Positions 1 to 64,000 of a stretch of 64,000 nt of DNA are shown in pieces. The notes beneath the pieces were generated by a model that had not been told where the DNA came from, searched no databases, and saw only the letters and a list, made by a program, of their open reading frames with translations. The DNA is taken from contig NZ_CP058306.1 of the NCBI RefSeq assembly GCF_013389595.1, positions 2,790,001 to 2,854,000 on the forward strand, given 5' to 3'. Made by a program: the position numbers and the translations under genes. The number at the start of each line of letters is the position of its first letter. Within the stretch, counting starts at the first letter, position 1. Source of the DNA: Flavobacterium sp. I3-2 (GTDB lineage: Bacteria; Bacteroidota; Bacteroidia; Flavobacteriales; Flavobacteriaceae).

Positions 1-356
1 ATAAAACTTAAGATTGGAGAAAAATATTCTGTTTTTAATTCTGAATTTGTTCTATTTAAATCAAAAACATTATTATCCCCTAATAAACGAAATATTGCAT
101 CAACAGGATTAAAATAAACACATATTGAATTAATTCCAAATTCTTTTAAAAACCATTTATACTGATTATTGCTGAAAGAAACATCCCAACTTTCTACAAC
201 ATCAAGCTCTCGAAATCTTCTATTCAAAGCAGCTTCTGTATTTCTTAAATAGAAATTCCTTATTTCTTCTTTTTTGTTTGAAAGCTCAATAAATGAACTC
301 CACTTTTCAGGTGTATCAAATAAATTAATTGCTTCGTTTAAAAACTCTCTGTTCAT
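1..356 (-). CDS. Hypothetical protein, partial at window edge
   Basis: This open frame starts with ATG at 356 and runs off the left edge, giving 118 visible residues without a stop. It begins MNREFLNEAINLFDTPEKW and continues through an acidic, aromatic-rich segment (ELDVVESWDVSF, NQYKWFLKEFGINSICVYF). I do not recognise the family. It lies 12 bp downstream of the PD-(D/E)XK gene on the same strand, so it is probably the last visible member of the accessory operon that begins with the WYL regulator. No signal peptide or membrane segment is visible. The C-terminus is outside the window. Confidence 0.7.
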   Translation of the reverse strand, partial: MNREFLNEAINLFDTPEKWSSFIELSNKKEEIRNFYLRNTEAALNRRFRELDVVESWDVSFSNNQYKWFLKEFGINSICVYFNPVDAIFRLLGDNNVFDLNRTNSELKTEYFSPILSF

Positions 357-368
357 TTTATTATATTT

Positions 369-1202
369 TTAATTCCAAAATTCTATATATTGCTTTATAT
401 ATTCTTTTAATCTATAATTTTCTTTCCCTATTAGGTTTAAGCAATCTTCTAACCAACATTTTATCTCATTATTGAAATTCCACCGTTCTATCTTTAAAGG
501 AACAACGGCTGCTAAATTATCAGGAAAATTAATTGGTTTAAATAAAGTGTTTTCTGAAGGTAGTTTTGCATCATTAGCTACCAAATAAATAATCTTGTAT
601 TTATCGTTATTAGCACATTCTTCTTTATTCTTACAATAAATTGTTCTATGCCAATATCTGTAAATTTGATTTTCTTGATCTATCGCATCATTTGATTTAT
701 TCTCAATAATGATTACTGAATGTGGATGGTTACGTTCTATTAAAATATCAATTCTTTGCTTTTCAACAGTTACATTCCACTTCCCTTCATCGTAATCATT
801 GTATCCTAAGTTTTCAATAAACTTTTTTAAAAATAAATCACCTTGTCCGTGATTTGCATTTTTGTCAAGAAAAAATCCTAATAATCGGCTATGTAAGGTT
901 TCATCAATTCTAAAAAAATCTAAAACATTGAATCTTATCGACTTTTCTTTTGAAAGAGCATTTTCCTTTTCTAATATTTTTTCAAAATCAATGAGTATAT
1001 TTTCAAATCCCATTAACCTTGACTTTGTTTGAATAACATTTAATTTAGAATAATCAATGTGATGTAATTTAATCTTTTTATAAGATATATCTTCTATTAA
1101 TTTTTTTAAAACTAAATTCTTCTTAATCAAAGTATTTTTATAAACTTCTTCCGTTTGAGTTAACAAATCAGATAATAAATCTGTATTTTCATTCATAATC
1201 AT
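369..1202 (-). CDS. PD-(D/E)XK nuclease family protein (PDDEXK_4-like)
   Basis: The 277-residue protein carries the layout of the PDDEXK_4 group: an early ETLHSRLLGFFLD segment (residues 101-113), HGQGDLFL (118-125), the acidic site IDILI (D152), the IENKS core (E167, K169) and a DQENQIYRYW motif (175-184). These are the D…ExK residues expected of a Mg-dependent nuclease core followed by the typical DQxxQ helix. The start MIMNEN is ambiguous by two codons. It sits in a minus-strand operon with a DEDDh exonuclease and a WYL regulator, so a role in defence or DNA repair is inferred. Substrate and partner are unknown. Confidence 0.8.
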   Translation of the reverse strand: MIMNENTDLLSDLLTQTEEVYKNTLIKKNLVLKKLIEDISYKKIKLHHIDYSKLNVIQTKSRLMGFENILIDFEKILEKENALSKEKSIRFNVLDFFRIDETLHSRLLGFFLDKNANHGQGDLFLKKFIENLGYNDYDEGKWNVTVEKQRIDILIERNHPHSVIIIENKSNDAIDQENQIYRYWHRTIYCKNKEECANNDKYKIIYLVANDAKLPSENTLFKPINFPDNLAAVVPLKIERWNFNNEIKCWLEDCLNLIGKENYRLKEYIKQYIEFWN

Positions 1203-1230
1203 GAATATTTAATTAATAAATATACTAAAC

Positions 1231-1722
1231 TTAAAAAACCTGTAAAGCAATATGTGCACATGCTTCGGCATCTGCCAAGGCGTGATGGTGATTTTCAAGC
1301 TCAAAACCTAAATATGCTGCAACGGTATTAAGTTTATGATTTGGTAAATTTGGAAACATACTTTTAGATTTACGATAGGTACAAAAAAATGGATTTTTAT
1401 GAATAGGCAAATCATACACAGACAAAACCGCTTTCAGGCAACCTTCATCAAACATACTATTATGTGCCACTAACGGCATTTTTTTTATTCGTTTTGAAAG
1501 ATCTTCCCATATTTCCGAAAAATTTTCAGAATATACAGTATCATCATAAACCAAACCGTGTACATTGGTATTCCAATGACTATAAAAATTAGGGATGGGT
1601 TTTATTAATTCATAATATTTATCTATTACGATGCCGTTTTCTACAAATACTAATCCGATACTACAAACGCTACTTCGGTGTTGATTGGCAGTTTCAAAAT
1701 CTAAGGCTATAAAGGTTTTCAT
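1231..1722 (-). CDS. 3'-5' exonuclease, DEDDh family
   Basis: The protein is 163 residues long. FIALDFETA at 4-12 supplies the first acidic pair (D8, E10), VAHNSMFDEG at 85-94 supplies the third acidic residue (D92), and HHHALADAEA at 145-154 supplies the last His and Asp. This is the complete DEDDh set of the DnaQ/RNase T superfamily in a single-domain protein. It probably removes nucleotides from a 3' end of DNA or RNA in the cytoplasm. Its start overlaps the end of the upstream gene by 4 bp, so the two are probably translationally coupled. It may work with the neighbouring PD-(D/E)XK protein. The substrate cannot be read from the sequence. Confidence 0.88.
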   Translation of the reverse strand: MKTFIALDFETANQHRSSVCSIGLVFVENGIVIDKYYELIKPIPNFYSHWNTNVHGLVYDDTVYSENFSEIWEDLSKRIKKMPLVAHNSMFDEGCLKAVLSVYDLPIHKNPFFCTYRKSKSMFPNLPNHKLNTVAAYLGFELENHHHALADAEACAHIALQVF

Positions 1723-2342
1723 TGTATCGTATATGTAATAATTTTATTTAAAAAAAAATCGATTTTCTTCAATATATAAAAATGATATTTTGAAGGATAA
1801 GGAATTGTTACGTCAATTGTTACTATTTCTAACAATTCTGTTTTATCTGAATCATTTAAAAATTTATCAAAACAAGTTGATAGATTTTTTATCCATTCAC
1901 CATCTTTTGATTGATATTTAGCAATATTGGTTGAAATACCCCAAGAATCATCAAAATTTTGTTTAGCTGAAGAATCCAAAGTTTGGACAACTAATATGAA
2001 CATATTACTATCTCTGTCAATAAACTCTTTCTGAATTCGTTTCCCATAATTCACAAAACATTTATCATGATTGCTAAAATGATGTTTAAATTCAATTTTA
2101 TATGGAACAGATAAATGAGCTCTATTTACAATTGATAAATCTACTCTTGTATTATTTACACGAGGGTGCTCAGCAAAAGCTCTTAAATTTTCGTTAGTAC
2201 ATAAATCATTAAACTGTTCAAGAATAGCATTTCTAATTAATCCTTCTTGTTTCAGATTTGAGTAGTTACTGTTTATTTTAGTTAACTGATTTTTAAATAC
2301 TTCTGAATTTATTATATCATAAATCGTATTTGAAATTTGCAT
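1719..2342 (-). CDS. Hypothetical protein with possible PD-(D/E)XK-like core
   Basis: This is a 207-residue soluble protein of unrecognised family. One stretch resembles a nuclease core: NNTRVDLSIV (D68), then YKIEFKHHF (E84, K86), with an aromatic FVNYGKRIQKEF helix after it. The spacing D–x15–E–x–K fits PD-(D/E)XK proteins, but I see no decisive family signature. The stop overlaps the start of the DEDDh exonuclease, and the upstream gene ends only 4 bp away, so it belongs to the same operon. The nuclease suggestion is inference from one motif. Confidence 0.6.
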   Translation of the reverse strand: MQISNTIYDIINSEVFKNQLTKINSNYSNLKQEGLIRNAILEQFNDLCTNENLRAFAEHPRVNNTRVDLSIVNRAHLSVPYKIEFKHHFSNHDKCFVNYGKRIQKEFIDRDSNMFILVVQTLDSSAKQNFDDSWGISTNIAKYQSKDGEWIKNLSTCFDKFLNDSDKTELLEIVTIDVTIPYPSKYHFYILKKIDFFLNKIITYTIQ

Positions 2343-2346
2343 CTTA

Positions 2347-3156
2347 TTATTTAATAGAATTCATGAAGTTTAATATCATTTGGCTAATTGAATCAATTAA
2401 TTCAGAACTAACGGAGGTACTTAATTGTCTGGTATGAATAAGAATTCGTTTCTTATCATTGCTATAATGCAAATTGTACCAAGAATTTCCTACGTTTATG
2501 GTTTCTTCCGTCCATTTAACATTAAATATTTTTTCTATGTCAAAATTATGTTGAGAAGGATAATGCCCAGATGCAATAATAGTTATTGGAAAACTTCTGA
2601 AAAATTCTTTTTTAAATAATTCTTTTCTTTCCTCAATTAAACTTTTTCTTAAATCATTTAATCGTTGGAAATTAAAACTTTTTTTAGATGGCAGATCATT
2701 TAGCTCTGAAATAAAAAATTCTTTTTGAAAATTTATAGTTTTTTCTTTTACTCCATATAAAAAAACATTTTGATAAATCTTCTGATAATTAACGTAGGTA
2801 TTACTTGTTCCTCCATTTCCTACTCCATTAACAATTCGATTGTTTTTATTTTTCTGATTCCAGTAAATTGTAAATGGATTTGAATTGATTATCGTTGAAT
2901 CTAAGTCATCATTCCAATGAGGTGAAAAACTTTCAGTTATGTTATTTCTCCATGAAGATAGATTTTTGTGAATATCATTTTCACGAACTTCTAATATCTC
3001 TTTATAAAAATTGTCCGAGTTCAATTCTGATTTATGATCATAATAATGTTCTTTGCCTATAACTAATATTTTACCATTCGGATTTCCCGATCCTAAATAC
3101 AGATTCTTAGCTTCAGCAAATTCTAAAGCATTTTTAAATTCTTTTTTGTAATTCAT
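2347..3156 (-). CDS. Hypothetical protein, possibly uracil-DNA-glycosylase-like fold
   Basis: This is a 269-residue soluble protein that I do not firmly recognise. GNPNGKILVIGKEHYYD near the N-terminus resembles the phosphate-loop strand of UDG-superfamily proteins (glycine-proline-x-(A/G)-x-I-hydrophobic-x-G). A late strand TIIASGHYPSQHNF is followed by a conserved-looking LIHTRQLS segment. The middle is Asn-, Lys- and Trp-rich. No membrane segment is visible. It lies in the WYL-controlled operon, 4 bp upstream of the next gene and 68 bp downstream of the previous one. The glycosylase-like fold is a weak inference. Confidence 0.55.
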   Translation of the reverse strand: MNYKKEFKNALEFAEAKNLYLGSGNPNGKILVIGKEHYYDHKSELNSDNFYKEILEVRENDIHKNLSSWRNNITESFSPHWNDDLDSTIINSNPFTIYWNQKNKNNRIVNGVGNGGTSNTYVNYQKIYQNVFLYGVKEKTINFQKEFFISELNDLPSKKSFNFQRLNDLRKSLIEERKELFKKEFFRSFPITIIASGHYPSQHNFDIEKIFNVKWTEETINVGNSWYNLHYSNDKKRILIHTRQLSTSVSSELIDSISQMILNFMNSIK

Positions 3157-3224
3157 AAGTTTGATTTTCTGGTTTATATTTAAAGCTACAATTATAACTC
3201 TATTAAATTATAAATTAGTTTTTT

Positions 3225-3503
3225 TTAATTAAAATTCACTTCGTTTTCATCGATTCCATTTAAGTTCATAAGAGACAGAATAGAGCCTTCAAGATCTGAA
3301 CATATTTGAACCAAACGCTTTAATTGAGGATGTTGACTATCTTCAAAATGTTTCAATTCAAATGTATAGGCATCACCTATATCAAATGTATCTTTTATGT
3401 GTTTAAAATCGGTTTCCATTGCGAAAACTACGATTTGATCAAATACAATATTTCGACTCAAGATAAGATTGTTGATGATTTCTATTGTTATTGATTTATA
3501 CAT
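3225..3503 (-). CDS. Small hypothetical protein of the accessory operon
   Basis: This 92-residue acidic protein starts with an ATG that overlaps the stop of the IS-split gene upstream (ATGTATAA), so translation of the two was probably coupled before the insertion. It contains an N-terminal amphipathic stretch and a segment HPQLKRLVQICSDLEGSILSLMNLNG that looks helical. I do not recognise a family. It could be a small partner of the upstream 193-residue product. With the IS3 element now inside that gene, its expression may be altered. Confidence 0.6.
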   Translation of the reverse strand: MYKSITIEIINNLILSRNIVFDQIVVFAMETDFKHIKDTFDIGDAYTFELKHFEDSQHPQLKRLVQICSDLEGSILSLMNLNGIDENEVNFN

Positions 3504-3711
3504 TTTTTGAACCTAAGAAAAACAATAACTCTAAAGCTCTATAATCACTAATTGGATAACCTATCTTTGTTTTAAGTACGGCAATAACATCATTTAAAGA
3601 TTCTGATGCTTTCAAATTACTTAAATAAGACAAATATTCACGATAAACATGTACTTTTTCTAATTTGTATTTGTGAGCAGCTTTATTATTATTCAAAAAT
3701 TTAAAAACACG
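3496..3711 (-). pseudogene. C-terminal fragment of gene split by IS3 element
   Basis: The minus-strand frame reading RVFKFLNNNKAAHKYKLEKV up to the stop at 3496 has no plausible start of its own; the first possible initiator is a TTG at 3696. Joining it to the fragment at 4977-5342 after removal of the IS and one target duplication gives a continuous frame across IWDS|RVFKFL. It contributes 71 residues of a 193-residue protein. The rebuilt protein contains a GASKLLHFINPEQYAIWDS motif that I have seen only in uncharacterised families. Function unknown. Confidence 0.82.
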
Positions 3712-3714
3712 ACT
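3712..3714. repeat. Target-site duplication ACT, left copy
   Basis: The trinucleotide ACT immediately precedes the IS3 left end at 3715 and is repeated directly after the right end at 4977-4979. Removing one copy together with the element restores the split reading frame. Confidence 0.85.
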
Positions 3715-3749
3715 TGGATATACTAACTTAGCGTTCAGTAGAAGTTAAG
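3715..3749 (+). repeat. IS3 element left inverted repeat
   Basis: It begins TGGATATACTAAC and ends AGTAGAAGTTAAG. It pairs with the right repeat at 4942-4976 with eight mismatches, and the outer seven and most of the inner bases are identical. Confidence 0.85.
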
Positions 3750-3771
3750 ACTAAAATCTTAAATTTGACTC

Positions 3772-4071
3772 ATGAAACAAGGACGAAAAATCTATGATAC
3801 CGCTTTTAAAATAAGAGCAGTAGAATTAAGTAATGATAGAAATAATTTATCAGAGCTAGCGCGAGAGCTTGGTATAAAAGTTTCTTTGCTTTATAAATGG
3901 CGAAAGGAATATCAGCAATTTGGTACGGGTAGTTTTCCTGGCAACGGAAATTTAAAACTTACTCCCGAACAAGAACGTATTCACGAATTGGAAAAAAAAC
4001 TCAAAGATGCCGAGTTAGAGCGCGATATATTAAAAAAAGCAATCAGCATTTTCTCCAAGAGCGATCGATGA
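3772..4071 (+). CDS. IS3-family transposase OrfA
   Basis: The protein is 99 residues with the HTH_Tnp_1 pattern: GRKIYDTAFKIRAVELS at 4-20, SELARELGIKVSLLYKWRKEY at 32-52 as the helix-turn-helix, and a C-terminal leucine-zipper-like region (EQERIHELEKKLKDAELERDIL) ending LKKAISIFSKSDR. It binds the IS ends and is normally fused to OrfB by -1 frameshifting. A run of seven A at 4032-4038 in this frame is a likely slippery site. The stop overlaps the orfB ATG (ATGA). Confidence 0.93.
   Translation: MKQGRKIYDTAFKIRAVELSNDRNNLSELARELGIKVSLLYKWRKEYQQFGTGSFPGNGNLKLTPEQERIHELEKKLKDAELERDILKKAISIFSKSDR
4032..4038 (+). promoter_or_regulatory. Probable -1 frameshift slippery site (A7)
   Basis: A7 is read as A_AAA_AAA in the orfA frame. 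The -1 frame from here to the orfB ATG at 4068 has no stop codon, so slippage would give a continuous OrfAB transposase, as is known for IS3 elements. Confidence 0.65.
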
Positions 4072-4946
4072 AATACAGATTCATTAAGAATCATGAACGG
4101 CAATTTCCGATTGAGAAAATGTGTTCCATCTTAAAAATCAGTTCTAGAGGTTATTATAAATGGAAAAAGAGATCCATTTCAAAGAAAGCATTGAAAAAGA
4201 ATAAACTAAAGCAAAAAATCAAAACACTTTATTTTGAATTCAAACAACGCTATGGAAGTCCAAGAATTACAGCAGAATTACAGGCTTTAGGATATCGAAT
4301 ATCTCGTGTAACCGTTGCCAAATATATGAAAGAGCTTGGCTTGAAAAGTAAATTAAGCAAGAAATTCAAAGTTACAACCAACTCGAAACACAATTACTTG
4401 ATTGCAGAAAATGTACTTGATAGAGATTTTAAAGCCACTCGAATTAGTCAAAAATGGGTGTCCGATATCACTTATATCCAAACAAAAGATGGGTTTCTGT
4501 ATCTAACAACCATTATTGATTTGTACGATAGAAAATTAATTGGCTGGAGTTTAAGTAATACGATGAGTGCCGATGATACATCACTAGCTGCCTTTCGAAT
4601 GGCAATAAAAAACAGACCAATTGAAAAAGGATTGATTTTTCATTCTGATCAAGGGGTACAATATGCTACAAAGAAATTCACCAATATTTTAGCATCTTAT
4701 GGAGTAATCAGAAGTATGTCTCGCAAGGGAAATTGTTGGGACAATGCAGTAGCCGAGAGCTTTTTTAAATCTCTAAAAACAGAATTAATTTATAGAAATA
4801 AGCTGATTTTCAAAAAACAAATGGAAAGCGAAATATTTCAATACATTGAAATTTGGTACAACAGAAAAAGAAGGCATAGCTCATTGAATTACAAAACAAT
4901 TGAAGAATTTAATAATCAAAACAAAATTTATAAAAATGTAGCTTAA
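4068..4946 (+). CDS. IS3-family transposase OrfB (DDE integrase core)
   Basis: This 292-residue protein has an N-terminal HTH_21 region (QRYGSPRITAELQALGYRIS) and an rve catalytic core. The catalytic residues are visible as WVSDITYIQ (first D), IFHSDQGVQYA (second D) and DNAVAESFFKSLKTE (E). The C-terminus keeps the usual YNRKRRHSSLNY motif. It cuts and joins the IS ends. The gene is intact and in the -1 frame relative to orfA. Confidence 0.95.
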   Translation: MKYRFIKNHERQFPIEKMCSILKISSRGYYKWKKRSISKKALKKNKLKQKIKTLYFEFKQRYGSPRITAELQALGYRISRVTVAKYMKELGLKSKLSKKFKVTTNSKHNYLIAENVLDRDFKATRISQKWVSDITYIQTKDGFLYLTTIIDLYDRKLIGWSLSNTMSADDTSLAAFRMAIKNRPIEKGLIFHSDQGVQYATKKFTNILASYGVIRSMSRKGNCWDNAVAESFFKSLKTELIYRNKLIFKKQMESEIFQYIEIWYNRKRRHSSLNYKTIEEFNNQNKIYKNVA

Positions 4947-4976
4947 CTTATACTGTACTTTTTGTTTGCATATCCA
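4942..4976 (-). repeat. IS3 element right inverted repeat
   Basis: Read on the minus strand it begins TGGATATGCAAAC and ends AGTATAAGTTAAG, matching the left repeat at 27 of 35 positions. Confidence 0.85.
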
Positions 4977-4979
4977 ACT
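4977..4979. repeat. Target-site duplication ACT, right copy
   Basis: ACT follows the right IS end directly and matches 3712-3714. Confidence 0.85.
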
Positions 4980-5342
4980 ATCCCATATTGCATATTGTTC
5001 CGGATTTATAAAATGTAACAATTTACTTGCACCTACTAATGAATTGTTACTGAATTCTTTCAAAAGAAGTAAGTCGTCATCAGAAATCTCAACACCTTGC
5101 TTTACGTTATTTAAAATACTTGTTACTCTGTCTAATTTAGACAAATTCAAATTCTTAAGTATAGTCGGCATCCAAGAATAGGTAAAACCTACACCAATTA
5201 CCACGTCGCTTTCAGTAAGAATATCTTTTTCCTTAAAGAAGTTGGTGTAGTATTTGTACATTTCTACATAAATATCCTTTGTAGAATCGTATGTATTTAC
5301 AACATTTTGAAGTAATGCGTTTAAGTGAATTATATGGTTCAT
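4977..5342 (-). pseudogene. N-terminal fragment of gene split by IS3 element
   Basis: The 122-codon fragment starts with ATG at 5342 and reads MNHIIHLNALLQNVVNTYDS to PEQYAIWDS. After that the frame runs into IS sequence. With the C-terminal fragment at 3496-3711 it makes a 193-residue soluble protein. Features include GVGFTYSWMPTILKNL and GASKLLHFINPEQYAIWDS, a helix-rich motif seen in uncharacterised accessory proteins. It is the second gene after the WYL regulator, 59 bp away. Inactivation may also be polar on the genes downstream. Confidence 0.85.
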
Positions 5343-5401
5343 TTTTTATTTATTTTAAATTCGATTCAAAAATAACTTACAAGTAAGACAAAATATGTCT
5401 T

Positions 5402-6289
5402 TTAAAAATAAATACTGTAAAACTCGCTAACTTTTTCTTTCACTTGATTACGTAACGTTTGTGGTTGTATAACTTCGCAAATAGCACCGTATTTCATAAT
5501 TTCCATAACTAATTCATTTGTGGGGTGTACAAATAATTCAACTTGAATAAAACCATCATTCAAATTAATAATAGTTTGAGATGTATGCAAAGGCAAAGAT
5601 TCTAAATACGCTTGTTGTGATTTTTGAAACTTTAAAATCACCTTTTCAGGATCGTTGTAACATTCAATTCCAAAAGCATGCTTATAAAATTGATCGATAT
5701 CGATAGAAGGAGATGCTGCGGATTGGTACGTAAGTTTGAAATTAGAGATACGATCTAGTCCAAAATTTCGGAATTCTTTTTTATCAAGATCCCAAGCGAT
5801 TAAATAGTAACGATTATGTGTTTCTTTAATTGCTTTAGGTACACATTTTCGATTTGAACTTGCGCTCCAATAACTATTCAAAGTAAATTCTAAAACGAAC
5901 TGATTTTCAATAGCATACAAAATATCATTAAAATACATGATTCCATTCGACTTTCTGTTTTCTAAATAAATGTATTTTGAAACGTTTCGTGATCTATTAA
6001 GTACAGAAACCATGTCTAAAGATTCTATTAACCGATCAGTTAATAAATCGTCATCGTCATTAGTAATTTCATAAACATTTTCTCTACGATTATGCTTTAT
6101 TTTTATTCCCCAAATCTCTTCAATATCTTCTCGGTCACGTTTAAAAGTTCTTTCACTAATTTGCAGATCAAATCCAGTCAAATTAGTTTCTTCAATTAAA
6201 TAATCTAATATCTGTTTGAGTGAAAAACTACTTTTCCTTAGTAATTTTATAATAGTTAAATGTCGTTTTATTGTATCTTTTATGGCCAT
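5402..6289 (-). CDS. WYL-domain transcriptional regulator
   Basis: This 295-residue protein has an N-terminal winged-helix segment of about 60 residues (RHLTIIKLLRKSSFSLKQI… ISERTFKRDREDI), a linker, a WYL domain centred on KETHNRYYLIAWDLDKKEF with a following FGLDRI, and a WCX-like C-terminal domain (GFIQVELFVHPTNELVMEIM). WYL proteins sense nucleic acids or nucleotides and often control defence genes. It is the first gene of the minus-strand accessory operon, so autoregulation from the promoter region above 6290 is likely. The ligand is unknown. Confidence 0.9.
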   Translation of the reverse strand: MAIKDTIKRHLTIIKLLRKSSFSLKQILDYLIEETNLTGFDLQISERTFKRDREDIEEIWGIKIKHNRRENVYEITNDDDDLLTDRLIESLDMVSVLNRSRNVSKYIYLENRKSNGIMYFNDILYAIENQFVLEFTLNSYWSASSNRKCVPKAIKETHNRYYLIAWDLDKKEFRNFGLDRISNFKLTYQSAASPSIDIDQFYKHAFGIECYNDPEKVILKFQKSQQAYLESLPLHTSQTIINLNDGFIQVELFVHPTNELVMEIMKYGAICEVIQPQTLRNQVKEKVSEFYSIYF

Positions 6290-6692
6290 AATAAAGAAGG
6301 AGATTACTATATATTTTTATATACTCTATTGATAACATTAGCTTAATTAATTCATATTAAAAAAATTACTGCGATTTAAAACTAAATAGAAGTCTGCTTT
6401 TTTAAAGTGTAATTTCACGTTTTAATTATTTTAGTGATTTCTTTATTAAGATTAGTTTAAATTTAATATCTATTTTAAAACGTTTATGCAGTGTAATATT
6501 GGTTTTAAATTGCTTTATTTTTTTATAAGTACTTTTAACCTATTGAAAAACTGGAATTCTAAAGCAGAAGAAGCTTCTTTAGCATCATTTTATATCATTG
6601 CATTCAAGAAGAATACATTAATTATATGTAATGATTTAGCATTAGAATTTTTAGAAATGGAGTTGAGTAAATATAACAGATGTTACTCACTT
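6290..6692. other. Intergenic region between WYL operon and SWIM gene
   Basis: This AT-rich 403-bp stretch must carry the promoter of the WYL operon (minus strand). I found no perfect TAnnTTTG box for it. A plus-strand frame at 6486-6770 overlaps the 3' end of the SWIM gene, has no recognisable features, and is not accepted as a gene. Confidence 0.5.
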
Positions 6693-8363
6693 CTAAAAAA
6701 ATGCAAAAAAATCAATGCGGATGCGTTCTGGATAATAATTAAAAAAACGTTGCCAAAACGATACTACTAACAAATTCACTTCTTGTTTGGTAAAATATGT
6801 TTGTGCAAAACCACGAATTTCATGTTCTTGAGCTACCGATTTATTAAGAATTAAACTTGATACGATATGGTTAGCTAAACTATAAAATACTGCCTTTTTA
6901 TCTAATGCTGTAAGTTTTGTAATATAAGGTTTTAAAATAGTAAAAGATATGGGGATAACCTGTACTGCTTCAATCATTTTGTTGTAATTACCTTCATAAT
7001 CTAAAATTTGTAAGTACAATGTAATATAGCTTTCGTCTTCATCGAATTTATGTTGCAAACGAACTAAGGTGTTTGTTTTAAACTTTGTAAGATAAGAAGG
7101 GTCATCTAAATGATTCACTACAAATTTGTATCGTTCTAAAGTAGGTTCAAACGAAAACAAATCGTGCTTTATAGCTGCCAATTCATTTAATGAATTTGGA
7201 TCGTTTTCTAAAAGTTCTTCAATGATTTTTAAATATGGTAGGTTATACTCTACTTTTGTATTGTAACTAATTAATTCATAGCAATACACTAACGTTTCGG
7301 AAACATTTATTTTTTTCAATCCGTTTAACAATAAAAGATTGAATGTATTTTGGTACGGATACGGTGTAAAATATGCTTGGCATTCTTCTAATTTATTGTT
7401 CTCGATTAGTATTTCGAGAAGTTGTTGATTGATTTCTATTTGAAAACAAAAATCTTCATCGATAAATTCTTGCAAACGTTGCGCAATTTGTGCTGCTATG
7501 TATGCTTTTTGTACTTTGGTTCCGTTTTCATTTAAGCTTGAAATTGTTTCTATTAAAAGGGAATGCACTTTACCAAAATTCATTACAAAAAGTTGATGAA
7601 GTAAGGAGTCGACTGCATTTTGCCATAGAGTAATATCTTGTGTGTTGTTTAATAGCAACGAATATTGATTGATTAACTGCTTTACATATTTTTGTAAACG
7701 CGTACCTGGAACCGTGTAGGTATAAAATTTATCCTCTAGAGTTTCTATTATTTTTTCTAACAAAAGAAACGCTTTAGTATGGGTACTAATTGTTTGAAGG
7801 TATTGAAAAACGGGTGTTAATGATTGTTCAAGATATTGAATGATTTTTTTAAGTTCGTTTAATTCTATCTTTTTTCGTTTTGCGATCACCGAAGTAAAAG
7901 CAGTTGTGATTAAAGGAGGTATGTCTGTTAATTCATAAGACGTATTTTGTTTTGAGAAAGCTAATAAAAATTGAATTTCTACCTCTTTATTCACAGTAAA
8001 AAACGGATGCAACCACGCTTTTAGTTCTTGTAAATCTAATTCTTGTAAAAGTTCTTGGGCTTCTGTTAGTTTTGGTGTTTTTTTAGTTGCACGCTTTTTT
8101 GTAGTAACGTTTGTTTGATTGCTAAGATGCATTAAAACAGCCAACTGATGGATACAAAGAGGGTCTTTTAAAGAACAATCACAGCGATGTTCCTGTAATT
8201 CATTATTTTTAATGGTTACTGCTACATCAAAACTAGCGTGCTCATCATCAACAAAACCTATAAACCTACCTTTAGGATCTTCGTCTAGTTCACGTACTTT
8301 TAATAACAATGCTTTATTTTTCTTTGTTATTGCTACCTTCTCTAAAACTGCTGCAATCGTCAT
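6693..8363 (-). CDS. SWIM zinc-finger domain protein
   Basis: The 556-residue protein begins with a strand-rich domain (residues about 15-45) and a SWIM motif HRCDCSLKDPLCIHQLAVLMHL (CxCx7CxH) at roughly 58-79. The remainder is long, helical and leucine-rich. SWIM zinc fingers bind DNA or protein, and bacterial versions often accompany SNF2 or VWA/AAA partners, but no partner gene is adjacent here. No membrane or signal segment is visible. It is monocistronic and convergent with nothing. The cellular role is unknown. Confidence 0.85.
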   Translation of the reverse strand: MTIAAVLEKVAITKKNKALLLKVRELDEDPKGRFIGFVDDEHASFDVAVTIKNNELQEHRCDCSLKDPLCIHQLAVLMHLSNQTNVTTKKRATKKTPKLTEAQELLQELDLQELKAWLHPFFTVNKEVEIQFLLAFSKQNTSYELTDIPPLITTAFTSVIAKRKKIELNELKKIIQYLEQSLTPVFQYLQTISTHTKAFLLLEKIIETLEDKFYTYTVPGTRLQKYVKQLINQYSLLLNNTQDITLWQNAVDSLLHQLFVMNFGKVHSLLIETISSLNENGTKVQKAYIAAQIAQRLQEFIDEDFCFQIEINQQLLEILIENNKLEECQAYFTPYPYQNTFNLLLLNGLKKINVSETLVYCYELISYNTKVEYNLPYLKIIEELLENDPNSLNELAAIKHDLFSFEPTLERYKFVVNHLDDPSYLTKFKTNTLVRLQHKFDEDESYITLYLQILDYEGNYNKMIEAVQVIPISFTILKPYITKLTALDKKAVFYSLANHIVSSLILNKSVAQEHEIRGFAQTYFTKQEVNLLVVSFWQRFFNYYPERIRIDFFAFF

Positions 8364-8680
8364 AAATACCCTTATTCTTAAATTTAACCTTTAACAAATT
8401 TAAAATAAAAAACATCAAAAACTTATTTCTGAAAAATTTTCAACACAAAAGAATAGCATTTTCATTAATTATAGAATTTCTAGTTCATTTTGAATAGGAT
8501 TCAATGCGAGTTTAAGACCTCAAAAACCGTGATACTGCATCATAAGTTAACTTTCAACTACGATTTATAAACTTTCTAGAGAACATGATTCAATTGCAAT
8601 TCGAAATGCACGGTAAGTTTGTGAACTGTGTGGATTGATATAAAAAGAGATGGAATTTGTCAATAGCCCAAAAATAACAT
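8364..8680. other. Intergenic, no gene seen
   Basis: About 317 bp lie between the acr3 stop (minus strand) and the start of the SWIM gene. I see no convincing ORF, RNA or strong hairpin. It should contain the SWIM gene promoter. Confidence 0.5.
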
Positions 8681-9721
8681 TTAGGTACTTTGGGAATAAT
8701 ACTTTTTCTTTGACCATAAACTTGCCTTTACTAAAAGTATCAGTACTGGCACTTCTATTAAAGGTCCAATAACTCCTACAAATGCTTGTGGTGAATGAAT
8801 ACCAAATATGGCTATAGAAACTGCAATAGCTAGTTCAAAATTGTTACCTGTTGCTGTAAATGCAATGGATGCATTTTTATCATATGGAACTTTCATTGCT
8901 TTATTGATAAAGAAACTGATGAAGAACATCATTACAAAATAAATAACTAATGGAATCGCTACTTTAATAACGTCTAAAGGTAGTTCAAGAATTTTATCCC
9001 CTTTTAAACTGAACATTACCACAATAGTAAACAATAATGCATAAAGTGTTATGGGGGATATTTTGGGTACGAATACACGATTGTACCACTGTATACCTTT
9101 CTCTCTAATTAAAGTGTATCGGGTGATAAATCCTGCTAAAAAAGGAATTCCTAAATAGATTAATACACTTTGTGTAACTTCCGTCATCGATACTGAAACA
9201 TTAAAATTTGCTAAACCTAATTTGGTTGGTAATATGTTGATGAATAACCAAACTAAAAAGCTATAACTTGATACTTGAAAAATACTATTTAGTGCGACTA
9301 ACATTGCTGTGTATTCTCTATTAGCCTTTGCTAAATCGCTCCAAACTATAACCATAGCAATACATCGGGCTAATCCAATGAGAATTAATCCGGACATATA
9401 ATCAGGCTGATCGTGAAGAAATAACACAGCTAAGCCAAACATTAAAACTGTACCTATAACCCAATTTAATAGTAAGGATATACCGATTACCTTTTTATTT
9501 TTGAATGCTTGTGGTAATAAAGTATAGTCTACTTTGGTTAATGGCGGAAACATCATAATAATTAAACCTATAGCTAAAGGTATATTTGTAGTTCCCACAC
9601 TCATACGTTCTACTACTATTGGCGTATTTGGAAATATATATCCAATTAAAACACCGAATATCATTGCGATAAATATCCACAAGGTCAAGTATCTATCTAA
9701 TAATTTTAATTTAGGCTGCAT
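8681..9721 (-). CDS. acr3: Arsenite efflux transporter, ACR3 family
   Basis: This 346-residue integral membrane protein has about ten hydrophobic helices. It carries ACR3 landmarks: an early IGLIIMMFPPLTKVDY segment, the conserved cysteine in GLARCIAMVIVWSDLAKAN, and FTATGNNFELAIAVSIA near the C-terminus. The Cys of GLARC is the known metalloid-binding residue of the family. It exports As(III) produced by the arsenate reductase, whose stop overlaps its ATG by one base (TAATG), so the two are tightly coupled. It is the last gene of the ars operon. Confidence 0.95.
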   Translation of the reverse strand: MQPKLKLLDRYLTLWIFIAMIFGVLIGYIFPNTPIVVERMSVGTTNIPLAIGLIIMMFPPLTKVDYTLLPQAFKNKKVIGISLLLNWVIGTVLMFGLAVLFLHDQPDYMSGLILIGLARCIAMVIVWSDLAKANREYTAMLVALNSIFQVSSYSFLVWLFINILPTKLGLANFNVSVSMTEVTQSVLIYLGIPFLAGFITRYTLIREKGIQWYNRVFVPKISPITLYALLFTIVVMFSLKGDKILELPLDVIKVAIPLVIYFVMMFFISFFINKAMKVPYDKNASIAFTATGNNFELAIAVSIAIFGIHSPQAFVGVIGPLIEVPVLILLVKASLWSKKKYYSQST

Positions 9722-10338
9722 TAATTAACTTGTATTTGAGAAAAAATGTACATCATTTCGGTTGCTATTTCGATACTTCGTTGCTGGTAAACTTCACTCT
9801 GTTCTATTGTACTGTCAGAAATTTTAGGATCGTCGTATGTAATTGGAATTCGTTTTTCTGCACCTGCAATAAAAGGGCACCCACCGTCTGCTTGTGAGCA
9901 AGTCATTATTGCCGCAAATTCTGAGCTAGGGTTATAAGGATGATCATATTTTTTAGAAAATCCGATAATCGGTAAACTATTTTCATCATATTTTATTGCG
10001 TAAATAGGATTACCGCCTTCAGCAATTTTGAGGATTTGGAAGCCTTGATGACTTAAAGTTTCTATTACTTTTGGAAACAAGGCTGTAATTTCTGTACCAC
10101 CTGAATAACAATTGACATCTTGAACATTATAATAGTATGCTGCAAATTGTGCCCATATTTGTGCTAGATGACTTCTGCGTGAATTGTGCGTGCAAATGAA
10201 ATTGAGATTTACAGCTTGCTTACGATTGACTTTCTCTTGAATATAAACAACCAAAGGTTGTAAAATAGCTTTTCTGTCATCAGAAATCTCTTGACTCAGA
10301 ACATTATTCTGAATAGTGTATAATAATTGGTTTTGCAT
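9721..10338 (-). CDS. arsC: Arsenate reductase, low-molecular-weight phosphatase type
   Basis: This 205-residue protein has the CX5R phosphatase loop in FICTHNSRRSHLAQ (C49, R55) and further cysteines in MTCSQADGGCPF, typical of thioredoxin-coupled or LMW-PTP-like arsenate reductases of Bacteroidota. ITYDDPKI near the C-terminus carries the DP general acid. It reduces arsenate to arsenite in the cytoplasm for export by the overlapping acr3 product. A short N-terminal extension of about 40 residues precedes the phosphatase domain. Thioredoxin is the probable reductant. Confidence 0.88.
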   Translation of the reverse strand: MQNQLLYTIQNNVLSQEISDDRKAILQPLVVYIQEKVNRKQAVNLNFICTHNSRRSHLAQIWAQFAAYYYNVQDVNCYSGGTEITALFPKVIETLSHQGFQILKIAEGGNPIYAIKYDENSLPIIGFSKKYDHPYNPSSEFAAIMTCSQADGGCPFIAGAEKRIPITYDDPKISDSTIEQSEVYQQRSIEIATEMMYIFSQIQVN

Positions 10339-10342
10339 TGGT

Positions 10343-11485
10343 TTAAAATTGAATAAGTAAGTAGCCTAGTATGGAACCAAATAATACAATGAAAGCACTA
10401 TTGATTTTTTTGAATTGAAAAACTATTACGGCACTGATCAATGCAATTGCAATGTTTCTCAAATCGGTAATGGTTTCTTTACCCATAATAATACAAACAG
10501 ATAAAATAATCGCTACAGATGCTACATTCACACCATTTAAAAAAGCCGCAAATGATTGGTTACTTCTTATAAACTTCATTAAAGGATGTATTAAAGCAAC
10601 CAAAATAAATGAGGGTAGAAAAATGGCTAAAGTAGATACAATAGCACCCGAAAGTCCGTTGATTTGATATCCAATAAAAGTTACAGATGAAAAAACAGGT
10701 CCCGGTGTAAATTGTCCAACTGCAATTGCGTCCATCAGTTGTATTCGCGTGAGTAAGCCTTTATCTACCAACTCGGTATCTAAGAAAGCAAATAAAACGT
10801 AGCCACTTCCGAAAAGAATTGAACCAATTTTTAGAAAAGTCCAAAATAAGGATTGGTTTATCGTAGACAGAAACGATCCATGCAATACAGGAAATAGAGC
10901 TAAAGGAACAAAACTTTTCATGGAACGAGATTGGCGAAAATTTTTTACTAAAAGCATAAAAAAGCCAGCGCCTACCAATAAAAAAATTTCATTGATACCT
11001 AAAAGCGATAAAACGACTACAGCAATTGCTAAAACACCTAGGTAAACATTCTTTATCGCTTTTAAAAACAGTGGATAAATGGCACCAATAATGATTGCAA
11101 TAATGGCTGGTTTGATTCCATATAAAAAAGGTGAAACTTCTGGAATTTGTCCGTACTTCTGATAAAAATAGGCGAAAATTCCGGTAATCAATACTGCTGG
11201 AAATATGAAACATAGTCCGGCAACTAATAGACCTTTCCATCCGCCTTTGTCGTAACCGATATGAATAGCTAGTTCAGTGCTATTAGGTCCAGGAATGAGG
11301 TTGGTAGCACCTAATAAATCTAAAAATTGCTGATCACTCATCCATTGCCGTTTCGCGACCACTTCTCTTTGCATCATAGCAATATGAGCCGCAGGACCAC
11401 CAAAGCCAATCACTCCAAGCTTGAAAAACAACCTTGCAATTTCCTTAATTTGTATTTTTTGATCCATATTGATTTTTATAGACAA
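10343..11485 (-). CDS. chrA: Chromate efflux transporter, ChrA family
   Basis: The 380-residue membrane protein is of the long-chain CHR type, with two homologous halves. The first half has KLGVIGFGGPAAHIAMM, and its counterpart in the second half is FLKIGSILFGSGYVLFAFL. The family signature ATNLIPGPNSTELAIHIGY and its second-half version AVGQFTPGPVFSSVTFIGY are both clear. It exports chromate. Its placement between arsC and the DUF6428 gene in an ArsR-controlled operon is common in Bacteroidota and suggests co-regulation with arsenic genes. The start could also be the Met at residue 7. Confidence 0.93.
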   Translation of the reverse strand: MSIKINMDQKIQIKEIARLFFKLGVIGFGGPAAHIAMMQREVVAKRQWMSDQQFLDLLGATNLIPGPNSTELAIHIGYDKGGWKGLLVAGLCFIFPAVLITGIFAYFYQKYGQIPEVSPFLYGIKPAIIAIIIGAIYPLFLKAIKNVYLGVLAIAVVVLSLLGINEIFLLVGAGFFMLLVKNFRQSRSMKSFVPLALFPVLHGSFLSTINQSLFWTFLKIGSILFGSGYVLFAFLDTELVDKGLLTRIQLMDAIAVGQFTPGPVFSSVTFIGYQINGLSGAIVSTLAIFLPSFILVALIHPLMKFIRSNQSFAAFLNGVNVASVAIILSVCIIMGKETITDLRNIAIALISAVIVFQFKKINSAFIVLFGSILGYLLIQF

Positions 11486-11495
11486 AAATATAATA

Positions 11496-11963
11496 TTAGC
11501 AACATCCAGAATTAGGTGTACAGCAAGACACTTTTTCTTGTTTTATTATAAATTTATTTTCTGTTGCTACTGGAATACCACAAGCATCTTCAGCTAAACA
11601 AGCTGTTTTTTTATTTTTTAAAATGAAATGTTTTCCATTAAATTCAAGATCATATTTACCGATTGTAGTCGATTGATATTCTACTTCTATTTCAGCATCT
11701 TCAATTCCTAATTTGTTTTCGGATAAACGAATGATGTTTAATAATTTTCCAGGTTTTAAACGATGCTCATAATCGTCTGCATTCCATAATTGGAAATTAA
11801 CAACTTTTTCATCTCTAACAACACCACCGCAATCAATAAATTTCTTAGTTATTTGCCCTATCTCTGTAACGTGAAAATGTTCTGGAACGAAAGTACCATC
11901 CTCTAATTGAAAAACAACATCATCTAATGTTGGTAAAATTTCTTTGATTTCTGAAAGTTTCAT
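11496..11963 (-). CDS. DUF6428 family protein, ars-operon associated
   Basis: This soluble protein of about 155 residues starts MKLSEIKEILP and contains FVPEHFHVTEIGQITKKFIDCGG, the pattern I associate with DUF6428. It ends with a Cys-rich tail (VSCCTPNSGCC) and an internal ACLAEDACGIP, which suggest metalloid or metal binding. An in-frame ATG six codons upstream, at 11981, lies only 7 bp from an ArsR-type palindrome, so I prefer the internal start. It is the second gene of the ars operon, directly after arsR. The biochemical function is not known to me. Confidence 0.82.
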   Translation of the reverse strand: MKLSEIKEILPTLDDVVFQLEDGTFVPEHFHVTEIGQITKKFIDCGGVVRDEKVVNFQLWNADDYEHRLKPGKLLNIIRLSENKLGIEDAEIEVEYQSTTIGKYDLEFNGKHFILKNKKTACLAEDACGIPVATENKFIIKQEKVSCCTPNSGCC

Positions 11964-11987
11964 ATACTTTTTAATTATCATTTATTA

Positions 11988-12003
11988 ATCGTAATATTAC
12001 GAT
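11988..12003. promoter_or_regulatory. ArsR-type operator (perfect 16-bp palindrome)
   Basis: ATCGTAATATTACGAT is a perfect palindrome between the arsR stop and the next gene. A near copy lies upstream of arsR at 12368-12383. Location and symmetry suggest an ArsR binding site that gives the downstream genes a second regulated start. Confidence 0.75.
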
Positions 12004-12023
12004 GATTTATTTAAAAAAATGCT

Positions 12024-12353
12024 TTAACAGCATTTCTCTATTTTTACGTTTTGATTAAAAAAACTTGAAAACTCATTCTGAATCGATACCCAAACCTTTA
12101 GATCAATACAATAACAAACCGATTTCCCTTCAATTGCACCTTTAAGAATTCCTATTTTCTTCAGTTCTTTTAAATGTTGCGAAATAGTAGCTTGTGCCAA
12201 ACCTAATACATCTACCAAATCTGTACATATACAAGCATTTTGTTTGATGATGTGCTGAATTATAGCAATACGAGCTGGATGCCCCAATACTTTAAATAAT
12301 GTAGCTAAATTATTTTGCTCTATTGTAAATATTTCTGACTTAGTAGTACCCAT
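12024..12353 (-). CDS. arsR: ArsR-family metalloregulatory repressor
   Basis: This 109-residue winged-helix protein has the recognition helix in LAQATISQHLKELKKIGILKG. Cysteines in NACICTDLV (CxC at the start of the wHTH) and a terminal KCC provide likely As(III) ligands. GHPARIAIIQHI is the usual ArsR helix. It should repress its own operon and release on arsenite. Operator-like palindromes lie directly upstream (12368-12383) and directly downstream (11988-12003). Confidence 0.94.
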   Translation of the reverse strand: MGTTKSEIFTIEQNNLATLFKVLGHPARIAIIQHIIKQNACICTDLVDVLGLAQATISQHLKELKKIGILKGAIEGKSVCYCIDLKVWVSIQNEFSSFFNQNVKIEKCC

Positions 12354-12367
12354 GAATTATTATTATC

Positions 12368-12383
12368 ATTGCAATATTACGAT
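12368..12383. promoter_or_regulatory. ArsR-type operator upstream of arsR
   Basis: ATTGCAATATTACGAT differs from the perfect palindrome at 11988 in two positions of one arm. It lies 15 bp above the arsR start codon, where a repressor would block transcription. Confidence 0.7.
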
Positions 12384-12503
12384 TATTATTTCAAATTGAA
12401 AATTTTCATTAATTATTTTAGATATCAGATTAACCTCTTTTTTTTAATACAAAAAAAACTTATAAATCAATTATTAGCTTAGGCGCATTAAATTGAGTGA
12501 ACT

Positions 12504-12517
12504 GTAACAAATGTTAC
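12504..12517. promoter_or_regulatory. Crp/Fnr-type operator, copy 1
   Basis: GTAACAAATGTTAC (GTAAC–N4–GTTAC) lies before the YeeE/YedE genes. The same 14 bases recur at 14218, 15075 and 18280. The regulator gene in the same cluster (13542-14174) is the likely ligand-responsive activator. Confidence 0.8.
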
Positions 12518-12566
12518 TGAATAGTAGTAAATAATGTTTGAAATTCGCAAAATAAAAATTAAAACT

Positions 12567-13115
12567 ATGGATTGGATATTTGGAACATGGCCTTGGTATG
12601 TAGGAGGTCCTATTATTGCATTTATAATGCTTGCTTTGATTTATTTAGGTAAAAGTTTTGGCTTTTCTTCAAATTTCAGAACTATCTGTTCCGCAATGGG
12701 TGCAGGTAAAACATGCTCGTTTTTCGATTTTAATTGGAGAGCTCAAAAGTGGAATCTACTTTTTTTAGTTGGTGCTGTGCTTGGAGGCTATTTAGCTGCA
12801 AATGTATTGTCAAACAATCAAATTCCTGAAATATCTGCATATACAACTGAGTATTTGCAAAACCTTGGATTTAATAGTGTTGGAAAAAGTTATGGTCCTA
12901 CAGAAATATTTGAAACTTTGAATGCAAATTCATTAGCTGTTTTAATCATTGGAGGATTACTTATTGGATTTGGAAGTAGATATGCTGGCGGATGTACTTC
13001 AGGACATGCTATTTCAGGTTTAAGTGATTTACAGTTACCTTCATTAATTGCTGTTATCGGTTTCTTTATCGGAGGATTAATCATGGTTCATTTATTATTA
13101 CCAATAATTTTTTAA
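12567..13115 (+). CDS. YeeE/YedE-family sulfur transporter, N-terminal half
   Basis: This integral membrane protein of about 182 residues begins MDWIFGTWPWYVGGPIIAF. It carries the YeeE/YedE motifs FRTICSAMGAGKTC and GFGSRYAGGCTSGHAISGLS, whose cysteines are the thiosulfate or sulfide transfer residues in the family. The upstream ATG at 12534 would lie within the promoter region set by the operator at 12504, so I take the start at 12567. It is followed after 2 bp by the DUF6691-like half, and the two probably form one sulfur import unit. Confidence 0.9.
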   Translation: MDWIFGTWPWYVGGPIIAFIMLALIYLGKSFGFSSNFRTICSAMGAGKTCSFFDFNWRAQKWNLLFLVGAVLGGYLAANVLSNNQIPEISAYTTEYLQNLGFNSVGKSYGPTEIFETLNANSLAVLIIGGLLIGFGSRYAGGCTSGHAISGLSDLQLPSLIAVIGFFIGGLIMVHLLLPIIF

Positions 13116-13117
13116 AA

Positions 13118-13531
13118 ATGAGAAGTATTTTATATATTGTGTTAGGAGTGATTTTTGGAATCACTATGTATAAGGCAGAAACAGCCTCATGGTTTAGAAT
13201 AGTAGAAATGTTTCAATTTCAATCTTTTCATATGTTTGGATTTATTGGTTCAGCATTAGTTATTGGATTGATTGGAATACAATTTATTAAGAGAAAGAGT
13301 GCCAAAGACCTTGATGGTAATCCAATTGTTATTAAACCGAAAGATAAGTCAATTAGTCGCTATTTATTCGGTGGTATTTCTTTTGGTTTAGGATGGGCTT
13401 TAATTGGTGCTTGTCCTGGTCCTATCTTTGTACTTTTAGGTGCAGGAACTTATTCTATAATTATTGTAATTTTAGCAGCATTAACAGGTACATGGTTGTA
13501 CGGAATATTAAAAGATTATCTACCTCATTAA
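13118..13531 (+). CDS. YeeE/YedE-family (DUF6691) membrane protein, second half
   Basis: The 137-residue membrane protein contains GGISFGLGWALIGACPGPIFVLLGAG, the cysteine-containing signature of the C-terminal YeeE/YedE half. MFGFIGSALVIG is an internal helix. It pairs with the preceding gene, separated by 2 bp, and is followed 10 bp later by the Crp/Fnr regulator in the same operon. It is expected to help import thiosulfate or a related sulfane compound. Confidence 0.9.
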   Translation: MRSILYIVLGVIFGITMYKAETASWFRIVEMFQFQSFHMFGFIGSALVIGLIGIQFIKRKSAKDLDGNPIVIKPKDKSISRYLFGGISFGLGWALIGACPGPIFVLLGAGTYSIIIVILAALTGTWLYGILKDYLPH

Positions 13532-13541
13532 TAAAATAAAT

Positions 13542-14174
13542 ATGATAAATAAAAGTTTATTAGAAAGTTATTTTAGTTCGCTTTTTGAAGAAGAATTAAT
13601 AGATGAAATGGTTCAAATTGGGCAAATTCGTTCCTTTGAGGAAAATGAAATCTTAATAGATTTAAATCAAACTATCTCACATATGCCCTTGCTTTTGCAT
13701 GGTGCGATACGAATTATGCGTGATGATGATAATGATGGAGAGCTTTTATTGTACTATTTAGAAAAAGGTGATACTTGTGCCATGACTATGACCTGTTGTT
13801 TGGGGACAAAAACAAGTAACATCCGTGCAACGGCAGAAACCGATGGTGAAATGTTGATGATTCCGGTTCAAAAAATGGATGAATGGTTAGCCAAATATGC
13901 AACTTGGCGCGCTTTTGTTTTTAATAGTTATCAAGATCGTTTAGACGAAATGATGCGTTCTATAGATAATTTAGCTTTTAATGATTCAAAAGGTCGATTA
14001 AAAAATTATTTAATAGAAGTTGCTAGTGTTAATAAAACACGAACAGTAAATAAAACACATGCAGAAATTGCTTATGAAATGAATACCTCTCGTGTGGTAA
14101 TTTCTCGATTGATAAAAGCATTAGAAAATGAAGGTTTTATTAAGCAACAACGTAACAGCATTACGATTTTATAA
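13542..14174 (+). CDS. Crp/Fnr-family transcriptional regulator
   Basis: The 210-residue protein has an N-terminal cyclic-nucleotide-binding-like barrel (residues about 25-125) and a C-terminal HTH_Crp domain. In the latter, THAEIAYEMNTSRVVISRLIKALENEGFI is the helix-turn-helix. The sensor has clustered cysteines (CAMTMTCCLG), which could respond to persulfide or redox state; this is inference. It is the third gene of its operon. The palindrome GTAACAAATGTTAC before four units of this sulfur cluster is its probable binding site. Confidence 0.92.
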   Translation: MINKSLLESYFSSLFEEELIDEMVQIGQIRSFEENEILIDLNQTISHMPLLLHGAIRIMRDDDNDGELLLYYLEKGDTCAMTMTCCLGTKTSNIRATAETDGEMLMIPVQKMDEWLAKYATWRAFVFNSYQDRLDEMMRSIDNLAFNDSKGRLKNYLIEVASVNKTRTVNKTHAEIAYEMNTSRVVISRLIKALENEGFIKQQRNSITIL

Positions 14175-14205
14175 AAGATGTTTCAGTAGAAACATCTTTT
14201 TTTTG
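14173..14205 (+). terminator. Rho-independent terminator after Crp/Fnr gene
   Basis: A 12-bp perfect stem (AAAAGATGTTTC with GAAACATCTTTT) encloses a 4-base loop and is followed by a T run. Confidence 0.9.
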
Positions 14206-14217
14206 CTGCATCGATCT

Positions 14218-14231
14218 GTAACAAATGTTAC
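14218..14231. promoter_or_regulatory. Crp/Fnr-type operator, copy 2
   Basis: GTAACAAATGTTAC stands 50 bp before the TauE/SafE start. A -7-like box GACCTTTG at 14254-14261 ends 36.5 bp from the operator centre, which fits class II activation around -41.5. Confidence 0.82.
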
Positions 14232-14280
14232 GCTCTACTTATTAATATAGATAGACCTTTGTAGTATAAAATTAAAAACA

Positions 14281-15069
14281 ATGGAAATCATAGGTTTTAT
14301 ATTAACTGTTGTCATCGGTTTACTGGTTGGTTTATTTGGTGGAGGTGGAAGCATTCTTACCGTACCTGTTTTAGTGTATCTATTTGCAATTCCTGCCACG
14401 TTATCTACGACATATTCTTTAGCTCTAGTTAGTATTACAAGTTTAATTGCGGCAACACCTCATGTGGTACAAAAGAAGTTGTCTTACACAAAAATACTTC
14501 AATTTGGTATTCCTTCAATGATAGCCTTATATACAATACGTTCTTTTGTTCTTCCATCAATCCCACCCTACTTCAAGTTTTTGGGATTTGAGATCGAGAA
14601 AAACACTTTTATGATGTTATTCTTTTCTTTATTAATGCTGACTTCTGGTTTTTTTATGATTAAACAAAAGAAAAATAATCCTGATTGTATCGATTGTTCA
14701 TATAATCATATAGCCTTAATGGTTGCAGGATTATTAGAAGGTTTAATAACAGGTATTGTTGGTGCTGGTGGTGGATTTATTATAGTACCTATATTAATGA
14801 TTTTTGGAAAAATGAGTGTAAAACAAGCCGTAGCCAATTCACTATTTATTATTGGGGTTAAATCATTTATTGGATTTTTAGGATCACACGATATCTCATC
14901 TTTAAACTTTTCCTTTTTAATAAAAATTTTAGCTATCGCCTTGGTTGGAATGTACTTCGGAGTTCAATTGAACAAAAAATTAGATGCCAAACAATTAAAA
15001 CCCATTTTTGGATATTTTGTGATGATTATGGGATGTATCATATTAATTAAAGAACTCATAATAAAATAG
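14281..15069 (+). CDS. Sulfite/organosulfur exporter, TauE/SafE family
   Basis: This 262-residue membrane protein has about eight helices and the duplicated TauE/SafE motifs GLLVGLFGGGGSILTVPVL near the N-terminus and LITGIVGAGGGFIIVPIL in the second half. The family exports sulfite, sulfonates or other sulfur anions. It has its own copy of the Crp/Fnr operator and lies between the regulator and the persulfide dioxygenase. Export of sulfite made by that enzyme is the likely role. Confidence 0.92.
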   Translation: MEIIGFILTVVIGLLVGLFGGGGSILTVPVLVYLFAIPATLSTTYSLALVSITSLIAATPHVVQKKLSYTKILQFGIPSMIALYTIRSFVLPSIPPYFKFLGFEIEKNTFMMLFFSLLMLTSGFFMIKQKKNNPDCIDCSYNHIALMVAGLLEGLITGIVGAGGGFIIVPILMIFGKMSVKQAVANSLFIIGVKSFIGFLGSHDISSLNFSFLIKILAIALVGMYFGVQLNKKLDAKQLKPIFGYFVMIMGCIILIKELIIK

Positions 15070-15074
15070 TTATT

Positions 15075-15088
15075 GTAACAAATGTTAC
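15075..15088. promoter_or_regulatory. Crp/Fnr-type operator, copy 3
   Basis: GTAACAAATGTTAC lies 56 bp before the start of the persulfide dioxygenase–rhodanese gene. Confidence 0.8.
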
Positions 15089-15143
15089 CATTTATATAAA
15101 AAAATCTCACGAAATTTACAACACAAATTAAAAGATATACAAA

Positions 15144-16556
15144 ATGAAAATAGAACAAATTTATACCGGATGTTTAGCACAAGGTGCCTATTATATAGAA
15201 AGTAAAGGTGAAGCAGCAATCATAGATCCTTTGCGAGAAACGCAACCTTATCTAGAGCGTTTAACCAAAGATGGCGTGCTTTTAAAATACATTTTCGAAA
15301 CGCACTTTCATGCCGATTTTGTAAGTGGACATTTAGATTTAAGTCAAAAAACAGGTGCACCGATTGTTTACGGACCAACCGCTCAGCCTGAATTCGAAGC
15401 AATTATAGCGGAGGATAATCAAATTTTTGAAATCGGAAATATTAAAATTAAAGTGTTACACACACCGGGTCATACCTTAGAAAGTACAACTTATTTATTA
15501 ATAGACAAGAACGGAAAAGAATCTGCAATTTTTAGTGGTGACACGTTGTTCTTAGGAGATGTAGGTCGACCTGACTTGGCTCAAAAAGCCGCTAGTATGA
15601 CTCAAGAAGAATTGGCGGGAATGCTTTACGATAGTTTATACAACAAGATTATGCCTTTAGCAGATGATATTACGGTATACCCAGCTCACGGAGCAGGTTC
15701 GGCTTGTGGTAAAAATATGATGAAAGAAACGGTTGATACTTTAGGTAATCAAAAGAAAATGAATTATGCCTTAAATCAACCTTCTAAAGAAGCTTTTATT
15801 GAAGCCGTTACCGATGGTTTATTACCTCCACCTGCCTATTTTGGAATGAACGTTGCGATGAATAAAAAAGGATACGAAAGTTTCGAAACTGTTTTATCTC
15901 AAGGAATGACAGCTTTGTCGGTAGAAGAATTTGAAAATGCAGCTGAACAATCAGGAGCTCTAATTTTAGATACTCGTGCCAATGGAGATTTCGCTAAAGG
16001 ATTTATTCCTCAATCGATTAATATTGGCATCAATGGTGATTTTGCTCCTTGGGTGGGGTCTATGATTGTTGATGTGAATCAACCGATTTTATTAGTTACA
16101 GATGCTGATATGGAAGAAGAAACAGTAACGCGTTTAAGTCGTGTAGGATTTGATCACGTTATCGGCCATTTACAAGGTGGATTCTCTTCTTGGAAAGATG
16201 CTGAAAAAGAAATCGATACAGTTAATAGAATAACTGCAACAGAATTTGCTTCTCAAATTGAAGGTAAAGAAGCCATGGTGATTGATGTTCGTAAAGAATC
16301 GGAATATGCAGCAGAACACGTAGAAGATGCGTATAGTAAACCTTTGGCTTACATTAACGATTGGGTAAACGATATCGATCCTAAACAACCGTTTTATTTA
16401 CATTGTGCAGGAGGCTACAGAAGTATGATTGCTGCAAGTATTCTTCAAGCGCGTGGGTATAGAAACTTTATCGAAATTGAAGGCGGATTCAAAGCCATAG
16501 CTGAAACACAAATACCTAAAACCGATTTCGTATGTCAAAGCAAAGTTTTAAAATAA
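15144..16556 (+). CDS. Persulfide dioxygenase–rhodanese fusion (cytoplasmic)
   Basis: This 470-residue protein has an ETHE1-like metallo-beta-lactamase domain (about 1-240): THFHADFVSGH (H54, H56, D58), HTPGHT near 113 and FSGDTLFLGDVGRPDL. Two rhodanese domains follow. The first (about 255-345) has lost its catalytic Cys (LLVTDADMEEE in its place). The second has LHCAGGYRS. The enzyme should oxidise glutathione or other persulfides to sulfite, fed by the rhodanese domain. No signal peptide is visible. A Crp/Fnr operator stands upstream. Confidence 0.93.
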   Translation: MKIEQIYTGCLAQGAYYIESKGEAAIIDPLRETQPYLERLTKDGVLLKYIFETHFHADFVSGHLDLSQKTGAPIVYGPTAQPEFEAIIAEDNQIFEIGNIKIKVLHTPGHTLESTTYLLIDKNGKESAIFSGDTLFLGDVGRPDLAQKAASMTQEELAGMLYDSLYNKIMPLADDITVYPAHGAGSACGKNMMKETVDTLGNQKKMNYALNQPSKEAFIEAVTDGLLPPPAYFGMNVAMNKKGYESFETVLSQGMTALSVEEFENAAEQSGALILDTRANGDFAKGFIPQSINIGINGDFAPWVGSMIVDVNQPILLVTDADMEEETVTRLSRVGFDHVIGHLQGGFSSWKDAEKEIDTVNRITATEFASQIEGKEAMVIDVRKESEYAAEHVEDAYSKPLAYINDWVNDIDPKQPFYLHCAGGYRSMIAASILQARGYRNFIEIEGGFKAIAETQIPKTDFVCQSKVLK

Positions 16557-16906
16557 TTTTTTCAGGTTTAATTATCATTATTATGTTTGGATTACTAAAA
16601 AATATGTTCTCAGAGAACAACAACGAAGAATTAAATAACATCATTAGTAACGCCTATTTAGTAGATGTTAGAACACCCGCTGAATTTGCAGAAGGAAACG
16701 TTCCTGGTTCGGTAAATATACCTTTAGATCAAGTACAAAATCAATTATCAAAATTCAAAAATCACGAAAGTATTGTGGTATTTTGCAGAAGCGGAAACAG
16801 AAGTGGTCAAGCCAAAGCTATTTTAGAACAGAATGGTTTTACTAATGTAGTAAATGGTGGTACTTGGCAACAAATAAATGAAATTAAAAATGGAGCAGGA
16901 AAATAA
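16532..16906 (+). CDS. Membrane-anchored single-domain rhodanese
   Basis: The 124-residue protein starts inside the end of the previous gene (25-bp overlap). It has an N-terminal hydrophobic anchor (residues about 6-24) and a rhodanese domain with VDVRTPAEFAEGNVPGSVNIPL and the active loop VVFCRSGNRS. It likely transfers sulfane sulfur outside the cytoplasmic membrane. Overlaps on both sides indicate translational coupling with the dioxygenase and the methyltransferase. Confidence 0.92.
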   Translation: MSKQSFKIIFSGLIIIIMFGLLKNMFSENNNEELNNIISNAYLVDVRTPAEFAEGNVPGSVNIPLDQVQNQLSKFKNHESIVVFCRSGNRSGQAKAILEQNGFTNVVNGGTWQQINEIKNGAGK

Positions 16907-17519
16907 AACAGAAGCATGTTGTATTACGCAATGTGATGTTCCTATGGATCAACACTATTGGGAAACACGTTGGGAAAAACAAGAAACAGGTTGGGATATT
17001 GGGTACCCATCCCCTGCAATTACATAATATATGGACGGGATCGCGGATAAAAATACCGCGATTCTGATTCCTGGTTGCGGAAATGCCTACGAAGCAGAAT
17101 ATTTAGTTCAGCAAGGATTCACTAATATTACCTTAATTGATATTGCACCAAAGGCGGTTGAAAATTTAAAACAAAAGTTTGAAAACAATCCCAACATCAC
17201 CATCTTGTTAGAAAATTTCTTCGAACATAAAGGTGGTTATGATTTGGTCATAGAGCAAACTTTTTTTAGTGCCATTCCTCCGTTCAGAAGAAAGGAATAT
17301 GCCGCAAAAATGCACGACATTTTAAAGGAAAACGGACGAATTGTAGGAGTTCTATTCGACAAACAGTTCAATAATCCATTTCCACCATTTGGAGGTTGCC
17401 CTTGTGAATATAAACCCATTTTTGAAAGTCTTTTCGATATCAAAACCATGGAAGAATGTTACAACAGTATTCCTCCACGACAAGGAAGTGAAGTATTTAT
17501 TCATTTTATCAAAAAATAA
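16890..17519 (+). pseudogene. Thiopurine-methyltransferase-like gene with in-frame stop
   Basis: The frame from ATG at 16890 reads MEQENKTEACCITQCDV and then HYWETRWEKQETGWDIGYPSPAIT, the N-terminus expected of a TPMT-family SAM methyltransferase. A TAA at 17025-17027 interrupts it at codon 46. The rest continues in the same frame with motif I (ILIPGCGNAYEAEYL) and NIPTI-like core segments up to 17519. One base change (CAA to TAA) would explain it. A 162-residue product could start at ATG 17031 but would lack the N-terminal substrate lid. The intact family methylates thiols or sulfide. Confidence 0.83.
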
Positions 17520-17523
17520 ACCA

Positions 17524-17754
17524 ATGAAACAGTGGATTCAATCATGGAATTTGATGCGTTTGCTAAGATTGGCCATGGCCATTGCAATCATTTATCAAGG
17601 AATTGATTTACAGCAGTGGTTGTTTGTTGGAATCGGTGTGGTACTAGCACTTATGCCTTTGTTCAATATAGGTTGTTGTGGTACCAACGGGTGTTCTGTA
17701 CCACGCAATCAATCAAAAAATAATAGAGAAACAACATTTACAGAAATCAAATGA
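17524..17754 (+). CDS. Small membrane protein, Cys-rich (YgaP-like transmembrane type)
   Basis: This product of about 76 residues starts MKQWIQSWNLMRLLRLAMAI. It has two hydrophobic stretches separated by a short turn, followed by NIGCCGTNGCSV and a polar tail. It resembles the transmembrane DUF2892/YgaP-type proteins found beside rhodaneses. The start at 17524 gives a 4-bp gap from the previous frame and avoids a long overlap. Its stop overlaps the next ATG (ATGA). A role in sulfur metabolism is inferred only from context. Confidence 0.8.
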   Translation: MKQWIQSWNLMRLLRLAMAIAIIYQGIDLQQWLFVGIGVVLALMPLFNIGCCGTNGCSVPRNQSKNNRETTFTEIK

Positions 17755-17945
17755 AAACATTCTTTCAAAAACATATCATAACCATTATAGGTGTTGCTGT
17801 AGGTCTTATAGTAGGGTATTTGTATTGGCATTATGTGGGATGCAATTCTGGCACATGTGCTATTACATCAAACCCAAGAAACAGTACATTGTACGGTGGT
17901 ATGATTGGAGGGTTGGTATTTTCATTATTTAAAAAAGAAAAATAG
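17751..17945 (+). CDS. DUF6132-like small membrane protein
   Basis: The 64-residue protein has a hydrophobic helix (IITIIGVAVGLIVGYLYWHYV) and a second one at STLYGGMIGGLVFSLF, separated by GCNSGTCAITSNP. This glycine- and cysteine-containing layout matches the DUF6132 family found in Bacteroidota sulfur loci. It overlaps its upstream neighbour by 4 bp and is followed after 2 bp by thioredoxin. Function unknown. Confidence 0.8.
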   Translation: MKTFFQKHIITIIGVAVGLIVGYLYWHYVGCNSGTCAITSNPRNSTLYGGMIGGLVFSLFKKEK

Positions 17946-17947
17946 AT

Positions 17948-18241
17948 ATGACATTTGAAGAAATCATTAATCAAGATAAACCTGTTTTAGTAGACTTTTT
18001 TGCTACTTGGTGTGGACCTTGTAAAATGCAAGCTCCTATTTTAGAAGAAGTAAAACAACACTTAGGTGATCAAGTATCGGTAATCAAAATCGATGTCGAT
18101 CAAAACCAATCGGTAGCCGCTCAGTACCAAGTAAGAAGCGTACCTACATTAATCATTTTCAAAAATGGACAAATTCGTTGGCGCCAAGCAGGTGTTTTTC
18201 CTGCGAATGAGTTGGAACGTTTACTAAAAGAAAATTTATAA
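17948..18241 (+). CDS. Thioredoxin
   Basis: This 97-residue single-domain thioredoxin has the active site ATWCGPCKMQAP (C22, C25) and the cis-proline loop RSVPTLIIFKNG. No signal peptide is visible, so it is cytoplasmic. It probably reduces persulfide intermediates of the rhodanese and dioxygenase enzymes encoded in the same operon. It is the last gene before a terminator. Confidence 0.95.
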   Translation: MTFEEIINQDKPVLVDFFATWCGPCKMQAPILEEVKQHLGDQVSVIKIDVDQNQSVAAQYQVRSVPTLIIFKNGQIRWRQAGVFPANELERLLKENL

Positions 18242-18244
18242 TAG

Positions 18245-18277
18245 AAAAAAAGCATTGTCCTATGGGCAGTGCTTTTT
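18245..18277 (+). terminator. Rho-independent terminator after thioredoxin gene
   Basis: A 12-bp stem with two G·U pairs (18249-18260 with 18264-18275), a 3-base loop and a following T run. Confidence 0.85.
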
Positions 18278-18279
18278 GT

Positions 18280-18293
18280 GTAACAAATGTTAC
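18280..18293. promoter_or_regulatory. Crp/Fnr-type operator, copy 4
   Basis: GTAACAAATGTTAC is followed by a TATTTTAG box at 18316-18323. The box ends exactly 36.5 bp from the operator centre, the same geometry as at copy 2. Confidence 0.83.
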
Positions 18294-18342
18294 ATAACTT
18301 TTCCTAACAGTTGTGTATTTTAGGCTTATTAAAACCATCACC

Positions 18343-19803
18343 ATGAAACATAAGTTATTGTTATTTAAAGCCTTAGGCGTATTTTTAGTGTCTCATTATA
18401 CTTTAAATGCTCAGAATATGAAGTTTGAACGAATTTACGATGAAACACTTGCACAAGCGAGTTACATCATTGCGAATGATAAAAATGAAGCCATCGTAAT
18501 TGACCCAAAACGCGATATCGATACGTATTTAGAATACGCGAAAAAGAATGGTTTAACGATAAAATATGTTACTGAAACACATATTCATGCCGATTATTTA
18601 AGTGGGGCACCAGAATTAGCAAAAGCTACTCAAGCGGATTTATTACTATCTAACGAAGGTGGACCTGATTGGCAATATGCTTTTGATCATCAACCATTAA
18701 AAGACCAGCAAATTATACAATTGGGAAATGTTGAACTAAAGGTGATACACACTCCCGGACATACGCCAGAAAGCTTAACTTTTTTAGTAAAAAACACGAA
18801 AGATCAGACGGCACCAACTAAAGCTATTACAGGAGATTTTATTTTTGTAGGTGATGTGGGTCGTCCTGATTTATTAGAAAAAGCGGCCGGTCAAAAAGGG
18901 TCGCAATTTGAAGGAGCATATCAATTGTTTACATCATTGAATCAGTTCATTAAATTACCTAAAAACACAGAGATTTGGCCTGGTCACGGTGCTGGTTCGT
19001 TTTGTGGTAAAAGTTTGAGCAACATTCCTCAATCTACATTGGAACAAGAAATGGCAACAAGCCCTGCTTTTCAATACTTGAATGATAAAGATGCGTTTAC
19101 TAAATTTATTTTAGATGGTCAGCCTGAACCACCTAAATATTTTGCGGTAATGAAACAATGGAATAAATCGGTACGACCTTTATTGATTGAAGTACCAAAA
19201 ATTCAAAATTTATCAACTGTTGAATTAGAGAATGCCATCAAAAATAATGTGTTGGTGATTGATGCTCGTAAAAAAGAGGAAGTAGCGAAAGGCTTTATTC
19301 CAGGTAGTTTACATATTGAAGGTGGAAAATCATTTGCAACGTTTGTAGGATCTTTGGTAGATTACAACAATCAAATAGTATTGGTGGGCAATGAAGATCA
19401 AATCGAAAATTTACAACGTAAATTGATACGCATTGGAATGGACAACATTTATGGTTATATTTCTGATGTAAAAGAATTAAATGGTTTGAAAACTTCTAAT
19501 ATTATTACAGCTAAAGAGGTTCAACAATTAATGAAAGTCAAAAATGTTCAGTTGGTTGATGTTCGTACAGCAACGGAATACGCAAGTGGTCACATCAAAG
19601 GTTTTGAAAACATTACTCTGAATTCTTTAGAGAAAAACGTTTCTAAAATCCAAAAAGATGCACCTGTGATTATTCACTGTCAAAGTGGTGTACGTGGTGC
19701 TATGGCCTACTCTATTCTAGAAAAATTAGGCTACACAAATATTTTAAATTACAGCGGCAGTATCAACGATTGGTCTGCTAAAAAATTACCTTTGGTAAAA
19801 TAA
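18343..19803 (+). CDS. Exported persulfide dioxygenase–rhodanese fusion
   Basis: This 486-residue protein has an N-terminal signal peptide (MKHKLLLFKALGVFLVSHYT, cut after LNAQ). The metallo-beta-lactamase domain has THIHADYLSG (H80, H82, D84), HTPGHTPES and ITGDFIFVGDVGRPDL. Two rhodanese repeats follow: the first lacks its Cys (VLVGNEDQ), the second keeps IIHCQSGVRG. It is the periplasmic counterpart of the protein at 15144. The start at 18343 is preferred because an upstream frame start at 18313 overlaps the promoter box. Confidence 0.92.
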   Translation: MKHKLLLFKALGVFLVSHYTLNAQNMKFERIYDETLAQASYIIANDKNEAIVIDPKRDIDTYLEYAKKNGLTIKYVTETHIHADYLSGAPELAKATQADLLLSNEGGPDWQYAFDHQPLKDQQIIQLGNVELKVIHTPGHTPESLTFLVKNTKDQTAPTKAITGDFIFVGDVGRPDLLEKAAGQKGSQFEGAYQLFTSLNQFIKLPKNTEIWPGHGAGSFCGKSLSNIPQSTLEQEMATSPAFQYLNDKDAFTKFILDGQPEPPKYFAVMKQWNKSVRPLLIEVPKIQNLSTVELENAIKNNVLVIDARKKEEVAKGFIPGSLHIEGGKSFATFVGSLVDYNNQIVLVGNEDQIENLQRKLIRIGMDNIYGYISDVKELNGLKTSNIITAKEVQQLMKVKNVQLVDVRTATEYASGHIKGFENITLNSLEKNVSKIQKDAPVIIHCQSGVRGAMAYSILEKLGYTNILNYSGSINDWSAKKLPLVK

Positions 19804-19806
19804 TAT

Positions 19807-20145
19807 ATGAAAGCTACAAGGAAAATATTCTTCTACTTATCATTAGTCTTGATTTCAGGACTAATGATGATTCCTTGTGCCGTAAAACAACAAATTAAAG
19901 GCAGTATTACGCAAACTCAAACGACTTACAATGGTAAAAATAGTGCCAAGGTTTGTGTAACAACTTATGCTACAACCCAGCAACAACATCGTTTACAAAT
20001 TGCGAAATTACTACCATTTCTTTTTTCAGATGTTTTAAAAATTGATAACGACCGTTTTACTCAAGTCGTTTTACCAAATTCTTTTATTTTCTTTTTTAAG
20101 GAGAAAGTTCCCTCGTATATCCTACATTGTTTATTTAGAATTTAG
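19807..20145 (+). CDS. Small hypothetical exported or membrane protein
   Basis: The 112-residue basic protein begins with a hydrophobic segment (IFFYLSLVLISGLMMIPCA) that could be a signal or lipoprotein-like anchor. The remainder is polar and threonine/glutamine-rich, and it ends in an aromatic stretch. I recognise no family. It starts 3 bp after the exported dioxygenase fusion and precedes the DoxX gene, so it probably belongs to the same sulfur unit. Confidence 0.6.
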   Translation: MKATRKIFFYLSLVLISGLMMIPCAVKQQIKGSITQTQTTYNGKNSAKVCVTTYATTQQQHRLQIAKLLPFLFSDVLKIDNDRFTQVVLPNSFIFFFKEKVPSYILHCLFRI

Positions 20146-20200
20146 AATGCACTAATGTTAAGTTTTTTAATTTATTAGTCACTAAATTTTATTTAAAAAT

Positions 20201-20611
20201 ATGAAAGAAACAACCGTTTCTAGTACATCAATATTGGTGTTACGCATCGCTGTGAGTGGCATTTTTATCGCCGCAGGAATAAATCATTTACAAAAACCTC
20301 AAGGCGTTGCCAAACGAATTTTAGAAGCACCAAGTGGTGAATTTTTAAGTTCCATTGTTGATCCACATTTCCTTGCGTTAAGTTCAGGCTTTTTATTATT
20401 ACTTTTCGGAATTACATTTTTGTTGGGTATTTACACGAGAATCAGTGCCATTGCTTTAGTGCTTTTATTGATTCCGATTACTTTAACTATTCAAATAAAT
20501 GGAGGTATATTGTTTGGACCTTTATGGAAGAACATAGTCATTTTTGGTGGCTTGTCTTTCTTTATCATCAATAAAAATCTTCCGTATCAAATCTTTCCAA
20601 AAACTAAATAA
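20201..20611 (+). CDS. DoxX-family membrane protein
   Basis: The 136-residue protein has four hydrophobic helices: LRIAVSGIFIAAGINHL, FLALSSGFLLLLFGITFLLG, ISAIALVLLLIPITLTI and the final IVIFGGLSFFII. This is the DoxX/DoxD-like layout. DoxD/DoxA act with thiosulfate:quinone oxidoreduction in archaea, and here the gene sits among persulfide-oxidising genes. Its stop overlaps the ATG of the SoxB-like gene (TAATG). Confidence 0.87.
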   Translation: MKETTVSSTSILVLRIAVSGIFIAAGINHLQKPQGVAKRILEAPSGEFLSSIVDPHFLALSSGFLLLLFGITFLLGIYTRISAIALVLLLIPITLTIQINGGILFGPLWKNIVIFGGLSFFIINKNLPYQIFPKTK

Positions 20612-22206
20612 TGAAAAAATATATTTTAACCTTACTTGCGTCTATTCCATTCGTAACTATGGCACAACAACAAAAAATAACCATTTTACAGACAGCAGAT
20701 ATCCATGCATATATGAATCCTCACGATGAATTATTTGTGGAAAACGGACAAATTACCTTTCGTAAAGCTGGAGGATTAGCTCATATTAAAACCGTTGTAG
20801 ATCAAATCAAAAAAGAAAATCCTAAAGGGACGCTTTTGATTGATGGTGGTGATTTTTACCAAGGAAGTGGAGAAAGTGTTCGCTCACAAGGTGCTATTTT
20901 CCCAAAAATTATCCACGAAATGAATTATGATTTGCTGATTCCTGGCAATTGGGAAGTGATTTATGGCAAAGAAGTGATGATGGAATTGATGAACAATTAC
21001 AAAACCAATGTCATTACCTCCAATATGTTTCATAAAACGGATAACAACCCTATGTTCCCTCAGCATTGGATTACAGAAATGAAAGGTGTTAAAATAGGTT
21101 TTATTTCTTATAATGATCCTGAAATCCCTATTCGTCAAAATCCTGGTTATTCTGAAGGTATTGCATTTACAGAAGTTAATCATAATCTGAAAGCCTTAGT
21201 TTCGGAAATGAAAACTGTTAGAAAAGTCGACCTATTATTTATTGTCGCTCATATTGGTATTTCCAAACAAGTAGCTTTAGCCAATCATCCCGATGTAGAA
21301 GGCGTAGATTTTATTTTTGGAAATGATACCCACGAACGCATTCGAAAACCTATTGAAGGTAAATACAGTAAAGTAGTAGAACCTGGCGCTTTTAGTTCGT
21401 TTTTAGGAAGATTGGACGTTACGGTAGAAAATGGAAAAATGATAGATTATCAATATAATTTGATAGAAATTGATCCTAAAAAATATCCGGCAGATAAAAA
21501 AGTTCAAAAAGTAATTGATCGCCAACTAAAACCATTTGCCAAAGAAATGAACGAAGTATTGGGGTATACTACAACGCCTTTGTATCGTTATTTGGTAGTA
21601 GAAAATCCGATGGATAATTTAATTACCGATGCCTTGCTATGGAAAACAGGTGTAGATTTTGCAACCTCTAATGGTTTCCGTTTTGGGGTGCCAATTTTAC
21701 CGAATGAAGAAGGAAAAGCAGCCATTACACAACGAGATTTATGGCGTATGCTTCCGGTAGATGAAAAAATGAAAATTGCAGAAGTTTCTGGTCAACAAAT
21801 TTTAGATTGGCTAGAAAAAGAAATCAATAATGTATATGCTAAAGATCCTTTAAAACGTTTTGGCGGTTGGTTGGTACGCTTCTCTGGCATGACATTAAAA
21901 TTTGATAGCAGCAAAGAGATCGGCGAACGTGTATTAGAAGTAACCATTCAAGGAAAGCCTTTAGAAAAAGACAAAATGTATAAAATGGCATCTTGTAATC
22001 GTACTGGTGAACCGTTATCGACAATGTGTAGAATGCCAAATGCTAAAAATGCGGTCATTCAAAAATTCACATTGCATGATGCTGTTAGAGATTACTTGAA
22101 ACACCACAAAACGGTAAGTCCGAAAATTGATGGTCGTGCTCAGGCAGTAGATTTAGGTGATAATGTATTCTCCCAAATGAAAGAAACAGGATACGAGTTT
22201 AAATAA
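20611..22206 (+). CDS. SoxB-like periplasmic metallophosphoesterase / 5'-nucleotidase family
   Basis: This 531-residue exported protein has signal peptide MKKYILTLLASIPFVTMAQ. Metal motifs include LQTADIHAYM (D30, H32), LLIDGGDFYQGSG, IPGNWEV and LFIVAHIGISK, and a C-terminal 5'-nucleotidase domain is present. The GNWE in place of the usual GNH(D/E) is characteristic of SoxB thiosulfohydrolases. It may hydrolyse a sulfate or sulfane group in the periplasm. A nucleotidase role is the alternative. It ends the sulfur cluster. Confidence 0.85.
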   Translation: MKKYILTLLASIPFVTMAQQQKITILQTADIHAYMNPHDELFVENGQITFRKAGGLAHIKTVVDQIKKENPKGTLLIDGGDFYQGSGESVRSQGAIFPKIIHEMNYDLLIPGNWEVIYGKEVMMELMNNYKTNVITSNMFHKTDNNPMFPQHWITEMKGVKIGFISYNDPEIPIRQNPGYSEGIAFTEVNHNLKALVSEMKTVRKVDLLFIVAHIGISKQVALANHPDVEGVDFIFGNDTHERIRKPIEGKYSKVVEPGAFSSFLGRLDVTVENGKMIDYQYNLIEIDPKKYPADKKVQKVIDRQLKPFAKEMNEVLGYTTTPLYRYLVVENPMDNLITDALLWKTGVDFATSNGFRFGVPILPNEEGKAAITQRDLWRMLPVDEKMKIAEVSGQQILDWLEKEINNVYAKDPLKRFGGWLVRFSGMTLKFDSSKEIGERVLEVTIQGKPLEKDKMYKMASCNRTGEPLSTMCRMPNAKNAVIQKFTLHDAVRDYLKHHKTVSPKIDGRAQAVDLGDNVFSQMKETGYEFK

Positions 22207-22212
22207 GATACT

Positions 22213-22237
22213 AATCCCCATTCAGGGGATTTTTTTA
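22213..22237 (+). terminator. Rho-independent terminator after SoxB-like gene
   Basis: AATCCCC pairs with GGGGATT around a 5-base loop, followed by seven T. Confidence 0.88.
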
Positions 22238-22330
22238 TGAGTTCGCTATTCTTTTTTAATCAACTAATGTAACAATAGTAACTAATCAAATGTAAACTTA
22301 CTTATAGATTTGTAAACATTACATTTAAAA

Positions 22331-23026
22331 ATGACCAAGCAAATTTATTACATACTATCATTCATTTTATTGATTTCAACTAATAGTGTTGCTCAATCCA
22401 ATAACTTATGGTTGAGAGCTACGTTTTCTGTAAAAGATTCTTTAGGAATTACCTATGATGCAGAGTTACAATATCGGTTACAAACAATTGCTACAGAAAG
22501 CATACCTAAACACCCTTTTTTAAATTCTGGACGTATTTGGATGCATTATTCACTTAATGAAAAAATGAAAATTTCATTATCCCCTGTGGCTTTTTTTGAC
22601 CACATAAAATATAAGAACAAAGACGAACTTTATCTAAAGTCACATATAAAAGAATACAGAAATAGTTTAGCCGCAGAGTATCAATTTATTCAACAAAAAA
22701 GATTTCATTTATATGCTAGAACAGCCATTGAATTTAGATTTTTTTCCAACAAAAAAAATGAATTTAGATGGAGAAATCGCGTAGGTATAGATATCAAAAT
22801 TACTAATAAAACTATACTAAGACCGTTTTACGAAATCTTTCATAAAAATTCTAATTCCAATTCACTAATATTGGATCAAATGCGTTTTAACTTGAGTTTG
22901 AAACATCAATTTTCAAAAAAATGGATTGCAGAATTAGGTTATATTGACCAGCTAAATCCAAATCAGCTAACGGTAAAACTAGAAAGGAAACCTAATGTAT
23001 TCATAAATATTCAATATAAATTATAA
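22331..23026 (+). CDS. DUF2490 family outer-membrane-like protein
   Basis: This 231-residue protein has a signal peptide (MTKQIYYILSFILLISTNSV, cut near AQS) and many alternating-hydrophobicity strands typical of a small beta-barrel, ending with the aromatic-flanked strand NVFINIQYKL. NLWLRATFSVKDSLG and the tract on sensing basic barrel strands match DUF2490. The function is not known. It stands alone, with a terminator upstream and an empty region downstream. Confidence 0.85.
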   Translation: MTKQIYYILSFILLISTNSVAQSNNLWLRATFSVKDSLGITYDAELQYRLQTIATESIPKHPFLNSGRIWMHYSLNEKMKISLSPVAFFDHIKYKNKDELYLKSHIKEYRNSLAAEYQFIQQKRFHLYARTAIEFRFFSNKKNEFRWRNRVGIDIKITNKTILRPFYEIFHKNSNSNSLILDQMRFNLSLKHQFSKKWIAELGYIDQLNPNQLTVKLERKPNVFINIQYKL

Positions 23027-23939
23027 AATAATATATTAAAATAAAGAAAAACTGAAAGGCTTAAAAAGATATTTTGACTTATTATATAATTAAAAACGAA
23101 TTAATAAACTAGAAATAGCTCTATAATTTTCTAAAACATTTAAAGTTACATCGTGGTTTATTGAAATATTAAAGAAAGAGATATAATATTAAAACCTAAT
23201 AAAAATTCAAAGATTAATCTCTTTTACTCAGATTTAAAATGTGTGGAAAAAGAGATTTTTGTATCTTAACAAGATCGTTAGAAATTTATATTTCAGAATA
23301 ATAATTATGTCTTTTAGCATTTATGGATGAAATAAAAACATACTTAAAATAAAGTCAATTATGCAATAATTGAATAAGCTTGAATATGTTTCAACTCGGA
23401 TTAATATCCAAATACTTACTAAAATATGAAAGGCTTATATTTAACAATGTTATGTATAATAAACACTCACAAGTAATAATCATCTACACCTCTCTTTATT
23501 TCGAACTATTTAAAATAATCAATTAGTGAAATTTAACCATTGATATATTAATAATATTTATCAAGTGTTTAAAAAAAAGTCATTATTTTCATTTTTAGCC
23601 TTTTTTTTTAGTTTTATTACAATATTTGTCTGTATAACAAAAAAAAAATACAATTAAAAATTTTAAAAATAATTCAAGTCCGAGAATAAAATCAGTATAA
23701 ATTTAAATACTATCAAAATAAAACGTCTTTAAATAATAGTAAAAATTATCTTAAGTAATAAATAAATTTATATTCATGTTCAACATTGTTTAATCTTTTT
23801 CTAAGCTAAAAATTCCAATTTTAATATTGAACTAATGATTTCTATATAAATAATTAAAAACATTACTTTCTAAAGAGTAAAGCATTATAAAATTTTAATA
23901 CTTCTTGAAAAAAAATTATATTTAAGAAAAAAATTAGCT
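23027..23939. other. Long AT-rich intergenic region
   Basis: About 910 bp contain no gene I can defend. A 30-codon frame starting with GTG at 23575 encodes a hydrophobic, signal-like peptide (VFKKKSLFSFLAFFFSFITIF) but has no other support. The region should hold the promoter of the DUF389 gene. No tRNA-like or strong hairpin structure was seen. Confidence 0.55.
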
Positions 23940-25235
23940 ATGAAAATTTTTAATCCATGGAATCTTCACGAAGGCGAAGAAAATAAAGAAAAAGTACTAG
24001 TCGATATTACTAATAATATTTCTTTTAACGGAGCAAATTTATGGATTTTAGCATGTGCTATACTAATTGCATCAATTGGTTTAAATATGAACTCTACAGC
24101 TGTAATTATTGGCGCTATGCTAATATCTCCGCTTATGGGACCAATAGTAGGTGCTGGATTTGCTTTAGCTACATTTAATTTTCAATTACTATCCAAGTCG
24201 TTAAAAAATTTGTTAATAGCAACTTGTGTAAGTTTAATAGTATCGACTATTTACTTTTATCTAAGTCCTTTTAAAGAAGTTCAATCAGAACTGTTAGCAA
24301 GAACATCTCCCACTATTTATGATGTAATGATTGCTTTCTTTGGAGGTATCGTTGGAGCCATATCTATAACACGTAAAGAAAAGGGAAATCCAATTTCTGG
24401 TGTAGCAATTGCAACAGCTTTGATGCCGCCTTTATGTACCGCAGGTTTTGGTCTGGCAACAGGAGATTTTAAATTTTTTGTTGGAGCAGTTTATCTTTAT
24501 GCTATAAATTGTTTTTTTATTGGTATTTCAACTTATTTGATAATTAAATATTTAAAATACAAACCACAAGAAATTACTACAAATCTTAAAACTGCTAAAA
24601 ATGTGAGATATGGAATAACGATACTTTTATTTTTAATTACTATTCCTAGTTTGTACATTGCATATCAACTTTTACAAGAAAAAAAATATAATCAAAATGT
24701 GAATGTATTTTTAGATAAAGAATTTGTGGAAAAAGGGCATACTATTATTTATAAAAAAATAAATTTTAAGTCTAATCCAAAAAAAGTTGAAATTGCACTA
24801 ATCTCAAAGAAATTTGATTCATTAGAATTGAATCGATTAAATGATTTACTAAAAATTTATACAATACCAAATTCAGAATTAATTATTAAACAAAATACTC
24901 AAGATTTAAAACAAGAAATATTAGCTGAGCTGAAAAAGAATAATAATATATCAAAAGGTGATGATATCCAAATTAAAAATTTAAGACAAGCAATAGCAAA
25001 GTATCAATTGTATGATCAAGATTTTATAACAGATATATCAATTGTATTTCCGGAAATAAAAAATTACTCTGTAGGCCTACAAAATCACATAATATCTAAA
25101 GATTCTATAGTTGAAAAACCAATGTTTATGTATGAATCAACAAAAAATTTAGATACAACAAAATTAAAAAAATGGCTGATAAACAAATGGGATACTGACG
25201 AAATAGATATTCAAGAATTTGACACAAAAAAATAA
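23940..25235 (+). CDS. DUF389 family membrane protein
   Basis: The 431-residue protein has an N-terminal membrane domain of about six helices (residues 30-250) with the DUF389 signature SIGLNMNSTAVIIGAMLISPLMGPIVG and ISGVAIATALMPPLCTAGFGLA. A soluble C-terminal region of about 180 residues, rich in Lys, Asp and Asn, follows. The transport substrate is not established for the family. It stands next to K+ uptake genes encoded on the other strand. Confidence 0.9.
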   Translation: MKIFNPWNLHEGEENKEKVLVDITNNISFNGANLWILACAILIASIGLNMNSTAVIIGAMLISPLMGPIVGAGFALATFNFQLLSKSLKNLLIATCVSLIVSTIYFYLSPFKEVQSELLARTSPTIYDVMIAFFGGIVGAISITRKEKGNPISGVAIATALMPPLCTAGFGLATGDFKFFVGAVYLYAINCFFIGISTYLIIKYLKYKPQEITTNLKTAKNVRYGITILLFLITIPSLYIAYQLLQEKKYNQNVNVFLDKEFVEKGHTIIYKKINFKSNPKKVEIALISKKFDSLELNRLNDLLKIYTIPNSELIIKQNTQDLKQEILAELKKNNNISKGDDIQIKNLRQAIAKYQLYDQDFITDISIVFPEIKNYSVGLQNHIISKDSIVEKPMFMYESTKNLDTTKLKKWLINKWDTDEIDIQEFDTKK

Positions 25236-25292
25236 ATAGACTTCGAACTGATTATAAATGAGACTAAGTTATATATTGTATAATTATTTTTA

Positions 25293-25985
25293 TCAGACTA
25301 CAAATCTTTTAATAAATTTATATATATCATTATTTGCACCATATATTACTAATACATCATCTTTTTCTATAACAGTAGATGAAGAAGGAAACCCTTGAAC
25401 TTGGGGTACCATCTTAAATTGACCTAAAAAACTAGTCTCTTCTTTATTTTTAATAATTGTCATTACTAAAATATTATAATTTTTTTTAAATTGAATCTCA
25501 TCAAAGGTTTTTCCAACAAGCTCTTTCGGTGATAAGACTTCGATTATACTAAAATCATTATTTAAATCAAAAGAATCTATAATACCTTTAGCATTCAATT
25601 TTTTAGTCCATCTTTCTGCAGATTCTTCTTCTGGTCTTATAATTTGATCAACTCCGATAGCATGTAGAACATTTTCGTGAACTGAATTTATTGAACGGCT
25701 AATTAACCTCTTTACATTCTTGTTTTTGAAATTAGCTGTAGCCATGATATTAGCTCCTTCATTTTCTCCGATAGTCACTAAAACAATGTCGGTATTATTA
25801 ATTGGTAATTTACTTAAAGCTATCTCATCGGTTGCATCTAAGCAAATGGTATAAGAAAATTTATCTTTATAATATTCTACCCTCTCATTATTACTATCAA
25901 CTCCAATAACTTCATGACCTAATTTTGTCATTTTAATACCAAGAGATGAGCCAAAATTTCCTAAACCGATTATAATTAGTTTCAT
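25293..25985 (-). CDS. ktrA: K+ uptake regulatory subunit, TrkA/KtrA family
   Basis: This 230-residue cytoplasmic protein has an RCK-N Rossmann domain with LIIIGLGNFGSSLGIKM and an acidic ribose-binding end (VIGVDSN), followed by an RCK-C domain (residues about 140-225, ELVGKTFDEIQF and DVLVIYGANND). It binds nucleotides and gates the channel encoded immediately upstream (7 bp), which is KtrB-like. The single-RCK length of about 220 residues fits KtrA rather than the duplicated TrkA. Confidence 0.92.
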   Translation of the reverse strand: MKLIIIGLGNFGSSLGIKMTKLGHEVIGVDSNNERVEYYKDKFSYTICLDATDEIALSKLPINNTDIVLVTIGENEGANIMATANFKNKNVKRLISRSINSVHENVLHAIGVDQIIRPEEESAERWTKKLNAKGIIDSFDLNNDFSIIEVLSPKELVGKTFDEIQFKKNYNILVMTIIKNKEETSFLGQFKMVPQVQGFPSSSTVIEKDDVLVIYGANNDIYKFIKRFVV

Positions 25986-25992
25986 AAAATAT

Positions 25993-27729
25993 TTATATTA
26001 GTATATCTCCACTAGGATATGAATATCTGGAAGAAATATTTTTCTTAAAAAAAGCTGTCAAAATTGTAATCATTGAAACACGTCCAATAAACATAATTAT
26101 AATTATAACTATTTTGCTAGGTTCTGATAACAAGACTGTGGTATCTAAAGACAAACCAACGGTAGAATAAGCAGAAAAAACTTCGAATGCTATATCAATA
26201 AGTGGTAAGTTACTATCAAATTTAGAAATCAAAAAAACTCCTAAACCAATAACTAGAAATGAAAGTGTAATGGTTGCAAAAGCTTTTTGAACAACAGATT
26301 CGTTAATTTTACGTTTAAATATTTCAATTGAATTTTTACCTCTTGCAATATTAATAAAATTTAAAATAGCAATTGCAAAGGTACTTGTTTTAATACCTCC
26401 ACCGGTAGAAGTTGGTGAGGCACCTATCCACATTAAAAGTAAAATTAGAATAATAGTTGAAAATTGTAGTTCAGAAAAATTGATTGTATTAAATCCGGCT
26501 GTTCTTGTTGTCATTGAAACAAAAGCTGCAGACACAAATTTTCCAAAACCAGTATGTTCATTCAATGTAAAATAAAATTCTTCGAAATATATTATTAACG
26601 TAGAGACTCCAAAAATTGTTAATGATGTAAATAGATTCACTTTTGAATTTAAAGAAAATATCCAGTTTTTCTCTTCTGTAGTTTTATAAAAAAAACGTAA
26701 AAATACTTTTTTAAAGAAATATTTTAAATACTTAATTAAATTAACTAGAATTGGAAAACCAATTCCACCTAAGAAAATTAAAATAATTAAGATAAGTTGA
26801 AATGAATAATTATTAATTGTTATATTTTGCATTAATCCATTGGGTAGCGTTGAAAAACCAGCATTACAAAATGCAGAAATAGAATGAAAAATGGATATAA
26901 AAACTTTATCAAAAATACCTATATTGAAATCATCTAAAGAAAAGAAAATGATCAGAGCTCCTAAAGATTCTATACAAAATGTGATATAAATTATTTTTTT
27001 TATAAAACCAAAAACTTCACTAAAAGCATCGTTGTTGGATATATTTCCAAGTGTTATTTGATACTCATAAGAACTATTTCCTTTAAAAAAATAAGCTATA
27101 TAAGCGGCAAAAGTAAGTATACCCAACCCTCCTATTTGAATTAACAATAATATTATGGTTTGTCCAAAAACTGTAAAAGTTTCTGAAACATTAAATACAG
27201 TTAACCCAGTAACACATACAGCACTTGTTGAAGTAAAAAAAGCATCCAAAAAATTTATTGGATGGGTTGTTGCCTTGGGTAATAAAAGTAATAAAGCTCC
27301 TAAAATAATAATTGATATAAAACTTATAATAAACAACTGAGGGGGTGTAATATATTTTCTATTAAATGAAAAATTTGGATTTGCAAACTCTCTAACTAGT
27401 TTAAGTAAAATCGCAAATTGTAAATATTTACTAACAAAATATATGGAATAATCTGCTAATTGAATGTAAACACAATAACCTATAAAAAGTACACTCAATA
27501 CATCAAATACAAAAACACGAAAAATAAATTTATCAGATGTATAAAAAAACTTTAATATAGTTTTTAATAATCCTATCGCTAGTATTATAATAAAAAATAT
27601 ATTGACAAATAATTTATAATCATTTGGAAAACCGAAACCTAAAAGGGCTATTAGTAAAATAATTGCTAGAATTAAACTAAACTTATATAAACCAGATAAA
27701 ATTTTTTTAAAAAAAAGATTTGTTATCAT
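25993..27729 (-). CDS. ktrB: K+ uptake channel subunit, TrkH/KtrB family
   Basis: The 578-residue membrane protein has the four pore repeats with selectivity filters STSAVCVTGLTVFN, SAFCNAGFSTLP, TTRTAGFNTINF and SAYSTVGLSL. Extra N-terminal hydrophobic helices (about 150 residues) precede the pore and account for the length over the usual 450. It mediates Na+- or ATP-gated K+ uptake with the adjacent KtrA. It lies 9 bp after the amino-acid symporter gene on the minus strand. Confidence 0.92.
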   Translation of the reverse strand: MITNLFFKKILSGLYKFSLILAIILLIALLGFGFPNDYKLFVNIFFIIILAIGLLKTILKFFYTSDKFIFRVFVFDVLSVLFIGYCVYIQLADYSIYFVSKYLQFAILLKLVREFANPNFSFNRKYITPPQLFIISFISIIILGALLLLLPKATTHPINFLDAFFTSTSAVCVTGLTVFNVSETFTVFGQTIILLLIQIGGLGILTFAAYIAYFFKGNSSYEYQITLGNISNNDAFSEVFGFIKKIIYITFCIESLGALIIFFSLDDFNIGIFDKVFISIFHSISAFCNAGFSTLPNGLMQNITINNYSFQLILIILIFLGGIGFPILVNLIKYLKYFFKKVFLRFFYKTTEEKNWIFSLNSKVNLFTSLTIFGVSTLIIYFEEFYFTLNEHTGFGKFVSAAFVSMTTRTAGFNTINFSELQFSTIILILLLMWIGASPTSTGGGIKTSTFAIAILNFINIARGKNSIEIFKRKINESVVQKAFATITLSFLVIGLGVFLISKFDSNLPLIDIAFEVFSAYSTVGLSLDTTVLLSEPSKIVIIIIMFIGRVSMITILTAFFKKNISSRYSYPSGDILI

Positions 27730-27737
27730 TACAAAAA

Positions 27738-29156
27738 CTATTTACTATTCCAACAATCCACATTTTCGATTTTATATTTTGAATTATCAAAAACTGGATC
27801 TTTTCCAATATTTTTTTGATTTCTATAGTCTTTATATAAAATTGAAAAAACATTACGAAGCAAAAATATCGAAATTAAATTAATCCAAGCCATAAGCCCT
27901 ACTCCAATATCTCCAAGTGTCCACGCATTTTTAGCTGTTGTTATTGCCCCTAAATAAACTGACGTAAAAAGTAAAAGCTGCACAAGATAAAGTGTCCACT
28001 TTCTCTTTTTGAATAAAAATTTCACATTCGTTTCGGCTATATAATAATAAGCTAAAATTGTTGTAAAAGCAAAGAATGTCAAGGATATGGCTACAAACTC
28101 TTTACCTATCGAAGGAAAATGTTTTGCAATTGCATATTGCGTATAAGCGGGACCCATTTGAACATCTTTAAGATTATTTATTAGAAAACCTCCTTCAGTG
28201 TCCATTACATTAAACTGATTTGTAAACAAAATCATCAAACCTGTTGCGGTACAAACAAATAATGTATCAATATATACAGAAAAACCTTGAACTAAGCCTT
28301 GTTTAATTGGATGAGTGACTGCTGCGGCCGCTGCTGCATGAGGAGCAGTACCTTGTCCGGATTCGTTACTGTAAATACCACGTTTTATCCCCCAAGCAAT
28401 TGCACTACCAACAATACCACCATAAAAAGAGTGCAATGAAGTACCAGATGAAACAATTAAAACAAAAATATCGGGTAATTTATTAATATTTAGTATAATA
28501 ATAATTAAAGCCATCATAATATAACCAAGTGCCATAAATGGAACAATTAATTCTGTTAGTCTACCAATACGTTTGACTCCGCCAATTACTATTGATGCTA
28601 CTAAAACAACTAAAATAATTCCTACAAGTTCTTTTGGAAACTGAAAAGCTTCAGTATTTGCCAATGAAATACTATTACTTTGTACACTAGGTAGTAAAAA
28701 TCCTGTACTAATAATTGTTACTACTGAAAAAGTTATTGCTCCTATCTTTGAATTAAGTCCTTTTTTTATATAAAATGCAGGTCCTCCAATGAAATAAACA
28801 GAAGATTTCTCTTTATATAATTGAGCTAATGAGGCTTCGATAATGGCAGAGGCACTACCTAAAAAAGCAATAATCCACATCCAAAACAACGCACCCGGTC
28901 CCCCCATCGCAATTGCTGTAGCAACACCAGCTATGTTGCCGGTACCTATTCTACCAGAAATTGCTAAAGTAAAAGCTTGAAATGAAGATATACCTTGAGT
29001 TGAATTACTTTTTTGAAATAGAAGTTTCAACATATCTTTAATTAAAGTAATTTGTAAGAAGTTATATTTAACACTGTAATAAATTCCAGAAGAAATACAA
29101 AGTATAATTAAATAATTAGACCAAATATAATCGTTCACTTTCTCTATAAAATTCAT
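27738..29156 (-). CDS. Alanine/glycine:cation symporter (AGCS family)
   Basis: This is a 472-residue protein with about ten transmembrane helices. Family motifs are FQAFTLAISGRIGTGNIAGVATAIAMGGPGALFWMW near residue 60-95 and GIYSNESGQGTAPHAAAAAAV around 265. It imports alanine or glycine with Na+ or H+. It is the first gene of a minus-strand unit with ktrB and ktrA. A divergent promoter region separates it from the tatC-like gene. Confidence 0.94.
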   Translation of the reverse strand: MNFIEKVNDYIWSNYLIILCISSGIYYSVKYNFLQITLIKDMLKLLFQKSNSTQGISSFQAFTLAISGRIGTGNIAGVATAIAMGGPGALFWMWIIAFLGSASAIIEASLAQLYKEKSSVYFIGGPAFYIKKGLNSKIGAITFSVVTIISTGFLLPSVQSNSISLANTEAFQFPKELVGIILVVLVASIVIGGVKRIGRLTELIVPFMALGYIMMALIIIILNINKLPDIFVLIVSSGTSLHSFYGGIVGSAIAWGIKRGIYSNESGQGTAPHAAAAAAVTHPIKQGLVQGFSVYIDTLFVCTATGLMILFTNQFNVMDTEGGFLINNLKDVQMGPAYTQYAIAKHFPSIGKEFVAISLTFFAFTTILAYYYIAETNVKFLFKKRKWTLYLVQLLLFTSVYLGAITTAKNAWTLGDIGVGLMAWINLISIFLLRNVFSILYKDYRNQKNIGKDPVFDNSKYKIENVDCWNSK

Positions 29157-29228
29157 TTTTCGCTTTTTAAAGCTTGTAATTTACAATTTGTTTTTTAAAA
29201 TAGAAAATGTAATAATTCCGAGAAAAAA

Positions 29229-29265
29229 TGTTCGATTAACCTCTAATCTTTTTTTATTATATTTG
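29229..29265 (+). promoter_or_regulatory. Flavobacterial promoter for the tatC-like gene
   Basis: A perfect -7 box TATATTTG lies at 29258-29265. A weaker TGTTCG -33-like element lies about 25 bp upstream, and the box stands 18 bp above the start codon at 29284. Confidence 0.7.
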
Positions 29266-29283
29266 CAATTAACCTAAATTTAA

Positions 29284-30072
29284 ATGAATAGAAAATCCAT
29301 TATAAAAAATTTAGTTGACTTACGTTTTTTTATTTTTAAAAGCCTCATTGGTGTGCTTATTTCAACAATTTTATCTCTTATCTTTTATCGGTTTATTTTT
29401 GAAGAGATTATATTTGCACCTGTAAATAAAAATTTCATAACTTATAAAATCTATTGTCAATTAGTTAGCTCATATAGAATAGATCCTTCCTTATGTGTAG
29501 AAAAATTTAATTTTATATTACAAAATAGAACCATGGAGGGACAATTAAGTGTATTAATATATACCTCAATTACATTTGGTTTTATACTATCCTTTCCTTG
29601 GATAATTTTTCAGCTTTTAACTTATATTAAAGAAAAGTTTTCAGCTTCTAAGTCAATTAATTTAAAGTTTCAAGTTTTAAATATTTCTTTATTGTTTTTT
29701 GTTGGGGTGATATTTGGATACTATATTATTGTTCCCCTTTCTATTAGCTTTCTAACAAATGTCCAAATCAGTTCAATAATTAAAAATCAAATTGATATTG
29801 GTTCATACATTTCGTTATTAAGAAGTACTATAATTGCAACAGGTGTTATTTTCAATTTGCCAATTCTAGTTTATTATCTTAACAAATTAGGAATAGTTAA
29901 TCATGATTTATTAAAACATTATAGACGATATGCTTACGTTATTATATTAATAGCTTCAGCAATTATTACGCCTCCTGATGTTTTAAGTCTAATATTATTA
30001 GTTATTCCATTATTTTGTTTATATGAAATTAGTACCTATTTATGTAAATTCAATCGAACAGTTAACATATAA
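29284..30072 (+). CDS. tatC: TatC-like twin-arginine translocase subunit (divergent)
   Basis: This 262-residue protein has six helices. The N-terminal VDLRFFIFKSLIGVL corresponds to the LxELRxR entry motif, FEEIIFAPVNKNFI follows helix 1, a central GQLSVLIYTSITFGFILSFPWIIFQ and FFVGVIFGYYIIVPLSISFL are present, and the C-terminal ASAIITPPDVLSLILLVIPLFCLYEIS keeps the TatC pattern. The usual Glu of the LEELR motif is Asp here. It would receive Tat substrates. No tatA gene is adjacent. Confidence 0.85.
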   Translation: MNRKSIIKNLVDLRFFIFKSLIGVLISTILSLIFYRFIFEEIIFAPVNKNFITYKIYCQLVSSYRIDPSLCVEKFNFILQNRTMEGQLSVLIYTSITFGFILSFPWIIFQLLTYIKEKFSASKSINLKFQVLNISLLFFVGVIFGYYIIVPLSISFLTNVQISSIIKNQIDIGSYISLLRSTIIATGVIFNLPILVYYLNKLGIVNHDLLKHYRRYAYVIILIASAIITPPDVLSLILLVIPLFCLYEISTYLCKFNRTVNI

Positions 30073-30448
30073 AACTAAAATCATTAGTTATCTTTTACTT
30101 ATAGTATGTTCTACAATAATATTGCTACTTCAATACCAAGGGATTAAACTCTATCCAATTATCAACAATTATTGCAATGATTTTATTTCCATGACACTTA
30201 CATTAAAGATATGTAGTTTAATTCTAAAAAAATTGTATGGTTTTATTTTAGTTGACAACATTGGATATATGCTAATTATTTGGTTATACTATGGTTTCGT
30301 TTTTGAGATTATATTTCCATTTTGGTATACAAGATATACATTTGATTTTTTTGATTTTATTGCTTATTTCTTAGGTTTAATTTTATTTTTAATTCTTGAA
30401 TGCTATGATTACAAGAAAATGTTTAAAATGTGGAATTTTCACAGATAA
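30023..30448 (+). CDS. Small integral membrane protein, uncharacterised
   Basis: The 141-residue protein has four hydrophobic helices. It starts inside the end of the tatC-like gene (50-bp overlap) with ATG at 30023; I see no better in-frame start. FWYTRYTFDFFDFIAYFLGLILFL is a distinctive C-terminal segment that recurs in small Bacteroidota membrane proteins. It overlaps the following zinc-ribbon gene. Function unknown. Confidence 0.68.
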   Translation: MKLVPIYVNSIEQLTYKTKIISYLLLIVCSTIILLLQYQGIKLYPIINNYCNDFISMTLTLKICSLILKKLYGFILVDNIGYMLIIWLYYGFVFEIIFPFWYTRYTFDFFDFIAYFLGLILFLILECYDYKKMFKMWNFHR

Positions 30449-30701
30449 CAGTACTGCGTGTAAAAACTGTTTGGAACCTTTTATAACTGAAGATAAAATA
30501 AAAGAAGAAATTAAAAAAGATTATGAATACAGACAACAAAAATCAGTAGACGAGTTTAAATTTATGACTTTCGTTAATAAATTGACCATTCATAAGTTTT
30601 TAGTCGTGAGGTTGTTTGGTAATATTCTGAAGAGTATTATCATAACCATTTTTTTTATAGTTTCGTTAATTGCTTATTTAATCGCGCTAATTGCAGCTTA
30701 A
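30405..30701 (+). CDS. Zinc-ribbon membrane protein, small
   Basis: This product of about 98 residues starts MITRKCLKCG. A CxxC…CxxC zinc ribbon (KCLKCGIFTDNSTACKNC) is followed by a charged linker and a C-terminal transmembrane helix (IIITIFFIVSLIAYLIALIA). The start at 30405 is an ATG; a TTG lies three codons upstream. It overlaps the previous gene. Members of this kind are tail-anchored and of unknown function. Confidence 0.7.
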   Translation: MITRKCLKCGIFTDNSTACKNCLEPFITEDKIKEEIKKDYEYRQQKSVDEFKFMTFVNKLTIHKFLVVRLFGNILKSIIITIFFIVSLIAYLIALIAA

Positions 30702-30724
30702 TATTATAATTTTAAATTAAAACC

Positions 30725-31888
30725 ATGATTCAATCTATCAATCTAAAAGTATTTAAAGAATTTGTAAAATCAAGTAACTTTGGAGGTTTATTACTCTTTT
30801 TATGTGTAATTCTCTCTTTAATTATTGCCAACACATCCTTATCAGAAAGTTTACAAAACATTTTAGATTATAAATTTGGAATTGAAAATGAATATGTACA
30901 TTTAAATTACAGTACATCTATGTGGATTAATGATGGGTTGATGGCTGTTTTTTTTCTTCTAGTCGGCTTAGAAATAAAAAGAGAAATTGTTGAAGGGGAA
31001 TTGTCTTCACCTAAAAAGGCAATAGTACCAATACTTGCAGCCATTGGGGGCGCTATTGTACCTGCTTTTATTTATGTCTTTTTTAATAATAGTGAAGCTA
31101 GTGCGAGTGGTTGGGGAATACCTATGGCTACGGATATAGCTTTTGCTTTGGCTGTTATTTCACTTCTAGATAAAAGAATTCCAATAAGTTTAAAAATTTT
31201 CTTAGCTGCATTAGCCATTGTTGACGATTTAATAGCTATACTAGTCATTGCTGTATTTTACTCATCGGGTATAGATCTAACCTATCTTGGCTATTCAGGA
31301 ATTGGATTAATCGTTTTAATTTTAATGAATCGTTTTCAAGTTAAAAATCCATATTTATACTTAATTCCTGGAATATTTATTTGGTACTTTATTCATCATT
31401 CTGGAATTCACGCAACAATAGCCGGTGTATTAGTTGCAATGACTATCCCTACAAATGATACTGCTGTAGAATCACCTTTAGAAAGATTAGAACATGCTTT
31501 GGTGAAACCTGTTAATTTCTTAATTATACCGATTTTTGCGTTTGCAAACACTAATATTACGATAGAAAATGAAATGATTCAAGGCCTTACATCACCTTTA
31601 GGTCTAGGAATAGGATTGGGACTTATTTTAGGAAAACCTATTGGAATTGTATTGAGTACTATTATTTGTTCTAAACTTAAGATAGGTCAACTTCCTGAAG
31701 GTAGTAACTTTAAACATATTATTGGAATAGGATTTCTTGCAGGAATTGGCTTTACTATGTCAATTTTTATTTCTAATCTATCATTTTCAGATTCTACTTT
31801 CGTAGAAGAAGCAAAGTTGGCTGTTTTATGTTCCTCTTTAATTGCAGGTGTTTTAGGCTTTGTATTATTAAGATCTACAAAAAGATAA
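30725..31888 (+). CDS. nhaA: Na+/H+ antiporter NhaA
   Basis: This 387-residue protein has eleven to twelve helices and the NhaA signature: WINDGLMAVFFLLVGLEIKREIVEGEL, ATDIAFALAVISLLDKRIP and the paired aspartates of LAIVDDLIAILVIA that bind Na+. HHSGIHATIAGVLVAM and the C-terminal GIGFTMSIFISNLSF are also present. It exports Na+ in exchange for protons. It follows the zinc-ribbon gene by 23 bp. Confidence 0.97.
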   Translation: MIQSINLKVFKEFVKSSNFGGLLLFLCVILSLIIANTSLSESLQNILDYKFGIENEYVHLNYSTSMWINDGLMAVFFLLVGLEIKREIVEGELSSPKKAIVPILAAIGGAIVPAFIYVFFNNSEASASGWGIPMATDIAFALAVISLLDKRIPISLKIFLAALAIVDDLIAILVIAVFYSSGIDLTYLGYSGIGLIVLILMNRFQVKNPYLYLIPGIFIWYFIHHSGIHATIAGVLVAMTIPTNDTAVESPLERLEHALVKPVNFLIIPIFAFANTNITIENEMIQGLTSPLGLGIGLGLILGKPIGIVLSTIICSKLKIGQLPEGSNFKHIIGIGFLAGIGFTMSIFISNLSFSDSTFVEEAKLAVLCSSLIAGVLGFVLLRSTKR

Positions 31889-32046
31889 ACCTCTAATTTA
31901 CTACATATTTCAAATATTAGATATCTACAAACAAAACTTGATTAATTTTAAGAATTTCGTATAAAAAAAGTTAATTAAGACGCGTTTTTTTTATTATTAT
32001 CAAATTAATTGTAAATTGAGAGAATTAACATTAAAATTCTAACAAT

Positions 32047-32490
32047 ATGCAAGTGATTAAATGGGATGAAACGAACAAACCTTCTGATTTAAAAATAAAT
32101 AATATTATTAATTTTTTATATGAAAATTTAGAAGAGTATGGCGATACAAAAGAAGACATTCGCAAATGTCTTAAGTATGTATTTAATGAATTGACCGAAA
32201 GAACAACTTCTGGTTTTATAATTGAAGCTTTAGAAAATTCTGAAATCATAGGGATTTCTGTTATAAACGAAACGGGAATGTCTGGTTATATTCCGGAAAA
32301 TATTTTAGTTTATATTGCCACATGCAAAAAAAATAGAGGAAAAGGAATTGGTAAACTTTTAATGTTAAAAATCATTGAAGAAACAAAAGGTAATATTGCA
32401 CTACATGTAGAAAATGATAATCCAGCAAAGTATTTATATGAAAAATTAGGCTTCACAAATAAGTATTTAGAAATGAGATTAGAAAAATAA
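32047..32490 (+). CDS. GNAT-family N-acetyltransferase
   Basis: The 147-residue single-domain acetyltransferase has the acetyl-CoA loop ATCKKNRGKGIGKLLMLKII (RGxGxG at about 106-111) and the motif NDNPAKYLYEKLGFTNKYLEMRL. It acetylates an unknown amine. It ends 1 bp before the ornithine-racemase-like gene, so the two are co-transcribed and may act on the same amino acid. Confidence 0.9.
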   Translation: MQVIKWDETNKPSDLKINNIINFLYENLEEYGDTKEDIRKCLKYVFNELTERTTSGFIIEALENSEIIGISVINETGMSGYIPENILVYIATCKKNRGKGIGKLLMLKIIEETKGNIALHVENDNPAKYLYEKLGFTNKYLEMRLEK

Positions 32491-32491
32491 G

Positions 32492-33565
32492 ATGGCACAT
32501 ATTATACTAAACAAAGACAAACTTTATCATAATTATAAATATCTTAATGCTTTCTTTAAAGATCAAGAAATTGAATGGTCTGTAGTAACCAAAATATTAT
32601 GTGGAAACAAATGTTTTTTAGAAATTCTTTTTTCTCTTGATATTAAAAGCTTTTCGGATTCTAGAATCAGTAATTTAAAAATTATAAAAAATAGAAAACC
32701 TGATTGCACAACAATCTATATTAAACCACCTGCTAAAGGGGTAATTAGTGAAATTATTAAATATGCAGACGTTAGCCTAAACTCTAGCTTATATACTATT
32801 AAGCTTTTAGATGAGGAAGCTAAAAAGAATAACAAAAAGCATCAAATAATTTTAATGATTGATTTAGGAGAACTACGCGAGGGTGTAATGAGAGAAGATT
32901 TTTTAGAATTGTTTGATAATGCTCATCAATTAAGTAATATAGAAATTATTGGAATTGGAAGTAATTTATCATGTTTGTATGGGATATTGCCAAACTCTGA
33001 TAAACTTAATCAGTTATACCTTTATAAACAGCTTGTAGAGTTAAAATACAAAACTAAATTAAAATATATTTCAGGCGGCTCTTCAGTGACTATACCCTTG
33101 TTACAAAATAAACTTATAGATAGTAAGATTAATCATTTTAGAATTGGTGAAACTTTATTTATGGGTACTAATGCTTATGATCAATCAAATTATAAAGAAC
33201 TAAAACAAAATGTTTTTGAACTCTGTGCTGAAATAATTGAATTATATGAAAAACCATTAATCCCATCTGGTGAAATGGGAACTTCTGTTACTGGTGACAT
33301 CCCAAAGTTTAATTTAAATGATTTGGGTAAAAAAAGTATTCGGGCTTTAATTGATATTGGTTTATTGGATGTAGATATTAAATATTTAAATCCTTTAGAT
33401 GACCATATTAAAATTGAAGCAGCTACTTCAGACATAATTGTTCTTGATCTGGGAAAAAATGAGCATAATTATGCAGTAGGTAGCATTGTTACATTACAAT
33501 TAGATTATATGGGAATTGTTAGAATTATGAATTCAAGGTATATTGACAAAGTAATAACAACATAG
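32492..33565 (+). CDS. PLP-dependent racemase, alanine/ornithine racemase family
   Basis: This 357-residue fold-type III PLP enzyme has the lysine-containing strand WSVVTKILCGN (K34 is the probable PLP Lys), an IYIKPPAKG segment, GIGSNLSCLYG, the glycine-rich phosphate motif YISGGSSVTIP and HFRIGETLFMG. This arrangement matches the ornithine racemase branch of the alanine racemase superfamily. It would interconvert L- and D-isomers of a basic amino acid. The partner GNAT protein may acetylate the product. Confidence 0.87.
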   Translation: MAHIILNKDKLYHNYKYLNAFFKDQEIEWSVVTKILCGNKCFLEILFSLDIKSFSDSRISNLKIIKNRKPDCTTIYIKPPAKGVISEIIKYADVSLNSSLYTIKLLDEEAKKNNKKHQIILMIDLGELREGVMREDFLELFDNAHQLSNIEIIGIGSNLSCLYGILPNSDKLNQLYLYKQLVELKYKTKLKYISGGSSVTIPLLQNKLIDSKINHFRIGETLFMGTNAYDQSNYKELKQNVFELCAEIIELYEKPLIPSGEMGTSVTGDIPKFNLNDLGKKSIRALIDIGLLDVDIKYLNPLDDHIKIEAATSDIIVLDLGKNEHNYAVGSIVTLQLDYMGIVRIMNSRYIDKVITT

Positions 33566-33631
33566 ATCATTCATCTTTTTTGATATCTTCTACTAATTAA
33601 TAGTAAAGATTACAACATTTAAAGTTTAATC

Positions 33632-33662
33632 AGAAACCCTTCAAAATTGGAGGGTTTCTTGT
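33632..33662 (+). terminator. Rho-independent terminator after racemase gene
   Basis: AGAAACCCTTC pairs with GGAGGGTTTCT (one G·U) around a 6-base loop. Confidence 0.8.
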
Positions 33663-33732
33663 AATATAATAAGATTTTAATTATTGAAAGAAAGAACTGT
33701 TTCCTATATAAATTATATCTTTTATTTCATTT

Positions 33733-34401
33733 TTAAACAAATTCGAAAGATGTTTTACAATTTTCATTCAAAATGATAAAAGCACTGAAAATTTTTCCTG
33801 ATTTACTTTTCATTCCTTTTAGCAGTCCTGTTTTACCCTTACTTATCAATGCCTCAATGTTATTGATTGTTAACTGTATGCCGCAAATGTTTCTAAACTG
33901 TACCCAATTACAAAGTTCGTCTGAGCATTTCACAATCTGATCCCGAATTAGAAGATGATTCGTTTTACATTTAGGACAAGTTAATTTTGGTTGACTATTT
34001 TGGATAGTAGTAGTTTGAAGTAATTCTTCTGTAATGGATTTTGTTAATACTTCAATTTCTTTTTGAAAAGTATTGGGATTTAGTTTTCTGGTTTCGATTT
34101 TCTCAAATTGAATCTCCCATTCAGCTGTTAAAGCTACATCTACAATTTTCATATTTTTTACTTTATGATAAACAAACAAGCCTTTTTGGGTTGGAAGTAA
34201 TGCTTTTTTTTGTCTTTCAATATAGTTACGTTTAAATAAAGTTTCGATGATTGACGCTCTGGTTGCTGGTGTTCCAATTCCGATATTCTTTAATATTTTT
34301 TTTGCTTCATCATTTTCAATAGTATTTCCAGCGTTTTCCATTTCTGATAAAAGACTTGCTTCTGTATAAAGCATTGGAGGTTTGGTTTGTTTTTCTAACA
34401 T
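33733..34401 (-). CDS. topB: Topoisomerase III, C-terminal part (frameshifted)
   Basis: This 222-residue frame continues the TopB protein encoded at 34401-35795 in another frame. It holds the rest of the catalytic core (YTEASLLSEMENAG, GIGTPATRASIIETLF) and a C-terminal zinc-ribbon-like end (LTCPKCKTNHLL…CSDELCNW). The ATG at 34401 overlaps the upstream stop as TAATG, so separate translation by coupling is possible. Adding one A to the A4 run just above the junction restores a single frame. The gene is in an element remnant. Confidence 0.8.
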   Translation of the reverse strand: MLEKQTKPPMLYTEASLLSEMENAGNTIENDEAKKILKNIGIGTPATRASIIETLFKRNYIERQKKALLPTQKGLFVYHKVKNMKIVDVALTAEWEIQFEKIETRKLNPNTFQKEIEVLTKSITEELLQTTTIQNSQPKLTCPKCKTNHLLIRDQIVKCSDELCNWVQFRNICGIQLTINNIEALISKGKTGLLKGMKSKSGKIFSAFIILNENCKTSFEFV

Positions 34402-35795
34402 TAATGCCTTTTAATTTTTAGCTCGTCTCCTACTTTAAGATTTGGTAAATGTTGTAATAGCTCATTATCATCTTCAGAAAGACTTCCTTTTATAGCTCTC
34501 CACCCCACGTCTACTATTTTAACAACTTTTATTGTAAATTCGTAATGTAGTACTTCTAAATTCACAACTGTTATTTCTTTAATACAAGATGATGAAAGGG
34601 CTTCAAGCAATCGAAAAACGATCAAATTATAAATTGCATTTTCTTTTGCCGATAAAGCTGAAGGAATTTTATCTGTGATTAATAATCCGTGGTGATCGGT
34701 GACTCTCAGATCATTTACAATACGTTTATTGAAACGCCCCCATTTTAACTTAGATACTTCTAATTTATACTTTTCATGCTCTTGTAAAGCTCTTAATAAC
34801 TTCGGAATTTCATCCCACATGTCCTCAGGAATGTGTTTACTTCCGGTTCTAGGATACGTTATGAATTTCTTCTCGTAGAGACTTTGTGCAATATTTAAGG
34901 TATCTTCTGCTGTAAGGTTTAGCTTTTTATTTGCTTCTTTTTGCAGTCCCGTTAAATCAAATAATAATGGAGCTTGTTCTGTGAGGTTTCTGTTTTCTAT
35001 TAATGCAACGGTAGCTTTTTCATTACGTTGAATGGACTTTAAGGAATTTATTGCTGCATTTTGTTCGTTCCATTTTATTTGCGAACTACCTTTAAACTCT
35101 ATATAATCTTTATTAAATAGAAGTTCTATTTGCCAATAATTACTAACTTCGAAACTTCTATTGTCTAAAAAACGTTTACAGATTAATGCTAAAGTTGGGG
35201 TTTGTACTCGACCTAAAGAATACATTCCGTTGCCTACAGCAATACTGAGTGCTTGTGTAGCATTTATTCCCACAAGCCAATCTGAACGACTACGTCCTTG
35301 GGCAGCATAATACAAGCCATCAAAAGTATTTCCTTCTTTCAGATTTTCAAATCCTTGTTTAATCGCTTTTTCGGTAAGAGAACTAATCCAAAGTCTTTGA
35401 AATGGTTTGGTACAATTTAAATAAGCATAGATTTGTCTGAATATTAACTCTCCTTCCCTACCAGCATCTGTAGCTACAATAATACTTTCACTTTTATCGA
35501 AGAGCTTTTCTATAATTTTAAGCTGTTTTAAAGCTCCTGGATCTATGGTGTATTTAGTGTCTTTTTTTACTTTTCGAACGGTTAATAAAAATGGATTAGG
35601 AAGTATGGGCAAATTTGCTTTTTCAAAACCCGACAATCCATAATCCTCAGGCATGGCTAAACCTACTAGGTGACCAAAAGCCCAAGTAATATAATAACCA
35701 TTACCTTTTAAGTAACCATCGTTTTTTTCCGTTACACCTAGCACATAAGCAATTTCTCTTGCAACACTTGGTTTTTCTGTGATGATCGTTTTCAT
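34401..35795 (-). CDS. topB: Topoisomerase III, N-terminal part (frameshifted)
   Basis: The 464-residue frame contains the Toprim domain (KTIITEKPSVAREIAYVLG; VATDAGREGELIFRQIY), the active site KKFITYPRTGSKHIPEDMW with the catalytic tyrosine, and the LGRVQTPTLALI loop. It ends prematurely at KIKRH. The remaining domains are in the next frame (33733-34401). A one-base deletion in AAAA at the junction is the simplest explanation. Type IA enzymes of this TopB branch are commonly carried by Bacteroidota integrative elements. Confidence 0.9.
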   Translation of the reverse strand: MKTIITEKPSVAREIAYVLGVTEKNDGYLKGNGYYITWAFGHLVGLAMPEDYGLSGFEKANLPILPNPFLLTVRKVKKDTKYTIDPGALKQLKIIEKLFDKSESIIVATDAGREGELIFRQIYAYLNCTKPFQRLWISSLTEKAIKQGFENLKEGNTFDGLYYAAQGRSRSDWLVGINATQALSIAVGNGMYSLGRVQTPTLALICKRFLDNRSFEVSNYWQIELLFNKDYIEFKGSSQIKWNEQNAAINSLKSIQRNEKATVALIENRNLTEQAPLLFDLTGLQKEANKKLNLTAEDTLNIAQSLYEKKFITYPRTGSKHIPEDMWDEIPKLLRALQEHEKYKLEVSKLKWGRFNKRIVNDLRVTDHHGLLITDKIPSALSAKENAIYNLIVFRLLEALSSSCIKEITVVNLEVLHYEFTIKVVKIVDVGWRAIKGSLSEDDNELLQHLPNLKVGDELKIKRH

Positions 35796-35801
35796 AAATT
35801 G

Positions 35802-37250
35802 CTAGATTTTTTGTCTTTTGGATTTTACAGTCGGTTGTTGTTTTTCTTGATCTACTTTTTGTTTTGGCTTTTCAGGATTGTTTTGAGCGGACTTTAAGGG
35901 TTCTTTTATTTTTTTGGTTGCTTCATTTGTTTTTCCTTCAGAATTTACAGCAACTTGTGTTTTATGGGCTTGTGTTGGTTTAGCTTGTTCTTTTAATTTG
36001 TTTGGATTTTGAAATGAGAATTCAATTTTTCCAAACTCTTTATTCATCGTGATGTATCCTTGATAATTCTGTCCTTTTTTATCAACTAAACCATCAACAT
36101 AGACCGTTTGTCCCTCTTTAAGTTTATTATATTGATCATCGTTGAGATCTTTTCCTCTAAAAGCTTTTGGTGTTTCTTGAGGAGGATTTGGTTTGTTTTG
36201 GGTTTGTGAAGGATTGGTATTTTTATCAAATTGAAACTCCACATAACGTTTATCTGCATTAAATTGTACGATGGCTGAGAATTCGGTGCCTTTTTTGGAA
36301 ATCATTCCTTCGAGTTTTAAAGGCTTACCTTCTTGCAGAGTTTGCTTTTGAGCTTCATTTAGTTTTACTCCTTTAATTTCGTCTGGAATTTTAATAAATT
36401 CTGATTTAAGTGCAATTAATTCATTTGTTAACTTGTCAATACTAACAATTGAAGGAATATTTTCTCCTGTTTTAGAATTAACCAAATTAACTACTCGTCC
36501 CATATTACCTGTTTCTAGTAAATTTTTTTTGTCTTGATCTGTAAATTGGTGTCCGAAAAATTCAAAATTTAAATTAGGCTCTTTTCTAATTCCATGAATT
36601 GCTGCAACTATTTTACCCTCTTCTGTTTGTTGTAACGACACGCGAGCGTCTGTTCTAACAATTGCTCCTCCCATATTTACGCTAATAGGAACTAATTCGT
36701 TGGTTTTATAACCTTTTAATAGGGGATCTAAAAGATTTAATTTTTCAAGTCGTTCTTTACTCAATCCTAGATTGTTCATTGTTGACCAATCGATTTGGTC
36801 GGTTTTAAAACGATATTCATTCAATTCTGTTGGTGTTTGTGATTTTTCCATATGATTTTGATTTTTAATTTCATTATTTAAATTACGGTCAAACTTAATT
36901 TCGTGTTCTTCCATTGATTTTTTACCTAAGGATGTTAGATCATTGATTTGTTCTTGAAATTGCTGTGCCTTTTCAATAGCTTGTTTTGCAGGAATTTTAA
37001 AAAAAATAAATTGGGTAGGATCTTTTAATTGTCTTAAAAAATTTGAAACAAAATTTGAAATGAAATCACCCTGTTTATCAATTTTGACAAATTGACTTTC
37101 GTTTTTATTGATTGGAGAAACTGTTTTCATTTTCCCATTTTCATCAATATTCTTGACAGCTTTTATTTTCATTTTTTCTTTGTCTAATACCAGTAAAATA
37201 TCATGTAGTTGATCAGAACTTTCATGTGTTTTGACTTTTTCTTTTTCCAT
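35802..37250 (-). CDS. DUF4099/DUF3945 domain protein of integrative elements
   Basis: This 482-residue hydrophilic protein includes RTDARVSLQQTEEGKIVAAIHGIRKEPN and GHQFTDQDKKNLLETGNMGRVVNLV, the DUF4099/DUF3945 region. Two or three similar later repeats of the form LNEAQKQTLQEGKPLKLEGMISKKG and LNDDQYNKLKEGQTVYVDGLVDKKG are followed by a low-complexity Lys/Gln/Pro tail. Such proteins accompany topB and mobilisation genes in conjugative elements. It is 6 bp upstream of topB in the same transcription unit. Confidence 0.86.
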   Translation of the reverse strand: MEKEKVKTHESSDQLHDILLVLDKEKMKIKAVKNIDENGKMKTVSPINKNESQFVKIDKQGDFISNFVSNFLRQLKDPTQFIFFKIPAKQAIEKAQQFQEQINDLTSLGKKSMEEHEIKFDRNLNNEIKNQNHMEKSQTPTELNEYRFKTDQIDWSTMNNLGLSKERLEKLNLLDPLLKGYKTNELVPISVNMGGAIVRTDARVSLQQTEEGKIVAAIHGIRKEPNLNFEFFGHQFTDQDKKNLLETGNMGRVVNLVNSKTGENIPSIVSIDKLTNELIALKSEFIKIPDEIKGVKLNEAQKQTLQEGKPLKLEGMISKKGTEFSAIVQFNADKRYVEFQFDKNTNPSQTQNKPNPPQETPKAFRGKDLNDDQYNKLKEGQTVYVDGLVDKKGQNYQGYITMNKEFGKIEFSFQNPNKLKEQAKPTQAHKTQVAVNSEGKTNEATKKIKEPLKSAQNNPEKPKQKVDQEKQQPTVKSKRQKI

Positions 37251-37332
37251 TGTCTATATTTTAAAATCTAGAAACGAAAATAGTTGGGGATCTATTTATT
37301 CTAATTGGTTTGACTTTTAGTGGTAAGCTTTG

Positions 37333-37641
37333 TCATTGATTGTCTTTCTTTTTAGGTAAAGTAGGATTTAAGCTGTCACGAATAAATTGATGAACATCTG
37401 ATAATTTATAATAAATTTTCCCGCTGATGGTGTAATAGGCAAGTTTACCAGAAGAACGGTATCGCTGTAGTGAACGACTACTGATTTTTAAAATTTGTAA
37501 AACATCTTGATTATCTAACAGCTCCTCTCCATCGATGCTATTACGTTTATTTTGTAAATTATACATGTGCTCACTCAAAATATTGAAACGTTCCATTATT
37601 CGTTCCATCCATGCTAAAAATTCAATTCTTTCTATGTTCAT
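37333..37641 (-). CDS. Helix-turn-helix protein (HTH_17, excisionase-like)
   Basis: This product of about 102 residues has a helical N-terminus (MNIERIEFLAWMERIMERF) and an HTH_17 domain: ELLDNQDVLQILKISSRSLQRYRSSGKLAYYTISGKIYYKLSDVHQFI. This form is common upstream of Bacteroidota element modules. I chose the ATG at 37641 because the upstream 23 codons lack family resemblance. It may control excision or the topB unit. Confidence 0.82.
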   Translation of the reverse strand: MNIERIEFLAWMERIMERFNILSEHMYNLQNKRNSIDGEELLDNQDVLQILKISSRSLQRYRSSGKLAYYTISGKIYYKLSDVHQFIRDSLNPTLPKKKDNQ

Positions 37642-37998
37642 AGTATTCGGTTTAAGTTTACTATGCAAAATTGAAGCTTGACGATAAATGTTTAAGCCAA
37701 GTATTGCCAATTGGTTTTGCTGATTTAAGAAAATATTAACACTTCGTAAAAATCACTGATTTAATCAATAATATGAGGGGTTTATTAGTGCAAGTGAAAG
37801 ATGAATTAAACTATAAGTCAATTGGTATATGTGGGTAGAAAAAAAGTTTTTTTGGAGAATTTGGAAAGTAAAAAAAAATTACAAATTATAGAAGACTGAT
37901 ATCATAGACAACTAATGCAAAACTAAGCTACTTTATTCCCTTTGAATGATAATAAACCTAAATAAAATTAGGTTGCAAAAAATTAAAATTTGATTGAT
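37642..37998. other. Divergent intergenic region between HTH genes
   Basis: It separates two divergent HTH_17 genes and should hold both promoters. I saw no gene or clear operator. Confidence 0.5.
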
Positions 37999-38265
37999 AT
38001 GGAAAACATGCTAACAAAAGATGATTTAAGACAATTGCGTATTCTTATTGTGAATGATATTAAAGAATTTTTGGAAATAGAAATAAAAAAAACTAATGAA
38101 GATGATTTAAATTCAGAATGGCTTAGAAGTAAATCGGTAAGAAAATTTCTTGATATATCTCCTGGGACACTTCAGAACTTGCGTATCTCTGGAAAAATTC
38201 AATTCAAACAAATAATGGGATCTTACTATTATAAAAAAAGCGATTTAATAAACATGTTTAAATAA
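37999..38265 (+). CDS. Helix-turn-helix protein (HTH_17)
   Basis: This product of about 88 residues starts MENMLTKDDLRQLRILIVND. A C-terminal HTH_17 motif reads WLRSKSVRKFLDISPGTLQNLRISGKIQFKQIMGSYYYKKSDLINMF. It is related in layout to the divergent HTH protein at 37333. It precedes a replication-like winged-helix gene by 9 bp. An excisionase or regulator role in the element is likely. Confidence 0.8.
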   Translation: MENMLTKDDLRQLRILIVNDIKEFLEIEIKKTNEDDLNSEWLRSKSVRKFLDISPGTLQNLRISGKIQFKQIMGSYYYKKSDLINMFK

Positions 38266-38274
38266 TATTGTTTT

Positions 38275-38559
38275 ATGAAAACTCAACAATTATTTATCAT
38301 TTTTGATAAAATTAATAAAGATGATAGAATAAACGTTTGGCATATCTCTTTATTATTGGCAATATGCAGACTATCTCATTTACAAAATGATGTGAATAAT
38401 ATAAGAGTAAGTAGGTCAAAACTTATGCAGTTATCACATATACGTACTTTTCCAACGTATCATAAATATTTTAAGGAATTACAAACTTTTGGGTACATTA
38501 AATACTTTCCATCTTACCATCCAGGTTTTAGAAGTTTAATACAATTAAACATAGTATAA
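38275..38559 (+). CDS. Hypothetical winged-helix-like protein of element
   Basis: The 94-residue basic protein reads DRINVWHISLLLAICRLSH and SRSKLMQLSHIRTFPTYHKYFKELQTFGYIKY, which looks like a winged helix with a recognition helix. I have seen this type beside excisionase genes in integrative elements of Bacteroidota. The precise role is unknown. It is the last gene before the probable attachment region. Confidence 0.7.
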   Translation: MKTQQLFIIFDKINKDDRINVWHISLLLAICRLSHLQNDVNNIRVSRSKLMQLSHIRTFPTYHKYFKELQTFGYIKYFPSYHPGFRSLIQLNIV

Positions 38560-38729
38560 TGATGATAATTCTTTACTTAAATATCATCAAATTCTCATAG
38601 ATGAATAATTTAAAATAGATTTTTTATCATACTAATAAAAAAAGTGGATAAAATCACCAAAACTAACTATTTGATTACTAATCAAAAGAAAAAAGTTTCC
38701 GTTTTTTATTAAAAAATGTATTTAGAAAC

Positions 38730-38760
38730 TTGGTAGATATTAAAAACAGGGCTATATTTG
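38730..38760 (+). promoter_or_regulatory. Consensus flavobacterial promoter
   Basis: TTG (38730-38732) is followed after 20 bp by TATATTTG (38753-38760), the best match to the phylum consensus in the window. No ORF follows, so it probably drives the stable RNA (tRNA) genes downstream, or did so before the element arrived. Confidence 0.72.
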
Positions 38761-38920
38761 CACCGTTGAAAATAACAAAAGTACAAGCTTTTAAAATATT
38801 CAACATGGAAATAATATTTTCATTCAAGTTCTAAATTTTACGCATATTGATTAAAGATTTAATATCTTAAATTGTAAGCTAAATAATATATTTAATCAGT
38901 TTCAAGTTAATTTCAAAATT

Positions 38921-38941
38921 GTGGCAATTTCGTGGCAATTT
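38921..38941 (+). repeat. Tandem direct repeat GTGGCAATTT, two copies
   Basis: Two 10-bp copies are separated by one base (11-bp period). They may be recombinase arm or core sites next to the tRNA-like sequence. Confidence 0.7.
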
Positions 38942-38986
38942 TATTTAACTAATTGAAAACAGCTGATTTTATTAACTTTAAGAGAT

Positions 38987-39012
38987 TAGGTTCAAATACC
39001 TCTTTCTCCGCA
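38987..39012 (+). other. tRNA 3'-end-like remnant, possible att core
   Basis: GGTTCAAATACC followed by TCTTTCTCCGCA looks like the T-arm and acceptor 3' strand of a tRNA, perhaps tRNA-Ser (TTTCTCC then G73). The T-stem is imperfect and no 5' half is present. It may be a duplicated integration site. Confidence 0.4.
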
Positions 39013-39033
39013 AAGTGTAACCAACACTAAAAT

Positions 39034-39107
39034 GGCGAGGTAGCTCAGTTGGTTAGAGCGCAGGATTCATAACCCTGAGGTCACGGGTTCAACTCCCGTC
39101 TTCGCTA
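39034..39107 (+). tRNA. tRNA-Met (anticodon CAT)
   Basis: The cloverleaf is complete. The acceptor stem GGCGAGG pairs with CTTCGCT (two G·U pairs), the D-arm GCTC/GAGC, the anticodon loop TTCATAA with CAT, and the T-arm ACGGG–TTCAACT–CCCGT are all present, with discriminator A at 39107. The elongator type is likely because the initiator-specific features are absent. The CCA is not encoded. A terminator hairpin follows. Confidence 0.95.
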
Positions 39108-39111
39108 CGAC

Positions 39112-39142
39112 AAAGGAAACAAGAAATTGTTTCCTTTTTTTT
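39112..39142 (+). terminator. Terminator after tRNA-Met
   Basis: AAAGGAAAC pairs with GTTTCCTTT (39129-39137) around an 8-base loop, followed by a T run. Confidence 0.82.
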
Positions 39143-39163
39143 ATAATAAATTTTATAAAAAAA

Positions 39164-39194
39164 TTTGTTAAAAAATCTATATCTTCTATCTTAG
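39164..39194 (+). promoter_or_regulatory. Promoter of TM2-domain operon
   Basis: TTTG (39164-39167) and TATCTTAG (39187-39194) are separated by 19 bp, and the start codon at 39225 is 30 bp further on. Confidence 0.65.
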
Positions 39195-39224
39195 CGTTAT
39201 ATTAATCAAAAAATAAAAATTGCA

Positions 39225-39566
39225 ATGGATGCGCAAAAAGTTGATATGTTCATGATGACAAACGCTAAATATTTTGAAAGTCATCAGATATATAACATTA
39301 GAAATTTATTATTAGAATTAGATGATTCAAAATGGGCTTATATCTCTTCTATTCAATTTAAAGACCCAACAACTATTTTAATTGTTTCGCTATTAGCTGG
39401 ATTATTTGGAATCGATAGATTTATGATTGGTGACGTAGGAATAGGAATTGGTAAACTTTTAACTTGTGGTGGTTTCTACATTTGGGCAATTGTTGACTTA
39501 TTTTTAATTATGGGAGCGACACGCGAAAAAAATTTTGAAACCTTAATGATGTACGCTAGATTATGA
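39225..39566 (+). CDS. TM2-domain protein
   Basis: The 113-residue protein has a short N-terminal region and a TM2 domain: LIVSLLAGLFGIDRFMIGDVGIGIGKLLTCGGFYIWAIVDLFLIMG, with two helices and the conserved G-x-D-R-F/Y turn. TM2 proteins are small membrane proteins of uncertain function. It overlaps the next gene by 4 bp and begins a four-gene membrane operon. Confidence 0.9.
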   Translation: MDAQKVDMFMMTNAKYFESHQIYNIRNLLLELDDSKWAYISSIQFKDPTTILIVSLLAGLFGIDRFMIGDVGIGIGKLLTCGGFYIWAIVDLFLIMGATREKNFETLMMYARL

Positions 39567-39976
39567 TAAAATCTAGAAACAAGCTGTATTTTTTCATATT
39601 TACAGCTTGTATCTTTAGTTACATTTGGCTGATTTATAATTTTATTAATATAAAGAAAGAAGCTGGAATTACAGTTTGTCATTTTAAAAATTTAACTTCA
39701 CTACCCTGCCCTTCTTGTGGTTCTACAAGATCGGTTTTATCAATTTTAAAAGGAAATTTACCAGAAGCTTTTGTTATAAATCCTCTTGGATTCATTATTT
39801 TTTTAATTTTAATGATTATTCCAATTTGGATTTTATATGATTTCGTACTCAAAAAAGAATCATTTTTCAATTTTTACAAAGCTTTTGAAAAAAAAATGAG
39901 TAAACCAAAATTCTATATTCCTGCAATTATTCTGTTAGTATTAAATTGGATTTGGAACATAAATAAACAGCTATGA
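39563..39976 (+). CDS. DUF2752 family membrane protein
   Basis: The 137-residue protein has three hydrophobic segments and the DUF2752 motif HFKNLTSLPCPSCGSTRSVLSILKGNLPEAFVINPLG with the CPxCG cysteines. The function is not established. It overlaps both neighbours by 4 bp, so the operon is tightly coupled. Confidence 0.9.
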   Translation: MIKSRNKLYFFIFTACIFSYIWLIYNFINIKKEAGITVCHFKNLTSLPCPSCGSTRSVLSILKGNLPEAFVINPLGFIIFLILMIIPIWILYDFVLKKESFFNFYKAFEKKMSKPKFYIPAIILLVLNWIWNINKQL

Positions 39977-40425
39977 TAAAAGTTAAAAAATTAAATTTTA
40001 CGCCAACTGAACATGAAAGAGAAAAAGCTTCAAATAGTTATCTCATGTCTTTGGTTGGAATTATTGTTGGATTACCAATACCGATTGTAAATCTGATTTG
40101 TACATTAATATTCTTTTTTGCAAATAGAAAATCGACCTATTTTGTAAAATGGCATTGTACACAAGCATTGATTTCCCAATTCATTTTACTAATTGTCAAT
40201 AACATTGCTTTTTGGTGGACCATTTCAATAATTATTGATTTTAACAATATCTCAAATGCTTATTTTGCTTATCTATTGGTTTTAGTTATTTTTAATATAA
40301 CCGAATTTGTTATGACTGTTTATTCAGCAATTGAAACAAGAAAAGGTGTTCAAGTTGAATGGTGGATTTACGGAAGTTTAACTAATTTAATTTTAAGTCC
40401 TAAAAATGAAAAAGATATTATTTGA
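39973..40425 (+). CDS. DUF4870-like membrane protein
   Basis: The 150-residue protein has four hydrophobic segments. KWHCTQALISQFILLIVNNIAFWWTISI is typical of DUF4870/Tic20-like proteins, which have a cytoplasmic HxxQA pattern before the central helix pair. It lies in the TM2 operon and overlaps the M48 protease gene by 20 bp. Confidence 0.75.
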   Translation: MIKVKKLNFTPTEHEREKASNSYLMSLVGIIVGLPIPIVNLICTLIFFFANRKSTYFVKWHCTQALISQFILLIVNNIAFWWTISIIIDFNNISNAYFAYLLVLVIFNITEFVMTVYSAIETRKGVQVEWWIYGSLTNLILSPKNEKDII

Positions 40426-41203
40426 ACTTTCAATTACAATTTGTTTCTTTTTAGGAATTTGGTTCGGTTTTACTCAAATTGATTGGGTTAATATTTTTAA
40501 AATAAACGAACTAAATTCAAAAACTGAAGAAAAATTAGGTGAATTAACCTGGGAATATTATTCCATGGGTGAGGACGAAATTAAAAACAAGAATATTAAA
40601 CAAACTGTTGATTCTTTGGTAAATCATATTGCGACTGCAAACGGTATTGATACTAATTCTATTAAAATTCATATCATCAATACAAACGAAGTAAATGCTT
40701 TTGCATTACCTGATGGTCACTTGGTTTTAAATTCACAGTTGATTATTGAATCTAAAAATCAAGAAGAACTTTTAGGTGTCATTTCACATGAATTAGCACA
40801 TATACAACTGGATCATATAAACGAAAAATTAACTCAAGAAATTGGTTTAACTGTTTTACTTTCTGCAATTTCAGGTAGCAATAATCAAGTGATAGGAAAT
40901 ATAGTACACACACTTTCTTCAACTGCTTTTGATCGAAAAAAAGAAGAAGAAGCTGATTTGACTGCTGTTATTTATTTAGAAAAAGCAAACGTTAACCCGA
41001 TTCCTTTTGCAGATTTTTTGAGAAGAATTTCGAAAAACGAATCAAATACAGAATTTGAAAATTGGATCAGTACACATCCTAATTCAAAAGAAAGATCTAA
41101 ATCCGTTTTCAGAAAAATCAATAAATCAAAAATAGATTATAATCAAGTTGTTACTGATTCGACATGGAATAAACTACAAGTACAACTTCTAAATTTTGAA
41201 TAA
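40406..41203 (+). CDS. M48-family metallopeptidase
   Basis: This 265-residue protein has an N-terminal membrane anchor (LSITICFFLGIWFGFTQ). The zinc site is HELAHIQLDHINEK (HExxH) and the third ligand is in the FDRKKEEEADLTAVIYL helix. NAFALPDGHLVLNSQLI precedes it as in the family. It probably degrades envelope proteins. It is the last gene of the TM2/DUF2752/DUF4870 operon. Confidence 0.92.
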   Translation: MKKILFELSITICFFLGIWFGFTQIDWVNIFKINELNSKTEEKLGELTWEYYSMGEDEIKNKNIKQTVDSLVNHIATANGIDTNSIKIHIINTNEVNAFALPDGHLVLNSQLIIESKNQEELLGVISHELAHIQLDHINEKLTQEIGLTVLLSAISGSNNQVIGNIVHTLSSTAFDRKKEEEADLTAVIYLEKANVNPIPFADFLRRISKNESNTEFENWISTHPNSKERSKSVFRKINKSKIDYNQVVTDSTWNKLQVQLLNFE

Positions 41204-41256
41204 TTAATAAAAAAAACGATTTAAATCAAACTAACTTTAATCAATAACATCTGAAA

Positions 41257-41565
41257 ATTCAATTAATTGACATTTTTAGCACAGGAATTTCAGTTGATAA
41301 GGTACAATCAAAAGTAAATCAATTATTGTGTTATTTACCAGAAGTTTGTGCTCCAAATTTAGATTATGATAATTTATTTCGAAATATAATAATGAATTTT
41401 ATGGATGCTCATGATTTTGATGTCCGTGCGGTAAAAAAATCATGTGTTCATATAGTAAATAAAGATTTAAAATTAATTCCTTTCGAAACAATGAATTTAT
41501 TCTACAGAGATGACAAACGCAATTATTTAGATGAATTACGTAAAAATGACAAAGTTCTTTTTTAA
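41257..41565 (+). pseudogene. Probable C-terminal gene fragment, no start
   Basis: A frame open from about 41257 reads IDIFSTGISVDKVQSKVNQL and ends with NLFYRDDKRNYLDELRKNDKVLF. There is no plausible start codon and a TGA lies just upstream. The composition looks like a conserved C-terminal domain. I suspect a fragment of a larger protein but cannot name it with confidence. Confidence 0.55.
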
Positions 41566-41580
41566 TTAAATATTAAAAAC

Positions 41581-41611
41581 TTGTCTTTCAGAATTTAAAA
41601 TATTATTTTTG
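41581..41611 (+). promoter_or_regulatory. Promoter before a small ORF
   Basis: TTG (41581-41583) and TATTTTTG (41604-41611) are 20 bp apart, the canonical spacing. Confidence 0.65.
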
Positions 41612-41627
41612 TACAAAATATTAAATA

Positions 41628-41750
41628 ATGAACCTTTCTAACTATTATTTATCGGATAACAGATTAGAACGACTTTTCAGTTCGTTATACTATTTGCTTG
41701 ACGATATTTTCCTAAAAGATTCAAAAGAATTTATCACTTCTACCCTGTAA
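41628..41750 (+). CDS. Small ORF, 40 residues, unrecognised
   Basis: ATG at 41628 opens a 40-codon frame (MNLSNYYLSDNRLERLFSSL…) with a TAA stop at 41748. It follows a consensus promoter by 16 bp. A short inverted sequence (CCCTG…CAGGG) around the stop could be a weak terminator. There is no family resemblance, so coding is uncertain. Confidence 0.4.
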   Translation: MNLSNYYLSDNRLERLFSSLYYLLDDIFLKDSKEFITSTL

Positions 41751-41871
41751 ATACTCCTACAGGGTCACTTTTGTATCAATAAATAAAACTTATTAGAAAT
41801 AAATATACTGCATCTAAATTTCATTAGAGAGCTGGAGTATTGTATTTATTAAATTTTTTTAAAAAAATATC

Positions 41872-42249
41872 ATGTCAGAAAATATCATTTTAACAACCGG
41901 AGTTTATGATTTAATAAAAGATCACGTTCGTAGAAGAAAAGTTACTAAAGTTGAAGAAGAAATTCTTTTAAACGAATTAAAATTTGCCAAACAAGTAGTC
42001 AGAAAAGAATTACCAAACGATATTGTTACAGTTGATAGAATCGTAACTGTTAAAACAGAAAACGAAACTAAAACTGTAACTTTTGTAGGACCTTCAAAAG
42101 CTAAACCAAACAAAAACAAATTTTCTATTTTATCTGATGTAGGAATCGCTATTGTTGGTTACAAAGAAGGTGACATTGTAAAATGGCCTACAAATGATGG
42201 TGAAATTTCTTATGAGATTTTGAAAGTAGAAAAAATTCAAGATAATTAA
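41872..42249 (+). CDS. GreA/GreB-family C-terminal domain protein
   Basis: This 125-residue protein has a short helical N-terminus instead of the full GreA coiled coil, then a domain reading VTFVGPSKAKPNKNKFSILSDVGIAIVGYKEGDIVKWPTNDGEISYEILKVE, which is the GreA_GreB fold with its SPLGxALxGxxxGD-like turn. It probably binds RNA polymerase as an Rnk- or Gfh-type regulator. A terminator follows. Confidence 0.85.
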   Translation: MSENIILTTGVYDLIKDHVRRRKVTKVEEEILLNELKFAKQVVRKELPNDIVTVDRIVTVKTENETKTVTFVGPSKAKPNKNKFSILSDVGIAIVGYKEGDIVKWPTNDGEISYEILKVEKIQDN

Positions 42250-42269
42250 TACAATCAAATTTTATAAAA

Positions 42270-42302
42270 AAAAATGGTCGAAATTAATTCGACCATTTTT
42301 TT
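42270..42302. terminator. Bidirectional terminator hairpin
   Basis: AAAAATGGTCGAA pairs with TTCGACCATTTTT (42288-42300), with A and T runs on both sides. It serves the GreA-like gene and the convergent gene at 42323. Confidence 0.9.
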
Positions 42303-42322
42303 GGAGATATAAATCACAAATC

Positions 42323-42709
42323 TTATCTTTTAACTAGAATAATCATTTCTTCTAATATATTAACATGTGTATCTAATGATATGTTACCAAAATTGAAACT
42401 GTTTGCATTAACTAAGTTTATAGTTTTATTGACAGTAGTATAAGCAACATTTTCAATACTTAGACTTAACAATCTATTTGGTAAATTTTTAAAAGCGAAT
42501 GAACCGTCATTTTTTACTGTAGTTTGAGCGATAACTTTACCGTTATCAGAAACGGTCACTAATGCATTATCAATAACTTCAGAACTTGAGTTTTCAACTA
42601 ATTTTCCTGATAAATCACAACCATCATTATTAAATTGTTTATTAGAGTAAATTGTAGCTCCAATTAAAGTAACCATTGAGAACATAAATAAGTAAACTGC
42701 TTTTTTCAT
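42323..42709 (-). CDS. Carboxypeptidase-regulatory-like domain protein (exported)
   Basis: The 128-residue protein has a signal peptide (MKKAVYLFMFSMVTLIGATI) and a beta-sandwich of the CarboxypepD_reg type: LSGKLVENSSSEVIDNALVTVSDNGKVIAQTTVKNDGSFAFKNLP. It resembles the N-terminal plug-side domain of TonB-dependent receptors but stands alone. The role is unknown. It is exported to the periplasm. Confidence 0.82.
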   Translation of the reverse strand: MKKAVYLFMFSMVTLIGATIYSNKQFNNDGCDLSGKLVENSSSEVIDNALVTVSDNGKVIAQTTVKNDGSFAFKNLPNRLLSLSIENVAYTTVNKTINLVNANSFNFGNISLDTHVNILEEMIILVKR

Positions 42710-43073
42710 AATTTCTTTTCTTTAAATGTTAATTTTTTATATTTTATTTTTTCTTTTTAATTTAAGATGATTTTATAATTATTTAATTAATCAAATAAAA
42801 CTTGAATAATTTATTTTTTTAGATAATAAATCAGAATTTAAATCTCTTTTAACAATTAGTATCTGAAATTATTTTTTTGTTACACTCTTTTTAATTTTTT
42901 TTTTCTAATATTAAAAAAAGATGTTTTAGCAAGAAGAATAAAACAACATAAGCATTTGTAAATAAAATGTTTAAACTTTCATTATGTGAAAAATATTTTT
43001 TTGCAAATATTTTAGAAACCTATCTTTTATTTTCATAATTTAGTGATACCAACTTATATAAAACCACTATAAA
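42710..43073. other. Divergent intergenic region, AT-rich
   Basis: It separates the carboxypeptidase-regulatory-like gene and the YARHG gene and must hold both promoters. I saw no gene. A run TTTTTTTTTCTAATATT lies near 42895 and is likely structural only. Confidence 0.5.
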
Positions 43074-43421
43074 ATGAAAAGAATTCTCTTATTGTTAGGA
43101 TTATTTGCATTAATTCCTAATACATCTTTTTCGCAAGTTCATGCGCAAAGACCAGCAAAACAACAACAATATTTTCCAGGATTATATCCAGAAGCATCGC
43201 AACGAATTTTAAATGCAAAGGATTTAAAAGGTCTTAATAGTTTTGACCTTAAAGTAATGCGAAATGAAATTTATGCTCGACACGGTTATATTTTCAATAC
43301 TCAAGAAATGAAAGATTATTTCAATGAACAAGATTGGTATTATGGTAGATATAAAAATGTAGATAAATTTTTAACCGATATTGAGAAGAAAAATATTGAA
43401 TTTATAAAGAAATTTGAATGA
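43074..43421 (+). CDS. YARHG-domain protein (exported)
   Basis: This 115-residue protein has a signal peptide (MKRILLLLGLFALIPNTSFS, then QVHAQ) and a YARHG domain: LKVMRNEIYARHGYIFNTQEMKDYFNEQDWY. The domain is thought to act at the cell surface. It overlaps the amidase gene by 4 bp, suggesting a common role at the cell wall. Confidence 0.92.
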   Translation: MKRILLLLGLFALIPNTSFSQVHAQRPAKQQQYFPGLYPEASQRILNAKDLKGLNSFDLKVMRNEIYARHGYIFNTQEMKDYFNEQDWYYGRYKNVDKFLTDIEKKNIEFIKKFE

Positions 43422-44080
43422 GAAATCTAGTAATACTTTACTGTATTATTGGGTTTTCAAAAATTGCTTTTGCACAATCATCAAATGATTTTAAAATTAT
43501 ACAAAAGCCAATTATTTATAATTTAGAACGAGAAAAATTAAGTATAGAATATCTCAAAGATCATCATGGATTAATTCAAGAAAAACCTTTAATTACTCCA
43601 AAAATTATTGTTTTACATTATACAGCTGGCGGAACTGTAACGAGCAATTTTAATTATTTTAATAAAACACAAATAGAAAATTCAAGAACATACAATAAAA
43701 AACAAAGTTTGTTAAATGTATCAGCACATTATTTAGTTGATCGCGATGGAACTATTTATCAAATCATTCCTGATACTTTGTTTGCTAGACATACCATCGG
43801 GTTAAATTATTGCGCTGTTGGAGTTGAAAACATCGGAAGTAAAACACAACCGTTGACAGAAAAACAAGTTAAAGCTAATGCTTTTTTGATTCGCAAACTT
43901 AGTAATGAATATCCTATTGAATATTTAATTGGACATTATGAATATGGTAAATTTAGAAAATCTAAATTATGGAAAGATTTAGATCCTAATTATTTTACAG
44001 GAAAAGAAGATCCAGGAAAAGATTTTATGAATAAGGTTCGAGAATTAATAACAGATTTAAATCTGAAAAATGAAATCTAA
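43418..44080 (+). CDS. N-acetylmuramoyl-L-alanine amidase (Amidase_2)
   Basis: This 220-residue exported protein has a signal peptide (MRNLVILYCIIGFSKIAFAQ). The zinc-amidase fold is shown by IVLHYTAGG (first His), VSAHYLVDRDGTIYQI (second His), NYCAVGVENIG and LIGHYEYGKFRKSK (third His). It cleaves the bond between MurNAc and the peptide stem. It is followed by a small helical protein and forms a cell-wall cluster with the L,D-transpeptidase-like gene downstream. Confidence 0.92.
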   Translation: MRNLVILYCIIGFSKIAFAQSSNDFKIIQKPIIYNLEREKLSIEYLKDHHGLIQEKPLITPKIIVLHYTAGGTVTSNFNYFNKTQIENSRTYNKKQSLLNVSAHYLVDRDGTIYQIIPDTLFARHTIGLNYCAVGVENIGSKTQPLTEKQVKANAFLIRKLSNEYPIEYLIGHYEYGKFRKSKLWKDLDPNYFTGKEDPGKDFMNKVRELITDLNLKNEI

Positions 44081-44097
44081 CCAAAAAAAACAAAAAA

Positions 44098-44331
44098 ATG
44101 ACAGATCAAGAACTATTCAAGACCTTAAAAAGAATTGTAAGGCAAGAAGAACATTTTTCAACTGATGTTTTAGATGTTTTAAGAACTTATAAAAATGCAG
44201 GTGGAAAAAGAAAAATAGCAGAAAAGTTTGTGCATAAATTAGAAGTCGCTTATGAAGATAATGAAGTTTTAAACGAAAGGACACGTAAAATCAGAAATGT
44301 CATTTCGGTTTGGAACAAAAAGAACAAATAA
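44098..44331 (+). CDS. Small hypothetical helical protein
   Basis: This 77-residue, charged protein (MTDQELFKTLKRIVRQEEHF) contains amphipathic helices without signal or membrane segments. I do not recognise it. It begins 17 bp after the amidase gene and ends before a strong terminator, so it belongs to that operon. Confidence 0.7.
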   Translation: MTDQELFKTLKRIVRQEEHFSTDVLDVLRTYKNAGGKRKIAEKFVHKLEVAYEDNEVLNERTRKIRNVISVWNKKNK

Positions 44332-44352
44332 CTATCGAAGCATTTAAATTTA

Positions 44353-44405
44353 AAAACCATTTATTTATGTAATTTTAAACTTTACATAAATAAATGGTTT
44401 TCTTT
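44353..44405 (+). terminator. Strong terminator hairpin, 20-bp stem
   Basis: A perfect 20-bp inverted repeat (44353-44372 with 44382-44401) ends in a T-rich tail. It separates the amidase operon from the transpeptidase-like gene. Confidence 0.92.
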
Positions 44406-44421
44406 TTAAAAATATTAAAAT

Positions 44422-45054
44422 ATGCTAAAATCAATCTTAGCTTTTATGCTTTTAATTGTAATTATAAGTTGTAAAGAAAATAGCTCAAATTCAAATAATA
44501 AAGAAGAAATTGAAAACGAATTTTCTGAACAAATAAAAACAAAAGCAACCGAAGCTCTTAACTTTTGTAAAGAAAATAATTTTAATACTGAGTTTTGTAT
44601 CCTCGTTGACATGACCATTCATTCAGGAAAAAACAGAATGTTTGTCTATAATTTCGAAAATAATGAAATTGTAAAAAGCGCTCTTTGTGCTCATGGAAGT
44701 GGAAAAGGCAATAAAAAAAGTACAGGAGCAACACCATTATTTAGCAATGAAGAAGGAAGCTTATTGTCTTCTATTGGTAAATTTAAAATTGGAGCGCGTT
44801 CGTATAGTCAATTCGGAATTAATATACATTATAAACTTCACGGTCTTGAAAAAACTAACGACAATGCATTTAAGCGTATTGTTGTACTTCACTCCTACAC
44901 ACCAGTTTCTTCAACAGAAATTTATCCGTTTCATTTACCTATGGGATTTAGTCACGGCTGTCCGGTTACAGATGATCAAATGATGACATATCTTGATAAT
45001 AAATTAATTAAAACAGAAAAACCCGTTTTACTTTGGATTTATTACGATAAATAG
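44422..45054 (+). CDS. Murein L,D-transpeptidase catalytic-domain lipoprotein
   Basis: The 210-residue protein has a lipoprotein-like N-terminus (LIVIISCKENS, Cys at 17). Its YkuD_2-type core has KSALCAHGSGKGNKKSTGATPLFS and MGFSHGCPVTDDQM with the catalytic Cys in SHGCPV. It is expected to form or cut 3-3 peptidoglycan cross-links in the envelope. It lies in the cell-wall cluster behind the terminator. Confidence 0.87.
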   Translation: MLKSILAFMLLIVIISCKENSSNSNNKEEIENEFSEQIKTKATEALNFCKENNFNTEFCILVDMTIHSGKNRMFVYNFENNEIVKSALCAHGSGKGNKKSTGATPLFSNEEGSLLSSIGKFKIGARSYSQFGINIHYKLHGLEKTNDNAFKRIVVLHSYTPVSSTEIYPFHLPMGFSHGCPVTDDQMMTYLDNKLIKTEKPVLLWIYYDK

Positions 45055-45144
45055 ATTTATACTATTCTATTTTTTAGATGATGAAAATTAAATTTAGAAG
45101 ATTCAGTAAAAAACAACATCATGTATGTTTAATTTTAAGTTAAA

Positions 45145-45744
45145 ACACTAAATGTTATTACATACTTTAACCTAAATCAAAACCGCTTATTAATATTTCA
45201 GCCAACTGCAAACTATGCGTATAACTGGACAAATGTTTTAAACGACATTAAAGATATCGATGGTTATGCAATTGTTTCAATTATGAATGGAAATAAATCT
45301 AATTTAGAAAAACACTTCCTGCTTTCAAAAATTATATATTCCATTTTATTAACTTCAGATGCAATTGGTGTTTATCAAGGAAACTAAACTCTATTAATTC
45401 CGAGACAACAATATTTGAATTTTCATGATGAAATTGCCAGCAATGAAATTCCAATTCCGCTTAGGATTTATATTGGCATATGAAAGTCAGAAAACGGATA
45501 TTCAGTTTATACTTTTGGAATGAAACAATTTGATAAACTAGAATTAGAAATTGTTAATTCTAAATCACCTATAAACGAAATTCATACTTTTATTTTGAAA
45601 ACTGCGAGCTATGTGATTAGAAAAAATGTGACTTTAAAAGATAATAAAACAATTGAATTTACAGTAAATCAAAAGATTTTGATTAAAAAATCAGAGGGTA
45701 AATTTTTAAGAAGATTCTTTAAAGTTGATATTTTAAATATGTAG
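45145..45744 (+). pseudogene. DUF4261 protein pseudogene (two in-frame stops)
   Basis: One continuous frame reads LLIFQPTANYAYNW…LTSDAIGVYQGN, stop, TLLIPRQQYLNF…RIYIGI, stop, SENGYSVYTFGMKQFDKLELEI to the stop at 45744. The match to DUF4261 is good (SxAIGVYQ, IYIGxY, YTYGLKxFG). The stops are TAA near 45385 and TGA near 45482. The last piece (45520-45744) is still open but lacks its own start. It is an inactivated gene. Confidence 0.8.
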
Positions 45745-45745
45745 A

Positions 45746-45757
45746 TTACAAATGTAA
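45746..45757. promoter_or_regulatory. TTACAAATGTAA palindrome, operator candidate 1
   Basis: This is the first of four related 12-bp palindromes in front of the XRE regulator gene. It starts just after the pseudogene stop. Confidence 0.6.
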
Positions 45758-45779
45758 AACAATGCTCTATTTGAATAGA

Positions 45780-45791
45780 TTACAATTGTAA
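45780..45791. promoter_or_regulatory. TTACAATTGTAA palindrome, operator candidate 2
   Basis: It is a perfect palindrome, repeated identically 24 bp downstream. Confidence 0.65.
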
Positions 45792-45803
45792 ATTACTTAA
45801 AGT

Positions 45804-45815
45804 TTACAATTGTAA
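45804..45815. promoter_or_regulatory. TTACAATTGTAA palindrome, operator candidate 3
   Basis: It is identical to candidate 2, and the 24-bp spacing would place two dimers close to the same DNA face. Confidence 0.65.
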
Positions 45816-45945
45816 ATAAATTTAAAACAACCTAATTTAAACTTATATTTAACTATTAATCAAAGATTTAGCTTAAATCAACTAAAGTAAAACTATATGT
45901 TGTTTTCGTGATTTAAATTACGTTTTTATTTCTAAATAATATTAT

Positions 45946-45957
45946 TTACATTTGTAA
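45946..45957. promoter_or_regulatory. TTACATTTGTAA palindrome overlapping a -7 box
   Basis: It overlaps TACATTTG, which fits TAnnTTTG, 27 bp before the XRE start at 45981. A repressor bound here would block the promoter. Confidence 0.65.
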
Positions 45958-45980
45958 CAATCACTTTGTAATCTATAATT

Positions 45981-46460
45981 ATGGAAGGTTTTAATAAACG
46001 TTTATCATTTATTTTTGAGAAGTTTTCTTTAAACGCTTCTACTTTTGCAGACAAAATTGGTGTACAACGTTCGAGTATGTCGCATATACTTTCTGGAAGA
46101 AATAAACCTAGTTTAGATTTTATTTTGAAAACTTACGAAGCCTTTCCTCAAATCAATTTGAATTGGTTAGCAATTGGCGAAGGCCCATTTTTAAAAGCAG
46201 CCATAGCCTCTATTTCAAATTCAAAAAATGATTTTGAATTTAATAAAGAAATAAATAATGATCAAAATGAAATTTCTAATTTAGAATTAGATATCGAGAA
46301 GAAACATGAATCTAAAAACACTTTTCAAAAATCAACTTCTGATTTCATTCAACAAATTGACAACGAAGTTCCTTTATCTCCATTGAGAAATGAATCTGAA
46401 ATTGAACAAATTTTATTCTTTTATAAAGATGGAACTTTCAAATCGTTCCGACCGAAGTAA
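45981..46460 (+). CDS. XRE-type helix-turn-helix regulator (phage-repressor-like)
   Basis: The 159-residue protein has an N-terminal HTH_3 domain: FNKRLSFIFEKFSLNASTFADKIGVQRSSMSHILSGRNKPSLDFILKTYEAF, followed by NLNWLAIGEGPF, typical of Bacteroidota repressors of this type. The C-terminal half is Asn- and Glu-rich and poorly structured. It may bind the TTACAAWTGTAA-type palindromes upstream and autoregulate. Confidence 0.88.
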   Translation: MEGFNKRLSFIFEKFSLNASTFADKIGVQRSSMSHILSGRNKPSLDFILKTYEAFPQINLNWLAIGEGPFLKAAIASISNSKNDFEFNKEINNDQNEISNLELDIEKKHESKNTFQKSTSDFIQQIDNEVPLSPLRNESEIEQILFFYKDGTFKSFRPK

Positions 46461-46493
46461 ACTTTTATTATATTTGAATTTCAAAGCAATCCA

Positions 46494-47162
46494 ATGATAA
46501 AGAAATTCCTAAGTTATATAATGCCTATTCCGATTGAAATCATTCCTTCAAACGTTAGTGATCAATTGGAACTTACTTGGAACAACGGCAAAATGGTTCT
46601 TGATACAAAACATACTAATTATTCATACGGAAATTTACAAAAGGTTTTACGTAAGGGATTACTAAAAATTGGAATTGAAAACATCAATCAAATGCAGCAT
46701 ATTTTATTGCTTGGTGTTGCTGGAGGAAGTGTTGTTGAAACATTAACTAAAGAATTCAAATTTGAAAATAAAATGACAGGAATTGAAATTGACCCAATAG
46801 TTCTTAAGGTTGCTGAAAAATATTTTCAAATTAATACAATTCCCAATTTTGAAATAATTCTAGAAGATGCTAATAAATTTGTTACAGAAACCAACCAACT
46901 ATATGACTTAATAATCATTGATATTTTCGAAGATTGTTTCATGCCAGATTTTGTTTATTCAGAAATTTTTATTTCCAACATTAAAAGAATTTTAAAACCT
47001 AAAGGTTATATTTTATTCAACACAATAGTTTTGAATAAAATTGATCTTGAAAAAAATAAATCTTATAAAAATCAATTTGAAAACAGTAAATTTGTCTTAC
47101 AAAGTTTTCCAAATATAGACGATAAAAACGAACTTTTTTTAATCCATAAAGAATACGAATAA
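46494..47162 (+). CDS. Spermidine-synthase-like methyltransferase
   Basis: The 222-residue protein has a Rossmann core with HILLLGVAGGSVVETL (SAM motif I), KMTGIEIDPIVLKVAEKYF, LEDANKFV and LIIIDIFEDCFMP, the pattern of spermidine-synthase-like proteins without the N-terminal strand domain. The substrate is not evident, since several of these are methyltransferases. It is followed by a beta-barrel gene (10 bp). Confidence 0.85.
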   Translation: MIKKFLSYIMPIPIEIIPSNVSDQLELTWNNGKMVLDTKHTNYSYGNLQKVLRKGLLKIGIENINQMQHILLLGVAGGSVVETLTKEFKFENKMTGIEIDPIVLKVAEKYFQINTIPNFEIILEDANKFVTETNQLYDLIIIDIFEDCFMPDFVYSEIFISNIKRILKPKGYILFNTIVLNKIDLEKNKSYKNQFENSKFVLQSFPNIDDKNELFLIHKEYE

Positions 47163-47171
47163 CAAACGATA

Positions 47172-48062
47172 ATGAAGAAAATTTTCACAAGCTGTTTTCT
47201 GTTTTTTGGTTTTTTGGCAAATGCACAATACACAAAAGAAATTAATTCGAACAGACCTAGTTTATCGATGGGAGCTTATTCGGTTAGTAAATCTATTTTA
47301 CAAATTGAAGCTGGACTTGGATTCCAGAAAGATGAATATAGTAACGAAAGATATAACAATCATACATTAGTTGATTTACAATTTCGATATGGAGCTTTTT
47401 TTGAGCAATTAGAATTTGTTGCTGATTTAAAATACGATAATACAAAACAAGTTGTTTTCGACCAGAAGCAAAATTTTAATAGTTTTAGACAATCTTCAAT
47501 CGGTGCAAAATATATGATTTACGATTCATATCGTAACTATGTTGAAAAACGAAATGTTTACAGTTGGAAAGCTAATCAAAGATACAAATGGAGAAGATTA
47601 GTACCAGCAGTTGCAGTTTATCTAGGTGCAGATTTTAAAGGAGATGAAAATTACTTTCCAAAAAACATGCCTTCTACAACACTTAAAGGAATGATTATTA
47701 CACAACAGCATATCAATAATAATTTGTCTTTTGTTACAAATTTAATTATTGAAAACGCAACAGATAACGATTTTAGAAGCTATGGTTACATCGCAACTTT
47801 ATCTTATGGCTTTAGTCAACGTTGGTCAGTTTTTGCTGAAAACCAAGGTTTTTTTAGAAAATATGAAGGTGTAAAACAAAACTTTAAAGACGATTGTATT
47901 TTACGTGGTGGTTTTACTTACTTAGTTAATAAAAATCTACAATTGGATATTTCTGGCGGAACCTCAATCGGAAATACACCACATAAAATGAATGGACAAA
48001 TCGGTGCTTCTTGGAGAACGCACAAAAAATACAAACAAGAAACCGTAGAAGGTATAGAATAA
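47172..48062 (+). CDS. Outer-membrane transporter-like beta-barrel protein
   Basis: This 296-residue protein has a signal peptide (MKKIFTSCFLFFGFLANAQ). The mature part starts EINSNRPSLSMGAYSVSK and shows alternating strands and aromatic girdles (AYSVSKSILQIEAGLGFQ, LRGGFTYLVNKNLQLDISGG), typical of the Phenol_MetA_deg-like transporter family. It shares one base with the next ATG. The substrate is unknown. Confidence 0.82.
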   Translation: MKKIFTSCFLFFGFLANAQYTKEINSNRPSLSMGAYSVSKSILQIEAGLGFQKDEYSNERYNNHTLVDLQFRYGAFFEQLEFVADLKYDNTKQVVFDQKQNFNSFRQSSIGAKYMIYDSYRNYVEKRNVYSWKANQRYKWRRLVPAVAVYLGADFKGDENYFPKNMPSTTLKGMIITQQHINNNLSFVTNLIIENATDNDFRSYGYIATLSYGFSQRWSVFAENQGFFRKYEGVKQNFKDDCILRGGFTYLVNKNLQLDISGGTSIGNTPHKMNGQIGASWRTHKKYKQETVEGIE

Positions 48063-49180
48063 TGATTGAAGTTAGAGAAGTTTTATCTAAAAAAGAATTA
48101 AACGATTTTGTTAAATTTCCGTTTAAATTATATAAAGACAATAAATATTGGGTTCCACCAATAATTAACGATGAATTAAAAAGTTTTGATCCAAATCAAG
48201 ATATTTTTAAAACTGTAGAAGCTAAATATTTTCTCGCTTATAAAAACAACGAAATTGTTGGGCGCGTTGTAGCTATAATCAATTGGACCGAAGTTAACGA
48301 GCTTAAAAAAAATAAAGCGCGTTTTGGTTGGCTAGAAATGATTGATGATATTGAGGTAACCAAAGCTTTGTTGGATAAGGTTATCGCTTTCGGAAAAGAA
48401 CATAAAGTCGAATACATTGAAGGTCCGATGGGTTTTTCAAATATGGACAAAGCCGGAATGCTTACAGAAGGTTTTGATTACACTGCAACAATGATTGGTT
48501 TTTATAATTTTGATTATTATGCAAAACATTTAAATCAATTGGGGTATAAGCCAGAAGCTGAATGGATTGAATATTTTATGAAAATTCAAAAAATTACTGA
48601 AACGATTGATATGACAAAAATTTCAGCACTTATTGAAAAAAGATATAAAGTTCGTTCGTTAGAATTCAAATCAATAAAAGATGTACTTCCGTATGTTGAT
48701 GAGATGTTTGGACTTTTAAATAAAAGTTACGCCGATTTACAAAGTTTTGTTCCAATTCAGCAATTTCAAATTGATCATTATAAAGAGAAATATTTGAATT
48801 TTATTCATCCGGATTTCATCAGTTGCATTGTAGATGAAAACGGAAAAATAATTGCGTTTGGAATAACCATGCCTTCATTTTCTAAAGCTTTTCAAAAAGC
48901 AAACGGTAAACTTTTGCCTTTTGGATGGTTTCATTTGTTGAAAGCCATGAGAAAAAATGATCATGTCGAATTTTATTTAATTGGTGTAGACCCTAAGTTT
49001 CAAAATAAAGGTATTACAGCTTTAATTTTTAGAGATTTACATGTTAATTTTAAAAGAAGGGGAATTAAAACCGTTGAAACAAATCCATTGTTAATCGAGA
49101 ATAACAAGATTCAACAACTTTGGCAGCAATTCAATCCTATTACTCACAAAGAAAGAAAAACTTTTCGTTTAGATATTTAA
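48062..49180 (+). CDS. GNAT-like N-acetyltransferase family protein, uncharacterised
   Basis: This product of about 372 residues starts MIEVREVLSKKELNDFVKFP. The LAYKNNEIVGRVVAIINWTEVNE and EFYLIGVDPKFQNKGITALIFRDLHVNF segments resemble duplicated GNAT folds, with a weak acetyl-CoA loop. The start at 48062 avoids a 17-codon overlap with the previous gene. No close function can be named. It ends with a terminator. Confidence 0.78.
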   Translation: MIEVREVLSKKELNDFVKFPFKLYKDNKYWVPPIINDELKSFDPNQDIFKTVEAKYFLAYKNNEIVGRVVAIINWTEVNELKKNKARFGWLEMIDDIEVTKALLDKVIAFGKEHKVEYIEGPMGFSNMDKAGMLTEGFDYTATMIGFYNFDYYAKHLNQLGYKPEAEWIEYFMKIQKITETIDMTKISALIEKRYKVRSLEFKSIKDVLPYVDEMFGLLNKSYADLQSFVPIQQFQIDHYKEKYLNFIHPDFISCIVDENGKIIAFGITMPSFSKAFQKANGKLLPFGWFHLLKAMRKNDHVEFYLIGVDPKFQNKGITALIFRDLHVNFKRRGIKTVETNPLLIENNKIQQLWQQFNPITHKERKTFRLDI

Positions 49181-49218
49181 AAACAAATCCTTCAGTTAAT
49201 TCTGAAGGATTTGTTTTT
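49181..49218. terminator. Bidirectional terminator hairpin
   Basis: AAACAAATCCTTCAG pairs perfectly with CTGAAGGATTTGTTT (49202-49216) over a 6-base loop. It lies between convergent genes. Confidence 0.92.
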
Positions 49219-49235
49219 AAATATAATTATCAATT

Positions 49236-49697
49236 TTATAATTTGTCAATTCTAATATCAATTGGATACGTTTCATCTTCAGAAACACTAAAAGAAATAC
49301 TAACTTTATCATTATTAGTTAAAGATTTCCCTTCATTGTCGTAAAAAAATGTTTCTCCTGTTGTTTCAGTAACAAAAACTTTATTTTTTTCATTTTCTCC
49401 CCATTTCATAGAAATATCTCCAATCCATTCTCCTTTTTTATTCGGTTCTGAATTTACATGAACTGTTTGATAACGATTTGTATAAACTCGATGTAAAGGT
49501 GTATAATTAAGATACCCTTCAATTGTAAATCGTTTACCTTCATTTGCTTTTTTGTCTGATGTAATAGCATCAACAGCTGCTTTTGTAGACTCAATTGCAG
49601 TTCCTTTTTCTAAAACTTGGTCTTTACTACCGCAACTCATTAATGTTAATGTAGCAATTGCGAATGATACTAAAATAATTCTACTTATTCTTTTCAT
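49236..49697 (-). CDS. Lipoprotein, uncharacterised
   Basis: The 153-residue protein has a lipobox (LMSCGSKDQ, Cys at 22). The mature part is strand-rich (RFTIEGYLNYTPLHRVYTN, VSISFSVSEDETYPIDIRID), suggesting an OB-like fold. It is anchored in the envelope. No family is recognised. Confidence 0.8.
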   Translation of the reverse strand: MKRISRIILVSFAIATLTLMSCGSKDQVLEKGTAIESTKAAVDAITSDKKANEGKRFTIEGYLNYTPLHRVYTNRYQTVHVNSEPNKKGEWIGDISMKWGENEKNKVFVTETTGETFFYDNEGKSLTNNDKVSISFSVSEDETYPIDIRIDKL

Positions 49698-50048
49698 ATT
49701 TTTTTTAACAAAAATAATAAATAAAATTTAAAATTTAACAAAAAAAAGTATCTTGTTTTTTTTATATTCTTTTTTTAGTACAAAACAGACAGTATCACAG
49801 AGAAAAAATAGAGAATTAAAATTTAATTCTTTTTTATTTTGTTTTATCTAAATTCGACCACCTTTTTTTTGATTATTCATTAAATATAAAGTGTTTCTAA
49901 ATTAAATTTTTAGTTAAAATATTTTTACTTTTATATGAACTTATAAATAAGTAACTTTGATAGATTTTTGAATTGAATTATCATTTGAAAAAGATGATTC
50001 AATTTAATCAGATTATAGATTCAACATACTTAAAAAATAGAAATAACA
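49698..50048. other. Divergent promoter region for lipoprotein and fabV
   Basis: About 350 bp of AT-rich DNA separate divergent genes. A TAACTTTG box at 49952-49959 fits TAnnTTTG and probably serves fabV (start 50049). No gene was seen. Confidence 0.6.
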
Positions 50049-51245
50049 ATGATAATTAAACCAAGAACAAGAGGTTTTATTTGTTTAACAGCACATCCAG
50101 AAGGAGCTGCTCAAAACATTAAAAATCAAATTGAATACGTAAAATCAAAAGGTAAAATTGAAAACGGACCTAAAAAAGTTTTAGTAATCGGTGCTTCAAC
50201 TGGATTTGGTATCGCTTCAAGAATTTCAGCTGCTTTCGGTTCTGATGCTGCAACAATTGGAGTATTTTTTGAGAAAGAAGCTTCTGAAGGAAAAACAGGA
50301 ACTGCAGGTTGGTATAATTCTGCTGCTTTTGAGAAAGAAGCTCACGCTGCTGGTTTATACGCAAAATCAATCAACGGAGATGCTTTCTCTGATGATATTA
50401 AAAAACAAACTATCGAATTAATCAAACAAGATTTAGGTCAAGTTGATTTAATCGTTTATAGTTTAGCTTCTCCAAGAAGAACGCATCCAAAAACAGGAGT
50501 TGCATACGCATCTGTATTAAAACCTATTGGTGCACCATTCTCAAACAAAACTGTAGATTTTCATTCAGGAGTAGTTTCTGATATAACAATAAATCCTGTT
50601 GAAAATCAAGAAGATATTGATAATACTATCGCAGTAATGGGTGGTGAAGATTGGAAATTCTGGATGGAAGATTTAAAAGCTGCTGGAGTTTTAGCTGAAG
50701 GAGTTAAAACTGTTGCGTATTCTTATATCGGACCAGAATTAACTTTCCCAATTTACAGAAATGGTACAATTGGTCAAGCTAAAAACGATTTAGAAGCCAC
50801 TGTTCCTGTAATCAATAGTTTATTAGCTGATTTAAACGGTGTTTCTTACGTTTCAGTAAACAAAGCTTTAGTTACACAATCTAGCTCTGCAATTCCTGTA
50901 GTTCCTTTATATATTTCATTATTATACAAAGTAATGAAAGCAAAAGGAATTCATGAAGGTTGTATAGAGCAAATGCAACGTTTATTCTCAGAACGTTTAT
51001 ACAATAAAAACGGAGTTTCTTTAGATGAAAACGGAAGAATTCGTGTTGATGACTTAGAAATGCGCGAAGATGTTCAAGCTGAAGTTGCTGCGTTATGGGA
51101 AAAAGCTACAACAGAAAACTTAGAAGAAATTTCTGATATCGCTGGATATAGAGAAGATTTCTTTAATTTATTTGGTTTTAATTTTGATGGAATTGATTAC
51201 GATGCAGATACCAATGAAATGGTAATGGTTGAAAGTATTAAATAA
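50049..51245 (+). CDS. fabV: Trans-2-enoyl-ACP/CoA reductase FabV
   Basis: The 398-residue monomer begins MIIKPRTRGFICLTAHPEGA, a hallmark of FabV. It has an NADH-binding Rossmann fold (VLVIGASTGFGIASRISAAF) and the active site YSYIGPELTFPIYRNGTIGQAK (Y-x8-K). It catalyses the last reduction of type II fatty acid elongation and is insensitive to triclosan in many species. It is monocistronic with a terminator behind it. Confidence 0.98.
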   Translation: MIIKPRTRGFICLTAHPEGAAQNIKNQIEYVKSKGKIENGPKKVLVIGASTGFGIASRISAAFGSDAATIGVFFEKEASEGKTGTAGWYNSAAFEKEAHAAGLYAKSINGDAFSDDIKKQTIELIKQDLGQVDLIVYSLASPRRTHPKTGVAYASVLKPIGAPFSNKTVDFHSGVVSDITINPVENQEDIDNTIAVMGGEDWKFWMEDLKAAGVLAEGVKTVAYSYIGPELTFPIYRNGTIGQAKNDLEATVPVINSLLADLNGVSYVSVNKALVTQSSSAIPVVPLYISLLYKVMKAKGIHEGCIEQMQRLFSERLYNKNGVSLDENGRIRVDDLEMREDVQAEVAALWEKATTENLEEISDIAGYREDFFNLFGFNFDGIDYDADTNEMVMVESIK

Positions 51246-51676
51246 AAACAAATATTTAAAGTTTAAAGCACCTATTTTAAGGTGCTTTTTTTTATTTAAA
51301 AAAACTATATAATTTAATCATTAAATACAGATTTATATATTTCTACTATAATTTCAGTATAAAAAAAATCTATATTAAACAATCAACTCTTTACACAACA
51401 AATATTTATAGTTATTTACATAAATTAATTATTCAACTATAAATTATAAATAATTTTATTTTTTATATTTAACAAGTAATTATTTTTGTCAACAGAAATT
51501 AATTATAAAATAATTTTATTTTCAAAAAAACGTAAGTTTTATGAAGTTTTGTTATTTATAATAAAATTAATCTTACAAGAATTATATTTTTTTGAATTAA
51601 AAAAATCAAAAAGATGTGGATAAATTTTCAAAATGTGTTTAGAAAGTTTTACTAACTTTATAAAAACATTTTTATT
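51246..51676. other. Intergenic, AT-rich, promoter region of DUF445 gene
   Basis: Apart from the fabV terminator, no gene was seen. TAACTTTA at 51653-51660 is a near match to the -7 box but lies very close to the DUF445 start. Confidence 0.5.
51265..51293 (+). terminator. Terminator after fabV
   Basis: AAAGCACCT pairs with AGGTGCTTT, followed by T8. Confidence 0.88.
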
Positions 51677-52912
51677 ATGAATAACAAAAAACAACAATTA
51701 AAAAAACATAAATTAATTGCCACAGGTTTATTTTTTTTAATGGCTGTGATATATGTTTTTATGTTGTTTCTTTCAAAATACACAAATCAATCTTGGATAA
51801 ATTACGTGAAATATTTTTCTGAAGCTGCAATGGTTGGCGCATTAGCAGATTGGTTTGCGGTAACTGCACTTTTTAAATATCCATTGGGAATTAAAATTCC
51901 GCATACAAACTTAATTAACAACAATAAAAATGCTCTCGGAGCAAATTTAGGAAATTTTGTCAGCGAGAATTTTCTAAATCAAGAAACAATACGTCCGTAT
52001 ATAAGTAAAATCGATTTAAGTAAATTTATTTTAAATTGGATTTCAAATGAAAAAAACTTCAATAAATTCATCGTTGAAATGCAAATTGTGTTAAAAAATA
52101 TCATTTTGAAGGTTGATGATGTAGAAATCTCAAAATTAATTTCTGTCAAAGGAAAAGAAATAATTGATGAGGTTAATCTTCAAGTTTTAATTTCTAAAGG
52201 GCTTTTTTATGTACTCGAAATCAGAGAACATCAACGATTGATTTCATTAATTATTCCGCAAGCAAAACATTATGTAGAAAATAACAAAGAAGCGATATAT
52301 GACAAAGTAGTCGAAAAAAATCCAATTTTAGGATTAATTGGTGGAAAAGCTGTTACAAATCAATTGATTTCTGGAATTATTTCTTTTTTAGATGATATTG
52401 AATCAAATGAAAATCATACAATTAGAAATGAAATATCTTCTAAATTATATGAAATTAGTGAAACAATACAAACGGATCAAAATTGGAAAGTGCGATTTGA
52501 AAATTTGAAAAATGATTTTATCACAGATGAAAAAATTCAAGAATTTGCTATTAAATTTTGGCAAAATTCTAAATTGAGTTTAATTGATAATTTAGAAAAT
52601 CAAAATTCTACTTTAAATCAATATATCGAAAAATATTTAAAAGAAATTCGTGAAAATTTGCGTGACAACTTGATTATGCAAGCAAAAATAAATCAAACTG
52701 TTCAAAAAATGATTTATAAGTTAGCATTAAAAAACAGCTCAGAAATTGGTAACATAATTTCAAAAACAGTTCATGATTGGGATGGTCAAGAATTGAGTGA
52801 AAAACTGGAATTAGAAGTTGGTAAAGATTTACAATTTATTCGGATTAATGGTACTTTAGTCGGTGGAATTGTTGGATTATTAATTTATAGTTTAACGCAA
52901 TTATTTACATAA
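51677..52912 (+). CDS. DUF445 family membrane protein
   Basis: This 411-residue protein has an N-terminal helix pair and the DUF445 signature EAAMVGALADWFAVTALFKYPLGIKIPHTNLI, a long helical, charged central domain, and a final hydrophobic segment (LVGGIVGLLIYSLTQLF). The family is widespread and its function is unknown. The stop lies inside the shared terminator. Confidence 0.93.
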   Translation: MNNKKQQLKKHKLIATGLFFLMAVIYVFMLFLSKYTNQSWINYVKYFSEAAMVGALADWFAVTALFKYPLGIKIPHTNLINNNKNALGANLGNFVSENFLNQETIRPYISKIDLSKFILNWISNEKNFNKFIVEMQIVLKNIILKVDDVEISKLISVKGKEIIDEVNLQVLISKGLFYVLEIREHQRLISLIIPQAKHYVENNKEAIYDKVVEKNPILGLIGGKAVTNQLISGIISFLDDIESNENHTIRNEISSKLYEISETIQTDQNWKVRFENLKNDFITDEKIQEFAIKFWQNSKLSLIDNLENQNSTLNQYIEKYLKEIRENLRDNLIMQAKINQTVQKMIYKLALKNSSEIGNIISKTVHDWDGQELSEKLELEVGKDLQFIRINGTLVGGIVGLLIYSLTQLFT

Positions 52913-52943
52913 AAAAAGTTCAGAATGTATCTGAACTTTTTTT
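52911..52943. terminator. Bidirectional terminator between convergent genes
   Basis: AAAAAAAGTTCAG pairs with CTGAACTTTTTTT around a 7-base loop. Confidence 0.93.
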
Positions 52944-53787
52944 AATTATAGAAATTAATTAATCCATCTAAAGGTTTCTGATAAAATTTACCAGGTGTTA
53001 ATTCATTTTGTTTTAAAATTTCCTCAAAGTTTTCTTTCAATAAAAATGCTACAGAACCAACAAAATGAATGGGAACTTCTTTATAATTTTCAAATTGTTT
53101 GATATAATTATTTATAAAAAAAGTAATCTGACTTTCAATCAGTTCTTTAAAAAAAGATTCACTTTTATGTTCAATTAAAAACGGCAAAAACGAAGCTAAA
53201 TAAGCATTTGGATTTTCAGTTTTATAAAATCTATTTTTGATTGTATCTGAATTTAAATCATAAGAAGTTGCGAATTTTACTCGTAAATTTTCTGGCATTG
53301 TTTTAAAAAAATAAGAACGAATCATTTCTCTACCAAATTGAACACCTCCACAATCATCCATTGCTAAATAACCTAATGAATCTACAGCTTGAATAACTTC
53401 TGAACCGTCAAAATAGCTACAATTAGAGCCCGTTCCGTTTATGCAAACAATTGCTTTTTCATTTTCTTTACAAGTGGCGTAAACAGCTGCATAGGTATCT
53501 TCTTTAATAATAAAAATAGAAGTTTCTGTGAAAAACTTTTGCAATGCAACTTGCATCATTTCTTTTGAACGAATCGTACCACAACCTGAACCGTAAAAGT
53601 GAATTTCTCTTACTTTTGTTTGTAAAACCATTAAATCTTCTGAAATATTTAAACGTTTTAAAACTTCATCAATAGAAACCACTTCAGGATTTAAACCTAG
53701 CGTCGCAAATGTTTTAATAAAACTTCCATTAGTATCAAATAAAATCCAATCAGCTTTAGTTGAACCGCTATCAACAATTAATTTCAT
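52942..53787 (-). CDS. BadF/BadG/BcrA/BcrD ATPase family, N-acetylglucosamine-kinase-like
   Basis: The 281-residue ASKHA-fold protein has the phosphate-1 loop LIVDSGSTKADWILFD, ICINGTGSNCSYFDG (phosphate-2) and an adenosine-side segment. This single-chain size fits the bacterial N-acetylglucosamine kinase type that salvages amino sugars from peptidoglycan. It precedes gap and pfkA on the same strand with a 35-bp gap, so it may be linked to sugar use. Confidence 0.9.
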   Translation of the reverse strand: MKLIVDSGSTKADWILFDTNGSFIKTFATLGLNPEVVSIDEVLKRLNISEDLMVLQTKVREIHFYGSGCGTIRSKEMMQVALQKFFTETSIFIIKEDTYAAVYATCKENEKAIVCINGTGSNCSYFDGSEVIQAVDSLGYLAMDDCGGVQFGREMIRSYFFKTMPENLRVKFATSYDLNSDTIKNRFYKTENPNAYLASFLPFLIEHKSESFFKELIESQITFFINNYIKQFENYKEVPIHFVGSVAFLLKENFEEILKQNELTPGKFYQKPLDGLINFYN

Positions 53788-53822
53788 ACGTATTAACTTA
53801 ATTAGTTAATGCAAAAATAGGT

Positions 53823-54827
53823 TTATTTTACCGAATATAAATGCACAACTAAGTCTAAAAGTTTTGCAGAATATCCATATTCATTATCATACCAAGCTAC
53901 TATTTTAAAGAAAGTTTCGTTCAGTGCAATTCCAGCATCTGCATCGATAATTGCAGTATGTGTATCTGAAACAAAATCTTGTGAAACAACAGGTTCATTA
54001 GTAAACCCTAAGATTCCATTAAATTCATTTTCAGAAGCTTTTTTAAACACATCCATAATATTTTGATACGTAGTTGGTTTTGATAATTTCACAGTCAAAT
54101 CAACCACAGAAACATTTGCAACAGGAACTCTAAAAGACATACCAGTTAATTTGCCTTTCAATGATGGTATCACTTTTGTTACTGCTTTTGCAGCTCCTGT
54201 ACTTGATGGAATAATATTATTCAAGGCAGAACGTCCACCACGATAATCTTTTTTAGAAGCACCATCAACTACAGCTTGGGTTGCTGTTGCAGCATGAACA
54301 GTCGTCATTAAACCTTCTTCAATTCCAAAATTATCATTTAAAATTTTTGCAACCGGAGCTAAACAATTTGTAGTGCAACTTGCATTAGAAACAATTTTGT
54401 TTTCAGATGTAATTTCGTTGTGATTTACTCCCATAACAAACATAGGAACTTCATCTGAAGGAAAAGATAAGACAACCTTCTTTGCTCCTGCTTTTATATG
54501 AGCTGATGCGGCTTCAATTGTTTTGAAAATTCCAGTACAATCAGCTACTATTTCAGCATTGATTTCATTCCATCTTAAATTTGCTGGATCTTTCTCTGCT
54601 GTAATTCTAATTTCGTTACCATTTACAACCAAATTGCCATTATTTGTTTCAATTGTTCCTTTGAATTGACCATGAACTGAATCGTATTTCAAAAGATAAG
54701 CCAACTGTTCAACATCCATTAAATCGTTGATTGCAACTACATTAATATCGTTTCGCCCAAAAGATTCACGCAATAATAAACGACCAATTCGTCCGAATCC
54801 GTTAATTCCAATATTTACTTTTTCCAT
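53823..54827 (-). CDS. gap: Glyceraldehyde-3-phosphate dehydrogenase, type I
   Basis: This 334-residue enzyme has the NAD motif [18 protein letters not shown], the active site [12 protein letters not shown] with catalytic Cys and [27 protein letters not shown]. It catalyses the oxidative phosphorylation step of glycolysis. It is 13 bp downstream of pfkA, a glycolytic unit typical of Flavobacteriaceae. Confidence 0.98.
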
Positions 54828-54840
54828 ATTTTTTTTATTT

Positions 54841-55830
54841 TTAAATAGATAATATATCTGATATTCTAATTAATTCTTCATCAATTGAAGTTTCTCCTTT
54901 AATTGCTTTTTCCAATGGCGTTGTATCAACTTGATCATTAATCAAACCTACCATTAATTGTGTTTTTCCAAGCATTAATAATTCAACAGCTTTTACACCT
55001 AATCGACTTGCTAAAACTCGATCAAAACAAGAAGGTGAACCTCCACGTTGCATATGACCTAAAACAGAAACTCTAACATCATATTCAGGAAGATTTTCTT
55101 CAACATATTCACTTAATTCAAATACATTTTTACCAATTTTTCCACCTTCAGAAACTACAACAATACAAGAAGATTTTCCTGAAGCTTTACTACGTTTTAG
55201 TTTTTCTAACAATTTAGGTAATCCAATATTTTCTTCTGGTATCAAGATTTCTTCTGCTCCTGCTCCAATTCCAGTATTTAAGGCTATGTGTCCAGCATCT
55301 CGTCCCATTACTTCAACAAAAAACAAACGTTTATGAGAAGTTGCCGTATCACGAATTTTATCTATTGCATCAATTGCCGTATTCAAAGCTGTGTCAAAAC
55401 CAATGGTGTGACTGGTTCCAACAATATCATTGTCAATAGTTCCAGGAATACCAATTACAGGAATATCATATTCTTTACTAAAAACTAAACCTCCTGTAAA
55501 ACTTCCATCTCCTCCGATAATAATCAGACCATCGATTTGATGTTTTTTTAAATTTTCATATGCTTTTGCACGACCTTCGGCAGTAACAAATTCTTTGGAA
55601 CGTGCTGATTTTAGAATTGTTCCTCCTTTACTTACAATATATTTTACATCTCGAGGTCCTAAAACTTTAAAATCACCTTCAATCAAACCTTGAAGTCCGC
55701 GAAATACACCAATACAATTTATTTCATAAAATGCGCAAGAACGAACTACAGCACGAATGGCAGCATTCATACCTGGAGCATCACCTCCTGAAGTTAAAAC
55801 AGCAATATTTTTTATTTTATCAGATTTCAT
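54841..55830 (-). CDS. pfkA: ATP-dependent 6-phosphofructokinase
   Basis: The 329-residue enzyme has the nucleotide loop [20 protein letters not shown], the GGDGSFTG motif and the active site [12 protein letters not shown]. The PfkA type is supported by [21 protein letters not shown]. It phosphorylates fructose 6-phosphate. It is the first gene of the pfkA–gap unit. Confidence 0.98.
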
Positions 55831-55940
55831 ATTTCATTAGTTGTTATTAGTAAATTTACGGAAATAACTAGAATTTTCAATATATATTGTAGTTTAATTT
55901 GTAATTTTAAATTCAGATTTTCTATAAAAATTAAATATAT

Positions 55941-56303
55941 ATGACAACAACACCAGAACACGATGCTAAAATTGCCAAGTTGATATTTGGTTCGGTATAT
56001 CCGCATTATGTTAAAAAAGTTGAAACCAAAGGAAGAACAGTTGACGAATTGCACCAAGTAATTGAATGGTTAACAGGTTTTGATGAAAAAAAACTTAATG
56101 AATTGATAGAAGAAAAAGTAACCTTTGAAACTTTTTTTGAACGTGCGAATTTAAATGAAAATGCACATTTAATTAAAGGTGTAATTTGTGGATACCGCAT
56201 TGAAAAAATCGAAACACCACTAACTAAAAAAGCTCGTTATTTAGACAAAATAATTGACGAGTTAGCTAAAGGAAAAACGCTTGATAAAATATTTAGGAAA
56301 TAA
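55941..56303 (+). CDS. DUF2200 family protein
   Basis: This 120-residue soluble protein reads IAKLIFGSVYPHYVKKVETKGRTVDELHQVIEWLTGF and KGVICGYRIEKIETPLTKKARYLDKIIDELAKGK, the DUF2200 pattern. No biochemical role is known. It is divergent from pfkA. Confidence 0.9.
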   Translation: MTTTPEHDAKIAKLIFGSVYPHYVKKVETKGRTVDELHQVIEWLTGFDEKKLNELIEEKVTFETFFERANLNENAHLIKGVICGYRIEKIETPLTKKARYLDKIIDELAKGKTLDKIFRK

Positions 56304-56558
56304 TTAAATCAGAATTTCTTCTGACTTTATTATTTCCGGCAGTATCCAAAAAACTGTATAAATAGAAAAGAAGCCTTCTCAGAACTCAAAATAGAAAAAA
56401 ACTAATAATAATTTATAAAAAAGTTATTTTCAGTGATTTTATTTTACTCAAAAGATTCATATATAGATAATAATCTATTAATAAAAAAAATAATGAGGGA
56501 ATTTCAAGGTATTAAGACAGCTTCTTTTTTTTATTAAATTTATTAAACACCGTTTATT

Positions 56559-56892
56559 ATGAAAACATCAGTAGGCAAAATTATCAAAGACCAAGGACTT
56601 TTACAAGGTTTAAAAACTTAAGAAAATTTAAGTAAATTATTAAAGGAATTACATTCTGATTTAATCGAAGCGATGTTACAAGGCGACTTGACACGCGTTT
56701 AGGATACTCTAAAAACGAAAAAAATGATAGTAACAATGTGCGAATGGTTCGACTTCTAAGCTATTAAAAAGCGAACATGGCGAAACTATAATTTCAGTTC
56801 CTCGTGATAGAGACGGAAGTTTTGAACCTATTGTAGTTCCTAAACACCAATATAAAGCCAATATAGGAAGGTATTATCAAAAGTGGGGCTAA
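56559..56892 (+). pseudogene. IS256-family transposase remnant
   Basis: The sequence encodes pieces of an IS256 transposase N-terminus: LKELHSDLIEAMLQGDL, then GYSKNEKNDSNNVR and NGSTSKLLKSEHGETII with VPRDRDGSFEP, but needs several frame changes and contains stops (TAA after LKT; others). The core past VPRDRDGSFEP is lost. It is a decayed insertion between DUF2200 and the ParB/MORN gene. Confidence 0.85.
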
Positions 56893-57004
56893 ATTGCTAA
56901 ATTCAAAGTTCGTACTTATATGATCACCAAAAACGAATTATATTCGTTTTTTTATTAAATTTATCTCATATAAATTCGTTTTGGCTAGCGTCAGTGCAAA
57001 ATAG

Positions 57005-57060
57005 AAACTTTTCGCTTCGATTTCCCCGTCTTCGGCAATACCCAAAACGTTAGGTAACAT
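57005..57060 (+). repeat. Cassette-like flanking repeat, copy A
   Basis: The segment from AAACTTTTCGCTTCGATTTC to CCAAAACGTTAGGTAACAT resembles 58744-58800. It ends 18 bp above the gene at 57079. Confidence 0.6.
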
Positions 57061-57078
57061 TTTAAACTAAACCTCGTT

Positions 57079-58593
57079 ATGAAATTCACGATTGAAAATG
57101 GAACAAATATTTGCTCAATTGGACTAAGTGACATTGGGAGTTATATACAGTTTAATTACCCATTGACGGTAGTGTGGTATGACTGCCGAGGTTCTGTTGG
57201 AAAATACTTTTGTGTTTTATCTTATAACGAAGAATATCGGAATACTGTTCGAAATAAAATAAATGAAAATTTAAATCAAGATTTTACTGAAAACATCAAA
57301 GATTTATATGAAATATTGAAACCTTTATTACAATTATTTAAAAATGGCGAATATAAACTTAGCTTTTATTCAAATAAGGAAAAAGAATTTTTTCAATATC
57401 AAATTTCTTCTGATAACTTTTCAACAATTCATTTTTATGAACTAGAAGTTGTTTTTGCTCAAAAAACTACAAATTTACCTAATATTGAAATTATTAAAGG
57501 GGAATATAAATCGTTCCTTAAAAAAAATGAAATTTCAAAAAAATATTACCCTTCTGACATTTTAGAATATTCTACTGACGGAATTTATACAGGTTGGCAA
57601 TCTTTTTTTGCAACTCAACCCAAAGAAAATATTGACCAACAAAGAGTAAAATACTTTGAAGATAAAATAAATAATGGAGAAAGACCTTTTGCTATATTAT
57701 TTAATTCTTATTTAACTTCAGAGGATTTCGATTCATCTTACTATATTTTAGATGGACATCACAAACTATTGGCATATCAAAATTTAGGATTATATCCCCC
57801 AATTGCATTAATTACTCATTTACCACAAAACATTAATGATGTTGAATTTGACGCAGAGAAACTCAATGAATTTCTTTATCCTTGGCAAATGGAGCATATC
57901 CTTGAAAATTGGGAAGGAAAAGACGAATATATAGAGCAAGCATTGAAAAATCACGATAGCAATCTTCATACAATTATTAAGAACGGTGATTATGAAGAAT
58001 ATCACGATAATGGAAAACTTAAACATAAAGCATTCTATATAAATGATAAAGTTGATGGTTCCTCAAAGCATTGGTATGATAATGGAAAATTAAAGAGTGA
58101 GCATTTTTATAATAAAGGAATAAGAATAGGAACTTGGAAAAATTATTATTCCTCAGGGAACATAGAATTTATTCAACCTTTTAACGAAAAAGGCAATTAC
58201 AGTGGGATTTTAGTTTCTTATTTTGAGAATGGTCAAAAAAGAATGGAACAGGTGTTAGAAAACGGAAAAAATATAGACGGAAATTCTTATAAAGTTTGGT
58301 TTGAAAATGGTGATAAAGAAGCTGAACTAACGTATAAAGATGGCCAAATGATTGCCAGAAAAAATTGGAATAGTTGGGGAGAACTTATTAACCACGAAGT
58401 ATTTAATAAAGAAACAAGAAAATTAGAAAAGATAGAGATTGCGCCTAGCGAAAAGTATGTTTACGAATCTAAAAATTATAAAAATAGACAAGCAGAAATA
58501 AAAGAAATTGTACGACGGTGGCATAAAACTAAAGGAATTCCAAATAATGAAAAAGAAGGATTTTGGGCTAAAATAAAAAATCTATTCAAATAA
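57079..58593 (+). CDS. ParB-like domain plus MORN-type repeat protein
   Basis: This 504-residue protein has an N-terminal domain of unknown type (about 1-155). A middle segment NSYLTSEDFDSSYYILDGHHKLLAYQNLGLYPP has the DGHHKLLAY motif of ParB/sulfiredoxin-like nuclease folds. A C-terminal series of MORN_2-type repeats follows (YHDNGKLKHKAF, WYDNGKLKSEHFY, YYSSGNIEFIQPF, YFENGQKRMEQ). The repeats may bind a partner or lipid. It stands alone between cassette-like repeats. The function is unknown. Confidence 0.72.
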   Translation: MKFTIENGTNICSIGLSDIGSYIQFNYPLTVVWYDCRGSVGKYFCVLSYNEEYRNTVRNKINENLNQDFTENIKDLYEILKPLLQLFKNGEYKLSFYSNKEKEFFQYQISSDNFSTIHFYELEVVFAQKTTNLPNIEIIKGEYKSFLKKNEISKKYYPSDILEYSTDGIYTGWQSFFATQPKENIDQQRVKYFEDKINNGERPFAILFNSYLTSEDFDSSYYILDGHHKLLAYQNLGLYPPIALITHLPQNINDVEFDAEKLNEFLYPWQMEHILENWEGKDEYIEQALKNHDSNLHTIIKNGDYEEYHDNGKLKHKAFYINDKVDGSSKHWYDNGKLKSEHFYNKGIRIGTWKNYYSSGNIEFIQPFNEKGNYSGILVSYFENGQKRMEQVLENGKNIDGNSYKVWFENGDKEAELTYKDGQMIARKNWNSWGELINHEVFNKETRKLEKIEIAPSEKYVYESKNYKNRQAEIKEIVRRWHKTKGIPNNEKEGFWAKIKNLFK

Positions 58594-58668
58594 AAAACGC
58601 CGCCTAATAACATGTATTTTGCTAAATTGAGGGTTTTAGATAGAATTAAAGTTTCAGAATAAATATAA

Positions 58669-58723
58669 CAAAAGCCAACTAATTGAATAATTTGTTTAAA
58701 TTTATCCAATTAGTTGGCTTTTG
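58669..58723. terminator. Bidirectional terminator-like hairpin, 17-bp stem
   Basis: CAAAAGCCAACTAATTG pairs perfectly with CAATTAGTTGGCTTTTG. It lies downstream of the ParB/MORN gene. Confidence 0.75.
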
Positions 58724-58743
58724 CTTACTGTCTCGCTAAATTT

Positions 58744-58800
58744 AAACTTCTCGCTTCAATTTCCGGTACGTTCGCCAAGCTCCAAAACGTTTAGTATTAA
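58744..58800 (+). repeat. Cassette-like flanking repeat, copy B
   Basis: The segment from AAACTTCTCGCTTCAATTTC to CCAAAACGTTTAGTATTAA corresponds to copy A. Confidence 0.6.
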
Positions 58801-58817
58801 TATTAAAAAAGAACACA

Positions 58818-58940
58818 TTGAAAATTTTAATTTTATCAGGAATATTAGTATTTATAGGTTTATCAATATGGATTGTAAAACGAAATGGAGATACTTCCGA
58901 ATTTAACTCTAAGGATATAGAAAATATATCGAACTGTGCC
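58818..58940 (+). pseudogene. Truncated membrane-protein gene (5' part)
   Basis: A frame starting TTG at 58818 reads MKILILSGILVFIGLSIWIV, a convincing transmembrane N-terminus, and KRNGDTSEFNSKDIENIS. It then runs into sequence that is antisense to a transposase. It looks like a small gene cut by the IS1182 insertion about 120 bp after its start. Confidence 0.6.
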
Positions 58941-59511
58941 ATTCCTCGACAATTAATCTTTTTCAGATTAAAGAAATTAATTAAGGTCCCTAAAACGGGT
59001 TCTACTGTAGCACTTCGACGTTTGACTAGCCTACGATGATATGCTTTATTTTGGGTTAGTTTCTCATGCATTTTGTCGTAAAGTGGTTTATGAATGCTTT
59101 CTTCTAATTTTTTAAACTTGGTTACTTTACCACAGTAACTCTCTCTTAGCGGACATTTTCCGCAATCTTGTTCGCTACTTCTGTAAGATTTCTTTTCATA
59201 ATCTTTACTATCCATTAAAGTACGTTTAAAGGGTAAATACGCCTTATTTCCGCCTTCTTGAACGCATTCGTACCGTTTCGCTTCTTTATTAAAAATAAAA
59301 CCTTTGCGTTCTGGTTCATTTTGTCCGAAATTGGGTATCCAAGCATTCAGATTTTTGTCTTCACAATATTGTAAACTTGTTCCGCTACTGTAACTAACAT
59401 CGGCTAAAACTTCATCAATTTGAAATTCATTTAAGTTTAAATTTCCAATGGTTTGATCCATAAGTTCAGCGAAAATAGCTGAATCTTTGCTTTTTGCTGT
59501 AAAAACTGACC
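58938..59511 (-). pseudogene. IS1182/IS5-like transposase remnant
   Basis: On the minus strand the frame with DQTIGNLNLNEFQIDEVLADVSYSSG, EQDCGKCPLRESYCG and KAYHRRLVKRRSATVEPVLGTLINFFNLKKINCRGMAQ is a DDE_Tnp_1 C-terminal region (IS1182 type). The N-terminal catalytic part is missing; a TAG precedes it near 59511. The frame after CRGMAQ reads through unrelated DNA. Both ends are lost. Confidence 0.82.
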
Positions 59512-59830
59512 TCTAAGCAATTACTGCAATAACGAATCAGTACTCTGACGCTATTGATGTTATTTAAATAACAAATCAATAAAATTAAAAAAAACAATCG
59601 TATCAATACTTTTTTGACCTTGGGTTCTGTAATATTTTATGGGTGGATTAGAGCAAAGAACGATTATTAAACAAAAACAATTGCTAAAAAAAGGCAATTG
59701 TATAATCAAGAAAAAATACTAAATTTATAAAGCAAACGCTATCTTAATTTAAAAAGAAACTTTCCAAATTAGTTTTAAGACGACAATATAAAAAAATGAA
59801 CCTTAAATAAATTCAAGGTTCATTAAAGTA
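59512..59830. other. Gene-free region with a terminator
   Basis: Apart from a terminator-like stem near 59795, I see no gene here. A sequence around 59640 is not recognisable. It may contain further IS debris. Confidence 0.45.
59795..59824 (-). terminator. Terminator of the phage-like minus-strand unit
   Basis: AATGAACCTT pairs with AAGGTTCATT. On the minus strand the stem is followed by a T run. Confidence 0.82.
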
Positions 59831-59989
59831 TTATTTTTTTAAAAATTTTCTTAGTAAATAACTAACTAAAAAACTTACAATTGCTCCAATTGTTGCGAGA
59901 AAAATAGTTTTATAAATTTCTCCAACAGATAAGCTGTATGACCAAGAAAAGAGTAAACCTCCGACAAAACTAAGTTTATAATTTTGCAT
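59831..59989 (-). CDS. Small holin-like membrane protein, 52 residues
   Basis: ATG at 59989 opens a 52-codon frame: MQNYKLSFVGGLLFSWSYSL then a hydrophobic helix TIFLATIGAIVSFLVSYLL and a basic end RKFLKK. It overlaps the end of the next upstream gene by 14 bp and ends at the terminator. Its size and charge fit a phage holin-type or spanin-adjacent protein. Coding is supported by overlap and operon position. Confidence 0.7.
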   Translation of the reverse strand: MQNYKLSFVGGLLFSWSYSLSVGEIYKTIFLATIGAIVSFLVSYLLRKFLKK

Positions 59990-60221
59990 TTTCAAAAGCA
60001 GGTTTTAATTCATTTGCTTTATCATCAACAGTTACTTGCGAGACAGCTGATAATACTGTACCAGCGACTGCTATGTAACCAGCTGCCGAAATTAAAGCTG
60101 CTGGTAATGCAACTGGAGCTGTTAAAATACTACCACTAACGGCTACTAAAATTAAACCTACAGTCCTTAAGGTTTTAAAAAAATTTGGAGTTGGTGCTTG
60201 TGCACGATCTAGTATATTCAT
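59976..60221 (-). CDS. Holin-like small membrane protein
   Basis: This 81-residue protein has two hydrophobic helices (LRTVGLILVAVSGSILTAPVALPAALI and GYIAVAGTVLSAVSQV). No family name is recognised. It lies in a minus-strand unit of phage-like genes and may help membrane permeabilisation; that is inference. Confidence 0.72.
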   Translation of the reverse strand: MNILDRAQAPTPNFFKTLRTVGLILVAVSGSILTAPVALPAALISAAGYIAVAGTVLSAVSQVTVDDKANELKPAFENAKL

Positions 60222-60232
60222 AATCTAAAAAT

Positions 60233-60634
60233 TTAAGTTTGAGTTTCCTCAATAATTAATAATTTCACTTGCCCATTAACTTTGAATTTAGCTAATGTTT
60301 CTAAAACTTTTTGCATCGCCTTTTTAGAAGATTCTCCTCTACCTTCACCAGTGATTTTGGTAACTGGAGCAATGCAACCTTTTAATTCAATTAAGGCATT
60401 ATTAGCAGGATGAATCAAAATATGTGAACGATTGGGAACATTTTCAACAATCCAATGCCATTTAAACTTGGTTGAATATCTTCTTCTCAAATTATATTGT
60501 CCTTCGGGAATACAAGAAATTTGTGTTTGATTATCAAGCCATGGAAGTTCTATAGTATAAGCAATATGATCACCGTTTATAAACAATTCGCCATGAGTAG
60601 CGTTTTTGAGATAAGTTCTTTTTAAAATAAACAT
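60233..60634 (-). CDS. DUF5675 family protein
   Basis: The 133-residue protein reads ILKRTYLKNATHGELFINGDHIAYTIELPW and SHILIHPANNALIELKGCIAPV, a DUF5675 pattern with the HPAN and GCI turns. Such proteins occur in prophage and other element lysis regions of Bacteroidota. The soluble domain could bind peptidoglycan. It is 11 bp upstream of the holin-like gene and 12 bp downstream of the next gene. Confidence 0.85.
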   Translation of the reverse strand: MFILKRTYLKNATHGELFINGDHIAYTIELPWLDNQTQISCIPEGQYNLRRRYSTKFKWHWIVENVPNRSHILIHPANNALIELKGCIAPVTKITGEGRGESSKKAMQKVLETLAKFKVNGQVKLLIIEETQT

Positions 60635-60646
60635 GATGCTATGGTT

Positions 60647-61402
60647 CTATGGTTTAATAATATTAACTATCGCTAGAGCATTGAACATTCCATTATTTAA
60701 AGGATAAAATGCATTATTAATTTGCTGGTAAAACTGTATTCCTAATACCTGAATTAGCGGTAAGATACTATTTGGAGTTACATTATTGATAAGAGTTGTC
60801 AACGGAATCGAATCATTATTCCAAGGAATTTCTTGTGAACTGCTGTAGAAAGCATTCGAGTTACCTTGAATAAAATCGACTTCAGCTGCAGCAGCAACAA
60901 ATTTGAAATGTGTAGTTCCGGTCGGTGCAGCAATCATTTGGCTTGGAACCATTTCAGGGATTTCGATTTCACCTTCTCCTAAATTACGATCTAATGTTGC
61001 GGTAAACGGAGTAAATAAGCTACTCGTTAAAACACCCATACTATTAAACTCAAAGCCATTCAACATTTCTAAATCACCATCAACAGGATTTCGTAAGCCA
61101 CGTTCATTTATATTATCTGTTTTTATAATCTGCATCAAAGCTTTTAACATACGACTAACCACTCGTTTATCAGAAGCCGATTGCACAATAGGTCTAATTG
61201 CATTTCTTAAAAACTTACCGTATTTACCAGCGGTACCAAATTCTTGACCATTCTCGCGTGTTCTTTTAAAAGCAGGGTCATTTGCAATTCTTTTTCGGTC
61301 TACACCACCTTTTTCTCTTGCTAAATAACCATCTCTTGATTTATAAAAGGTAATACCTCCTAGAGTACCTTTTAATTTAATAATTCCATCTTGTCCTGCC
61401 AT
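60647..61402 (-). CDS. Conserved hypothetical protein of phage-like unit
   Basis: This 251-residue protein begins with MAGQDGIIKLKGTLGGITFYK and SRDGYLAREKGGVDRKRI, a pattern common in uncharacterised Bacteroidota proteins. The rest has strand-rich segments and an all-beta C-terminus. It is the first gene of the minus-strand phage-like unit. No function can be given. Confidence 0.75.
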   Translation of the reverse strand: MAGQDGIIKLKGTLGGITFYKSRDGYLAREKGGVDRKRIANDPAFKRTRENGQEFGTAGKYGKFLRNAIRPIVQSASDKRVVSRMLKALMQIIKTDNINERGLRNPVDGDLEMLNGFEFNSMGVLTSSLFTPFTATLDRNLGEGEIEIPEMVPSQMIAAPTGTTHFKFVAAAAEVDFIQGNSNAFYSSSQEIPWNNDSIPLTTLINNVTPNSILPLIQVLGIQFYQQINNAFYPLNNGMFNALAIVNIIKP

Positions 61403-61441
61403 GTCATTTTTTTTAAATATTAAACATTTTGTAAAACAATG

Positions 61442-61482
61442 TGTTGCAACTTTATTTGTTTGTACAATTCAAAATTGCAACA
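61442..61482. promoter_or_regulatory. Inverted repeat in divergent promoter region
   Basis: TGTTGCAA (61442-61449) and TTGCAACA (61475-61482) form an inverted repeat 25 bp apart between divergent genes. It may be an operator for both. Confidence 0.5.
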
Positions 61483-61619
61483 TTTCAAATGGAATAAATT
61501 GCCAAGTATTCTAAATGGCATTTTTGGCATCGTTTGTACATGATAAAGAAAAAAAATCCCAAGTTGGGAAATACAAAAGATTTTAGTATTGAAATTAGCT
61601 AAAACAAAAAAAATGAATC

Positions 61620-62180
61620 ATGACTTTATCAATTACAACACCATTCTTAATAATCTTAAAGCAAATTCAAAAAAGAGGAAAATTAATTTACGGTTCAGAA
61701 TTTAGATTAAACAGAAATGTTATAAAAACGATAACTCATTTGTCTCGTTATTTCAGTAATGATTGTACATCTAAAGGCACATCTAAAATTAATCCTCATA
61801 AAGGAATACTTCTTATTGGCAAACCAGAATCTGGAAAAACAACACTAATGTATTTATTAAATTTTTTATTCAAAACAAGAAATACATATCAATTAAAGAG
61901 TTGCTTGGAAATAGATAATTACTATAAAAAATATGGTCTTTTAGCCATACAAGAAAAATTCATTGAAAGTAAAAAGAGATATTGTTTAGACGACTTTGGA
62001 TTAGAAAAAATTACTGAAAATACTTCCATCATTAAATTGATAATCGAGGCGAAATTGAAAGACTCAACAGGTATTAAATTACATTTAATTACCTCTTTGA
62101 GTTTAAAAGAAATTCGCAAAAATTATGGTAGTCCATTTGTAAAAACATTAGAGAAAAATTTCAATATTATAAATCTGTAA
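61620..62180 (+). CDS. P-loop ATPase-like protein (AAA/DnaC-type)
   Basis: The 186-residue protein has Walker A GKPESGKTTLMYLL and Walker B KKRYCLDDFGLE, with a sensor-like HLITSLSLKEIRKNYG. This is a compact AAA+ fold without a helicase C-terminus, similar in pattern to DnaC/IstB-type loaders. It lies 3 bp before a small HTH-like gene. It may load or displace a partner on DNA, but the role is unknown. Confidence 0.78.
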   Translation: MTLSITTPFLIILKQIQKRGKLIYGSEFRLNRNVIKTITHLSRYFSNDCTSKGTSKINPHKGILLIGKPESGKTTLMYLLNFLFKTRNTYQLKSCLEIDNYYKKYGLLAIQEKFIESKKRYCLDDFGLEKITENTSIIKLIIEAKLKDSTGIKLHLITSLSLKEIRKNYGSPFVKTLEKNFNIINL

Positions 62181-62183
62181 ATC

Positions 62184-62384
62184 ATGACAAAAAAATTGAA
62201 TCGAATTTGTATTTATCCTAAAGATATTCAATTAATCACAGGTAAAAGTTACCGACAAAGTGTGAGAATTCTAGAAAAAATGAGACTTTTTTATAAAAAA
62301 GAAAAACACAGCTATATCACTGTAAATGAATTTTGTTTGTATTGTGGTTTTGATTTCGACGAGGTTGTTGTTTTGATATATTGA
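62184..62384 (+). CDS. Small HTH-like protein
   Basis: This 66-residue basic protein (MTKKLNRICIYPKDIQLITG) has a helix-turn-helix-like middle: GKSYRQSVRILEKMRLFYKKEKHSYITVNEFCLYCGF. It is encoded 3 bp after the ATPase and could be a DNA-binding partner. No family is named. Confidence 0.65.
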   Translation: MTKKLNRICIYPKDIQLITGKSYRQSVRILEKMRLFYKKEKHSYITVNEFCLYCGFDFDEVVVLIY

Positions 62385-62784
62385 CTTAAAAACTGTTTTT
62401 TTTAAAGCTGTAGGCTTTAGGCAATAGGCTTTAGGCTTTAAGCATTAAGCCGTGTTCAAATCATAATATCATTTTCAAAATTTCAAATTAAATATCGTTT
62501 TACGCTATATGCTGTAAGCTGTAAGCATTAGGCTGTAAGCCGTGTTTTTAATCACAATATCATTTTCAAGTTTAATTCCCGATTTCTTGATTCTTTTTTC
62601 CTTTTTTGGCTTTAGGCAATGGCAATAGGCTGTAAGCTGAGTTCTAAATCACAATATCATTTTCAAATTTTCAAATCAACTCATTTTCAAACAAATAGTA
62701 CTCATATGTTTATTACTAAAATATGTATTGTTTTGTAATAAAAAACAAAAAGGAATAAATTAAAAATTTATCCCTTAAAAACTT
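62385..62784. repeat. Low-complexity TTAGGC/TAAGC repeat region with triplicated motif
   Basis: Three units (about 62407-62489, 62501-62577 and 62608-62677) each contain variants of a 6-7-base GGCTTTA/GCTGTAA run, then a G(T/A)GTT-like segment and the conserved AATCACAATATCATTTTCAA. The bases and order recur, but with indels. The region is otherwise gene-free. Confidence 0.75.
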
Positions 62785-63042
62785 TTATTCTCCATAGAAA
62801 ATGTGTCCAGTATACACATGGTTTAAATCATGAAAATGTTTATAACCATCGATTACGTGTGGCGCATGCTTCATTGAACCTTGCCCGTCTGATAAGGATT
62901 CTGCAAGAGTTTCAGCTTGTCTTCTAGTTCCGTAAACATCCTTACCTTTTTTAATTCTCAATTCGGCTGTAGCTTTATCTATTTCATCATTGAAGATAAT
63001 AACTTTACCGTTTCTAATTTCTGCACTTTTAAATTTTGACAT
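62785..63042 (-). CDS. Hypothetical protein with HxxH-rich end
   Basis: This 85-residue protein starts MSKFKSAEIRNGKVIIFND and ends APHVIDGYKHFHDLNHVYTGHIFYG. The C-terminal HxxH cluster resembles ends of small nuclease or toxin-type domains, but this is weak. It is 22 bp downstream of the GH19 gene on the same strand. Confidence 0.6.
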   Translation of the reverse strand: MSKFKSAEIRNGKVIIFNDEIDKATAELRIKKGKDVYGTRRQAETLAESLSDGQGSMKHAPHVIDGYKHFHDLNHVYTGHIFYGE

Positions 63043-63064
63043 AATTTTATTTTTTAAGTTAGGT

Positions 63065-63619
63065 TTATTTTACAAAAAGTTCTTTTTTCCATTTTAATAA
63101 TTTATTCTTTCTATCATCAATTCCATTTAAGCCTCCATTAATTTTTTTAGTAATCAATACAATATCATCAAGATCTGCTAAATGGTTTAAATTATTATTA
63201 GACCAAAACCAAAGAGCTGCAATTAAAGCATCTGCTTCTGTTAGTAACAAATCTGGATTATTCAGATAATCTATATTTACAGCATTACTTAAAGCATAAT
63301 AATTATTAAACCCAGTTAATTGAATAAAACCACGACCTCTAAACTTCCAACCGTCACCAGATTGTTCATCTTTATTTCCCATCCTATTAGCGTATACTCT
63401 ATTCGCAATTTTCTCAGGTTTTCTTGCAAACTGATCGACATTGTCTTTTATAAAATACTTAGGAAACACTTTTAACAAACCTTCTTTCGAATAATTTAAA
63501 TTTTCACTTATTGGTTTTAAGTTAGATTCGTGCTCAATCTGTGCCATAAAATGTGCAATTCGTAATTCCGTATTTACATTGTACTTATTAAATAACGATT
63601 TGTATTTTTGGTATAACAT
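63065..63619 (-). CDS. Endolysin, glycoside hydrolase family 19
   Basis: The 184-residue protein has the GH19 features RIAHFMAQIEHESNLKPISENLNYS (catalytic Glu), NRMGNKDEQSGDGWKFRGRGFIQLTGFNNYYALS and ADALIAALWFWSNNNLNHLAD. There is no signal peptide, as in phage lysins. It probably cleaves peptidoglycan. It supports a prophage- or bacteriocin-type lysis module in this region. Confidence 0.9.
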   Translation of the reverse strand: MLYQKYKSLFNKYNVNTELRIAHFMAQIEHESNLKPISENLNYSKEGLLKVFPKYFIKDNVDQFARKPEKIANRVYANRMGNKDEQSGDGWKFRGRGFIQLTGFNNYYALSNAVNIDYLNNPDLLLTEADALIAALWFWSNNNLNHLADLDDIVLITKKINGGLNGIDDRKNKLLKWKKELFVK

Positions 63620-63712
63620 ATTATAAATTTATTTAGTTAAATAAACCAATCATTCGTATTGATTTAAAAATATTATCCACTATTAAATGATTCTAAAAAT
63701 TAATTTCTAGAA

Positions 63713-64000
63713 TTAATATTTAGGTACTGTTTTTGGAGCTATTTGCATACTATCATCCGCTACTTTTTCCATATTGCTGAATTACAAATATTAGGCACTA
63801 TGGTTTGAACAATTCCTCCACGAGTTCTATATAAAACAGATGAGGTATGTTTTAAACTCTGTATTGTTGGTGCAATGTATGATTTAAAACTGTGGTGTTT
63901 TGTTGTGCTATTATTTTGTACACTTTGTAATCAACTGATACCGAACTAAGTGGTAAGCCCAAATAACTTTCTAAATTTTCGTTATTATTAGAAATGTAGG
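63713..64000 (-). pseudogene. Degraded gene fragment at window edge
   Basis: On the minus strand pieces in different frames read LESYLGLPLSSVSVDYKVYK, TSSVLYRTRGGIVQTIVPN and ADDSMQIAPKTVPKY before a stop at 63713, with frameshifts and stops between them. The pieces fit one decayed protein that I cannot name. Confidence 0.55.

Follow-up and report, generated by a model that had tools for sequence, protein, structure and literature searches.

The sulfur cluster of the window (the whole 64,000-nucleotide stretch of Flavobacterium sp. I3-2 DNA that was analysed) lies on the forward strand and begins with a YeeE/YedE-type sulfur transport protein encoded in two parts. Part 1 (12567-13115, listed as an open reading frame from 12534) matches Sulf_transp (PF04143) above its cut-off, and part 2 (13118-13531) matches DUF6691 and Sulf_transp; the name TsuA was dropped for the 12534 reading frame, since that model scores far under its cut-off. 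These are followed by a Crp/Fnr regulator gene (13542-14174), whose product has the recognition helix SRVVISR, and by a TauE/SafE-type exporter (14281-15069, PF01925). The next genes encode a metallo-beta-lactamase/rhodanese fusion that is a candidate persulfide dioxygenase (15144-16556; matched to 3tp9 and 3r2u), a rhodanese (16532-16906, by Pfam), a small membrane protein with no Pfam match (17389-17754, where an ATG near 17524 is the likelier start), a DUF6132 protein (17751-17945, by Pfam) and a thioredoxin (17948-18241, TIGR01068 above cut-off). A second metallo-beta-lactamase/rhodanese fusion (18343-19803, listed from a GTG at 18313, with ATG 18343 the likelier start) probably shares an operon with a DoxX-family protein (20201-20611) and a 5'-nucleotidase/SoxB-like protein (20611-22206); the latter falls far under the SoxB cut-off, and the plain name SoxB was therefore not kept. 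A DUF2490 gene (22331-23026) lies beyond these, and a divergent gene for an ArsR protein (12024-12353) adjoins the other end of the cluster.

Operator copies and promoter geometry

Four exact forward-strand copies of the palindrome GTAACAAATGTTAC, built of two 6-bp arms around a 2-bp centre (GTAACA-AA-TGTTAC), are present at 12504-12517 (copy 1, upstream of the two YeeE genes and crp), 14218-14231 (copy 2, upstream of TauE), 15075-15088 (copy 3, upstream of the persulfide dioxygenase/rhodanese operon) and 18280-18293 (copy 4, upstream of the second fusion protein). The initial annotation had described four identical 14-bp palindromes, each ahead of a gene or operon of the sulfur cluster, and both statements are borne out. 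In addition, a search of the 3.55 Mb genome found no random scatter of the palindrome: all four of its exact copies are inside the window, and the number of exact copies expected from window composition is about 0.07-0.10. A fifth, degenerate operator, GTAACAATAGTAAC, occurs at 22269-22282 on the same strand and precedes the DUF2490 gene, and a paralogous cluster elsewhere in the genome, whose regulator is 79% identical, carries two further sites. The loose motif GTAACN4GTTAC is found at nine places in the whole genome and the same pattern reversed at eight, so by count it shows no enrichment. Six of the nine places (the four in the window and the two in the paralogous cluster) are outside long open reading frames and three are inside them; it is location, not number, that is non-random.

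Each exact copy is followed by a sequence resembling the Bacteroidota -7 box, which the available text of PMC9330008 quotes as TAnnTTTG for Bacteroides fragilis. The boxes, all on the forward strand, are GAAATTCG at copy 1 (12540-12547, 4/6 matches), GACCTTTG at copy 2 (14254-14261, 5/6), GAAATTTA at copy 3 (15111-15118, 4/6) and TATTTTAG at copy 4 (18316-18323, 5/6). They are thus imperfect, except that the fifth site has a full 6/6 box, TAGATTTG, at 22305-22312. The distance from operator centre to box end is exactly 36.5 bp at all four exact copies, at the fifth site and at both sites of the paralogous cluster. This agrees with what had been noted for copies 2 and 4; at copies 1 and 3 the boxes are indeed the weaker ones, but their spacing, given earlier as at or within 1 bp of this distance, is exact at both. 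Since the copy 1 box overlaps the ATG at 12534, the first of its reading frame, translation of that gene more likely begins at the in-frame ATG 12567.

The Crp/Fnr protein

The presence of a Crp/Fnr regulator within the cluster is confirmed by its domains, which score 36.8 for PF00027 (cut-off 27.5) and 36.2 for PF13545 (cut-off 27). Its AlphaFold2 model has the CRP fold with a mean pLDDT of 84, and confidence is only 60-66 at residues 71-90. This segment contains the protein's only three cysteines, Cys79, Cys85 and Cys86, which sit where CRP forms its cAMP phosphate pocket, and which are present in 164, 160 and 137, respectively, of 164 distinct regulators. FNR carries its Fe-S cysteines in the N-terminus; the window protein has none there and so lacks this mark of FNR. 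Among curated models CRP comes closest, and its fold is also similar, as would be expected if the protein were a cAMP receptor with a nutritional regulon. The CRP model, however, scores only 57 bits (cut-off 266), and in the alignment Glu72, Arg82, Thr127 and Ser128, which we take to be the cAMP contacts of CRP, are replaced by Met81, Thr91, Met137 and Met138, with none kept. We therefore reject a cAMP receptor as very improbable.

Conservation of sites and spacing in relatives

Eighty related, named loci, collected with a peptide pattern containing SRVV, hold 97 occurrences of the motif, whereas the two patterns used as controls occur 1 and 4 times. Only one of the 97 lies within an open reading frame, and 76 precede genes for persulfide dioxygenase/rhodanese, TauE, YeeE, thioredoxin, rhodanese, DUF6132 or the regulator. 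Removal of 18 near-duplicates left 79 non-redundant sites, and 63 of these have a TAnnTTTG-like box (at least 5/6) at exactly 36.5 bp, with six at the next best offset. Site and spacing are conserved across Flavobacteriales, Sphingobacteriales and one Flammeovirgaceae-type relative. The near-equality of the genome counts for the loose motif and its reversed control (nine and eight) is what chance repeats would give, yet four exact copies were observed against about 0.1 expected, and the sites and spaced boxes of the relatives refute this idea, whose probability we regard as negligible. No perfect site is present in 20 of the 80 loci, and 14 of these have a degenerate site at the right spacing; since the 20 loci give 20 matches at a gap of 22 and nearly as many, 16, at a gap of 24, the degenerate sites lend little support.

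The same 63 of 79 sites have the box at a distance compatible with an operator centred about 41.5 bp ahead of the predicted transcription start, and the class II geometry proposed in the initial annotation is thus supported by spacing that is kept in relatives. Crp/Fnr proteins can also repress, and the sign of the effect is unreadable from sequence, so the protein might bind the operator and act as a repressor. Against this, repressor sites usually vary in position, whereas here the spacing is fixed and the operator covers the -35 region as in class II activation; we consider repression distinctly unlikely. The binder could in principle be the divergent ArsR protein, which adjoins copy 1 and bears a weak likeness to sulfur-sensing ArsR proteins (BigR model 34.7 bits, cut-off 155). 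Its gene, however, is the first of an operon that also encodes an ACR3 arsenite exporter and an ArsC-like protein, and a homolog of ArsR occurs in just one of the 80 loci, and we reject ArsR as a scarcely credible candidate.

Among 295 genomes of the class the combined pattern operator-N22-TAnnTTTG has 67 matches, compared with 4 for the reversed control. Genomes with the operator-box pattern have an A1-type regulator (called at E <= 1e-20) in 44 of 49 cases, and those without it in 132 of 246. For at least 18 of the 67 matches a listed regulator lies no more than 3.5 kb away, a lower bound because the regulator list is partial. Downstream open reading frames were inspected for 30 fetched loci of the 67, and 13 match window proteins. 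Pfam matches for ten of the other 17 are Pyr_redox_2 with a weak sulfide-dehydrogenase match, YeiH-type, Prismane, DUF2492, ferredoxin, a further Pyr_redox_2, outer membrane efflux, DUF983, TauE and DsbD. Two class loci, L124 and L146, have weak sites and short, doubtful open reading frames only.

Co-variation of regulator and operator

All 169 regulators gathered have RV or RE at positions 180/181 (the window protein has Val181), and five duplicates were removed to leave 164. When perfect sites within 900 bp are counted, the 117 Val181 proteins have GTAAC nearby in 67 cases and GTGAC in none, and the 47 Glu181 proteins have GTAAC in none and GTGAC in four; the other 50 distinct Val181 proteins have no perfect site in that range. 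Val181 was partly selected in the 80 named loci by the SRVV of the retrieval pattern. In the class-drawn loci alone (four duplicates removed), Val181 proteins have GTAAC in 16/38 and GTGAC in none, and Glu181 proteins have GTAAC in none and GTGAC in 4/47. Three of the four Glu181-GTGAC cases (L170, L196 and L202) form a Glu181 clade nested among Val181 proteins, and in all three the GTGAC site has a box at the 22-nt spacing. Of the 47 Glu181 loci, four have GTGAC sites and two contain a control pattern, and the Fisher values for the co-variation are blind to kinship. In these counts regulator residue 181 changes together with the fifth base (base 5) of the half-site, and the earlier matching of palindrome to regulator is supported.

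The available text of PMC1274295 gives the HcpR2 consensus as GTAACnnnnGTTAC and a 180/181 specificity rule; the window regulator shares this operator class and Arg180, and the rule fits the regulators here. One class genome also has motif and box upstream of a hybrid cluster protein gene (L122). The window protein might accordingly be an HcpR-type nitric-oxide sensor, with the sulfur genes as a nitrosative-stress regulon. However, HcpR2, with an hcp regulon, has Pro181 according to that text, and Pro181 is found in 0 of 169 regulators here, which have Val or Glu together with three conserved cysteines; site neighbors in the window and in relatives are sulfur genes; and G073, the genome in which the hcp site occurs, lacks an A1-type regulator at E <= 1e-20. 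We judge an HcpR-type sensor unlikely.

Discussion

On this evidence it is very likely that the Crp/Fnr protein is a class II activator that would bind the five window operators and control a sulfur regulon. From sequence we infer that its dimer would bind GTAACN4GTTAC, centred about 41.5 bp ahead of the predicted start, and activate each promoter by standing in for a good -33 element. The units so controlled would be YeeE-YeeE-crp, by positive autoregulation; TauE; the operon from persulfide dioxygenase/rhodanese to thioredoxin; the operon of the second fusion, DoxX and the SoxB-like protein; and DUF2490. Regulator and 14-base switch thus probably turn on sulfide/persulfide clean-up genes here and in many relatives. 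The initial annotation had proposed a local sulfur regulon; the regulon is supported, but it is more than local, as its predicted extent includes the fifth window site, the second cluster of the genome and, in relatives, a class-wide regulog.

With less certainty, gene content and the conserved cysteines suggest that the inducer may be sulfane sulfur in the form of persulfide or polysulfide, or else its thiol-redox shadow, sensed through Cys79, Cys85 and Cys86. Sulfane-sulfur sensors have a conserved pair of reactive cysteines, and the near-invariant cysteines of the regulator match this feature. The cyclic-nucleotide pocket might have become a thiol sensor in this Bacteroidota Crp/Fnr subfamily, where a disulfide, polysulfide or persulfide between Cys79 and Cys85 or Cys86 would switch on a class-wide persulfide-removal regulon, a proposal we regard as evenly balanced between right and wrong.

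CstR (a repressor) and FisR are sulfane-sulfur sensors over persulfide dioxygenase, rhodanese and sulfur transporter genes, and are not Crp/Fnr proteins. Such genes are likewise controlled by SqrR/BigR and MarR-type sensors, which the partial texts available describe as repressors from other families. Our literature search found no described regulator of Bacteroidota persulfide-dioxygenase/rhodanese genes. If correct, the present scheme would place sulfide homeostasis under a Crp/Fnr activator in a phylum abundant in sulfidic sediments, gut and waste water; the sensors found in the literature belong to other families. With a named regulator and operator, a stated promoter geometry and cysteines proposed as the sensor, the scheme is directly testable, and the natural residue 181/base 5 swap would be a clean case of regulator-operator co-evolution. 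The predicted system resembles E. coli CRP/CAP class II activation in fold, helix-turn-helix and an operator centre near -41.5, and differs in cAMP-pocket residues, operator and -7 box. The best PDB sequence match to the regulator is a Eubacterium rectale Crp/Fnr protein (3dv8, E 3.5e-23), which has Cys-x5-Cys at the same place but, unlike the window regulator, Glu at 181 and no third cysteine at position 86.

Four operator copies and the genes behind them

All four 14-bp palindromes (GTAACA-AA-TGTTAC) that the initial annotation had placed at 12504, 14218, 15075 and 18280 (copies 1 to 4) were found there; a genome-wide search (3,549,933 bp) gave no further exact copy, and about 0.1 copies would be expected. 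The -7-like boxes proposed beside them were likewise confirmed; at all four copies the distance from box end to operator centre is exactly 36.5 bp, and the boxes match TAnnTTTG at 4, 5, 4 and 5 of 6 positions, respectively. The looser motif GTAACN4GTTAC occurs at nine places in the genome versus eight for its reversed control; six of the nine lie in non-coding DNA of two sulfur clusters, the other three within long open frames. Scanning with degenerate arms and a fixed 22-nt gap (the same geometry) gave a fifth, degenerate operator, GTAACAATAGTAAC, at 22269, followed by the box TAGATTTG (6 of 6) and, 19 bp on, by the start codon of a DUF2490 gene (22331). This degenerate type, GTAACN4GTAAC, is also present upstream of YeeE in several Sphingobacterium loci (L046, L047, L049, L052, L053 and L111).

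Copy 1 lies upstream of two YeeE/YedE-type genes and the Crp/Fnr regulator gene (13542-14174, forward strand), and since the intergenic gaps are only 2 and 10 bp the regulator is predicted, probably, to activate its own operon. Behind copy 2 lies TauE; behind copy 3, an operon for a metallo-beta-lactamase/rhodanese fusion (15144-16556), a rhodanese and a thioredoxin; and behind copy 4, a second fusion (18343-19803), DoxX and a SoxB-like protein. Both fusion proteins match 3tp9 and 3r2u over almost their full length, an architecture which suggests that they are persulfide dioxygenases. The thiopurine-methyltransferase-type gene of the copy 3 operon (16878-17519) contains one in-frame stop at 17025-17027; this frame is open, at 209-213 residues, in three relatives (L038, L039 and L041). 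The divergent operon adjoining copy 1 (8681-12353: ArsR, DUF6428, a chromate-type transporter, an ArsC-like protein and ACR3) looks like an arsenic resistance operon.

Conservation of the operator and its spacing

A single genome-contig scan yielded 147 confirmed related loci, and we analyzed the best 80 (1,246,954 bases), whose families include Flavobacteriaceae, Weeksellaceae, Sphingobacteriaceae, Crocinitomicaceae and Flammeovirgaceae. These 80 contain 97 perfect sites, whereas two control patterns of equal composition occur once and 4 times; a single one of the 97 is inside an ORF. At 76 sites the first ORF that follows is homologous to a window sulfur-cluster gene or to the regulator (fusion 34, TauE 15, YeeE1 11, regulator 8, rhodanese 3, DUF6132 3, thioredoxin 2); at 16 it matches no window gene, and at 5 no start was found. 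Of the 79 sites left once 18 near-duplicates were set aside, 63 carry a box that scores 5 or more of 6 at 36.5 bp, 28 of these being perfect, and the next best offset gives 6. PMC9330008 quotes TAnnTTTG as the Bacteroides fragilis promoter -7 element. Perfect sites are absent from 20 of the 80 loci, 14 of which have a degenerate site at the 22-nt gap, a weak count because a 24-nt gap scores 16 versus 20 for the 22-nt gap. At alignment positions 7.5-8.5 past the operator, right after GTTAC, the most frequent bases are T (0.47) and G (0.46), a possible vestige of a -33 TTG element 20 bp upstream of the -7 box.

Across 295 genomes from the class, 49 contain operator-N22-TAnnTTTG, with 67 matches in total versus 4 for the reversed pattern; with so strict a pattern the Flavobacterium genome itself has none because its boxes are imperfect. 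Regulators of this kind (A1-type; E <= 1e-20) are encoded in 44 of the 49 genomes with a match versus 132 of the 246 without, and at least 18 of the 67 matches are within 3.5 kb of a regulator in a partial regulator list. A homolog of the window fusion, TauE, rhodanese or thioredoxin is downstream in 13 of 30 retrieved loci, and a Pfam scan of 10 of the other 17 found, among others, a TauE protein, a DsbD-type protein and a Pyr_redox_2 protein weakly similar to sulfide dehydrogenase. Six matches lie upstream of outer-membrane efflux or DUF983-type proteins, some near a regulator (L130 and L132 by Pfam scan; L131, L137, L138 and L141 by eye). In a genome without an A1-type regulator, operator and box precede a hybrid cluster protein gene (L122), which suggests that another Crp/Fnr protein uses the motif as well.

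Residue 181 and the operator base

PMC1274295 ties two positions of Crp/Fnr proteins, Arg180 and residue 181 (CRP numbering), to operator bases, and gives GTAACnnnnGTTAC as the operator of HcpR2, which has Pro181. The operator type of the window regulon is alike, whereas the window regulator has Val181, within Arg180-Val181-Arg185 (its own residues 184, 185 and 189). We compared residue 181 with the 900-bp flanks of 169 regulators (164 distinct): GTAAC sites accompany 67 of 117 Val181 and 0 of 47 Glu181 regulators, and GTGAC sites 0 and 4, respectively. Because the 80 named loci were picked by a pattern containing SRVV, the class-drawn set is the fair one; without duplicates it gives GTAAC in 16 of 38 and GTGAC in 0 for Val181, and 0 and 4 of 47 for Glu181. 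A control pattern also occurs in 2 of these 47 loci, so that the argument is not the GTGAC count alone but the tree, in which three Glu181 proteins (L170, L196 and L202) form a clade, starred in the tree, nested among Val181 proteins. Each of the three carries GTGACN4GTCAC and, after an unchanged gap of 22 nt, a box scoring 5 or 6 of 6. The downstream genes encode OsmC (L170, scanned; similar at L196) and, at L202, a YgaP-type membrane protein; at L224, the fourth Glu181 regulator with GTGAC, a Pyr_redox_2 gene is divergent. At the sequence level, the change of residue 181 with a matching base change at constant geometry is as direct regulator-operator binding would predict.

A search of literature listings found no Crp/Fnr regulator of these sulfur genes in Bacteroidota; the predicted class II Crp/Fnr regulon, which combines an HcpR2-like operator with sulfur target genes and a regulator that has cysteines in its pocket, thus appears to be a novel combination.

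Candidate sensor cysteines

The window regulator has three cysteines, Cys79, Cys85 and Cys86, conserved in 164, 160 and 137 of the 164 distinct regulators. In alignment with CRP they fall within the segment bearing Glu72 to Ser83 of the cAMP pocket, with Met81 and Thr91 in place of Glu72 and Arg82. The predicted structure has the CRP fold, with its lowest certainty (pLDDT 60-66) right at the cysteine segment. Because the cysteines are kept, the cAMP contacts are lost and the predicted targets remove persulfide, we put the chance that the regulator senses sulfane sulfur at about even. The regulator might instead respond to the general redox state through a disulfide, hold a metal site, or sense NO by a heme. 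Cys-x5-Cys is shared with 3dv8, and the pair therefore predates this regulon.

A paralogous cluster

A second regulator, 79% identical to the first, is encoded at 1973189-1973812 of the same genome. Downstream come genes for TauE and for a fusion protein; both have a GTAACN4GTTAC site of their own with a box at 36.5 bp, and the intergenic sequence around these sites is unlike that of the window. This locus (L033, 1966000-1984000) has a regulator-TauE-fusion-DUF6132-thioredoxin set without YeeE genes. Paenimyroides tangerinum (L038 and L042) also has both cluster copies.
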